Under the pieces are notes generated by a model. The model searched no databases, was not told where the DNA came from, and saw only the letters and a program-made list of their open reading frames with translations. Below, piece after piece: positions 1 through 36,366 of a stretch of 36,366 nucleotides of DNA. The position numbers and the translations under genes are program-made. Position 1 is the stretch's first letter. Every line of letters begins with the position of its first letter. This DNA comes from Lachnospiraceae bacterium (GTDB taxonomy: Bacteria > Bacillota > Clostridia > Lachnospirales > Lachnospiraceae): positions 1 through 36,366 of the forward strand of contig BLMD01000296.1 of NCBI GenBank assembly GCA_011959925.1. The letters are read 5' to 3'.

Positions 1-90
1 AGAAAAAACTTTTTCAATTTCTCTCTTTTGCCAGTCGCAAGGCTGAACTGTTACAATTTTTAATTAAATCTAATCAAATACAGGCAGGAT

Positions 91-119
91 TTGTAATTTG
101 TTAGATATTACAGTATACT
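91..119 (+). promoter_or_regulatory. Sigma-A promoter for the glycosyltransferase gene
   Basis: TTGTAA at 91-96 and TATACT at 114-119 are separated by exactly 17 bases. The -10 box lies about 30 bases upstream of the coding start. This is a good vegetative (sigma-A) match, inferred from sequence only. Confidence 0.6.
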
Positions 120-147
120 GAATGAAAAAGAGGAGGGATGAACAGCA

Positions 148-1218
148 TTGATTACCATAAGCCTTTGTATGATTGTAAAAAACGAAGCGGACGTTCTGCG
201 CAGATGCCTGGTTTCGATTGCCGATCTGATGGATGAGATTATTATAGTAGATACGGGTTCCACGGACCGTACAAAAGAAATTGCGTCGGAATTTACCGAT
301 CGGATATATGATTATGTCTGGCAGGACGACTTTGCGGCAGCGAGGAATTTTGCGTTCTCCAAAGCGTCCATGGAATATATTTATTCGGCAGATGCCGACG
401 AAGTGGTGGACTATTTTAACCATAAACGTTTTGCCGGGTTAAAGCAGGCGCTTTTACCGGAAATTGAAATCGTGCAGATGCATTATGTGACGCCTCCGGC
501 GTTTAATACGACTGCAAACTATCGGAAAGAGTACCGTCCGAAGCTTTATAAGCGCCTGCGCCAATTTGTCTGGGAGGATGCAGTGCATGAGACCGTACGG
601 CTGGAACCGGTGGTTTATGACAGTGAAATAGAGATTCAGCATCTGCCGAGAAATCTGCACAGCGGCAGGGATTTTCAGCTGTTTCGGCGGATATTTGAAA
701 AGGAAGGGCGCCTGTCCGCCAAACTGCATGCGATGTTTGTCAAAGAGCTGTTTGTCAGCGGAAGAGAAGAGGATTTTCTAACAGTTGCCGAGCTGTTTGA
801 GGCGGTCTTAAGACAGCCGGATGCATCGTTTGACATGAAACGGGAAGCTATCTGTGCGCTCTGCCATATCCATCGTGTGTCGGGAAATGCGGACAGGCTG
901 TTTTCATTGGCGTTTAAACTGATGCCGGATGCCTTGTGTGCGGAGCTGTGCTGTGAAATCGGAAGTTATTTTCAGGCAAGGGAGGATTACCAAGAGGCCA
1001 TTCAGTGGTTTGAACTGGCGGCGCATGGGGCGGAAGCGGTGATCGATGTCCGCAGAGGAGGAACGGTCCCGCTTGCCGCGCTTAAGGTATGTTACTGCAA
1101 GCTGGCGCAGCAGATGCAGGACGGCGGGGATTTGGATGAAGAAGCGGTGCGGTTTTATCTGGAGCAGTCAGAGCGTTATGGACAGGAAGCGGAGGACTGG
1201 ACGATTCCCGAATCATAA
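148..1218 (+). CDS. Family 2 glycosyltransferase with C-terminal helical repeats
   Basis: The 356-residue protein opens with the GT-A fold of family 2 glycosyltransferases: the N-terminal strand ISLCMIVKNE, the nucleotide-binding DTGSTD at residues 35-40, and a DADE metal-binding motif at 82-85. The GT domain ends near residue 200. The rest is helical and TPR-like (for example the ...YFQAREDYQEAIQWFELAA segment near 265-290), as in the SunS/TPR-glycosyltransferase type found in Firmicutes. Enzymes of this type transfer sugars from nucleotide-sugar donors to proteins or glycans; the acceptor is not known here. The start is TTG, chosen because AGGAGGG at 131-137 sits 10 bases upstream; the nearby ATG at 138 is out of frame. 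The methyltransferase gene follows 26 bases downstream and may be co-transcribed. No signal peptide is seen, so it is probably cytoplasmic. Confidence 0.85.
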   Translation: MITISLCMIVKNEADVLRRCLVSIADLMDEIIIVDTGSTDRTKEIASEFTDRIYDYVWQDDFAAARNFAFSKASMEYIYSADADEVVDYFNHKRFAGLKQALLPEIEIVQMHYVTPPAFNTTANYRKEYRPKLYKRLRQFVWEDAVHETVRLEPVVYDSEIEIQHLPRNLHSGRDFQLFRRIFEKEGRLSAKLHAMFVKELFVSGREEDFLTVAELFEAVLRQPDASFDMKREAICALCHIHRVSGNADRLFSLAFKLMPDALCAELCCEIGSYFQAREDYQEAIQWFELAAHGAEAVIDVRRGGTVPLAALKVCYCKLAQQMQDGGDLDEEAVRFYLEQSERYGQEAEDWTIPES

Positions 1219-1244
1219 AAACAGGAAAGAAGCGGAGGAGAACT

Positions 1245-2441
1245 ATGGCGGTTGTAACATTGAAAAAAGGAGCGGGCAGAGGTATTAAGTCCGGAGGGAT
1301 GTGGATCTATGACAATGAAATTGATGCGGCTGTGGGGAATTTTTGCAACGGCGATGTGGTAACGGTACATGATTTTGACGGTTATCCCATGGGCAGGGGA
1401 TTTATCAATCAAAACTCAAAAATACGTATCCGCATGCTGACAAGAAATGCGAAAGAAGAAATTGACCGGGAATTTTTACGCAAGCGTGTTGCGGATGCCT
1501 GGGAGTACCGAAAACAGACGGTGGATACGTCAAGCTGCCGTATCATTTTCGGAGAAGCGGATTTTCTGCCGGGACTTGTGGTGGATAAATTTTCCGATGT
1601 GCTTGTCGTACAGTCTTTGGCGCTCGGGATTGACCGCCTGAAAGAAGAGATCCTGGAGCTTTTAAAGGAGAGGCTTCGATTGGACGGAATAGAAATTCGG
1701 GGCGTCTACGAACGGAGTGACGCAAAAGTCCGCCTGCAGGAAGGAATGGAGCGCAGCAAGGGGTTTCTCGGAGAAGAATTTGATACGAATGTGAAAATTA
1801 TCGAGAACGGGGTAACGTATCTGGTAGATGTAAAAGACGGGCAGAAAACGGGGTTTTTCTTGGACCAGAAATACAACAGGCTTGCGGTCCAGAAACTGTG
1901 TCGGGATAAGACCGTGCTGGATTGCTTTACACATACGGGATCGTTTGCTTTAAATGCAGGGATTGCAGGGGCAAAGAGCGTGCTTGGCGTGGACGCGTCG
2001 GAGCATGCCGTCTGCCAGGCAAGGGAGAATGCAAAATTAAACGGATTGCAGGAGAGCGTTCGATTTTTGTGTAAGGATGTATTTGAACTGCTGCCGGAGC
2101 TGGAACAGAACGGGGAGAGGTATGACGTGGTGATTCTGGATCCTCCGGCGTTTGCCAAATCGAGAAATTCCGTGAAAAATGCCGTAAAGGGGTACCGGGA
2201 GATTAATCTGCGGGCGATGAAGCTGGTGAAACCGGGCGGGTTTTTGGCAACCTGTTCCTGTTCGCATTTTATGGATTATGAGTTGTTTACAAAAACGATT
2301 GCGCAGGCGGCGCGTAATGTGCATAAACGGCTGCGTCAGGTAGAATACCGCACGCAGGCGCCGGATCATCCGATTTTATGGGCTGCGGACGAGAGTAATT
2401 ATTTGAAATTTTATATTTTTCAGGTGTGTGAGGAAAAATGA
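1245..2441 (+). CDS. Class I SAM-dependent rRNA methyltransferase, RlmI family
   Basis: The 398-residue length and layout match the RlmI/YwbD family of rRNA m5C methyltransferases. An N-terminal PUA RNA-binding domain (about residues 1-75, with ...GGMWIYDNEI... and the GRGFIN turn) is followed by a central linker. The Rossmann methyltransferase then follows, with motif I VLDCFTHTGSFALNAG near 223-238 and motif IV VILDPPAFAKS near 295-305. A CSCS motif near the C-terminus (CSCSHFM) supplies candidate catalytic cysteines for C5 methylation of cytosine. E. coli RlmI modifies 23S rRNA C1962; the exact target here is an inference. A GGAGG Shine-Dalgarno precedes the ATG. The gene probably shares the promoter at 91-119. 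Confidence 0.88.
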   Translation: MAVVTLKKGAGRGIKSGGMWIYDNEIDAAVGNFCNGDVVTVHDFDGYPMGRGFINQNSKIRIRMLTRNAKEEIDREFLRKRVADAWEYRKQTVDTSSCRIIFGEADFLPGLVVDKFSDVLVVQSLALGIDRLKEEILELLKERLRLDGIEIRGVYERSDAKVRLQEGMERSKGFLGEEFDTNVKIIENGVTYLVDVKDGQKTGFFLDQKYNRLAVQKLCRDKTVLDCFTHTGSFALNAGIAGAKSVLGVDASEHAVCQARENAKLNGLQESVRFLCKDVFELLPELEQNGERYDVVILDPPAFAKSRNSVKNAVKGYREINLRAMKLVKPGGFLATCSCSHFMDYELFTKTIAQAARNVHKRLRQVEYRTQAPDHPILWAADESNYLKFYIFQVCEEK

Positions 2442-2488
2442 CGGCAATCATGACCCGAAAAATGAGATGAAAAAACAGAAAAAACATC

Positions 2489-2517
2489 TTGTAGAAAATT
2501 TTGGACTGTGCTATAAT
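2489..2517 (+). promoter_or_regulatory. Sigma-A promoter for tRNA-Gly
   Basis: TTGTAG at 2489-2494 and a perfect TATAAT at 2512-2517 are 17 bases apart. The tRNA begins ten bases after the -10 box, so the transcript needs little or no 5' trimming. Confidence 0.8.
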
Positions 2518-2526
2518 TATACCAAT

Positions 2527-2597
2527 GCGGATATAGTATATCGGTAGTACATCAGCTTCCCAAGCTGAGGGGGTGGGTTCGACTCCCATTATCCGCT
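2527..2597 (+). tRNA. tRNA-Gly (anticodon CCC)
   Basis: The cloverleaf can be folded by eye. Acceptor GCGGATA (2527-2533) pairs with TATCCGC (2590-2596), with discriminator T. The D-arm is around GTAT/GTAC. The anticodon stem TCAGC/GCTGA encloses the seven-base loop TTCCCAA, giving anticodon CCC at 2559-2561. The T-arm carries the TTCGACT loop. CCA is not encoded (GGA follows). This is the glycine isoacceptor for GGG codons. It stands alone rather than in a tRNA array, with its own promoter and terminator. Confidence 0.95.
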
Positions 2598-2611
2598 GGA
2601 TCAAACAGCGA

Positions 2612-2650
2612 AACAGCTGCAAAGTAGCTTCACTTTGCAGCTGTTTTTTT
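2612..2650 (+). terminator. Rho-independent terminator after tRNA-Gly
   Basis: A 12-14 bp perfect stem (AACAGCTGCAAAGT with ACTTTGCAGCTGTT) and a six-base loop are followed by a T-run at 2644-2650. It ends the tRNA transcript about 15 bases past the mature 3' end. On the other strand it could also stop the AIM24 transcript, but the T-run there is poor. Confidence 0.9.
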
Positions 2651-2681
2651 GCAGTCCAGATCCTTCTGAAACATGTAGAAA

Positions 2682-3389
2682 TCAATCTATGCTCAGCCGG
2701 ATCCCGCCGCGCCGTTCGGAAGGCTGTACGACAACGGACACCGGCTGGCTGCCGTTCCATTCAAAGGCATACGATTCTCCGGATGCCTGACCGATAAAAT
2801 TTTTCCAGGAAATGTCGGTTTTTACCTGCGGGTCGCAGTACGTTCCCTGTCCCATCCAGCAGATCACGGCGTCCGGATCTACGGAAATGGTATTTTTGTT
2901 TTGGACATTGCTCAAAACGATCGGATTGCCGTTTGAGAGGACTGCAACATACGCATGGTTTCCGGTTCCGGTCAGCGTGGAAGTGGCGAGCCCTTTCTGT
3001 GAAATTACGCCGCATCCGATAAAACGGACGTCGTATTTGCAGTCGGAAGTGAATGCGAGGATATTTTCGGATTCCACGGAAACGGTTTCGCCTATGGCAA
3101 GCTGGTATACGACGACATGCTGTTCATAATCGGCATAGTAAGTAACGGAATCTCCGTTCATCGTCACTTTCATAAGCGGAAGGTTTTCTTTTGTGACGCG
3201 GCGCATCAGAGAGCCGAGCGCCGCCTGGGCAAGATTGGCCTGCGGTCCTAATAAGACCTTTTCGAATCGATAGTTCTTTCCGTTTGGGTTTTCTCCTGCG
3301 ATAAAAGAGCCCGCTTTGGTAAACAGCACGTCGTTTCCCGTGCAGGTGACTTTTAACGTTAATTCATTGACTGTTTCAAATGTTAACAT
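2682..3389 (-). CDS. AIM24 family (DUF124) protein
   Basis: This 235-residue soluble protein is a beta-rich AIM24/DUF124 family member. It has the repeated glycine-rich beta pattern, with ...LFTKAGSFIAGENPNGKNYRFEKVLLG near the N-terminus and the hallmark ...FIGCGVISQKGLATSTLTGTG... in the second half. The family is named for the yeast mitochondrial protein Aim24. In bacteria it often sits beside tellurite/stress TerD proteins, but its biochemical role is unknown. The gene lies 15 bases downstream of the TerD-domain gene on the same strand and has a good ribosome site (GAGGAGG), so the two are probably one operon. There is no signal peptide or transmembrane segment. Confidence 0.85.
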   Translation of the reverse strand: MLTFETVNELTLKVTCTGNDVLFTKAGSFIAGENPNGKNYRFEKVLLGPQANLAQAALGSLMRRVTKENLPLMKVTMNGDSVTYYADYEQHVVVYQLAIGETVSVESENILAFTSDCKYDVRFIGCGVISQKGLATSTLTGTGNHAYVAVLSNGNPIVLSNVQNKNTISVDPDAVICWMGQGTYCDPQVKTDISWKNFIGQASGESYAFEWNGSQPVSVVVQPSERRGGIRLSID

Positions 3390-3404
3390 GTGAATTTTCC
3401 TCCT

Positions 3405-4058
3405 CTAATCGGTTACTTGTACTCCATAGAGCGTGCAAAGACCCGCTAAGTCTTTTGCCACTCCGTTTCCGACAGCGTTAAATTTCCAAGTGCCGTTATG
3501 ACAATAGATTTCACCGATCATCATAGAAGTGACATTGGAATAGTAATCGGTCATTTTAAAACAGACCAGCTCCGTGTTGTCATTGGAATTTAAAATGCGG
3601 ATCCAGGCGTCGGAAACCATTCCGAAATGAAGCTTATGTTCCAATGCCTCATAGATCGTCAAAACAAAGACAATTTTTTTGACGGACGGGTGCAGTCTGC
3701 GAAAATCAACGGTGACGCTTTCGGATCCTTCTGCCTGCCCGGCACAAAAGACGGTGCTTTGATCCGGACTGCGCGTTTGTCCGTAAAAGACAAACCAGTC
3801 GTCGCCCGGTACTTTTCCGTCTGCGCCCAGTAAAAATGCAGATACGTTGATATCGCACCGGGTATTTTTTGTCTTCCAGCCCAATCGGGCAGTGATACCG
3901 GTAAGAGAAGAGCCTAGGGAGATTTTCTGTCCTTTTAGAACGGATGAGATTACGGCTGACTCTTCTGTCTGGGGCTGCCTTTCGTTTTGTTTTTTGTTTA
4001 ATGTATGCAGAGTAGTGCGGTTTACGGCGCTTTTGCACTTCATTGGAATATCGATCAT
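3405..4058 (-). CDS. TerD domain protein
   Basis: Residues from about 38 to the end form a TerD domain. ISLGSSLTGITARLGW corresponds to the family start, CDINVSAFLLGADGKV to the first calcium loop, and the C-terminal part contains MIGEIYCHNGTWKFNAVGNG and LAGLCTLYGV. TerD proteins are calcium-binding stress proteins linked to tellurite, phage and membrane stress. Here the first loop reads D-x-N-x-S instead of the usual D-x-D-x-S, and the second acidic loop is only GSES, so calcium binding may be altered. A basic, low-complexity extension of about 37 residues precedes the domain. The start is well supported by AGGAGG seven bases upstream of ATG. It is the first gene of the pair with AIM24. Confidence 0.85.
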   Translation of the reverse strand: MIDIPMKCKSAVNRTTLHTLNKKQNERQPQTEESAVISSVLKGQKISLGSSLTGITARLGWKTKNTRCDINVSAFLLGADGKVPGDDWFVFYGQTRSPDQSTVFCAGQAEGSESVTVDFRRLHPSVKKIVFVLTIYEALEHKLHFGMVSDAWIRILNSNDNTELVCFKMTDYYSNVTSMMIGEIYCHNGTWKFNAVGNGVAKDLAGLCTLYGVQVTD

Positions 4059-4301
4059 ACTGCCTCCTGAAGCTATGTAGTGTTCTCATTATAACGCAGA
4101 AACCGGGAGAAGGAAATGATTTTCTGGCTGAATTTCGCAAGTGCGGAACCGTAACAGCAGTCTGTTCCCTTTTTTAAACAGAGCGGATGCCGATTGGGAA
4201 TACGGATCCGTTTCATGGCGCAGAATAATCAGGATCCATTCTTTGTATGGATCAGATCAATGGGCGCAATGCGAATGTGCGTACAGATTGGAGGGGATCT
4301 C

Positions 4302-5597
4302 ATGGCTTCCATTTGGTTGGAAGATGTAACGTTACCGCAGTTTCCGTCATGGAACGGAGATAAAAAAACGGATGTGTTGATTGTCGGAGGCGGAATGGCG
4401 GGACTTTTATGCGCTTATTTTCTGCAGGAGGCGGGAGTAGATTATATGCTGGTAGAGGGAAGAAGAATCTGCGGCGGCGTTACCGCTGGTACGACGGCAA
4501 AAATTACGGCACAGCATGGGCTGTGTTACCAAAAACTGCTCAAGCACGCGGGATATGAACAGGCAAAAATGTATTTGGATATCAATTGTCATGCAGTGCA
4601 AAGATACAGGGAAATCGGATCATCGTTCGACTGTGATTTTGAGGAAAAAACTTCCTATATCTACACAACGGATCATCCGAAAAAACTGGAACAGGAGGAG
4701 CGGGCGCTTTTGCAGCTTGGATATCATCCAACGCTGACCGATGCCAAAGAGCTTCCGATTCCGACAGCGGGCGCGATTGGTTTTCTGCGCCAGGCACAGT
4801 TTCATCCGCTGAAATTTGCGGCGCAGATTGCCAAAGGGCTGCATATCTATGAAAATACGTTTGTTCAGAAATGGAAAGATCATACGGCTGTCTGCGAACA
4901 GGGGACGATTGCCTTTCGGAAAGCAATCTTTGCTTCCCATTTTCCCATTGTCAATACGCACGGCATGTATTTTCTGAAAATGTATCAGAGCCGGTCTTAT
5001 GTGGCGGCGCTTGCAAACGGCGAAACATTGGACGGCATGTATATGGACGAAAACAAAAACGGTTTTTCTTTTCGCAGCTATAAAAACGATCTTCTGGTCG
5101 GCGGCGGAGCGCACAGGACAGGAAAGTGCAGGGGAAGGCGGGAGCATCTGCTGGAATTTGTTCAGACGCATTATCCCAAACCGCACATCCGGTTTGTCTG
5201 GGCGGCGCAGGATTGTATGACGCTAGATGGAATTCCTTACATCGGGCCTTATGCCAAACATATGCCGGATTGTTATGCAGCGACCGGTTTTCATAAATGG
5301 GGCATGACTTCCTCGATGGTATCGGCAATGATCCTTACGGATCTGGTTATGGAAAAGCAAAATCCGTATGCAGTGGTATTTTCTCCGTCCAGAAGTATGA
5401 TAAAGCCGCAGCTTTTGGTCAACGGATGGGAAGCGGCGGTTCACCTTCTGCTTCCGGCAAAAAAGAGGTGTCCGCATCTTGGCTGCGGTTTGAAATGGAA
5501 CCGTGTGGAGGAAAGCTGGGACTGTCCCTGCCATGGATCCCGTTTTGACAAAAACGGGAAGTTATTGAACAATCCCGCAAACGGGAATTTAAAGTAA
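4302..5597 (+). CDS. FAD-dependent oxidoreductase with C-terminal Rieske domain
   Basis: The 431-residue protein starts with a DAO-type FAD fold: the dinucleotide-binding GGGMAG at residues 29-34, followed by a conserved GVTAGTTAKITAQHG segment. Its substrate-binding half ends with GIPYIGPY and the FAD-closing CYAATGFHKWGMTSS. The last 45 residues are a Rieske [2Fe-2S] module with C-P-H-L-G-C and C-P-C-H-G-S cluster ligands. This fusion is the YhfW type of Firmicutes; substrate and electron partner are unknown. I chose ATG 4302 because GGAGGGG lies just upstream; the in-frame upstream codons from 4194 encode no conserved sequence. The Rieske part ends soon after the second cluster loop, which is normal for the family. 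It is cytoplasmic, with no signal sequence. Confidence 0.85.
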   Translation: MASIWLEDVTLPQFPSWNGDKKTDVLIVGGGMAGLLCAYFLQEAGVDYMLVEGRRICGGVTAGTTAKITAQHGLCYQKLLKHAGYEQAKMYLDINCHAVQRYREIGSSFDCDFEEKTSYIYTTDHPKKLEQEERALLQLGYHPTLTDAKELPIPTAGAIGFLRQAQFHPLKFAAQIAKGLHIYENTFVQKWKDHTAVCEQGTIAFRKAIFASHFPIVNTHGMYFLKMYQSRSYVAALANGETLDGMYMDENKNGFSFRSYKNDLLVGGGAHRTGKCRGRREHLLEFVQTHYPKPHIRFVWAAQDCMTLDGIPYIGPYAKHMPDCYAATGFHKWGMTSSMVSAMILTDLVMEKQNPYAVVFSPSRSMIKPQLLVNGWEAAVHLLLPAKKRCPHLGCGLKWNRVEESWDCPCHGSRFDKNGKLLNNPANGNLK

Positions 5598-5696
5598 AAG
5601 CAGAGCGGGGAAGATCCGGTTGAATCGTCAGACGATCTCTGCGCAGGAAAGCCGAATCTGCCGTGGTTCTTACCGGTTATCGATATGTGTTACGTT

Positions 5697-6713
5697 TTAT
5701 TTTTCCTTTACGGTAACGGTCATGCGTTCTTTTGCACCGTCTTCTTTGGCATAAATATATGCCCGTCCCTTTGCTCTTGCAGTGATTCTGCCGTTTTCGG
5801 AAACCGAGGCGACATGGCTGTTGGAACTGGAAAATTCCGGTTTGTTTTTGGAAGAAACCGATACGTTTGCCGGAGCGGTTTCTCCTACAGTCAGCGTGAC
5901 AGAATCTTTTGCAAAGCAAATCTGCGGTTTTTTGACGGTTACTTCGCAGGTTTTGCTGCAGCCGTCTACCGTAACGGTAATCGTAGCGGTTCCGTGTTTG
6001 ACGGCAGTGACCGTTCCTTTTTGGTCGACTGTGGCAACGCTTTTTTTGTTGGTTTTCCATTTGGGTGTGCTTTTAGACGTGCTGGAGACAGAAAGTTTTA
6101 CGACACCTTTGCGAAAAAGTGAGACAGAGCTTTTGCTCAGTTTCAGAGTCGGCTGTCTGACGGTCACCTGGCAGGCGGCGCTTGTGCGGTCCGCCGTTGC
6201 CGTAATCGTAGCGGTTCCCGGTTTTTTGGATGTGATTACGCCGTTTTCATCGACGGAAGCGACGCTTTTTTTACTTGATTTAAATGTTGCCGGATGCCCC
6301 GTAGATACGGTAACGTTTAATTTGGCGCTGCATCCGTTTTCCAAAGAAATTTTGCGCGCGCTTACTTCGATTTTCGTTTTTTGTACCGTAATTTTGCAGC
6401 GTGCTTCGCCGTTTCGGATTTTTACCGTGATTGTGGCGGTTCCCGCTTTTTTGGCAGTCACTTTGCCGTAAGTATTGACAGAAGCGACGGAAGAGCTGCT
6501 GGATGAAAAACTTGGTTTTTTCCCGTTGGATGTTACTGCGATCAGCTGAAATTCGTCTCCGATATTAAGGCTTTTCGAGTATTTGTTCAGAATAACAAAT
6601 TCATAACCGGAAGCGGCATGTACAGTGGACGGTTGGTAAACGGAAAAAATCAGCATGGAAATCATGCATAGGACGGCAAATACTGCCGGAAAGATTTTTT
6701 TATACTGTGGCAT
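5697..6713 (-). CDS. Secreted protein with about four bacterial Ig-like (Big_2) repeats
   Basis: The 338-residue protein has an N-terminal signal peptide (MPQYKKIF..., hydrophobic core to about residue 28, cleavage likely after VHA). About four BID_2/Big_2 repeats of 75-80 residues follow. Each contains the typical ...SVASVxxxGxVTAKKxGTATITV... pattern. No catalytic domain, sortase motif or membrane anchor is seen, so it is probably a secreted or wall-associated structural or adhesive protein. The ATG at 6713 was chosen over the in-frame codon at 6779 because GGAGG lies just upstream and the signal peptide begins there. It is transcribed alone from its own promoter (6782-6810). A distant relative with the same repeat family is encoded at 14814-16187. 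Confidence 0.85.
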   Translation of the reverse strand: MPQYKKIFPAVFAVLCMISMLIFSVYQPSTVHAASGYEFVILNKYSKSLNIGDEFQLIAVTSNGKKPSFSSSSSSVASVNTYGKVTAKKAGTATITVKIRNGEARCKITVQKTKIEVSARKISLENGCSAKLNVTVSTGHPATFKSSKKSVASVDENGVITSKKPGTATITATADRTSAACQVTVRQPTLKLSKSSVSLFRKGVVKLSVSSTSKSTPKWKTNKKSVATVDQKGTVTAVKHGTATITVTVDGCSKTCEVTVKKPQICFAKDSVTLTVGETAPANVSVSSKNKPEFSSSNSHVASVSENGRITARAKGRAYIYAKEDGAKERMTVTVKEK

Positions 6714-6781
6714 AGAATTCCTCCATTTCAAACATGAATAATGCAGATGGTAAGAATGCCACGGCAAATCGGCTTGCACGA

Positions 6782-6810
6782 ACTATAGCACAGGAGAACC
6801 GGTTTGTAAA
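6782..6810 (-). promoter_or_regulatory. Sigma-A promoter for the Ig-like protein gene
   Basis: On the minus strand TTTACA (6810-6805) and TATAGT (6787-6782) have a 17-base spacer. Each box differs from consensus at one position. It lies between the upstream terminator and the gene. Confidence 0.7.
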
Positions 6811-6825
6811 TTAGAAAAACTGCAC

Positions 6826-6866
6826 AAAAAACAGCTGCCTTACAGAACATCCGGCAGCTGTTTTTT
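6826..6866 (-). terminator. Bidirectional-looking terminator ending the ECF sigma operon
   Basis: ACAGCTGCC (6831-6839) pairs with GGCAGCTGT (6853-6861), flanked by A5 on the left and T6 on the right. On the minus strand it lies just past the last gene of the sigma-factor operon and isolates it from the Ig-like gene. Confidence 0.85.
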
Positions 6867-6919
6867 GTATCAAATCTGCAAAATGGGAGGGATTGCATGT
6901 TCGGCGATTTTTTTCAGGA

Positions 6920-7249
6920 TTAGATTTTCAGGGTATACCATCCCGTGTGTTCGGGCAAATGAAGCATCCATTCGTCCATCATCCCCATGACCATAGCAAA
7001 CAGCATCAAAATCAGAAGCAGGAACACCCCGCCTTTGTCATAGACGATGGAAGATGCGTTTTTAAAATTGCCGATCAGTATTTCAATCCCCAGCATAATA
7101 AAGATGCAGGGCCAGAGACGAAAGACAAACAGAAGGTTTACCATCGGAAAAACCATACGGAGCAAAAACAGAGCCCCGAAAACGATCAGCGCCATGCCGC
7201 AGGTAACGGTTCCCACGCGCCGTGTAGATAACTGTTTATTGTTTTCCAT
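6920..7249 (-). CDS. Small membrane protein resembling the LiaF N-terminal membrane domain
   Basis: The 109-residue protein has three or four hydrophobic helices. It includes the paired-helix pattern RVGTVTCGMALIVFGALFLLRMVFP ... LWPCIFIMLGIEILI, which is typical of LiaF-like/DUF5668 membrane domains. LiaF-type proteins modulate envelope-stress signalling. That this one does the same is an inference from its place as the last gene of an ECF sigma-factor operon. It overlaps the upstream gene by 14 bases, indicating translational coupling. The C-terminal soluble beta domain of LiaF is absent; only the membrane part is present. Confidence 0.7.
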   Translation of the reverse strand: MENNKQLSTRRVGTVTCGMALIVFGALFLLRMVFPMVNLLFVFRLWPCIFIMLGIEILIGNFKNASSIVYDKGGVFLLLILMLFAMVMGMMDEWMLHLPEHTGWYTLKI

Positions 7250-7781
7250 GAAAATCCTCCTCTTCTTTTGTCAAATCCTTCTTTTTTCCTCGGATCATCC
7301 AAATGCCGATTGCGATGACTGCAATGCCTGCGCACAGCCTTGGAACATGATAAGAAAGAATCCAGATAAAATCATACATGATACCCGGCAGAAATTCCCG
7401 CAGCAGTCCCCAGACACTGCGCCATGCTGACGTAATTCCGATAAAAATCAAAATGGCGGCAATGATGCTGCGGTTGTTTTGCAGCAGGGAAGTTTGGCTG
7501 GCGGAAAGATCCGTAAATCGGAACAGATACGTATCTTCTACGGAGTAAAATTCCTCATCCGAAAGACTTGCAAGATTGTGCACATGGAAAAAACTGTAAA
7601 ACCATACGATGACGTCGGCGGTAATCAGTATTCCAAGCGAAAACGATGCGGCGGCAAAGATAATAAAGAAAAACAATGCCATAATGCTTACGCCCATTTT
7701 CAAAAATCCCATGTACATTTCTCCTGCGCCCGGGATCAGAGAAAACAGGAACCTCCAGAGTGCGTTTTTTTTGCTGGTCAT
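7236..7781 (-). CDS. Multi-pass membrane protein of an ECF sigma-factor operon
   Basis: The 181-residue protein has hydrophobic segments near residues 10-30, 32-62, 103-123 and 140-162. The N-terminal ...LFSLIPGAGEMYMGFLKMGVSIM resembles the TM2-type pattern (P-G-x-G-x-x-Y-x-G). A charged KKKDLTKEEEDFHGKQ tail should be cytoplasmic. I do not recognise a specific family beyond this. It overlaps the upstream anti-sigma candidate by four bases and the LiaF-like gene by 14, so the four genes form a tightly coupled operon. It may help the membrane complex sense envelope stress. Confidence 0.7.
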   Translation of the reverse strand: MTSKKNALWRFLFSLIPGAGEMYMGFLKMGVSIMALFFFIIFAAASFSLGILITADVIVWFYSFFHVHNLASLSDEEFYSVEDTYLFRFTDLSASQTSLLQNNRSIIAAILIFIGITSAWRSVWGLLREFLPGIMYDFIWILSYHVPRLCAGIAVIAIGIWMIRGKKKDLTKEEEDFHGKQ

Positions 7782-8152
7782 TTTTTGGCCTCCTTGATAA
7801 AAATAGAATTTGTGGTTTCGAGTAAAAAGGAACAGAACTGATCGGTTTTCTGGCTGAATCGATCCAGCGGCGAGTCTTCTGCCCTGTGGAAAACGACAGG
7901 TGTGCGCGGCGCTTCATCCGGCGGATCCGCCGTCGGCAGAACAAACAGCAGAGCAATGGAAGCTGCGGCAGCGGCAATGACTTTGGCGCTGAAATACAAA
8001 AGAGTTTTCGTCTGTTTGGAACGGTCTTTTTTTGCAACGGTCCTTAAGATCTGTTCTTTCAGGTATTCCGGCGGATTTCGCGTAATACCGGTTTCCGCAG
8101 ACTCGATGATCTGCAAAAGTTCTTCTTCGCTTACATAATTATGTTGCTTCAT
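7778..8152 (-). CDS. Putative membrane-anchored anti-sigma factor
   Basis: The product is 124 residues. A soluble N-terminal part of about 48 residues (EEELLQIIESAETGITRNPPEYLKEQIL...) is followed by one transmembrane helix (about 49-68, AKVIAAAAASIALLFVL) and an outer tail. This single-pass layout, directly after an ECF sigma gene, is typical of anti-sigma factors that hold the sigma factor at the membrane. The zinc-binding H-x3-C-x2-C motif of ZAS domains is not present, so the call rests on context and topology. The start at 8152 overlaps the end of the sigma gene by 14 bases. An ATG two codons earlier (8158) is also possible, as both can use GGAG around 8166. Confidence 0.65.
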   Translation of the reverse strand: MKQHNYVSEEELLQIIESAETGITRNPPEYLKEQILRTVAKKDRSKQTKTLLYFSAKVIAAAAASIALLFVLPTADPPDEAPRTPVVFHRAEDSPLDRFSQKTDQFCSFLLETTNSIFIKEAKK

Positions 8153-8669
8153 AGGCATGACGCTCCTTTTCATAGAGTTTCCGCAGCATCGCCCGCGCAC
8201 GGTAAATCTGTGTCTGAACGGTTTTTACATTTTTGTTCTGATTAGAGGCAATTTCCTCTGCGTTTTTTTCTTCGCAAAAATACAGGATTGCGATTTTGTC
8301 GTAGGGCGGTTTCAATCCGCTGCAGCGTTTCAGCAGGGTTGTATAAATTTCATCTTCTAACGCAGATGCCTCCGGTCCCGCGGCGGCATCCGGCCTGGCT
8401 GCCCATGCGCTTTCTTCCGACGGAATCTGCCTGCGGGCGGCGGATTTTAAATAATCCGTGCATTTATTTGCGGCAATCCGGCAAAGATAAGCTTTTTCAT
8501 TGCTTCCGGCAAACGATTCTATATGGCGGTATGCGGATAAAAAAGTTTCCTGCGTTAAATCCTCAGCGGCGAAATAGTCGCCGGTCATTTTGCAGCAGAT
8601 GGAAAATATCAGATTTTGGTATAGGTCGATCAGTTCTGTCAAATGCCGTTGCTTATCGATACGTTCCAC
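8139..8669 (-). CDS. ECF-type RNA polymerase sigma factor
   Basis: The 176-residue protein has both sigma-70 regions of an ECF factor. Region 2 is DLYQNLIFSICCKMTGDYFAAEDLTQETFLSAYRHI with the conserved DLTQETF core. Region 4 is near 125-170 (LKPPYDKIAILYFCEEKNAEEIASNQNKNVKTVQTQIYRARAMLRKLY), the helix-turn-helix that reads the -35 element. It should direct polymerase to envelope-stress promoters and be held by the membrane protein encoded next. The start assigned is a GTG directly abutting GGGGAG, an unusually tight spacing, so the true N-terminus is uncertain; a TTG at 8645 is an alternative but too far from the ribosome site. A TATAAT is present at 8701-8696 on this strand, with no convincing -35. 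Confidence 0.88.
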   Translation of the reverse strand: MERIDKQRHLTELIDLYQNLIFSICCKMTGDYFAAEDLTQETFLSAYRHIESFAGSNEKAYLCRIAANKCTDYLKSAARRQIPSEESAWAARPDAAAGPEASALEDEIYTTLLKRCSGLKPPYDKIAILYFCEEKNAEEIASNQNKNVKTVQTQIYRARAMLRKLYEKERHAYEAT

Positions 8670-8789
8670 CTCCCCATGTGTTTGAAGTCAATCATATTAT
8701 ATAACGAGCGGGCAGATAAAAAATCTTCAGGTAAATGAAAATTTTTTTGTTTTTATAAATTTTTTTATAGAAAGGATTTTCATATGCTG

Positions 8790-8818
8790 TTGACAGATGC
8801 CGTTGAACGTATTATTGT
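8790..8818 (+). promoter_or_regulatory. Sigma-A promoter for the YbjQ-family gene
   Basis: A perfect TTGACA (8790-8795), a 17-base spacer and TATTGT (8813-8818). Because it lies inside the longest possible reading frame of the next gene, it supports the internal ATG at 8871 as the real start. Confidence 0.65.
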
Positions 8819-8870
8819 ATTAATTGTGCAATACAAACAAAATCTATCTATGGGAAAAGGAGCGGTAACA

Positions 8871-9185
8871 ATGATTTTAGTAAATACGGATTACATTACG
8901 GGAAAAGAATTGGAAATGCTGGGTCTCGTCAAGGGAAGTACCATTCAGAGCAAGAATATAGGAAGAGATATTTCCCAGGGGTTAAAAACGCTTGTCGGAG
9001 GAGAACTGAAAGCGTACAATGAAATGATGACGGAAGCAAGAGCGCTGGCAACGAAACGCATGACAGAGGAAGCCGAGGCTATGGGAGCAGATGCGGTTGT
9101 CAATATCCGCTACGCTTCGGCAGCGGTGATGCAGGGAGCGGCAGAAGTCATTGCTTACGGGACTGCCGTAAAATTTTTAACATAA
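8871..9185 (+). CDS. YbjQ family (UPF0145) putative heavy-metal-binding protein
   Basis: The 104-residue protein matches UPF0145/YbjQ over its full usual length. It has ILVNTDYITGKELEMLGLVKGSTIQSKNIGRDI at the N-terminus, ...LVGGELKAYNEMMTEARALATKRMTEEAEAMGADAVVNIRYASA in the centre and a final ...AEVIAYGTAVKFL strand. The family forms pentameric rings and is annotated as heavy-metal binding, but no firm function is established. ATG 8871 is preceded by AAAAGGAG and agrees with the family N-terminus; the 29 upstream in-frame codons overlap the promoter. It is monocistronic or weakly linked to ilvE, which has its own promoter. Confidence 0.85.
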   Translation: MILVNTDYITGKELEMLGLVKGSTIQSKNIGRDISQGLKTLVGGELKAYNEMMTEARALATKRMTEEAEAMGADAVVNIRYASAAVMQGAAEVIAYGTAVKFLT

Positions 9186-9222
9186 GATCAGATTATGCCG
9201 CCTATAAGCCTTCGGAATAATC

Positions 9223-9251
9223 TTGACACACAGAAAAAAAAGTATAATAAT
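9223..9251 (+). promoter_or_regulatory. Sigma-A promoter for ilvE
   Basis: A perfect TTGACA (9223-9228) is followed after 17 bases by AATAAT (9246-9251). A perfect TATAAT is also present at 9243-9248, but with only a 14-base spacer. The leader to the ATG is about 40 bases, too short for a T-box or an attenuator. Confidence 0.6.
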
Positions 9252-9297
9252 GATTTTCAGAAGAATCAGGACAAGAGAGTGAATCGGAGGTAAGGCT

Positions 9298-10365
9298 ATG
9301 GATATCAGATTTGTGAAAAAGGAACAGTTGAAAGAAAAACCGGATCAGAAACATCTCGGGTTCGGAAAATATATGACGGATTATATGTTTGTCATGGATT
9401 GGACGGCAGAGGACGGCTGGATGGACGCGAGGATCGTGCCCTATGAGCCGATCGCACTGGATCCCGCCTGTGTGACGCTGCATTATGCGCAGGAGACGTT
9501 TGAGGGGATGAAAGCTTACCGTACAAAAGAAGGAAAGATCCAGTTGTTCCGTCCGGAAATGAATGCAAAACGCATGGTCATATCCAACGAAAGACTGTGT
9601 ATGCCGGCATTTCCGGTCGATATGTTTGTGGAAGCAGTAAAAGAACTCGTGAAGGTAGAGCAGGAATGGGTTCCGTCCGAACCGGGGACATCTCTTTATA
9701 TCCGTCCGTTTATGTTCGCAACAGAAAGTTTTTTAGGCGTTCATATGGCGACAAGTTATAAATTTATGGTAATCTGCTGTCCGGTCGGCGCATATTATCC
9801 GGAAGGGATCAATCCGGTGAAGATTTTAGTGGAAGACGAGCTGGTACGCGCCGTACAGGGAGGAACCGGTTTTACCAAATGCGGCGGCAATTATGCCGGT
9901 TCGATCTTAGGCCAGGTAAAAGCAGAGAAGATGGGCTGTACGCAGGTACTTTGGCTGGACGGCGTTCACCGCAAGTATGTGGAAGAAGTCGGAACGATGA
10001 ATATTATGTTTAAGATCGCCGGCGAAATCTATACGGCGCCGATTGAAGGCACCGTGCTTGCAGGCGTTACGAGAGATTCCATTCTTCATATTTTAAGAGA
10101 CTGGGGATATGAAGTTCATGAAACACATCTTTCCATTGACGATCTGATGAAGGCGGGGCATGACGGAACGCTGGAGGAAGCGTTCGGCACGGGTACGGCT
10201 GCCGTAATCTCTCCGGTCGGCGAGTTTGTTTATAAAGACGATACGGTAAAAGTAAACGATTTTGCGATCGGAAAGCTGACGCAGAAGCTGTATGATTATC
10301 TGACAGGCATACAATGGGGCGACGTGGAAGATAAGTACGGATGGACCGTTGAAATTGATGCATAA
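9298..10365 (+). CDS. ilvE: Branched-chain amino acid aminotransferase
   Basis: The 355-residue fold-type IV PLP enzyme transfers amino groups between glutamate and the 2-keto acids of leucine, isoleucine and valine. The motifs and length fit the BCAT II (eukaryote-like, about 355 aa) subgroup: YAQETFEGMKAYR near 65, the PLP lysine segment GGTGFTKCGGNYAGSILGQ near 190-205, VEEVGTMNIMFKI near 225-237, and the phosphate-cup GVTRDSIL followed later by EEAFGTGTAAVISPVG. An excellent GGAGG lies seven bases before ATG. It stands alone with a promoter and terminator and is not within an ilv/leu operon. Confidence 0.95.
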   Translation: MDIRFVKKEQLKEKPDQKHLGFGKYMTDYMFVMDWTAEDGWMDARIVPYEPIALDPACVTLHYAQETFEGMKAYRTKEGKIQLFRPEMNAKRMVISNERLCMPAFPVDMFVEAVKELVKVEQEWVPSEPGTSLYIRPFMFATESFLGVHMATSYKFMVICCPVGAYYPEGINPVKILVEDELVRAVQGGTGFTKCGGNYAGSILGQVKAEKMGCTQVLWLDGVHRKYVEEVGTMNIMFKIAGEIYTAPIEGTVLAGVTRDSILHILRDWGYEVHETHLSIDDLMKAGHDGTLEEAFGTGTAAVISPVGEFVYKDDTVKVNDFAIGKLTQKLYDYLTGIQWGDVEDKYGWTVEIDA

Positions 10366-10390
10366 TAAAATTTTGTGATAATAAAAAATC

Positions 10391-10422
10391 AAAAAAGATC
10401 CTGCTTCGCAGGGTCTTTTTTT
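10391..10422 (+). terminator. Terminator after ilvE
   Basis: An eight-base stem (GATCCTGC with GCAGGGTC, one G-T pair) and a tight loop are followed by seven Ts. It sits 26 bases after the ilvE stop. Confidence 0.85.
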
Positions 10423-10449
10423 GCGCAGAAGGATAAAACGAAAAAAACT

Positions 10450-10479
10450 GCATAATTTTAATTTTGAAACCGCATACTA
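10450..10479 (+). promoter_or_regulatory. Sigma-G-type (forespore) promoter for spoVAD
   Basis: GCATA (10450-10454), 18 bases, then CATACTA (10473-10479) is an exact match to the Bacillus sigma-G consensus (GMATR-N18-CATNMTA). It lies 34 bases before the ATG of spoVAD, a known sigma-G regulon member. No sigma-A promoter is evident here. Confidence 0.7.
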
Positions 10480-10512
10480 ACGGTAAAATTAAATTTACAG
10501 GAGCAAATCGAT

Positions 10513-11544
10513 ATGGCAAAAGAAACTTATTATATCGGAGAACAGAGCCTGACGTTTCCGAATGACGTCTATATTAGTTCCAGCGCGTCCGTAGTCGGTA
10601 AGAAAGAAGGCGAAGGACCTTTGGGAAATGCGTTTGACATGATATGCCAGGATGATAAATTCGGCGAAGATACCTGGGAAATGGCAGAGAGTACCCTGCA
10701 GAAGGAAGCGCTTTCGCTCGCATTGGGAAAAGCAGGCGTAAAGCCAGAGGATGTCCGTTATCTGTTTGCCGGGGATCTGCTGGGGCAGAATATTGCAACC
10801 TCTTTTGGTCTGATGGATTATGAAATTCCGCTTTTTGGTCTTTACGGCGCGTGTTCTACGGCGGGAGAATCTCTTTCGCTGGCCTCTATGTGCGTTGGCG
10901 CAGGATATGCCAAAACCGTGGCGGCGCTTACATCCAGCCACTTTGCCAGCGCGGAAAAGCAGTTTCGATTTCCCCTGGAGTATGCCAATCAAAGACCCGT
11001 ATCGGCTACCTGGACCGTCACCGGAAGCGGAGCCTTTCTCCTGTCCGGCAAAAAAGGAGACGTACGAATTACCGGAATTACCACTGGTAAGATCGTCGAT
11101 ATGGGAATCAAAGACTCTATGAATATGGGAGCAGCGATGGCTCCGGCTGCTGCGGATCTGATTGCACAGAATCTGGACGATTTTAATAGATCCCCGCAGG
11201 ACTATGATAAGATCGTAACGGGAGACTTAGGGTATGTCGGACAGGAAATTTTAATCAACCTTCTGAAAAAGAAAAAAATAGATATTTCCGGCGTACATGA
11301 AGACTGCGGGATCTTAATTTATGATAAAGACAGTCAGGGCACGGGTTCGGGCGGTTCCGGCTGCGGCTGTTCGGCGGTTACGCTGAGCGCGCATTATCTG
11401 CCGAAACTGCGCGACGGAAGCTTACAGAGAATTTTATTTGTTCCGACCGGCGCGCTTTTATCTACGGTCAGCTTTAACGAAGGACAGAGCGTGCCGGGGA
11501 TTGCTCATGCGGTTGTTATAGAACATGCGAAAGAGGGGGCGTAG
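10513..11544 (+). CDS. spoVAD: Stage V sporulation protein AD
   Basis: The 343-residue protein is a clear SpoVAD, the thiolase-fold subunit of the SpoVA channel. That channel loads dipicolinic acid and calcium into the forespore and releases them during germination. Visible family features are the N-terminal SLTFPNDVYISSSASVVGKKEGEGPLG, ...ARYLFAGDLL-like segment VRYLFAGDLLGQNIATSFG, YGACSTAGESLSLASMCVGAG around the degenerate thiolase site, and GSGGSGCGCSAVTL near the C-terminus. AGGAG precedes the ATG. spoVAE follows after two bases, so the two are co-transcribed. The usual upstream partner spoVAC is not here; ilvE and its terminator lie upstream instead. Confidence 0.95.
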   Translation: MAKETYYIGEQSLTFPNDVYISSSASVVGKKEGEGPLGNAFDMICQDDKFGEDTWEMAESTLQKEALSLALGKAGVKPEDVRYLFAGDLLGQNIATSFGLMDYEIPLFGLYGACSTAGESLSLASMCVGAGYAKTVAALTSSHFASAEKQFRFPLEYANQRPVSATWTVTGSGAFLLSGKKGDVRITGITTGKIVDMGIKDSMNMGAAMAPAAADLIAQNLDDFNRSPQDYDKIVTGDLGYVGQEILINLLKKKKIDISGVHEDCGILIYDKDSQGTGSGGSGCGCSAVTLSAHYLPKLRDGSLQRILFVPTGALLSTVSFNEGQSVPGIAHAVVIEHAKEGA

Positions 11545-11546
11545 CC

Positions 11547-11903
11547 ATGGATTATATCAATGCATTCTGGGTCGGCGGCGTGATCTGTGCGTTAACCCAG
11601 ATTTTAATGGAAAAAACAAAAATGCTTCCGGGCAGAATTATGGTTCTTTTGGTCTGCAGCGGAGCGGTTCTGGGAGCGGTAGGGATCTATCAGCCTTTGA
11701 TCGATTATGCCGGCGCGGGAGCCAGCGTGCCGCTGCTTGGTTTTGGAAATACGCTCTGGAAAGGAATCCGGGAAGCTGTGGATGAAAACGGGCTGCTGGG
11801 TATTTTTATGGGAGGCTTTACGGCAAGCGCAGTCGGGATCTCTGCGGCGCTGGTATTCGGTTATCTGGCTAGCCTGATTTTCGATCCCAAAATGAAATCG
11901 TAA
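11547..11903 (+). CDS. spoVAE: Stage V sporulation protein AE
   Basis: The 118-residue integral membrane protein has three to four hydrophobic helices and matches the SpoVAE (SpoVAEb) family. It has MDYINAFWVGGVICALTQILMEKTKMLPGRIMVLLVCSGAVLGAVGIY..., the glycine-rich PLLGFGNTLWKGI loop and ...NGLLGIFMGGFTASAVGISAALVFGYLASLIF. It is a membrane component of the dipicolinate channel in the spore inner membrane. It starts two bases after the spoVAD stop and should be expressed with it in the forespore. Confidence 0.93.
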   Translation: MDYINAFWVGGVICALTQILMEKTKMLPGRIMVLLVCSGAVLGAVGIYQPLIDYAGAGASVPLLGFGNTLWKGIREAVDENGLLGIFMGGFTASAVGISAALVFGYLASLIFDPKMKS

Positions 11904-11910
11904 GAAAACA

Positions 11911-11939
11911 GAATAGAAATACAAAATTTGCGCAGACTA
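11911..11939 (+). promoter_or_regulatory. Possible sigma-G-like promoter for the small lipoprotein
   Basis: GAATA (11911-11915), 17 bases, then CAGACTA (11933-11939; one mismatch to CATNMTA). The 19 bases from 11931 match the -10 region of the spoVAD promoter (10471-10489) at 16 positions, which supports shared forespore control. Downstream, GTGGAAT (11943-11949) and ATTCCAC (11972-11978) could form a hairpin in the leader. Confidence 0.4.
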
Positions 11940-12007
11940 ACGGTGGAATCCGGTAAACGGAAATCCGATGAATTCCACATGAGCAGGAAAGGAGGAATCA
12001 TTTCATC

Positions 12008-12385
12008 ATGAAACAATGGAAGAAGCTGGCGCTGTGCGGTATCGTAAGCGTATCGTTATTGTCTTTGGCTGCCTGCGGCACAAAGGACGATACTACGGAT
12101 AAAAACAATACTTCCACGGACAAAAATACGGAGGCCGGGGATACTGCTGGCGGAAACGCTGCTGACGATGCGGAAGATGCAGTGGACAAAACAGGAGATG
12201 CCATTATGGATGGAGCCGAGGATATCGGCAATGATTTGGAAGACGCTGTGGATGATGTGACAGGAAACGGCAATAACGGAACAAACAATGCTGTAGATAA
12301 CACGGAAGATACGGGCAGTACAACAGAGGCGCCGAATAACGGCGGTAAAAAAGATAAGCCGCAGAACAGTAAGACGGCAAGATAA
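12008..12385 (+). CDS. Small acidic low-complexity lipoprotein
   Basis: The 125-residue product has a lipoprotein signal peptide (MKQWKKLALCGIVSVSLLSLAAC, lipobox LAAC, lipidated Cys23). The rest is a hydrophilic, Asp/Asn/Thr-rich region with no predicted fold. It includes heptad-like DDAEDAVDKTGDAIMDGAEDIGNDLEDAVDDV segments, which are probably helical. I recognise no family. GGAGG lies upstream of the ATG. It follows spoVAE by 104 bases, is preceded by a sigma-G-like element, and is closed by its own terminator. It may therefore be a forespore or inner-spore-membrane lipoprotein; this is inference from context only. Confidence 0.75.
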   Translation: MKQWKKLALCGIVSVSLLSLAACGTKDDTTDKNNTSTDKNTEAGDTAGGNAADDAEDAVDKTGDAIMDGAEDIGNDLEDAVDDVTGNGNNGTNNAVDNTEDTGSTTEAPNNGGKKDKPQNSKTAR

Positions 12386-12434
12386 CATCCAAAATAAGGA
12401 ATCAAAACGCAAAAACAGCGGAAATGATTCTCAG

Positions 12435-12471
12435 AAAAGTGAAAATGGAGTAATCCATTTTCACTTTTTTG
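12435..12471 (+). terminator. Terminator after the small lipoprotein gene
   Basis: AAAAGTGAAAATGGA pairs with TCCATTTTCACTTTT around a GTAA loop, giving a 15-bp stem that ends in a T-run. Confidence 0.88.
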
Positions 12472-12500
12472 TTGCGTTCTTTTTTCAAATGAGATATCCT
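12472..12500 (+). promoter_or_regulatory. Possible sigma-A promoter for the PAP2 gene
   Basis: TTGCGT (12472-12477), a 17-base spacer and TATCCT (12495-12500), directly after the preceding terminator. The -35 match is weak. It overlaps the ATG at 12489, arguing for the later start at 12531. Confidence 0.4.
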
Positions 12501-12530
12501 GAAACAAAAAACGGCGGGGAGTATGAGAAC

Positions 12531-13025
12531 ATGACACAGCAGCAATATGAAAAATGGTCGTATGTGTTTCGAAAAGAAGAAAAGAGGATTCGTTTTTTGA
12601 ATCGGGCGGACCGGATGATCACGGCTTGTGTTTTTTTATCTTATCCCGGGCTTCTGCTGTATTTGTTCGGAACAAAACGTTTTTTTGAATTGTTTTTCTG
12701 CGCGGCAATCCCTGCGGTTTCGTTTGCGGCAGTATCTGCATTTCGTGCCGTATATTCTGCAAAACGCCCGTACGAGGTGTTGGATATACAGCCGCTGATA
12801 AAAAAAGAGACGGAAGGGAAATCATTTCCCAGCCGTCATGTCTTTTCCGTGTTTATCATCGGAATGTCTTTTTTTTATATTGCAGAGCCGATGGGGATCG
12901 CCGCCTTTGTATCCGGAACTGCCCTGGCATATCTTCGGGTCGTCGGCGGCGTCCATTTTCCAAAAGATGTAGCGGCAGGCGCGCTGTTTGGCATTTTATG
13001 CGGACTGCCGTACTTTTTTCTCTGA
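12531..13025 (+). CDS. PAP2-superfamily membrane phosphatase
   Basis: The 164-residue integral membrane protein carries all three parts of the PAP2 acid-phosphatase signature: SAKRPYE (K-x6-R-P type, about residue 80), PSRHVFS (about 102) and RVVGGVHFPKDV (about 137-148). Catalytic histidines are in PSRH and GVHFPKD. Hydrophobic helices surround these motifs. Such enzymes dephosphorylate lipid phosphates such as undecaprenyl diphosphate or phosphatidylglycerol phosphate; the substrate cannot be decided here. The ATG at 12531 is preceded by GGGGAG at a slightly long distance. It converges with guaB with only four bases between the stops and no visible terminator. Confidence 0.88.
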   Translation: MTQQQYEKWSYVFRKEEKRIRFLNRADRMITACVFLSYPGLLLYLFGTKRFFELFFCAAIPAVSFAAVSAFRAVYSAKRPYEVLDIQPLIKKETEGKSFPSRHVFSVFIIGMSFFYIAEPMGIAAFVSGTALAYLRVVGGVHFPKDVAAGALFGILCGLPYFFL

Positions 13026-13029
13026 CTGC

Positions 13030-14508
<1,479 letters not shown>

Positions 14509-14545
14509 TCAAACCGTATGTGTAAACTGTAATTTTAATTTTTTC

Positions 14546-14574
14546 ATTTTAGCAAATATATTTTGACGTGTCAA
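14546..14574 (-). promoter_or_regulatory. Sigma-A promoter for guaB
   Basis: On the minus strand a perfect TTGACA (14574-14569), a 17-base spacer and TAAAAT (14551-14546). The -35 box lies in the near-palindrome TTGAC-AC-GTCAA, which could be an operator. The leader is about 50 bases, with no obvious riboswitch. Confidence 0.75.
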
Positions 14575-14738
14575 TTGAAAATAAAGATAAAATACGGAAA
14601 AACGCTGCACTGGGGAATGGCTTATAAAAGATAAGAAGTGTAACCGGTCCATCAAACGGAACCAAGCTTTCCAAAACTTAATTGGCAAGAATAACAAAAA
14701 AACACAGAAAATGGAGCGGAAAATTTACAGAATGAATA

Positions 14739-14767
14739 TTGAATTTCAAAGGGCGCCATGATAAGAT
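14739..14767 (+). promoter_or_regulatory. Probable sigma-A promoter for the second Ig-like protein
   Basis: TTGAAT (14739-14744), a 17-base spacer and TAAGAT (14762-14767), about 47 bases before the ATG. Each box matches consensus at four of six positions. Confidence 0.5.
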
Positions 14768-14813
14768 GAATTTTGTTTTGAAAAGATATTTTTTAAAATG
14801 AGGAGGAAACAAT

Positions 14814-16187
14814 ATGACAGAATTGAAACTAAAAGTACAAACCGGCTTTTTTAAGCGGGTGGCTGCTATAGCGATGGCAGTTTGTCTGAGCGTGGGGATG
14901 CTTCCGGAAGCTGTATCGGCTGAGAATGCGGCCGGCAAAGGAACGGTAGAGAGCATTTCTATTACGCCGAACGGACCGGTAGAGCTGACAGAAAAAGGAC
15001 AGACGGTAACTTTGACAGCAAATGTAACTTATAAAAATGATGCTTCCGTTACCCCGTCTACTCCGGCAACACCGTCGACGCCATCCACCCCGGCAACGCC
15101 GTCCACTCCGTCGACGCCGTCTACACCGGTAACAGATCCGCAGCCGACGACAAAACCGGCTCCGGCAACGCCTGTGACTCCGGTAAGCGGACAGGGACAG
15201 GAGGAAGCCGTAGAATCGGTAAAAGCAGAGCTGGGTCAGATGGATGCGGCAGAGATCACCTGGACGTCCAGCGACAAAACGATTGCTTCTGTAAGAGGTA
15301 ACGGAACAAACGCAACGGTTACGGCAGTAAAAAGCGGTAAAGCCGTAATTACGGCAAAAGCGGGTGACAAAACGGCATCTGTTAAAGTTACGGTAACGAT
15401 TGAAAAAGAAGATGTTGCTGTTACAGAGGTGAAATTAAATAAAACGGCGCTTGTATTTGATGAAATCGGTGCGGTTCAGACGCTGACGGCAACCGTAAAA
15501 CCGGACGATGCGGCAGGTAAGACGGTAACATGGTCTTCCGATAATGAAAAGGTAGCGACAGTAGAGAACGGAAAAGTTACGTCCAAAGGCAACGGAACGG
15601 CTGTCATTACTGCAAAGGCCGGAGAATGTACGGCAAAAGCGACCGTAACGGTCAGCCAGAAGACCACAGGCGTGAGCATTCTGTTAAACGGACAGGAGAT
15701 CAAGGGAACGTTAAAGGCGAAAGTGAAGAAATCATATTCCCTGAAAGCAGTCGTTACACCGGATGATGCAGATGCAAAAAATGCAAAGGTTACCTGGTCA
15801 ACATCCAATTCTAAAACGGCAACCGTAACCGCAACGGGAAAAGTAAAGATTAAAAAAGCGGGAACCGTTACGATTACGGCAGTTACTGCAGACGGCAGCA
15901 AAGCATCCGTGAAATTTAAATGCGGAAAAGCTGCGGTCAAGGTGAAAAAGTTAAAAATCAGCGGTACGAAAAAAATGAAGGCAAAAACAAGCCAGACATT
16001 AACACTCACCGTATTACCGGCAACTGCGGATAACCAGAAAGTAACATGGAAGTCTTCCAACAAGAAAGTTGCAACCGTAAACGGAAAAGGGAAAGTAAAG
16101 GCAAAGAAAAAAGGAAAAGCTACGATTACCGCAACCGCAAAAGACGGCAGCAGAAAGAAAGTAACATTTAAAATAGAAGTAAAATAA
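14814..16187 (+). CDS. Secreted protein with four Big_2 Ig-like domains and a Thr/Pro linker
   Basis: The 457-residue protein has a signal peptide (about 1-36, cleavage likely after VSA) and four BID_2/Big_2 domains with the TWxSSDxxxASV / GxAVITAKAG pattern. Residues 79-124 are a Thr/Pro/Ser/Ala-rich tract of TPSTPATPST type. It interrupts the first Ig-like domain: the opening strands (VESISITPNGPVEL...LTANVTYKNDAS) come before it and the ITWTSSDKTIASV core after it. The C-terminal domain is very lysine-rich and ends in a strand, with no sortase motif or S-layer anchor visible. The lysine-rich tail may bind anionic wall polymers. GGAGG precedes ATG. The membrane glycan ligase-like gene follows after a hairpin. 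Confidence 0.85.
   Translation: MTELKLKVQTGFFKRVAAIAMAVCLSVGMLPEAVSAENAAGKGTVESISITPNGPVELTEKGQTVTLTANVTYKNDASVTPSTPATPSTPSTPATPSTPSTPSTPVTDPQPTTKPAPATPVTPVSGQGQEEAVESVKAELGQMDAAEITWTSSDKTIASVRGNGTNATVTAVKSGKAVITAKAGDKTASVKVTVTIEKEDVAVTEVKLNKTALVFDEIGAVQTLTATVKPDDAAGKTVTWSSDNEKVATVENGKVTSKGNGTAVITAKAGECTAKATVTVSQKTTGVSILLNGQEIKGTLKAKVKKSYSLKAVVTPDDADAKNAKVTWSTSNSKTATVTATGKVKIKKAGTVTITAVTADGSKASVKFKCGKAAVKVKKLKISGTKKMKAKTSQTLTLTVLPATADNQKVTWKSSNKKVATVNGKGKVKAKKKGKATITATAKDGSRKKVTFKIEVK
15048..15185 (+). repeat. Thr/Pro-encoding short tandem repeat
   Basis: This tract consists of imperfect repeats of nine- and six-base units encoding TPS/TPA inside the Ig-like gene. Synonymous differences between units suggest it is older than a recent slippage expansion. 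The length may vary between strains. Confidence 0.7.
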
Positions 16188-16201
16188 CACAGCATAAACA
16201 T

Positions 16202-16243
16202 AGGGGACAGCAGGGAGCAGATTTTTGTCTGTCCCCTGTTTTT
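16202..16243 (+). terminator. Hairpin terminator after the Ig-like gene
   Basis: AGGGGACAG (16202-16210) pairs with CTGTCCCCT (16229-16237), followed by GTTTTTA. It lies only 13 bases before the next ATG, so it may let some transcription through to the downstream gene. Confidence 0.75.
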
Positions 16244-16255
16244 ATGAGGTAAACC

Positions 16256-17794
16256 ATGGGAAAAAAGAAGAATAAAATAGCAGCAGTCAGCGTTCCGGAT
16301 TTATTCGGCAAAGGAATTACCAATGTATATTTACTGGTGATGTTTGGATTATTTCCGGTATTTTATCCGGGCAGTTTAATCGGCATACATACGGTAAAAA
16401 AAGAGTTTTTTACGATATCTGCAGGCGTATATCTGTGTCTGATGCTGATACCGTTTCTGTGTAAAGCAAGTTTTGTCTTCAAGGGCAAGGAGCGTAAAAA
16501 AATTGACCGCAGCGATATCTTTGCGGGCCTGTTTTTGATCGCAGCCCTGGTTTCTACGGGGATCGCATTGAATCAAACGGAAGCGGTTTACGGAAATTCC
16601 ACGGTACAGACAGGTTTGATCGTTATGCTTTTATGCATCGGCAGTTATTTCTTTGTAAAAAATTTCGCCGTGTGGGATAAAGGATTGATCTGGGCAAATC
16701 TTCTGGCGAGTTCGTTTATTTATCTCTGTGGGATTTTTATTGCCTGCAGAACGGATATTTTAAATATGCAGAAAGATATTATAGACGCACAGAAAGCTAT
16801 GTTTGTCAGCCCGCTTGGCAATATCAATTTCAATGTCGCCTATATCAGCCTGGTTCTTCCGGCGGCGGCGGTCATGTTTCTTTTGTGTAAAGAGGTATTT
16901 ACAAAGCGGGTGCTTGCCGCCTATTTGTTTGTCGGGTTTATGGATCTGTTTTGCCTGCGTGTAGACAGCGCCATCGTAATGATCCTGGTTGTGTTTCTGT
17001 TTTTGATTTATTTTTCCTTTGAACAGGAGACGTGGTTTCTGCGGTGTTTGTCCGTAATCGGCCTGTTTTTTGCGGCAAATATCGCCGTATTTATATTATC
17101 TGTTCTGTTAAAAGACCATATGTATCCGTTTAACAGTCTGGGCGCGTTGTTTGTCAGAACCGAGACGGTCGTTTTAGAATTTATTTTCTTATGCATATTC
17201 TTTGTCATGCAGAAGAAAGGGAATTTTACGAAAGAAAGGCTGTGGAAGGGACAGAAGATGTATAAAATTACCATGTTCGTTCTGCTGGGACTTTTCGTTG
17301 TGTTTGTGCTGGCGCTGAATTTCGCTTTTTCGGAACGAGTGGAAGGGACGCTGCTTTCCAATCTGGTTCTAAACGATGCGATGGGCAGCGGAAGAGGGTA
17401 CGTATGGATTCGGACGGGCGGACGTTTTCTGGATCTTCCCTTTTTGAATCAGCTGTTCGGCTGCGGGCTGGGCTGCTTTTATGATTTTATCAACCCGTGG
17501 TATGACGATATGGTTGCAAAATTCGGTGCCGTATTTTACGATCCGCACAATGATTTCCTGCAGGTGCTTGTGACAACGGGAATTGTGGGAGTAGTCGGTT
17601 TTTTCGGAATGATTCTGCATACGATGGCGGCTGCTTTAAAGAAGAGAAAAAATCAGGAGATGTTTCTTGCCGTTTTTATCCTTCTTGCGGCGTATCTGGC
17701 GCAGGGGCTGATCAACAGCTACACGATTTTTTCGACGCCCATACTGTTTATCTTGCTGGGACTTGCAAATTCTTCGATGGGAAATACAGACTGA
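16256..17794 (+). CDS. O-antigen ligase/polymerase-like polytopic membrane protein
   Basis: The 512-residue protein has about twelve hydrophobic helices and a long extracytoplasmic loop in the C-terminal half (about 375-430) containing GSGRGYVWIRTGGRFLDLPFLNQLFGCGLG and DPHNDFLQVLVTTGIVGVVGF. The last pattern (H-N-D/x-x-L-Q-x-L-V-x-T-G-I-x-G) is the hallmark of the WaaL/Wzy O-antigen ligase superfamily. These enzymes join lipid-linked glycans to an acceptor or polymerise them outside the membrane. In a Gram-positive cell the product would be a wall glycan or glycosylated surface protein. The neighbouring Ig-like protein and the glycosyltransferase at the window start are only possible partners. 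The ribosome site (GAGGT) is modest and lies after the terminator-like hairpin. Confidence 0.8.
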   Translation: MGKKKNKIAAVSVPDLFGKGITNVYLLVMFGLFPVFYPGSLIGIHTVKKEFFTISAGVYLCLMLIPFLCKASFVFKGKERKKIDRSDIFAGLFLIAALVSTGIALNQTEAVYGNSTVQTGLIVMLLCIGSYFFVKNFAVWDKGLIWANLLASSFIYLCGIFIACRTDILNMQKDIIDAQKAMFVSPLGNINFNVAYISLVLPAAAVMFLLCKEVFTKRVLAAYLFVGFMDLFCLRVDSAIVMILVVFLFLIYFSFEQETWFLRCLSVIGLFFAANIAVFILSVLLKDHMYPFNSLGALFVRTETVVLEFIFLCIFFVMQKKGNFTKERLWKGQKMYKITMFVLLGLFVVFVLALNFAFSERVEGTLLSNLVLNDAMGSGRGYVWIRTGGRFLDLPFLNQLFGCGLGCFYDFINPWYDDMVAKFGAVFYDPHNDFLQVLVTTGIVGVVGFFGMILHTMAAALKKRKNQEMFLAVFILLAAYLAQGLINSYTIFSTPILFILLGLANSSMGNTD

Positions 17795-17797
17795 CTA

Positions 17798-17826
17798 TTC
17801 ACAATTGCATAATTTTATGTTATTCT
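17798..17826 (+). promoter_or_regulatory. Sigma-A promoter for the hisA-dapF-dapL cluster
   Basis: TTCACA (17798-17803), a 17-base spacer and TATTCT (17821-17826) lie directly after the preceding gene. Transcription would start near 17833. Confidence 0.5.
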
Positions 17827-17831
17827 GATAC

Positions 17832-17869
17832 AAAACGACGGAGTTCTGATAGGTGAGCTTCGTCGTTTT
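17832..17869 (+). terminator. Stem-loop between the ligase-like gene and hisA
   Basis: AAAACGACGGAG (17832-17843) pairs with CTTCGTCGTTTT (17858-17869), with one G-T pair and a 14-base loop. It has the form of a weak terminator for the upstream gene, but it also falls at the extreme 5' end of the predicted hisA transcript, where it could stabilise the mRNA. Only four Ts follow. Confidence 0.5.
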
Positions 17870-17893
17870 ATCAAACAGGAAAGGAAGCAGTTT

Positions 17894-18685
17894 ATGGAAT
17901 TTCGCCCATGTATTGATATTCATAACGGGAAAGTCAAGCAGATTGTCGGGAGCAGTTTAAGGGATGAAGGAAATGCAGCGGTAGAAAATTTTGTTTCCGA
18001 GCAGGATGCGGCATTTTATGCTAAGTTTTACCGAAAAGACAACATCAGGGGCGGACATATCATTCTGCTCAATGCCAGGGACAGCGAATATTATTCCCAA
18101 ACCAAACGGCAGGCGCTTTTGGCGCTGCAGGCATATCCGAACGGCTTTGGAGTCGGCGGAGGGATTACGGAGCAGAATGCGGAGGAATTTTTATCGGCGG
18201 GCGCAAGTCATGTGATCGTAACGTCTTATGTGTTTTCCAATGGAAAAGTGAATTATGAGAATTTAAGAAAACTGACCGCGGCAGTGGGAAAAGAACGTTT
18301 GATTTTAGATTTAAGCTGCCGTAAAAAAGACGGCTGCTACTATGTTGTGACAGACCGGTGGCAGAAGTTTACAAAAGAGAGGATCACGGACACGTTTTTG
18401 GATGAGATGGCGGAATATGCGGATGAATTTCTGATCCATGCGGCGGATGTGGAGGGAAAAGCATCCGGCATAGAAGCAAAGCTGGTGCGCACGCTTGGAA
18501 ACTGGGCAAAGATTCCGATTACGTATGCCGGCGGTATCGGCAGTTTTCAGGATCTGCGTATGTTAAAAGAAATCGGGCGCGGCAGGCTGCATGTGACGAT
18601 CGGAAGCGCATTGGACCTTTTCGGCGGGACTATGCCGTATGAAGACGTGCTGGATTTTGTAAAAAGAAGCAAAGAAGCGGAGTAA
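17894..18685 (+). CDS. hisA: Phosphoribosylformimino-AICAR ribotide isomerase, eukaryotic (HIS6) type
   Basis: The 263-residue TIM-barrel isomerase acts in the fourth step of histidine synthesis, an Amadori rearrangement of ProFAR to PRFAR. It is of the eukaryote-like class rather than the classic bacterial HisA. It has CIDIHNGKVKQIVG at the N-terminus, FGVGGGITEQNAEEFL, SHVIVTSYVFSNGKV, LILDLSCRKKDG, DEFLIHAADVEGKASGIE, YAGGIGS and VTIGSALDLFGG, all closely like yeast His6. Some Firmicutes are known to carry this form. The catalytic Asp of CIDIHNG is present. No other his genes are in the window; dapF follows after 95 bases. GGAAAGGAAG precedes the ATG. Confidence 0.92.
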   Translation: MEFRPCIDIHNGKVKQIVGSSLRDEGNAAVENFVSEQDAAFYAKFYRKDNIRGGHIILLNARDSEYYSQTKRQALLALQAYPNGFGVGGGITEQNAEEFLSAGASHVIVTSYVFSNGKVNYENLRKLTAAVGKERLILDLSCRKKDGCYYVVTDRWQKFTKERITDTFLDEMAEYADEFLIHAADVEGKASGIEAKLVRTLGNWAKIPITYAGGIGSFQDLRMLKEIGRGRLHVTIGSALDLFGGTMPYEDVLDFVKRSKEAE

Positions 18686-18780
18686 CGATACCACACAGGA
18701 CGGCTCCGTACGGCAGAAGGGGACGACGCAGAACTGCGTCTGCGCCTGATAGAACAGGGAACAGATTTTGGAGGGATACA

Positions 18781-19623
18781 ATGAAATTTACGAAGATGCA
18801 TGGAATCGGAAATGATTATATTTATGTCAACTGTCTGGAAGAGACGGTAGAATCTCCGTCTGAACTTGCCAGAAAGGTAAGCGACCGGCATTTTGGGATC
18901 GGAGGCGACGGGCTGATTTTGATCAAATCCTCGCATGTGGCGGATTTTAAAATGGAGATGTACAACGCCGACGGTTCGAGAGGCGAAATGTGCGGGAACG
19001 GGATTCGCTGTGTGGGAAAATATGTATACGACAAAGGGCTGACGGACCGGACGCGGATTTTTGTTGAGACGCTTGGCGGCATCAAGCAGCTGGATCTGAC
19101 CGTAAAGGAAGGAAAAGCGGTTCTGATCCGGGTGGATATGGGAAGTCCGGAGTTTTTACCAAAGAAGATTCCTGTGCACATGGATGGAGAAACAGCCGTG
19201 AATGTTCCGCTTACGGCGGGTCAAAAGGAGTACCGCGTGACCTGTGTGTCGACGGGAAATCCGCACTGCGTGACATTTTTAAAGGAGGATATCGGGCGGC
19301 TCGACCTTAAGGCAATCGGTCCGTTGTTTGAACATCATGCAGCGTTTCCGAATCGGATCAATACGGAGTTTGTCAATGTGATCGATCGAAAAACGCTTCG
19401 TATGCGCGTTTGGGAACGGGGAAGCGGCGAGACGCTGGCATGCGGGACGGGAGCCTGCGCCGTTGCGGCCGCGGCGGTCGTCAACGGGATTTGCGACGAG
19501 GAAGTTCTGGTTCAGCTGCTCGGCGGAGATTTAAAGATTTCCTGGGACAGAAAAGAAAACCGGATGTATATGACGGGAGAAGCGGAAGAGGTTTTTGAAG
19601 GAGAAATTTTTTTGGGCAGGTAA
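18781..19623 (+). CDS. dapF: Diaminopimelate epimerase
   Basis: The 280-residue enzyme interconverts LL- and meso-diaminopimelate for peptidoglycan and lysine. Both catalytic cysteines are visible: Cys71 in GEMCGNGIRC and Cys221 in GSGETLACGTGACA. The N-terminal KMHGIGNDYIYV and the central STGNPHCV also fit, and length is normal. GGAGGG lies upstream of ATG. The dapL gene, which makes its substrate, follows after 78 bases, so the two enzymes of the DAP aminotransferase route are adjacent. A GC-rich inverted repeat (GACGCA/TGCGTC) lies in the gap before dapF. Confidence 0.96.
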   Translation: MKFTKMHGIGNDYIYVNCLEETVESPSELARKVSDRHFGIGGDGLILIKSSHVADFKMEMYNADGSRGEMCGNGIRCVGKYVYDKGLTDRTRIFVETLGGIKQLDLTVKEGKAVLIRVDMGSPEFLPKKIPVHMDGETAVNVPLTAGQKEYRVTCVSTGNPHCVTFLKEDIGRLDLKAIGPLFEHHAAFPNRINTEFVNVIDRKTLRMRVWERGSGETLACGTGACAVAAAAVVNGICDEEVLVQLLGGDLKISWDRKENRMYMTGEAEEVFEGEIFLGR

Positions 19624-19701
19624 CACGGGCACGCTTCTTTGGAGCAGGCTTTTGGGATCATACAATTTATATCATGAGAGAAGAAAAGGAGAAATCAGAA
19701 C

Positions 19702-20916
19702 ATGTTTCAGATTAATGAAAACTACGGAAAATTACCGGGGAGTTATTTATTCAGCACAATAGCAAAAAAAGTATCGGCGTTTACCGAAGCAAATCCGGAT
19801 GCGGAAATTATCCGTTTGGGAATCGGCGATGTGACGCAGCCGCTGGCGCCTGCCATTATTGCGGCGATGCATAAAGCCGTAGATGAAATGGGCAGTGCGT
19901 CTACGTTCCGCGGGTATGCACCGGATCTTGGATATGATTTTTTAAGGAGAGCGATTGCCGAACATGATTACAGGGCAAGAGGATGTGAGATTGCGGAAGA
20001 TGAGATTTTTGTATCGGACGGCGCGAAAAGCGATTCCGCCAACATTCAGGAGATTTTTGCGGCGGATTCCCGTATTGCGGTCTGCGACCCGGTCTATCCG
20101 GTCTATGTGGATTCCAATGTGATGGCGGGGCGGACAGGCACATACGATGCGGAAACGGAACGGTGGAGCGATGTGATCTATATGCCGTGTACGGCGGAAA
20201 ACGGGTTTGTTCCGGAATTTCCGAAAGAGACGCCGGATCTGATTTATCTGTGCCTGCCGAATAATCCTACCGGCACGACGCTGACCAAAGACCAGCTGCA
20301 GGAATGGGTGGATTATACAAACCGGACAGGCGCGGTGATTTTATATGACGGTGCGTATGAAGCGTATATTTCGGAAGCGGATGTGCCGCATTCGATCTAT
20401 GAGTGCAGCGGTGCAAAGACCTGCGCGATCGAGTTAAAGAGTTTTTCCAAAAATGCCGGATTTACAGGCGTCCGTTTGGGTTATACGGTTGTTCCAAAAG
20501 AGCTTTTATGCAACGGCGTATCGCTTCGGGATATGTGGGCAAGGCGGCACGGAACGAAGTTTAACGGCGCTCCTTATATCGTACAGCGCGCCGGAGAAGC
20601 GGTGTATTCTAACGAAGGGAAGGCGCAGTTAAAAGAGCAGGTGGCATATTATATGCGAAACGCTTCTTTGATTAAAGAAGCATTAAAGAACGGCGGATAT
20701 ACCGTATTCGGAGGCGTCAACGCGCCGTATATCTGGTTAAAGACGCCGGATGCGATGACGTCCTGGGAATTTTTTGATTATCTGTTAGAAAAAGCGAATG
20801 TTGTGGGTACGCCTGGTTCGGGATTTGGACCGAGCGGGGAAGGCTATTTCAGGCTGACCGCATTTGGCAGCTATGAAAATACGTTGGCTGCAATCGAGAG
20901 GATCCAACGGTTATAG
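19702..20916 (+). CDS. dapL: LL-diaminopimelate aminotransferase
   Basis: The 404-residue fold-type I PLP aminotransferase converts tetrahydrodipicolinate directly to LL-diaminopimelate with glutamate, bypassing the succinyl or acetyl routes. Family features include [73 protein letters not shown], the PLP lysine Lys250 in [22 protein letters not shown], and the C-terminal [24 protein letters not shown] precedes the ATG. It follows dapF and is followed after nine bases by nfo. Its presence fits Clostridia that use the DapL pathway. Confidence 0.96.
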
Positions 20917-20925
20917 GAGGGCGTT

Positions 20926-21762
20926 ATGTTATATATCGGAAGCCATATATCGGCGTCAAAAGGCTATGAAGCAATGGGAAAACAGGCGTTGAAGCTGGGA
21001 GCGAATACGTTTGCGTTTTTTACGAGAAATCCAAGGGGAGGAAAGGCGAAAGAGATCGATCCTGCGGATGTTGAAAAATTTCTTGCGTTAAAAGAAGCGC
21101 ATTCGTTTGGTAAGCTGGTCGCGCATGCGCCGTATACGCTCAATGCCTGCGCCGCCAAAGAAGAGATCCGCAGGTTTGCCAGGGAAGTGATGGCGGACGA
21201 TTTACTGCGGATGGAAGCAACGCCCGGTAATTATTATAATTTTCATCCGGGTTCCCATGTCGGGCAGGGAAGCGAGACCGGCATCGATTTAACGGCGGGG
21301 CTTTTAAACGAGGTATTAAAACCGGAGCAGACGACGGTCGTGCTGCTTGAGACAATGTCGGGCAAAGGCTCGGAGATCGGACGAAATTTTGAAGAATTAA
21401 GAGCCATTTTAGACCGCGTGAAATTAAAAGAGAAAATGGGCGTGTGCTTAGATACCTGTCATGTCTGGGACGGCGGTTATGATATCGTGCATGAGCTGGA
21501 ATCCGTTTTGGATTCGTTTGACGCGGTGATCGGGTTAGAGCATTTAAAGGCAATTCATATGAATGACAGCATGAATCCTTTCGACAGCCACAAAGACCGT
21601 CATGAGAAAATCGGCGAGGGACAGATCGGGCTTCCTGCGATGGAACGCATCATAAACCATCCGAAACTGCAGGGCCTGCCGGTGATTTTAGAGACGCCGA
21701 ATGACGATGCGGGCTGGGCGAAAGAAATTGCCCTGCTCAAGAGCCTGCATCATGCGCAATGA
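20926..21762 (+). CDS. nfo: Deoxyribonuclease IV (endonuclease IV)
   Basis: The 278-residue TIM-barrel enzyme cuts at abasic sites and repairs oxidised 3' ends with a trinuclear zinc centre. All signature regions are present: [56 protein letters not shown] and [28 protein letters not shown] lies upstream of ATG, and only nine bases separate it from dapL, so the genes are translationally close. It is a housekeeping DNA repair gene; the lack of dedicated repair neighbours is usual. Confidence 0.95.
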
Positions 21763-21820
21763 CTGCAGTCGTATGCAAAGATGCATCGGCGGCAGGATGT
21801 TTTATGGAAGGAGACGGCAT

Positions 21821-22708
21821 ATGACGATGAAAAAAAGCAGAAGAACAGTATTTTTAGCGATCTGGACGCTGGTATTACTGCTTTGCACAGCAGGCTGTGC
21901 ACAAACGAAAGATTTGGCAGCCCTGACTGCGGACCAGGCGTCTTATACACTGTCCGATGTGCCGGAATACAGCGGGGAACCTTATGTTACGCTCAATGAA
22001 AACCAACCGGATTTTTCCGAAGAGGATCTGACGGAAACATCCTTTGAAGCTTACAGTGAGCAGGATGCGCTGGGCAGATGCCAAAGCGCATGGGCGAATA
22101 TCGGGCAGGATCTGATGCCGACCGGAGAACGAGGAAAAATCGGACACATCAAACCAACCGGATGGCATACGGTAAAATACGATTCGGTCGACGGAAAATA
22201 TCTGTATAACCGCTGCCATTTGATCGGATTTCAGCTTACGGCAGAAAATGCAAACGAGAAGAATCTGATCACGGGGACGCGTTATATGAATGTAGAGGGT
22301 ATGCTTCCGTTTGAAAATATGGTCGCCGATTATATCAAAGAGACGGGTTTTCATGTGCTCTATCGGGTAACGCCGGTATTTGAAGGAGATGATCTTCTGG
22401 CAAAGGGCGTGCAGATGGAAGCATATTCTGTGGAAGATCAGGGCGAGGGCATTTGTTTTCATGTATTTGTCTACAATGTCCAGCCTGGCATTTTCATCGA
22501 TTATGCAACCGGAGAGAGCCGGCGTTCGGATGTGCCAGAGACACAGCAGGAGGCTGCGCAGACTTTGATACGGGGGAATACACGCTCTAAGATTTATCAT
22601 TGTCCCGGACAGGCCGCTTATGAGGAGATGGCGGATTCTAAGAATCTGATTCTATTCTCTTCCGAGGAGGAGGCGATCGAAGCAGGGTACCGGAAAGCGA
22701 AACGGTAG
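21821..22708 (+). CDS. Lipoprotein DNA/RNA non-specific endonuclease with a C-terminal Ada-like tail
   Basis: The 295-residue protein has a lipoprotein signal (MTMKKSRRTVF..., hydrophobic core, lipobox TAGC with Cys26). A NucA/EndA-type non-specific nuclease domain follows (about 60-230). Its core is YNRCHLIGFQLTAENANEKNLITGTRYMNVEGMLPFE, where the His of RCHLIG is the likely general base and the Asn-rich segment binds the metal. The last 45 residues (SKIYHCPGQAAYEEM...NLILFSSEEEAIEAGYRKAKR) resemble the small Ada-like domain often fused to secreted nucleases, but only one Cys remains. ATG 21821 was chosen because GGAG precedes it and the signal peptide starts there. It is probably exported to scavenge or degrade external DNA. 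Confidence 0.87.
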   Translation: MTMKKSRRTVFLAIWTLVLLLCTAGCAQTKDLAALTADQASYTLSDVPEYSGEPYVTLNENQPDFSEEDLTETSFEAYSEQDALGRCQSAWANIGQDLMPTGERGKIGHIKPTGWHTVKYDSVDGKYLYNRCHLIGFQLTAENANEKNLITGTRYMNVEGMLPFENMVADYIKETGFHVLYRVTPVFEGDDLLAKGVQMEAYSVEDQGEGICFHVFVYNVQPGIFIDYATGESRRSDVPETQQEAAQTLIRGNTRSKIYHCPGQAAYEEMADSKNLILFSSEEEAIEAGYRKAKR

Positions 22709-22786
22709 GGAATTTGTAATTTAGAAACTCTTAAAAAGATATTAAAAAAATCAACCGCTATACTTAAAAAAGATTTGCTTGCGATA

Positions 22787-22795
22787 TGATATACT
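22787..22795 (+). promoter_or_regulatory. Extended -10 promoter for the TVP38/DedA-like gene
   Basis: TGA-TATACT is an extended -10 element with no good -35 box. Its leader of about 80 bases contains a 20-base near-perfect palindrome at 22835-22854 (core CTGCCGGCAG). Confidence 0.45.
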
Positions 22796-22883
22796 ATATG
22801 ACAGGAAGTCAATCAAAAAACGTGTCGTCGATGAGCTGCCTGCCGGCAGACAGCGGCGTATTAGAAAATGAAAGAGGTGCAGA

Positions 22884-23447
22884 ATGAATTGGAAGAAAAT
22901 ACTGACGGTTTTGGTTGCCGTATTTTGTTTTCTTATCGTAGGAGTTATCGTAAAAGCATATCTGGACGGAGAATTTGAGTCGGTAGAAACACTGCAGATC
23001 TATATAAAAAGTTTCGGATTATTTGCCCCATTGATTTTGATTGTAATTCAGGCGCTTCAGGTGATCATCCCGATTCTTCCCGGTTTTTTGGGCTGTGCGG
23101 TGGGAGCCGTGCTGTTTGGGAGCGCAGGAGGATTCTGGTGTAATTATATCGGGATATCGGTAGGATCGATCATTGCGTTTTTGCTGGCAAAAAAATACGG
23201 AGTAAAGCTGGTGGAACATTTATTTCCCAAAGAGCAGTATGAAAAATATTCGGGATGGGCGGGAAAAAGCAAGTCCTACATGATCTTTTTATTTTTGGGT
23301 ATGGTACTGCCGTTGTTTCCGGATGATTTTTTCTGTTATTTTTCCGGTTTGACAAAGATGAAGGCGAGAAAATTTGCCGCCATTATCGTGCTCGGAAAGC
23401 CGTGGTGCATTCTGGCATACAGCGTTGCGTTTGCAGCGATTTCGTAA
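22884..23447 (+). CDS. TVP38/TMEM64 (DedA/VTT) family membrane protein
   Basis: The 187-residue membrane protein has the VTT (SNARE-associated, DedA-like) domain. An N-terminal helix (about 7-27) is followed by the re-entrant motif ...QALQVIIPILPGFLGCAVGAVLFGSAGGFWCNYIGISVGSIIAFLLAKKYG. The second half has ...FLFLGMVLPLFPDDFFCYFSGLTKMKARKF, where the Pro-x-x-Pro-Asp-Asp-Phe signature is conserved. Some DedA-family proteins act as undecaprenyl-phosphate or phosphatidylethanolamine flippases; a lipid role here is inferred. AGAGGTG lies before ATG. A terminator follows. Confidence 0.88.
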   Translation: MNWKKILTVLVAVFCFLIVGVIVKAYLDGEFESVETLQIYIKSFGLFAPLILIVIQALQVIIPILPGFLGCAVGAVLFGSAGGFWCNYIGISVGSIIAFLLAKKYGVKLVEHLFPKEQYEKYSGWAGKSKSYMIFLFLGMVLPLFPDDFFCYFSGLTKMKARKFAAIIVLGKPWCILAYSVAFAAIS

Positions 23448-23468
23448 ACGTTGAAGATACAGATGAAG

Positions 23469-23513
23469 CAATGCTGCCGTACTATGTGGATGTAGTGCGG
23501 CAGCATTGTTTTG
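23469..23513 (+). terminator. Terminator after the TVP38/DedA-like gene
   Basis: CAATGCTGCCG (23469-23479) pairs with CGGCAGCATTG (23498-23508), followed by TTTTG. It lies between two convergent genes; the opposite strand lacks a T-run. Confidence 0.75.
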
Positions 23514-23563
23514 TGTCAGCAGAGACGTTCCGCTTTCTAATCGAATACCAATAAGCAGGTCGA

Positions 23564-25378
23564 TTATCGAGGAATCTTTAATACCTGCCCGATATTGATT
23601 ACGTCGCCGGTCAGTCCGTTTAGCTTCTGGATTGCGTCAACCGTTGTACCGTATGTTCTTGCGATTGCCCAGAGGGTATCTCCGGCGCGTACGGTATATT
23701 TTGTATAAGAGGGCGTCTGTGAGGCAGGGATTTTCAGCACCTGTCCGATGCGAAGCATGTCGCTCGTTAAGCCGTTATAGCTTTTGAGCACGTCGACGGT
23801 TGTGCCGTATCTTCTTGCGATTGCCCAGAGGGTATCTCCCGCCTGTACGGTATATTCTATCGTACCGGGTTCCGGTTTCGGAATCGGGACATTTTCGCCG
23901 ATTCCCAGATAGACCCGATACAGCTCCTGCCATGTTTTAGGTCCTGCGATGCCGTCCGGATCCAGGCGCATCAGCTGTTGAAACGCCCGTACCGCCTGCG
24001 CCGTGCCGCTTCCGAAAATGCCGTCCTGCGCGGGCGCGGGAATACCGGGATAATATTCGGAAATCACGTTTAAAAGATATTGCAGGGTAATGACATCCTG
24101 GCCTCTGCTTCCCTGACGGAGAACCGAGCCCGGCGGGACGGTTCCGATGCCGAGCGTCACACCTTCCCCGTTTAATTCCGCAAGCCGGGTAACTGCAGTG
24201 TAGAGGCTTGATATTTTGTACCATGTGCTTTTTCCGACGATGCCGTCCGCCGTCAGCTGAAACACACTTTGGAACTTTTTGACTGCCGCAGCTGTGCTGT
24301 TTCCGAATACACCGGGTTCGTCCGTAATCGCGGGAATCGCCGGATAATTTCGCCGGATCCGGTTGAGATAGGTCTGAATCGTCTGAACATCCAGTCCGCG
24401 GCTGCCCTGTCTGAGCGCGGAGCCGGGATAGGAAGAGAGTACGCCGGTGATAATATCCGTCTCTGCAATTTCGATATCTTTGGGATAATAGGAGCGCAGA
24501 ATCTGAAGCGGTGTTTTTCCCTGGTCTGCAAGCGTTACGGTTCCCCATTGGGATAATCCCTGGCAGGTTGCCGTTGTGCCGTTGCAAAACGAGGTAAAAT
24601 ACGGATTGTTCTGTCCTCTTCTGCGCACATATTCGTTAAATATTTCATCGACAATCCGGCTGATGGAGGAATAAATCGGACGGCCCTTTACAAAATACTG
24701 GTCATAGGCGGTACTGTTCGTAATATCAAAGGGATATCCCTTACTGCGGTACCATTCCGTGAAAACCCGGTTTAATGCAAATGTAATAATGGCATAGATA
24801 TTTGCCCGCAGAGCGGCATCCGGCCAGGTGGGATAAATTTCACTGCTTGCCACGTTCTTTACATAATCCGGAAAAGAAACGCTTACGTTGGATGCCGAAG
24901 AAGACGGGGAACCAAGATGTACGGTAATGGGGTTTGGTATGACGACCTGCCGTAAGACATAGGCACCGGACGGAGCTCCTGTTTGGGTTCGGGGCGCTGC
25001 CATAGCGACAGCAGGTTTTCCGACGTATATTTCCGACAGCAGCGGCGTGCGCTGATTTTCCTCCATGGGGAGAAGCGTAAGCGGCAGAATTGCCGTTTCT
25101 CCTTCATAAATGGGGATATCTGCGACAGAGAGGCTTTGAAAACCCGGTTTCTGTGCCATAACATAATAGCTGATATAAGGAGTTTCGGAGTAATACGGGT
25201 TTCTGGAAAAATCTCCGCTGATAGTTTCTAACGGGACTTTTTCGCTTTCCCCGCTTTCATCTGTCGTCAGTTCATACACGCGGTTGCCAAGGCCGTCTAA
25301 AATGCGGATATTCACGCCGCTGAGCGGGACGGCATCGTGAGCGGTTCTTGCCTGGAGTATCATATAACCGATAGCCAT
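23564..25378 (-). CDS. SleC-like spore cortex-lytic enzyme candidate (SpoIID, PG-binding and LysM domains)
   Basis: The 604-residue protein has four parts. Residues 1-105 form a beta-sandwich, carboxypeptidase-regulatory-like region. Residues 170-305 are a SpoIID/LytB-type lytic transglycosylase domain, with candidate catalytic Glu180 in SSEIYPTWPDAALRANI and the typical end CQGLSQWGTVTLADQGKTPLQILRSYYP. Two PG_binding_1 domains follow (about 321-394 and 418-490), then two LysM domains (508-551 and 560-603). There is no signal peptide. This resembles clostridial SleC, a cortex-lytic germination enzyme made in the mother cell as a proenzyme, but with a duplicated binding domain and added LysM repeats. 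A mother-cell-type promoter precedes it. It could instead be a spore-coat or cortex morphogenesis factor. The GGAGA ribosome site is good. Confidence 0.78.
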   Translation of the reverse strand: MAIGYMILQARTAHDAVPLSGVNIRILDGLGNRVYELTTDESGESEKVPLETISGDFSRNPYYSETPYISYYVMAQKPGFQSLSVADIPIYEGETAILPLTLLPMEENQRTPLLSEIYVGKPAVAMAAPRTQTGAPSGAYVLRQVVIPNPITVHLGSPSSSASNVSVSFPDYVKNVASSEIYPTWPDAALRANIYAIITFALNRVFTEWYRSKGYPFDITNSTAYDQYFVKGRPIYSSISRIVDEIFNEYVRRRGQNNPYFTSFCNGTTATCQGLSQWGTVTLADQGKTPLQILRSYYPKDIEIAETDIITGVLSSYPGSALRQGSRGLDVQTIQTYLNRIRRNYPAIPAITDEPGVFGNSTAAAVKKFQSVFQLTADGIVGKSTWYKISSLYTAVTRLAELNGEGVTLGIGTVPPGSVLRQGSRGQDVITLQYLLNVISEYYPGIPAPAQDGIFGSGTAQAVRAFQQLMRLDPDGIAGPKTWQELYRVYLGIGENVPIPKPEPGTIEYTVQAGDTLWAIARRYGTTVDVLKSYNGLTSDMLRIGQVLKIPASQTPSYTKYTVRAGDTLWAIARTYGTTVDAIQKLNGLTGDVINIGQVLKIPR

Positions 25379-25403
25379 AAAAATCTCCTTTTTTTGTTCT
25401 ATA

Positions 25404-25430
25404 TAATTTATGAAGAAAGCAGATAACAGT
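25404..25430 (-). promoter_or_regulatory. Sigma-K/sigma-E-type (mother-cell) promoter for the SleC-like gene
   Basis: On the minus strand AC (25430-25429), 16 bases, then CATAAATTA (25412-25404) is an exact fit to the sigma-K form AC-N16/17-CATANNNTA. It is also close to sigma-E. It lies 26 bases upstream of the start codon. Confidence 0.55.
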
Positions 25431-25508
25431 GACAGAAAGTCTCTGTATATTCAACTGCCGGCTTTTTCAATCCAGAGACGATGGTACACGGATGACCGAA
25501 GGTTGTAA

Positions 25509-25525
25509 TTTACAAAACATTTACA
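25509..25525 (+). promoter_or_regulatory. PhoP-like tandem operator upstream of the response regulator gene
   Basis: TTTACA (25509-25514), five bases, TTTACA (25520-25525); a weaker third unit TTATAG follows in register at 25531. Direct repeats of TTWACA with an 11-base period are the binding pattern of Bacillus PhoP and fit OmpR-family dimers. A matching site occurs at 27524-27540. Confidence 0.55.
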
Positions 25526-25556
25526 AAACCTTATAGTTTTCCCAAACATACTATAT

Positions 25557-25562
25557 TATACT
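25557..25562 (+). promoter_or_regulatory. -10 box of the two-component system promoter
   Basis: TATACT lies 31 bases after the tandem operator, with no recognisable -35 box at the expected position. That is the usual form of an activator-dependent promoter. TATATT at 25552-25557 is an alternative. Confidence 0.4.
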
Positions 25563-25625
25563 ATACGAAAGGCGTCTGCCTGGCAGGACGTTTTAAAAAT
25601 TATGCTATAGAAAACGGAGACAAAA

Positions 25626-26291
25626 ATGAAAAAAATATTGGTGATTGAAGATGAAATTGCGATCAATGATTTGATCTGCATGAACTTGGAGATTGCGGGT
25701 TATACGCCGGTTCCGTTTTTTGACGGGGCGGAATTTGACCTTCATTTAAAAGAAAACGACAGCTACGATCTGGCGCTGCTTGATATCATGCTGCCAGGGA
25801 AAGACGGGTTTGAACTTTTGAAAGAATTAAAAGCGCACAAAATCCCTGTGATCTATCTTACGGCAAAAGGCGATCTGCCGAGCAAAGTCAAAGGTTTAAA
25901 AAGCGGCGCCGAAGATTATATTGTAAAGCCTTTTGAAATGCTGGAGCTTCTTGTACGGATGGATAACGTCTTAAAACGCTGCGGCGGCAGAGAACCGGAA
26001 GAAATCCATATAAAAGACGTTGTGATCGACGAAAAAAAGCGGACCGTGTCAAAAGGCGGAGCGGTAATTCCCATGCAGCCAATGGAATACGATTGCCTGA
26101 TGGCGTTCTGGAAATACAGAAACCGGGTGATGACCAGGGAGTTTCTGCTGAATCTGCTCTGGGGCGTGAATTTTGAAGGGGAGAGCCGGACGATCGACGT
26201 GCATGTAGCGAATATTCGTAAAAAGCTGGATTTTTTTGACGTTATTATCACCGTGCCGAGAGTCGGCTACCGCATGGAGGTTTCAGAATGA
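25626..26291 (+). CDS. OmpR/PhoB-family response regulator
   Basis: The 221-residue protein has a receiver domain (1-115) with acidic pocket Glu8/Asp9, phospho-acceptor Asp53 in LALLDIMLPGKDG, and the conserved Thr and Lys in YLTAKGD (about 99-103). A winged-helix DNA-binding domain (about 128-219) ends with SRTIDVHVANIRKKLDFFDVIITVPRVGYRME, which is typical of the OmpR/PhoB group. It overlaps the kinase gene by four bases (ATGA), so the pair is translationally coupled. The tandem TTTACA repeat upstream, and its twin before the downstream lipoprotein gene, are its likely binding sites. Confidence 0.95.
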   Translation: MKKILVIEDEIAINDLICMNLEIAGYTPVPFFDGAEFDLHLKENDSYDLALLDIMLPGKDGFELLKELKAHKIPVIYLTAKGDLPSKVKGLKSGAEDYIVKPFEMLELLVRMDNVLKRCGGREPEEIHIKDVVIDEKKRTVSKGGAVIPMQPMEYDCLMAFWKYRNRVMTREFLLNLLWGVNFEGESRTIDVHVANIRKKLDFFDVIITVPRVGYRMEVSE

Positions 26292-27538
26292 ATATGATAA
26301 AAAAAATTGCATGCACTGCGTCAATTCTGTTGTTTGTATTGGCGCAGGTTTTTTCTTTTTATGTGATTTATACCAGCCATACGGAAAAAATTGAATTGAT
26401 CCGGGAAAAAGAAGGAAAATCTTTTGCAGAGGCGGTTCATAGATTTTCCATAGCAGTGACAAATCTGAACAGAAAAACGGAAGTGCGCGATTATATGGTT
26501 ACGCATTGTTTTCGGGAAAATATGATGAGGGACAGTGCGTTATATAAAGGAGAAGAGGAGCTGTTTAACAGCAGTTCCTATGACTTTGACGTAACGAAGA
26601 CAGATTGGGAGATGAAGGAATATCCGGTTCCGTTTGCAGCGGAGCAGCCGGGCGAACGCCATGTGCTGATCTTTTATACCGAATATCAACACGGGGAAAC
26701 GTATTATCTGTATCATATATCGGATATTACTTCCGTGTATTCCAAAAGTTTTTCCCTGATCGTGCGCCAGCTTCTCGTTTCCTCTCTGGCGTCTTTAGGA
26801 ATGGCGGTTTTGCTGACGCATCTGATTAAGAAAATTACAAAGCCGCTTTGGGCGGTCAACGAAGCCCAGCGGCAGCTCATCGGCAGTATGTCTCATGAAT
26901 TGAAAACACCGCTGACCGCGATCAAAGGCTATTCGGAGACGCTGCTTGCGGTAAAGCTTTCCAAAGAGCAGCAGGAAAAAGCGCTGCGGTATATCCATGG
27001 GGAGAGCGGAAGGCTTTCGCGTCTGTCGGAAAAGATGATGGAGTTAACGCGGCTTTACGAGCCGGAATGTAAGATTGATCTGACAGAAGTTTCCGTGGAA
27101 GCGCTGTTTGATGCAGTGGAGAAAAGCGTGAAACACAGCCTCTGCGAAAAGAACATGACGCTGATAAAAGAAGGCGGATACCAGGGGGAAACAAAGCGCA
27201 TGGACATGGACCTGATGACCAGTTTTTTAATCAACCTGGTAAATAACAGCATTCTTGCGTCCGCGGAAGGAAGCCGGATTTATATGGGGGCAGATGCCGA
27301 TTCGCTGTGGGTGAGAGATGAGGGATGCGGCATTTTGCCGGAAGAATTGGAGAAAGTAAGGAAGGCATTCTATCGGGTGGATCCGTCGCGTTCCAGAAAA
27401 AGTGGAAATATGGGACTGGGGCTTGCCCTCTGTGATCAGATTGCCTCCGCGCATCAGGGAAAGCTTGAACTGGAAAGTGAAGTCGGAGTCGGAACGAAAG
27501 CGGTTCTGTTTTTTAAAGGCAGTTTTACAAATCCTTAA
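26288..27538 (+). CDS. Membrane sensor histidine kinase
   Basis: The 416-residue kinase has TM1 (about 7-29), an extracytoplasmic sensor region of about 125 residues with no recognised domain, and TM2 (about 157-178). The dimerisation/phosphoacceptor helix follows with His203 in SMSHELKTPLTAIKGYSE. The catalytic ATPase domain has the N box INLVNNSILAS, the G1 box VRDEGCGI and the G2 box GNMGLGLAL. It should phosphorylate the regulator encoded immediately upstream. No HAMP domain is obvious; only a short linker joins TM2 to the H box. The second operator overlaps the last codons of this gene. Confidence 0.95.
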   Translation: MNMIKKIACTASILLFVLAQVFSFYVIYTSHTEKIELIREKEGKSFAEAVHRFSIAVTNLNRKTEVRDYMVTHCFRENMMRDSALYKGEEELFNSSSYDFDVTKTDWEMKEYPVPFAAEQPGERHVLIFYTEYQHGETYYLYHISDITSVYSKSFSLIVRQLLVSSLASLGMAVLLTHLIKKITKPLWAVNEAQRQLIGSMSHELKTPLTAIKGYSETLLAVKLSKEQQEKALRYIHGESGRLSRLSEKMMELTRLYEPECKIDLTEVSVEALFDAVEKSVKHSLCEKNMTLIKEGGYQGETKRMDMDLMTSFLINLVNNSILASAEGSRIYMGADADSLWVRDEGCGILPEELEKVRKAFYRVDPSRSRKSGNMGLGLALCDQIASAHQGKLELESEVGVGTKAVLFFKGSFTNP

Positions 27539-27540
27539 CA
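27524..27540 (+). promoter_or_regulatory. PhoP-like tandem operator upstream of the lipoprotein-ABC operon
   Basis: TTTACA (27524-27529), five bases, TTAACA (27535-27540), overlapping the kinase stop codon; a degenerate unit TTAAAG precedes in register at 27513. This is the same 11-base architecture as at 25509-25525. Confidence 0.55.
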
Positions 27541-27571
27541 ATAGAATGAATACTTGAAAAAGAAACATGGA

Positions 27572-27577
27572 TAAAAT
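27572..27577 (+). promoter_or_regulatory. -10 box of the lipoprotein-ABC operon
   Basis: TAAAAT lies 31 bases after the tandem operator, the same distance as for the response regulator gene. It lacks a good -35 box and lies 60 bases before the ATG. Confidence 0.4.
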
Positions 27578-27637
27578 GGTCTCAGGAAAAACAAAAAGCA
27601 AAACATCAGGTTTAACAATTCAATTCAGGAGGCGCAT

Positions 27638-29140
27638 ATGAAGAAAAAAATTACGGCAATTGTTTTATGCCTTGGCATGGGAAGCACGCTGCTTGCCGGA
27701 TGCGAGAAAACACCGAAAGAGTCGATCGTAAGGGAGAAAGGAGCCGACAGCATCGATAAGTACGAAAGCGGGGAAGATATAAAAGGAGCACTGCGGGAAC
27801 GCCTGAAAGCGCCCGAACATTATAAAAACGAGAGTGTTTATGAAAACGGAGGACTCATTGTCGATACCGACGCGGATGTGTTTGTACCGGATGTAGATAC
27901 GGTCAATACCTACGCAGTCTCCGCGAAGGAAGTGAATCAGGAACTGATCGATCAGGTAACGAACGCGTTTTTTAAAGAAGATAAGATTTATCAGAGTTAT
28001 TCGTATTTTGAATGGACAAAAGATGATTTGCAGCAGATGATCACAAGACTTAAAAAATATAAATCCGAAGGAAATTTAGATCCTTATGATCACGGGAAGG
28101 ATGAGAACGGTAATTTACAGTACGATATAGACGCAATGATTGCAAGTTACGAAGAACGGTTAAAAACCGCGCCGGAGCAACGGGAAAAAGTGGAGGTAAA
28201 GCCCGCGCTGAATCTGGAATACTGGAGCAAAGGCGAGGGAGAACGCGTAAAAGAAGTAGATCAGGATCGTTTTAGCGGTGCAGCGGAGACGGAACACGGC
28301 ACGTATCAATATACCGTGGATTACGCATTAAAACCGGACATAAAGTTTTGCATCTCAAAGATCAAAGACGAGCAAAAGGATCCGATGGAATTTTCCGACT
28401 GGACGGAAGCGGAATTTGTTTTGTCGGATCCGGACAGCCCGAATTACATTCCGGAAGCGTCCATTCAGAAGATGTTAAACATTTCATATGAGGATGCGAA
28501 GAAAATTGCGGAAGAGACGGTAGAAGAGCTGGGTTGGGGACTTGATTTTACAGACTGGGATTACAGTGTATTCTGCCATGGAGAACAGGGCGCGAGCGAA
28601 GACGGCATGCTCGACGCGGGTTATCAGTTTGTGTTTACCAGAAATCTTAACGGTGTGCCGATTACGTATGAATTAAGCAGCGGAGGAGGACTGGAGGATA
28701 TGGACAGCACGCTTGTTCCCTGGAGCTATGAACGCTGTTTGGTCATAGTCGGAGATGACGGCATCCAGGAGGTAACGCTGCTTAATCCGTATGACATTGG
28801 AGAAATCAAAACAGAGAATGTGAAACTGATGGATTTTGAAAGCGTGATAAATATATATGAACAGATGATGGAAGTCTCGAATGCGGATATTTTAAATTAT
28901 GAATCGAAGCGGACATTTCATATTCGAAAGATCAAATTTGGCTATACGAGGATCTACGATCCGGCTTCGGATAACGAGACGGGGTTGCTGGTTCCGGTCT
29001 GGGATTTTTTCGGAGGTTTTGATGCGGTGAGTTCCGACGGGACGCAGTCGCAGCACAATACCGGCGAACGATCCAGCTATAGCTTTCTGACGATTAACGC
29101 CATAGACGGATCCATCATCGACCGCGGTCTTGGGTATTAG
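27638..29140 (+). CDS. DUF6034-like lipoprotein
   Basis: The 500-residue protein has a lipoprotein signal peptide (MKKKITAIVLCLGMGSTLLAGC, lipobox LAGC). It then has the early motif TPKESIVREKGAD and a C-terminal region with RIYDPASDNETGLLVPVWDFFG and LTINAIDGSIIDRGLGY. Both are typical of the uncharacterised DUF6034 lipoproteins of Clostridia. The last 200 residues look like paired PepSY/YycH-type folds (EDAKKIAEETVEELGWGLDF...). It would be anchored outside the cell membrane. As the first gene of a transporter operon next to a two-component system, it could bind the ligand or act as an accessory sensor; this is inference. AGGAGG precedes the ATG. Only three bases separate it from the next gene. 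Confidence 0.75.
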   Translation: MKKKITAIVLCLGMGSTLLAGCEKTPKESIVREKGADSIDKYESGEDIKGALRERLKAPEHYKNESVYENGGLIVDTDADVFVPDVDTVNTYAVSAKEVNQELIDQVTNAFFKEDKIYQSYSYFEWTKDDLQQMITRLKKYKSEGNLDPYDHGKDENGNLQYDIDAMIASYEERLKTAPEQREKVEVKPALNLEYWSKGEGERVKEVDQDRFSGAAETEHGTYQYTVDYALKPDIKFCISKIKDEQKDPMEFSDWTEAEFVLSDPDSPNYIPEASIQKMLNISYEDAKKIAEETVEELGWGLDFTDWDYSVFCHGEQGASEDGMLDAGYQFVFTRNLNGVPITYELSSGGGLEDMDSTLVPWSYERCLVIVGDDGIQEVTLLNPYDIGEIKTENVKLMDFESVINIYEQMMEVSNADILNYESKRTFHIRKIKFGYTRIYDPASDNETGLLVPVWDFFGGFDAVSSDGTQSQHNTGERSSYSFLTINAIDGSIIDRGLGY

Positions 29141-29143
29141 GAT

Positions 29144-30028
29144 ATGAAATCGGTTTTTGCCGTGCTGCGATGGAATTTTCTTGGTTTTCTGAAAAATCCC
29201 AGGATACTCCTTACGTTTTTATTCTCCTTTATTCTCTGCTTTTTTTTAAGCGAACGTGCCATGCAGGCAGCAGAATATTACGATTCTCCGATGCAGGCGT
29301 TTGAACCGTTTATCTGGACGTTTGGGGATACGGTGTCGATCCTTTTGTGCACCATGCTTTTGATCCTTTTGTTTATCGATTTGCCGAAATTAAGCCCGTT
29401 CACACCGTATCTGCTGCTTCGGATGAAAAAAAGCCAGTGGCTGTTTGCACAGTTTCTCTATATAATCTGCGCCGCATTGCTGTATATGGGGTATGTATTC
29501 TTTGTGACCGGAATTTTGTGTATGAAAAAAACATACATCGGAAATATCTGGAGCAAAACGGCGGCGCTGCTTGCCTATTCTGAAATGGGAAAACAGATGT
29601 CCGTGCCGTCTACCGTGAAAGTAATGGAAAGCACGTCTCCGGCTGCCTGCAGCCTTCAGATTATGCTGCTTTTCGTCTGTTATGCGCTGACGCTTGGTTT
29701 TCTGATGCTGTTCTTTCAAATGAAAATCGGTAAAAAAGCGTCGGTTGCCGCCGGGCTTTCTTACAGCCTGATCGGATTTTTACTGGATCCGGACACACTG
29801 GCGCATCTGCTGCAGAAGGAAGAATACCAGATGTACCAGATGCGGCGGCTGGTCGGCTGGATCAGTCCCTTAAACCATGCAACTTACGGGATGCACGATT
29901 TCGGCTACGATGCGCTGCCTTCTATTTGGCAGTCCTGCGCGGTATTTCTCGGGATTCTTCTGGTGTTTGCATATCTTTCTTTTCGGACGTTGAAGCAATA
30001 TCATTTTCATTCGTTTACGGGGGAATAG
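29144..30028 (+). CDS. Polytopic membrane protein, probable ABC-2-type transporter subunit
   Basis: The 294-residue protein has about six hydrophobic helices. The N-terminal part is like ABC-2 permeases (MKSVFAVLRWNFLGFLKNPRILLTFLFSFILCFFLS) with a short amphipathic start and then TM1. No sequence motif identifies a substrate. A second membrane protein and an ABC ATPase follow in the same operon, so it is probably one half of a heterodimeric exporter. Three-base gaps separate it from both neighbours. The ribosome site is weak, which suggests translational coupling to the lipoprotein gene. Confidence 0.7.
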   Translation: MKSVFAVLRWNFLGFLKNPRILLTFLFSFILCFFLSERAMQAAEYYDSPMQAFEPFIWTFGDTVSILLCTMLLILLFIDLPKLSPFTPYLLLRMKKSQWLFAQFLYIICAALLYMGYVFFVTGILCMKKTYIGNIWSKTAALLAYSEMGKQMSVPSTVKVMESTSPAACSLQIMLLFVCYALTLGFLMLFFQMKIGKKASVAAGLSYSLIGFLLDPDTLAHLLQKEEYQMYQMRRLVGWISPLNHATYGMHDFGYDALPSIWQSCAVFLGILLVFAYLSFRTLKQYHFHSFTGE

Positions 30029-30031
30029 TCC

Positions 30032-30748
30032 ATGGGAGAAATCGGAAAAGAAAAGGCGTTTTATCTTATGACGGCATCCTGTTTTTTTGCGGCTGCGGCA
30101 TCTGTTCCTTTTTCTAAGATGGAGTTTCCGCTTGCCGCCGGAAGTTTTTTACAGTATGTGAAATCGGCGTTTTCCTCACAGGGAATGTTGTTTTTGATTC
30201 CGATCGTTTCGGTTCTGACTGCGGGGGCGTCTTATGTAAGAGAATCGTCCGGCGGTTTTTTAAAATTGTACGCGGTTCGGATCAGCCGTGCGGAGTATAT
30301 CAGACGAAAGACGATGCAGGTCTATGCGGGCGGATTTCTCCCGTTTTTTTTCGCGGGACTTTTGTCTCTTACAATGGGATTTTTATTTTTATATCCGCTG
30401 GAATACAAAGGGACGATCGAAATGAAGACGGTGTGGGACGCCGTGCTTCTGCTGTTGCGCATTTGCCTGACGGGAGGAATTACGGCAGAGGTATCCGGGA
30501 TTTTTGCCGCGGCTTTCTGCAATTATTATATGGCGTACGGCCTGCCGTTTGTCTGTTTTTATCTGCTGATTATTTTAAAAGACAGATATCTGCAGGATTT
30601 GTATGTGATAGATCCGAAGGAGTGGATACTGACAGAGAACTACTGGGGAGCGGGCGGAAACGGAATATGGGTATTTTTTCTCGTAAGCTCTGTGTTCTTT
30701 TGTCTGCTGCACGGATTGCTGTTAGGGTATCGCCTGCGGGAGATTTAA
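30032..30748 (+). CDS. Polytopic membrane protein, second probable ABC-2-type subunit
   Basis: The 238-residue protein has about six hydrophobic helices (near 13-30, 48-68, 103-125, 140-165, 172-188 and 210-232). The segment SYVRESSGGFLKLYAVRISRAEYIRRKTMQVY resembles the cytoplasmic coupling region of ABC-2 permeases (compare ...E...G....R..SR..Y...K...). It is smaller than the preceding subunit and not clearly homologous to it by eye. The two probably form the membrane channel for the ATPase encoded next. It starts three bases after the upstream stop codon. Confidence 0.7.
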   Translation: MGEIGKEKAFYLMTASCFFAAAASVPFSKMEFPLAAGSFLQYVKSAFSSQGMLFLIPIVSVLTAGASYVRESSGGFLKLYAVRISRAEYIRRKTMQVYAGGFLPFFFAGLLSLTMGFLFLYPLEYKGTIEMKTVWDAVLLLLRICLTGGITAEVSGIFAAAFCNYYMAYGLPFVCFYLLIILKDRYLQDLYVIDPKEWILTENYWGAGGNGIWVFFLVSSVFFCLLHGLLLGYRLREI

Positions 30749-30841
30749 AGGCAGAGCGTACCCGGTTTAGATGCGTACGATTTGGAAACGCATTCATTTG
30801 AAACTGTCAGATGGGAAATCAGATCTGGAGGCCAGCGGAAT

Positions 30842-31522
30842 ATGAAACATATAAAATTACCGAAAAAAAATACGGTCATGCCGTCCGGCGAATATGTAAT
30901 CATCCGCCACTTGATAAAAAAGTTCGGCGAAGATATCGTACTCTCAGACATTAATATGACGATGGAAGAGGGGATGGTTTATGGAATTTCCGGAAACAAC
31001 GGTTCCGGAAAAACGGTATTGATGAAATGTATCTGCGGTTTTGTTCCGGTTACCGAAGGAAGCATTACGGTCGGAGGAAAAATGATCGGTACACAAATCG
31101 ATTTTCCGGAGAGTATCGGTGTGATCATTGAGACGCCCGGATTTCTGACGAATTTGACCGGGATACGGAATCTGGAGATTCTGGCGGGACTGAAGGGAAA
31201 CATTTCAAAAGAGGATATTCGCGCCGCAATCCAGAAAGCGGGGTTAGATCCGGACTTAAAAAAATCTGTCGGGAAATACTCTCTGGGGATGCGGCAGCGT
31301 CTGGGCATTGCCCAGGCAATTATGGAGGATCCCAAGTTTTTGATTCTGGATGAGCCGTTTAACGGTTTGGATAAGCACGGCGTAGCAGATATCCGTGCGT
31401 TGATACTTGGGTTAAAGGAACAGGGGAAAACGATTCTTCTGGCGAGTCACAACAGCGAAGATATCCGGCTGTTGTGTGATAAAGTGTTTGAAATGGACGG
31501 AGGGAGGATGCGGGAGTTATGA
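30842..31522 (+). CDS. ABC transporter ATP-binding protein
   Basis: The 226-residue nucleotide-binding domain has Walker A GNNGSGKT (51-58), a Q-loop region near ESIGVIIETPGF, the signature YSLGMRQRLGIAQAI (146-160, the SLGM variant common in ABC-2 exporters), Walker B FLILDEP (166-172), a D-loop and a switch His in LASHNSED. It powers the exporter formed with the two preceding membrane proteins. I chose ATG 30842 because GGAGG lies 12 bases upstream; an in-frame ATG at 30782 has no ribosome site. The stop overlaps the start of the next gene (ATGA). A 93-base gap separates it from the permease gene, with no terminator. Confidence 0.93.
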   Translation: MKHIKLPKKNTVMPSGEYVIIRHLIKKFGEDIVLSDINMTMEEGMVYGISGNNGSGKTVLMKCICGFVPVTEGSITVGGKMIGTQIDFPESIGVIIETPGFLTNLTGIRNLEILAGLKGNISKEDIRAAIQKAGLDPDLKKSVGKYSLGMRQRLGIAQAIMEDPKFLILDEPFNGLDKHGVADIRALILGLKEQGKTILLASHNSEDIRLLCDKVFEMDGGRMREL

Positions 31523-32973
31523 GAAGCAGAAGGAAATGGGTGCTTTTTATTTCAATCTGTATAGGGATTGCCTGTGTTTTTGGCTCTGCCGTTATTGTCC
31601 GGGCGGAGGGGACGGTCAGGATCGACGCCAATAAAAAATATAAGGGCATGAACGCTTCGTTTGCCAAAGGATATACGCCTTCGATAAAAAAAGATACGAT
31701 GCAGCTGGTGATTCCGTTTCGGACGGACGGGGCGCCTGAAGGCCAGACGCTTTTGGTCGGCGTGGTGTTTGAACGGGAGGAAAACAGTCCGTTTTACTTT
31801 AAAACGTATCAGAAACAGGTAAAGCGGTCCAAAAACGGCGTTTATTTGTATCGATGCCGGATCCGGCTGAAAAAGTACAGGGTAAACGGGCAGTATCCGC
31901 TGCAGTTGTATGCATTGGTGAAAACGCCGCAGGGTACGGTCCGGGAAGAATTTACGATTTATGTGGAAATTTCAGACGGACGTGCGGCGTTTGATCTGTA
32001 TGAAGAGAATGCGGAAGAGAGCACGGGATTCGACGGCGGAGAGAAAGAAGAGACAATGGAAGCATCCGGTCAAAAAGAAGAGACCATACGCCAGCCGAAG
32101 ATTCTGCTGGAGCAAAACAGCCTGCAGAACCAGGAGGTGCTGGCGGGAAGCAGTCAGGCATGGACGTTGAAAGCAAAAAACTGCAGCGCGGATCAGGAAA
32201 TCCAGAATATGAAAGTGACGCTGCTTGCGGATGAGCAAGATATCGTTTTTGAGAAAAATGCCTGGTATTTTGACCGGATAGGCGCCGGTGACACGGCAGA
32301 TTTGTCACAAAATATTACGGCAGGAAAAAAAGCTTTGGAGAAAGCTCTGCCGATCCAGTTTCAATTTGATTATGAAGATAAGAAAGGGACGGCATATTCG
32401 ACAACGGAAACGGTGTATCTGTCGATCCGGCAGATGCAGCAGGCGAGCCTTGTTCATTTTGCCGTCCCGGAGAGTTTTTATGAGTCCGATACGCATTCCG
32501 TGGAGTTTCAGGTACAAAATACAGGGCTTGCCGTTATTTACAATGCAAAAGTCCGACTGGAAGGGCAGGGACTGTTTGCAGGAGAGGTATTTCTCGGTAA
32601 CATAGAAGCCGGAACGTCGCAGGACGCACAGATGCAGATTTTTGCGGGAACGCTGAATATGGACGCACAGGGAAACGTTGCGGATGAACATGCAGAAAAA
32701 TACGGAGATGTCTCCGGCAGAGTTGTTTTTTCCTATGAAAACGAACAGGGAGAGGTAATCGAACAGGAACAGGCCTTTACTACGGCAATCCGAAAGCCCC
32801 AGACGATAGATCTGGTAATTGAGGAGGAAGCGCCCGAGACGAATCAGTGGTGGGTGACAATCGTTATATTGACAATCCTGACGCTGCTTTTAGCGATTGC
32901 TCTGCTGTATTTTAGAATGAAGCATTATCAGAGGATAGGACGGGAAATCTATGAAAGAACGAAATATTTATAA
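31519..32973 (+). CDS. Large extracytoplasmic protein with a C-terminal membrane anchor
   Basis: The 484-residue protein has an N-terminal signal peptide (RRKWVLFISICIGIACVFGSAVIVRAEG), then beta-rich extracellular domains and a single C-terminal transmembrane helix (about 447-468) with a basic cytoplasmic tail. The stretch from about 200 to 430 resembles repeated CARDB/NEW3-type Ig-like modules (...ILLEQNSLQNQEVLAGSSQAWTLKAKNCSADQEIQNMKVTLL..., ...HSVEFQVQNTGLAVIYNAKVRLEG...). Such modules often accompany ABC exporters as COG1361-type proteins. A Glu-rich linker lies near 155-195. It overlaps the ATPase gene by four bases and the next gene by 23 bases, so they are tightly coupled. Function is unknown; it may guide exported substrate. 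Confidence 0.75.
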   Translation: MRSRRKWVLFISICIGIACVFGSAVIVRAEGTVRIDANKKYKGMNASFAKGYTPSIKKDTMQLVIPFRTDGAPEGQTLLVGVVFEREENSPFYFKTYQKQVKRSKNGVYLYRCRIRLKKYRVNGQYPLQLYALVKTPQGTVREEFTIYVEISDGRAAFDLYEENAEESTGFDGGEKEETMEASGQKEETIRQPKILLEQNSLQNQEVLAGSSQAWTLKAKNCSADQEIQNMKVTLLADEQDIVFEKNAWYFDRIGAGDTADLSQNITAGKKALEKALPIQFQFDYEDKKGTAYSTTETVYLSIRQMQQASLVHFAVPESFYESDTHSVEFQVQNTGLAVIYNAKVRLEGQGLFAGEVFLGNIEAGTSQDAQMQIFAGTLNMDAQGNVADEHAEKYGDVSGRVVFSYENEQGEVIEQEQAFTTAIRKPQTIDLVIEEEAPETNQWWVTIVILTILTLLLAIALLYFRMKHYQRIGREIYERTKYL

Positions 32974-33637
32974 GGATATTGTCTGGGCTGTGTTATTTTG
33001 TATCATTGCAGCGGCAGCGGCACGCTGGGGCAGGGAATATGCCAAGGAGAACAGGGCGTATGGGTTATGGATTCAGGCGGCAGAGGATTTGAAGAAGGAA
33101 CTTGTGGAGGAATTTCGGAAAATTTCTGGTTTCTGCCGTTTTCTTCCTGCAAAGACAGCGTGGGTTACAATACAGATCGATACGTATACGATGCAGGCAG
33201 AAGTGATCGGGGTGGATATTCGGCAGTATCCCGTCAAATGGGAAAAGATATCCGGCGCACAGGAAGAAATTGCGATGGGCAATACGCCGCTGTTATTTTT
33301 TGGAAAAGATGCGTTTACGGAATTGGAAGACCAGATGGGGTACGCGCCGTTAGAAAGTAAAATCAAACAGTGGATACAGGAGTATCCGACGCTTAAAGTG
33401 AGCGTAACGGACGAAAATGGACAGAAAAGAACGGCGAAAATCTGCGGTATTCTGTCGCAGCCGGAGAATAAAATTTATATGGATCACCGGCAGATGCAGG
33501 AAGTGTTTGGTACCGCTTCACATTGCAGCGGCGGATTTCTTGAAATCTACGGATATAAAAATACAAAAAAAGCCCGCGGCCTTTTGGAGGACGCGGGTTT
33601 TATAACAGAGGATGACCGGACGTTTTGCCGGGACTAA
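32951..33637 (+). CDS. Small single-pass protein with a possible MacB/FtsX-type extracellular domain
   Basis: The 228-residue protein has one N-terminal transmembrane helix (about 8-27) and an extracytoplasmic domain of about 200 residues. The alternation ...AEVIGVDIRQYP..., ...GNTPLLFFGKDAF..., ...RTAKICGILSQPENKIYMDHRQMQEVFG... resembles the periplasmic core domain of MacB/FtsX permeases. The three C-terminal helices that make up the permease are missing. It may be a truncated permease or a dedicated adaptor. It overlaps the upstream gene by 23 bases, and its stop overlaps the convergent asnA stop by four. The assignment to a family is tentative; the gene itself is well supported. Confidence 0.65.
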   Translation: MKERNIYKDIVWAVLFCIIAAAAARWGREYAKENRAYGLWIQAAEDLKKELVEEFRKISGFCRFLPAKTAWVTIQIDTYTMQAEVIGVDIRQYPVKWEKISGAQEEIAMGNTPLLFFGKDAFTELEDQMGYAPLESKIKQWIQEYPTLKVSVTDENGQKRTAKICGILSQPENKIYMDHRQMQEVFGTASHCSGGFLEIYGYKNTKKARGLLEDAGFITEDDRTFCRD

Positions 33638-34644
33638 AGCAAAGGGATCCCGTTTTCTCTGCATTTGGCCAAGATATTTTCCGGCCAGAGAGAAGACTGC
33701 ACTTCTCCGATATGTGCTTTTCTTAAGAAAAACATACAGATCCGGGATTGTCCGATGCCGCCGCCGATGGTAAACGGCAGTTTGCCGTCGATGACTGCTT
33801 TCTGGAACGGCAGACCGGCGCGTTCCATGCATCCGGCTTTTTCCAACTGAGATAACAGCGCTTCTTTGTCCACGCGGATTCCCATAGAGGAAAGCTCCAA
33901 TGCGATATCAAGGATCGGGTAGTATACGACAATGTCGGCATTTAACGCCCAGTCGTCGTAATCCGGCGCGCGTCCGTCATGCGGTTTGCCGTTTTCTAAC
34001 ACGTCGCCGATCTGCAGAACACATACGGCGCCTTTTTCCTTGGAAATCCGATACTCACGTTCTTTCGGAGAAAGGTCGGGAAAGAGGCGTTCCAGCTCTT
34101 TTGTTGTGATAAAGAAAATATCATGAGGAAGGATTTCTTCGATATAGTCATACTGAATGGACATATATTTTTCTGTTTTTCTCAGGCACTTGTAAACCGA
34201 ACGCACGGTTTCTTTCAGAACATCCGGCGTACGGTCTTCTTTTCGGATAATTTTTTCCCAGTCCCATTGGTCGACAAAAATGGAGTGGATATTGTCCGTA
34301 TCTTCGTCCCGCCGTATGGCGTTCATGTCCGTATAGATGCCTTCTCCCTCGCAAAATCCGTATTTCTGTAATGCATATCGTTTCCATTTGGCAAGCGAAT
34401 GCACGACTTCTGCCCGTTTTTCATTCTGTTCTTTAATACCGAACGAAACCGGCCGTTCCACACCGTTTAGATTATCGTTTAATCCGGTAGCGGGATCCAC
34501 GAAAAGCGGCGCGGAGACGCGGGCGAGATTTAAGCGCTGGGCTAACAGGTTCTGGAAAAAGTCTTTCACCGTCTTAATGGCGATCTGTGTGTCGTGCAGA
34601 TTCAGCGGAGAATGGTAATCTGCAGGAATGATCAAATTTTTCAT
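33634..34644 (-). CDS. asnA: Aspartate--ammonia ligase
   Basis: The 336-residue enzyme makes asparagine from aspartate, ammonia and ATP. It is the class II aaRS-like AsnA rather than glutamine-dependent AsnB. It has RLNLARVSAPLFVDPATGLNDNLNGVERPVSF near the N-terminus, VVHSLAKWKRYALQKYGF and GIYTDMNAIRRDEDTDNIHSIFVDQWDWEKII. The C-terminal GRAPDYDDWALNADI and PFTIGGGIGQSRICMFFLRKAHIGEVQSSLWP are also present. Length is normal. A GGAGC ribosome site precedes the ATG. It is monocistronic, convergent with the transporter operon, with overlapping stop codons. Confidence 0.97.
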   Translation of the reverse strand: MKNLIIPADYHSPLNLHDTQIAIKTVKDFFQNLLAQRLNLARVSAPLFVDPATGLNDNLNGVERPVSFGIKEQNEKRAEVVHSLAKWKRYALQKYGFCEGEGIYTDMNAIRRDEDTDNIHSIFVDQWDWEKIIRKEDRTPDVLKETVRSVYKCLRKTEKYMSIQYDYIEEILPHDIFFITTKELERLFPDLSPKEREYRISKEKGAVCVLQIGDVLENGKPHDGRAPDYDDWALNADIVVYYPILDIALELSSMGIRVDKEALLSQLEKAGCMERAGLPFQKAVIDGKLPFTIGGGIGQSRICMFFLRKAHIGEVQSSLWPENILAKCRENGIPLL

Positions 34645-34683
34645 AATGTAAATAGCTCCTTATATCCATAGTTTCTATCGTAT

Positions 34684-34712
34684 ATTTTGCATTTTTCTGT
34701 GGGAGAAGTCAA
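34684..34712 (-). promoter_or_regulatory. Probable sigma-A promoter for asnA
   Basis: On the minus strand TTGACT (34712-34707), 17 bases, then CAAAAT (34689-34684). The -35 is good and the -10 moderate. The leader is about 35 bases. Confidence 0.5.
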
Positions 34713-34772
34713 GGATAAACTATTAAGAATTTGTGAATTCCTGTCAATTATTAACAAAAAAATTGAAAAATG

Positions 34773-34781
34773 TGTTATGAT
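34773..34781 (+). promoter_or_regulatory. Extended -10 promoter for the small ppGpp synthetase
   Basis: TGT-TATGAT is an extended -10 element. TTAACA (34751-34756) could serve as a weak -35 at 19 bases. A 28-codon open frame overlaps it and ends in TAG just before the synthetase ATG. Confidence 0.45.
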
Positions 34782-34863
34782 AAAAAAATACAAAGACTTA
34801 AAAACGTATGAGATCACAGACGATCAAAAAGTCATAGAAATGGCAGTGATGGGGGTTTTGTAG

Positions 34864-35529
34864 ATGATTCATCGTACACATAATCTTGCGATTGGGGAAG
34901 ACGTAGACAGTTGGAAGACGATGATGCTGATTTATAACAGCGCATTGAAAGAAGTCGGTACGAAGCTTGAGATTTTAAATGACGAATTTCAGCATATTCA
35001 CCAGTACAATCCGATCGAATATATCAAATCTAGGATCAAGTCGCCGGAGAGCATCGTAAAGAAACTAAAACGCGGCGGTCATGAGAGCACGATTTCAAAT
35101 ATGACAGAGTTTGTCAATGATATTGCGGGTATCCGTATTGTGTGTTCCTTTGTGTCAGATATTTACCGGCTGGCAGAGATGATCGGCAGGCAGAACGATC
35201 TGACGGTAGTATCGTTAAAAGACTATATTAAGCATCCGAAACAAAGCGGCTATAAAAGCTACCATATGCTCGTTACGGTTCCGATCTTTTTATCCGACCG
35301 TGTGGAGGATGCAAAAGTGGAAATACAGATCCGCACAATCGCAATGGATTTCTGGGCAAGCCTGGAGCATAAGATTTACTACAAATTTGAAGGCAATGCT
35401 CCCGATTATATCAGCAGGGATCTGCGGGAATGCTCCGGCCTGGTTTCTATGCTGGACGCTAAGATGCTGACGCTTAATGATGCGATCATCCGGGCGAAAG
35501 AAGAGCAGGCGGGAAAACAGAAGAGATAA
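34864..35529 (+). CDS. relQ: Small alarmone synthetase (GTP pyrophosphokinase, RelQ type)
   Basis: The 221-residue protein contains only the RelA/SpoT synthetase domain, with no HD hydrolase and no TGS/ACT regulatory region. Motifs visible are YIKSRIKSPESIVKKLKR (ATP binding), FVNDIAGIRIVCSFVSDIYRLAEMI with the catalytic Asp, HPKQSGYKSYHMLV (GTP-side loop) and VEIQIRTIAMDFWASLEHKIYYK. It should make (p)ppGpp from ATP and GTP/GDP. RelQ and RelP are hard to tell apart by eye; length fits RelQ. The ribosome site is weak (GGGGG at 34851-34855). A terminator follows. Confidence 0.88.
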   Translation: MIHRTHNLAIGEDVDSWKTMMLIYNSALKEVGTKLEILNDEFQHIHQYNPIEYIKSRIKSPESIVKKLKRGGHESTISNMTEFVNDIAGIRIVCSFVSDIYRLAEMIGRQNDLTVVSLKDYIKHPKQSGYKSYHMLVTVPIFLSDRVEDAKVEIQIRTIAMDFWASLEHKIYYKFEGNAPDYISRDLRECSGLVSMLDAKMLTLNDAIIRAKEEQAGKQKR

Positions 35530-35536
35530 CAACACA

Positions 35537-35575
35537 AAAAACGGATTCTTCTTCAATCGGAAGAATCCGTTTTTA
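35537..35575. terminator. Bidirectional terminator between relQ and the last gene
   Basis: AAAAACGGATTCTTC pairs with GAAGAATCCGTTTTT around an eight-base loop. It carries an A-run on the left and a T-run on the right, so it can serve both convergent genes. Confidence 0.9.
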
Positions 35576-35599
35576 AATTACGGAAATTTAAGTGTTTTC

Positions 35600-36211
35600 T
35601 TATTCGGCGTCGGAAGCGGAAACATCCGTGCCGTTTTTCCATGCGTCGAATTTTTTCATGACAGCGTCATAGGTTCTCTGCGAAATATCCGGAAGCGTCT
35701 TGCCCCAGCTTTTGGTAGCCTGTTCAAAACCTTTTTTAAATGCTGCGATCATCTTGTCCGCTTTTTCCGAATCGCCGCCGCTGAGCGCTTTTGCAAAATC
35801 TACGATACGGTCGGAGGTCTGCTCTACGCCCCAGTAGCCGTCATCCGCAATATCTTTCTGCGCCTGTGCTTTGACATCGGCGGAAACCGTAAAGTTGCCG
35901 CCTGCTAAAAACCGCCACATACTGTCTGCTTTGCCGATCGCAGAACCCTGCTTTGACATCATCTGCTCTACGATATTTTTCATCTGGGAAAGCCTTGCGT
36001 CTGTGTCCGCCTGCAGCTGTTTGATCAGGGAAGCGTTTTTCTTTACATAGTTTGTGTTTTTGGTAGAAGAACTTCTTTCGTATACGACGCCTTCGTTTTT
36101 CTTTGCGGTATCCGCAGCTTCTTTCGTCGTTTCTTTTTCAGTTGTTTTTGCGGAAGTATCTGCTGCAGCCGTATAATAAGAAGAATTTTGAATTGCACCG
36201 ACATTGCTCAT
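35600..36211 (-). CDS. Unrecognised soluble protein with a Thr/Lys/Glu-rich N-terminus
   Basis: The 203-residue protein has no signal peptide or membrane segment. Residues 1-60 are polar and probably disordered (many Thr, Lys, Glu, Ala). Residues 65-195 look all-helical, with NASLIKQLQADTDARLSQMKNIVEQMMSKQG as a likely coiled coil, then ...DIADDGYWGVEQTSDRIVDFAKALSGGDSEKADKMIAAFKKGFEQATKSWGKTLPDISQRTYDAVMKKFDAW. I cannot name its family. The start at 36211 follows an excellent AGGAGGG; 17 in-frame codons upstream lack one. A sequence like a sigma-D (flagellar) -10, GCCGATAC, lies about 60 bases upstream on the same strand. A link to motility is speculative. Confidence 0.8.
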   Translation of the reverse strand: MSNVGAIQNSSYYTAAADTSAKTTEKETTKEAADTAKKNEGVVYERSSSTKNTNYVKKNASLIKQLQADTDARLSQMKNIVEQMMSKQGSAIGKADSMWRFLAGGNFTVSADVKAQAQKDIADDGYWGVEQTSDRIVDFAKALSGGDSEKADKMIAAFKKGFEQATKSWGKTLPDISQRTYDAVMKKFDAWKNGTDVSASDAE

Positions 36212-36267
36212 AATACGAACCCTCCTTGGCATAATAAAATATATCCATATATTTGGTATCAATACTT

Positions 36268-36275
36268 GTATCGGC
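36268..36275 (-). promoter_or_regulatory. Possible sigma-D -10 element
   Basis: On the minus strand GCCGATAC matches the flagellar sigma -10 (GCCGATAT/A) at seven of eight bases. The expected TAAA -35 is replaced by TTAT or TTTA at 15-16 bases, so the match is partial. Confidence 0.25.
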
Positions 36276-36366
36276 TGACCGGAAGAAAAAATAAAGTGGA
36301 ATTGACCTTTTTTTTCAGAAATGGTAAAATCCCGTCTTTGACAGTTAGCAAAAGAAAAAATCGCTG

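Follow-up and report, generated by a model that had tools for sequence, protein, structure and literature searches.

A conserved pair of PhoP-box-like operators precedes a two-component system and a DUF6034 lipoprotein-ABC operon in Lachnospiraceae

Results

Two direct-repeat boxes in the window

The window analyzed here, a 36,366-nucleotide stretch of a Lachnospiraceae bacterium genome (contig BLMD01000296.1 of assembly GCA_011959925.1), carries two direct-repeat operators that, judged by comparison across genomes, are real, conserved, and related to the Pho box yet separable from it. Operator A lies before the genes of a two-component system and operator B before a lipoprotein-ABC operon (Table 1). 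Phylogenetic footprinting and a DNA-only search of other genera give strong support for the two-component genes and the lipoprotein-ABC operon being under common control. It is probable that the local OmpR/PhoB-type regulator activates both units through this shared operator at two activator-dependent promoters. The first-pass annotation of this DNA had suggested self-activation plus activation of the export operon; the footprinting and the DNA-only search bear out the common control in that proposal, and from it we infer the activation.

Table 1. Coordinates of the operators, promoter elements and cassette genes in the window.
Feature	Coordinates	Strand	Remarks
Operator A, TTTACA-N5-TTTACA	25509..25525	+	about −60 to −44 if +1 lies near 25569
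A-promoter conserved element TATCGTTTTC, window form TATAGTTTTC	25532..25541	+	
Regulator promoter −10, TATACT	25557..25562	+	31 nt past operator A
OmpR/PhoB-family response regulator, 221 aa	25626..26291	+	Pfam Response_reg and Trans_reg_C
Sensor histidine kinase, 416 aa	26288..27538	+	HisKA and HATPase_c
Operator B, TTTACA-N5-TTAACA	27524..27540	+	overlaps kinase stop codon
B-promoter conserved element TGAATAYTT, window form TGAATACTTG	27547..27556	+	
Lipoprotein-ABC promoter −10, TAAAAT	27572..27577	+	31 nt past operator B
DUF6034 lipoprotein, 500 aa	27638..29140	+	PF19499, 411.6 bits
Hydrophobic protein, read as ABC permease	29144..30028	+	no Pfam hit; conserved between lipoprotein and ATPase genes
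Second hydrophobic protein, read as ABC permease	30032..30748	+	no Pfam hit
ABC ATPase, start codon uncertain	30842..31522	+	lantibiotic-protection model TIGR03740 is the best, 175.2 bits, far below cut-off 309.75
Protein with CARDB-like stretch, conserved cassette member	31519..32973	+	
Last cassette gene	32951..33637	+	no family found

A check of the sequence places the twin boxes exactly where the first-pass annotation had put them, and recomputing the gaps confirmed its claim that each box lies 31 bases before a −10-like hexamer (TATACT at 25557 and TAAAAT at 27572). The window holds exactly two matches to the box at no more than one mismatch, namely A and B. At least two such matches also occurred in 24 of 100 shuffles of the window. 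The window by itself is therefore weak proof of twin boxes, and orthologues were needed to decide the matter. Box A is followed within the window by further TAnnnT hexamers at 26, 28, and 33 nt, and the 31-nt gap seen there is partly a choice among hexamers; this doubt is removed by the orthologous sites, which keep a TAnnnT hexamer at 31 nt (31–32 nt for box B). The earlier statement that the repeated spacing is unlikely by chance holds for the orthologue statistics given below and not for the window alone.

Across the host genome (3.92 Mb in 418 contigs), exact TTWACA-N5-TTWACA occurs at 10 sites and a reversed control pattern at six. Three of the 10 exact sites have a TAnnnT hexamer at 31–32 nt, and these are box A, box B, and the pstS promoter. 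The possibility that the operators are a known structured RNA was ruled out, as a search of the window at gathering scores gave only the tRNA at 2527–2597.

Box A upstream of regulator orthologues

Conservation of the repeats in related genomes had been put forward as a check in the first-pass annotation, and this check, when run, found box A before 19 of 24 regulator orthologues and box B at 22 of 23 operon heads. The orthologues for box A, at about 80% identity or more, come from 31 genomes that were picked for carrying the cassette or belonging to the genus and not at random; the regulators at loci L295–L297 (49–58% identity) were left out of the set. Within 260 bases of the regulator gene, exact TTTACA-N5-TTTACA precedes 17 of the 24. 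All 19 boxes, counted at no more than one mismatch, have TAnnnT at exactly 31 nt, against a mean of 0.06 boxes per set at the same tolerance, none of them with a −10, in 300 dinucleotide-shuffle sets. Furthermore, the 25-nt upstream flanks are 27% identical on average, compared to 87% for the boxes themselves.

In four of the five orthologues that have no box A, a co-directional gene lies immediately upstream of the regulator, and in the remaining one (L292) the −10 is retained but the box has decayed; both descriptions were reached partly by eye. At locus L240 in genome G210, the regulator gene lies directly 3′ of a 1021-aa ORF and box A is missing. The end of this ORF resembles a receiver domain, and its product is possibly a hybrid kinase.

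The claim that neither promoter has a good −35 is correct for the −10 hexamers that the first-pass annotation named. However, the first TTTACA of box A pairs with TATAGT (25532–25537) across a 17-nt spacer to give a sigma-70-like match of 10/12. It is very unlikely that this TTTACA is simply the −35 of a basal promoter, TTTACA-N17-TATNGT, beside which the repeat would be incidental. The match in the window fits such a promoter, as does the TAnnnT hexamer found at the basal −10 place in 8 of the 14 rows of the A alignment (13 sites before a regulator and one before a lone kinase). In the remaining 6 of 14, however, no TAnnnT stands there, box B has no such hexamer, and the second repeat and the TATAAT hexamer 31 nt away vary less. 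A basal promoter may exist in A alongside the regulated one.

No box A with a −10 was found for the L295–L297 regulators, nor upstream of 11 distant regulators that were fetched, one of which had only 0.2 kb of upstream sequence. A model of the A promoter (R2), run on 397 genomes, gave two strong matches, one in the host genome and one in G176; the G176 site was outside the R2 training set but already known from the orthologue survey. Because R2 found two genomes and the 11 distant regulators lack the box, self-control through box A looks limited to the near relatives of the window. The self-control suggested earlier thus stands for near orthologues only, whereas box B reaches further.

Box B at the head of the lipoprotein operon

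For box B, we used 23 operon heads taken from the window and from the 21 loci (L086–L106) that a lipoprotein scan of genome contigs returned. The 22 boxes have TAnnnT at 31 nt in 20 cases and at 32 nt in two, and the remaining head (L090) shows no box B in its 330 upstream bases, where the contig begins. Genomes G210, G211, and G176 likewise carry box B with TAnnnT at 31 nt. Of the 22 B sites, 20 contain the pentamer GAATA, as do 28 of the 29 rows of alignment A1. When 14 A and 22 B rows were aligned, the columns upstream held 0.24–0.26 bits each, compared to 1.74–2.00 in the repeats. Near-duplicate loci were kept in these tallies (L092/L096 and L098/L099), as they were among the pst loci described below (L298/L299).

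The kinase stop codon (27536–27538) lies inside box B, which could suggest a coding constraint at the 3′ end of the kinase gene, and the shuffles of the window could suggest chance. We give almost no credence to either. Box B meets the kinase stop in differing frames or lies beyond it, and the C-terminal tail of the kinase is not conserved; a coding constraint therefore does not explain box B and was ruled out. The orthologue statistics for boxes A and B speak against chance.

The boxes follow these genes even after rearrangement. At three loci where the regulator has no adjoining kinase (L273, L276, and L293), box A is still upstream. Box B likewise persists at three loci (L091, L094, and L105) with a lipoprotein operon but no regulator within reach. 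Two kinase genes at a distance from the regulator each carry a separate box, at L100 with two mismatches and TATAAT at 31 nt, and at L105 with TAAGAT at 32 nt.

Distant cassettes and a DNA-only promoter model

Five cassettes whose DUF6034 proteins are roughly 26% identical carry TTTACAATTTGTTTAAA, then TGAATACTTG, then TAnnnT at 32 nt. Across DUF6034 loci L012–L040, a box at no more than one mismatch with TAnnnT at 31–32 nt was seen in 8 of 29, of which four have no placed DUF6034 frame and some have little upstream sequence. Box B is therefore not a universal mark of DUF6034 genes.

A model of the B promoter, built on sequence only from 29 sites, was run on 397 genomes of the family, the genome draws being samples. 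Seventeen matches reached E ≤ 1e-4, a line that was set after the list was seen; seven are training sites and 10 are held-out. Nine of the 10 held-out matches, some of them in genomes of the same genus as a training genome (G396 and its training relative G056, G369 and its training relative G014), lie in the same kind of cassette, and eight stand directly before a protein that passes the DUF6034 cut-off. A second site in G014, also held-out, lies between a kinase and a permease gene, and a match in G061 (C73:3446-3486, E 1.1e-5, model positions 10–50) has no cassette gene nearby. In the host genome, the model finds a single strong match of 49.1 bits, with the next at 19.8.

Below the line, nine weaker matches were inspected, and a cassette gene was present at one (a second site in G295) and absent from eight (L329–L335 and L376). 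Matches with E-values up to 0.01 are commoner than those values predict, so the E-values in this range are too favourable. The B-promoter model, given nothing but DNA, thus detects cassettes in other genera of the family, which opens the DUF6034 lipoprotein and its transporter to direct tests. Within two of the distant cassettes (L375 and L373), second B-type boxes stand before ABC permease genes, which suggests that the lipoprotein and the transporter can form separate units.

The regulator and the kinase

The 28 cassette regulators, near and distant together, form one clade with support of 100/99, and the PhoB proteins form another, also with 100/99. Against the PhoB model TIGR02154, the window regulator scores 180.3 bits for a cut-off of 296.2; the pst-linked regulator of the host, at 239.0, is likewise under the cut-off. 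Because it lies outside the PhoB clade and below the PhoB cut-off, the cassette regulator is classed here, by sequence relationship, as not a PhoP/PhoB system as such. Recognition helices are alike throughout, reading ESRTIDVHVANIRKKL in the window, ESRTVDVHVGNIRKKL in most near regulators, and ETRTVDVHIGQLRKKL in most distant ones, and that of the host pst-linked PhoB, ETRTVDVHIGTLRTKL, shares most of the window regulator's. The kinase scores 136.4 bits against a WalK cut-off of 725, and its structure model (pLDDT 74.7, pTM 0.42) has a mixed helix/strand stretch between two long helices. No operator or target for this regulator subfamily was found in the literature searched, and the subfamily is hereby given a predicted one of each.

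Genes of the cassette

Relatives show the same gene order in the cassette, with either one or two DUF6034 genes. Beside operator A in the window is a divergent gene (23564–25378, minus strand) with LysM, peptidoglycan-binding, and SpoIID-like domains. No paper that treats DUF6034 by name was found in the literature searched.

A structure model of the DUF6034 lipoprotein (pLDDT 84.6) gave two matches in the PDB at E ≤ 0.001. The nearest fold is 5coz, an uncharacterised protein of Eubacterium rectale (E 4.3e-11), and the other is chain B of 9a5d, a WalK-YycH model (E 5.2e-6, TM 0.27–0.29, rmsd 30.1). YycH modulates WalK, and the two systems are alike in that an extracytoplasmic protein is encoded beside the kinase. 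In predicted fold, a WalK-YycH entry is the nearest to the lipoprotein after 5coz. However, this likeness to WalRK-YycH/YycI is at most one of fold, at a low TM-score, and the cassette kinase falls far under the WalK cut-off. The WalR consensus differs from the TTTACA repeat. By sequence, Pfam returned DUF6034 and one chance-level match for the lipoprotein with no match to YycH or YycI, and a profile search of the PDB with the lipoprotein found no YycH/YycI chain. That the lipoprotein might modulate the kinase, as YycH does WalK, is offered as a lead only.

The cassette gene set also resembles the Cpr/LanFEG peptide-resistance modules, which, in the part of the source available, comprise a regulator, a kinase, an ATPase, two membrane subunits, and sometimes a lipoprotein (PMC5786555). 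The likeness to CprABC/CprRK and LanFEG-LanI lies in the clustering of a two-component system, an ABC ATPase, two membrane subunits, and a lipoprotein, as far as that partial text describes them (PMC5786555). Unlike these modules, the cassette has an ATPase far under the TIGR03740 cut-off, permeases without a Pfam family, and a DUF6034 protein that is not LanI.

Comparison with the Pho regulon

Bacillus subtilis PhoP uses TTWACA-type direct repeats with an 11-nt period. The first-pass annotation had called the window repeats PhoP-box-like, and the label is apt because the pstS and Na/Pi cotransporter promoters of the host bear the same direct repeat. At pstS the distance to the −10, TATGAT, is 32 nt, and the cotransporter has TTTACT-N5-TTTACA at 31 nt from its −10. 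Downstream of the Na/Pi cotransporter and its Pho-type box, host contig C182 (L241) carries another PhoB-like regulator along with a kinase-like ORF. In 15 genomes of the genus, we counted 97 distinct box sites, of which 22 have a −10 at 30–32 nt: 13 are cassette A or B boxes, five belong to pstS or Na/Pi genes, one ends a pst-phoBR contig, and three are apparently incidental.

It could be argued that the operators are Pho boxes read by the host PhoB proteins, and that the cassette is part of the phosphate-starvation regulon. The same repeat at the same distance before the host pstS and Na/Pi genes, and the presence of two PhoB-like regulators in the host genome, agree with this, but we consider it unlikely. 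Seven regulator-bearing genomes gave neither a PhoB match at E ≤ 1e-58 nor a pstB above the cut-off, yet they keep box B in 7/7 cases and box A in 5/7; stated completeness is 81–86% for five of the seven, so single absences may be gaps. The pst boxes of G212, G217, and G176 are of the TTAACA type, have a third repeat, and stand 33 nt from the −10, whereas the cassette boxes of these three genomes are TTTAC-type at 31 nt. GAATA, so common among the B sites, occurs in none of the 13 Pho-type rows. The persistence of the boxes without PhoB, the GAATA element, and the separate clade of the regulator led us to reject PhoB as the sole reader of the operators. Furthermore, none of the ten proteins tested in or beside the cassette is the product of a phosphate gene, and the pst genes lie on another contig.

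A third full TTWACA, 15–18 nt past the second, is found in 9 of the 13 Pho-type rows. At 5/6 letters or better, none of the 22 B sites has a third repeat and 3 of 13 A sites do, these 13 being the ones among the 19 A sites that lie in the window and the named loci. Of the 15 pst loci fetched, eight (L302, L303, L305–L307, L309, L311, and L312, several being near-copies across genomes) lack TTTACA-N5-TTTACA even at two mismatches and contribute none of the 13 Pho-type rows, so the Pho comparison rests on part of the pst loci.

The pstS promoters of the host genome and of G201 have no third TTWACA and resemble the cassette promoters, which makes cross-talk possible. The operators might then be used by the local regulator and PhoB alike, with phosphate status modulating the cassette. 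We regard this as possible but doubtful: the host pst-linked PhoB shares most of the recognition helix, but GAATA is absent from the Pho-type rows and the boxes persist in genomes where PhoB was not found.

Discussion

We propose that the local regulator is the reader of both operators, and that its binding would activate. The kinase encoded alongside would phosphorylate the regulator. Bound as a head-to-tail dimer to the pair of 11-bp-phased TTTACA repeats, at about −60 to −44, the regulator would recruit RNA polymerase to promoters with a −10 and no properly placed −35. At operator A, the regulator would raise its own expression and that of the kinase, and at operator B that of the DUF6034 lipoprotein-ABC operon. 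The signal may be envelope or peptide stress, sensed with the help of the lipoprotein.

In the portion of the source available, 11-nt direct repeats are bound head to tail by PhoB-type effector domains, and PhoB-type regulators act through the sigma subunit (PMC4415409). By analogy with these domains, as that portion describes them, the cassette regulator would compensate for the missing −35 (PMC4415409). The extra elements (TATCGTTTTC in A and TGAATAYTT in B) occupy about −37 to −28, a position at which further degenerate half-sites or sigma region 4 would make contact. The A element could also contain a basal −10, with the first TTTACA serving as the −35. Nothing usable was found in the literature searched on the GAATA element or on comparative OmpR-family motifs. 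TTTACA also stands near the promoters of XydR of C. cellulolyticum, but this protein is AraC-type according to the excerpt available, and it was rejected as a parallel (PMC3572039).

More tentatively, the cassette could represent an undescribed, family-wide two-component subfamily with a tripartite operator (two TTTACA repeats and GAATA, 31–32 nt from the −10), in which a YycH-like DUF6034 protein modulates the kinase in a feedback loop around an ABC exporter. This wider picture is conceivable, and we hold it with less than even confidence.

Like the Pho boxes of E. coli PhoB and B. subtilis PhoP, the cassette operators consist of two direct repeats of 11-nt period with a predicted OmpR-family reader and no properly placed −35, and the host pstS and Na/Pi boxes stand at nearly the same distance from the −10. 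In contrast to the Pho regulon, the cassette regulator belongs to a separate clade and its candidate target is a lipoprotein-ABC cassette. The promoters also differ, as those of B have GAATA and no third TTWACA, and those of A rarely have the latter. The arrangement illustrates how one cell can harbour both PhoB and a PhoB-like regulator despite close similarity between their operators, and the flanking elements perhaps tell the cassette and PhoB operators apart.

A separate observation concerns the phosphate-binding protein genes met in this comparison. PstS at L107:15325–16218 (minus strand), and also in G201 and G143, looks circularly permuted, a form that none of the papers listed in a literature search plainly addressed. 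In the L107 protein, positions 161–294 of TIGR02136 match the first half and positions 32–157 the second half, whereas the pstS genes of several other genomes of the family begin, by eye, with the first lobe.
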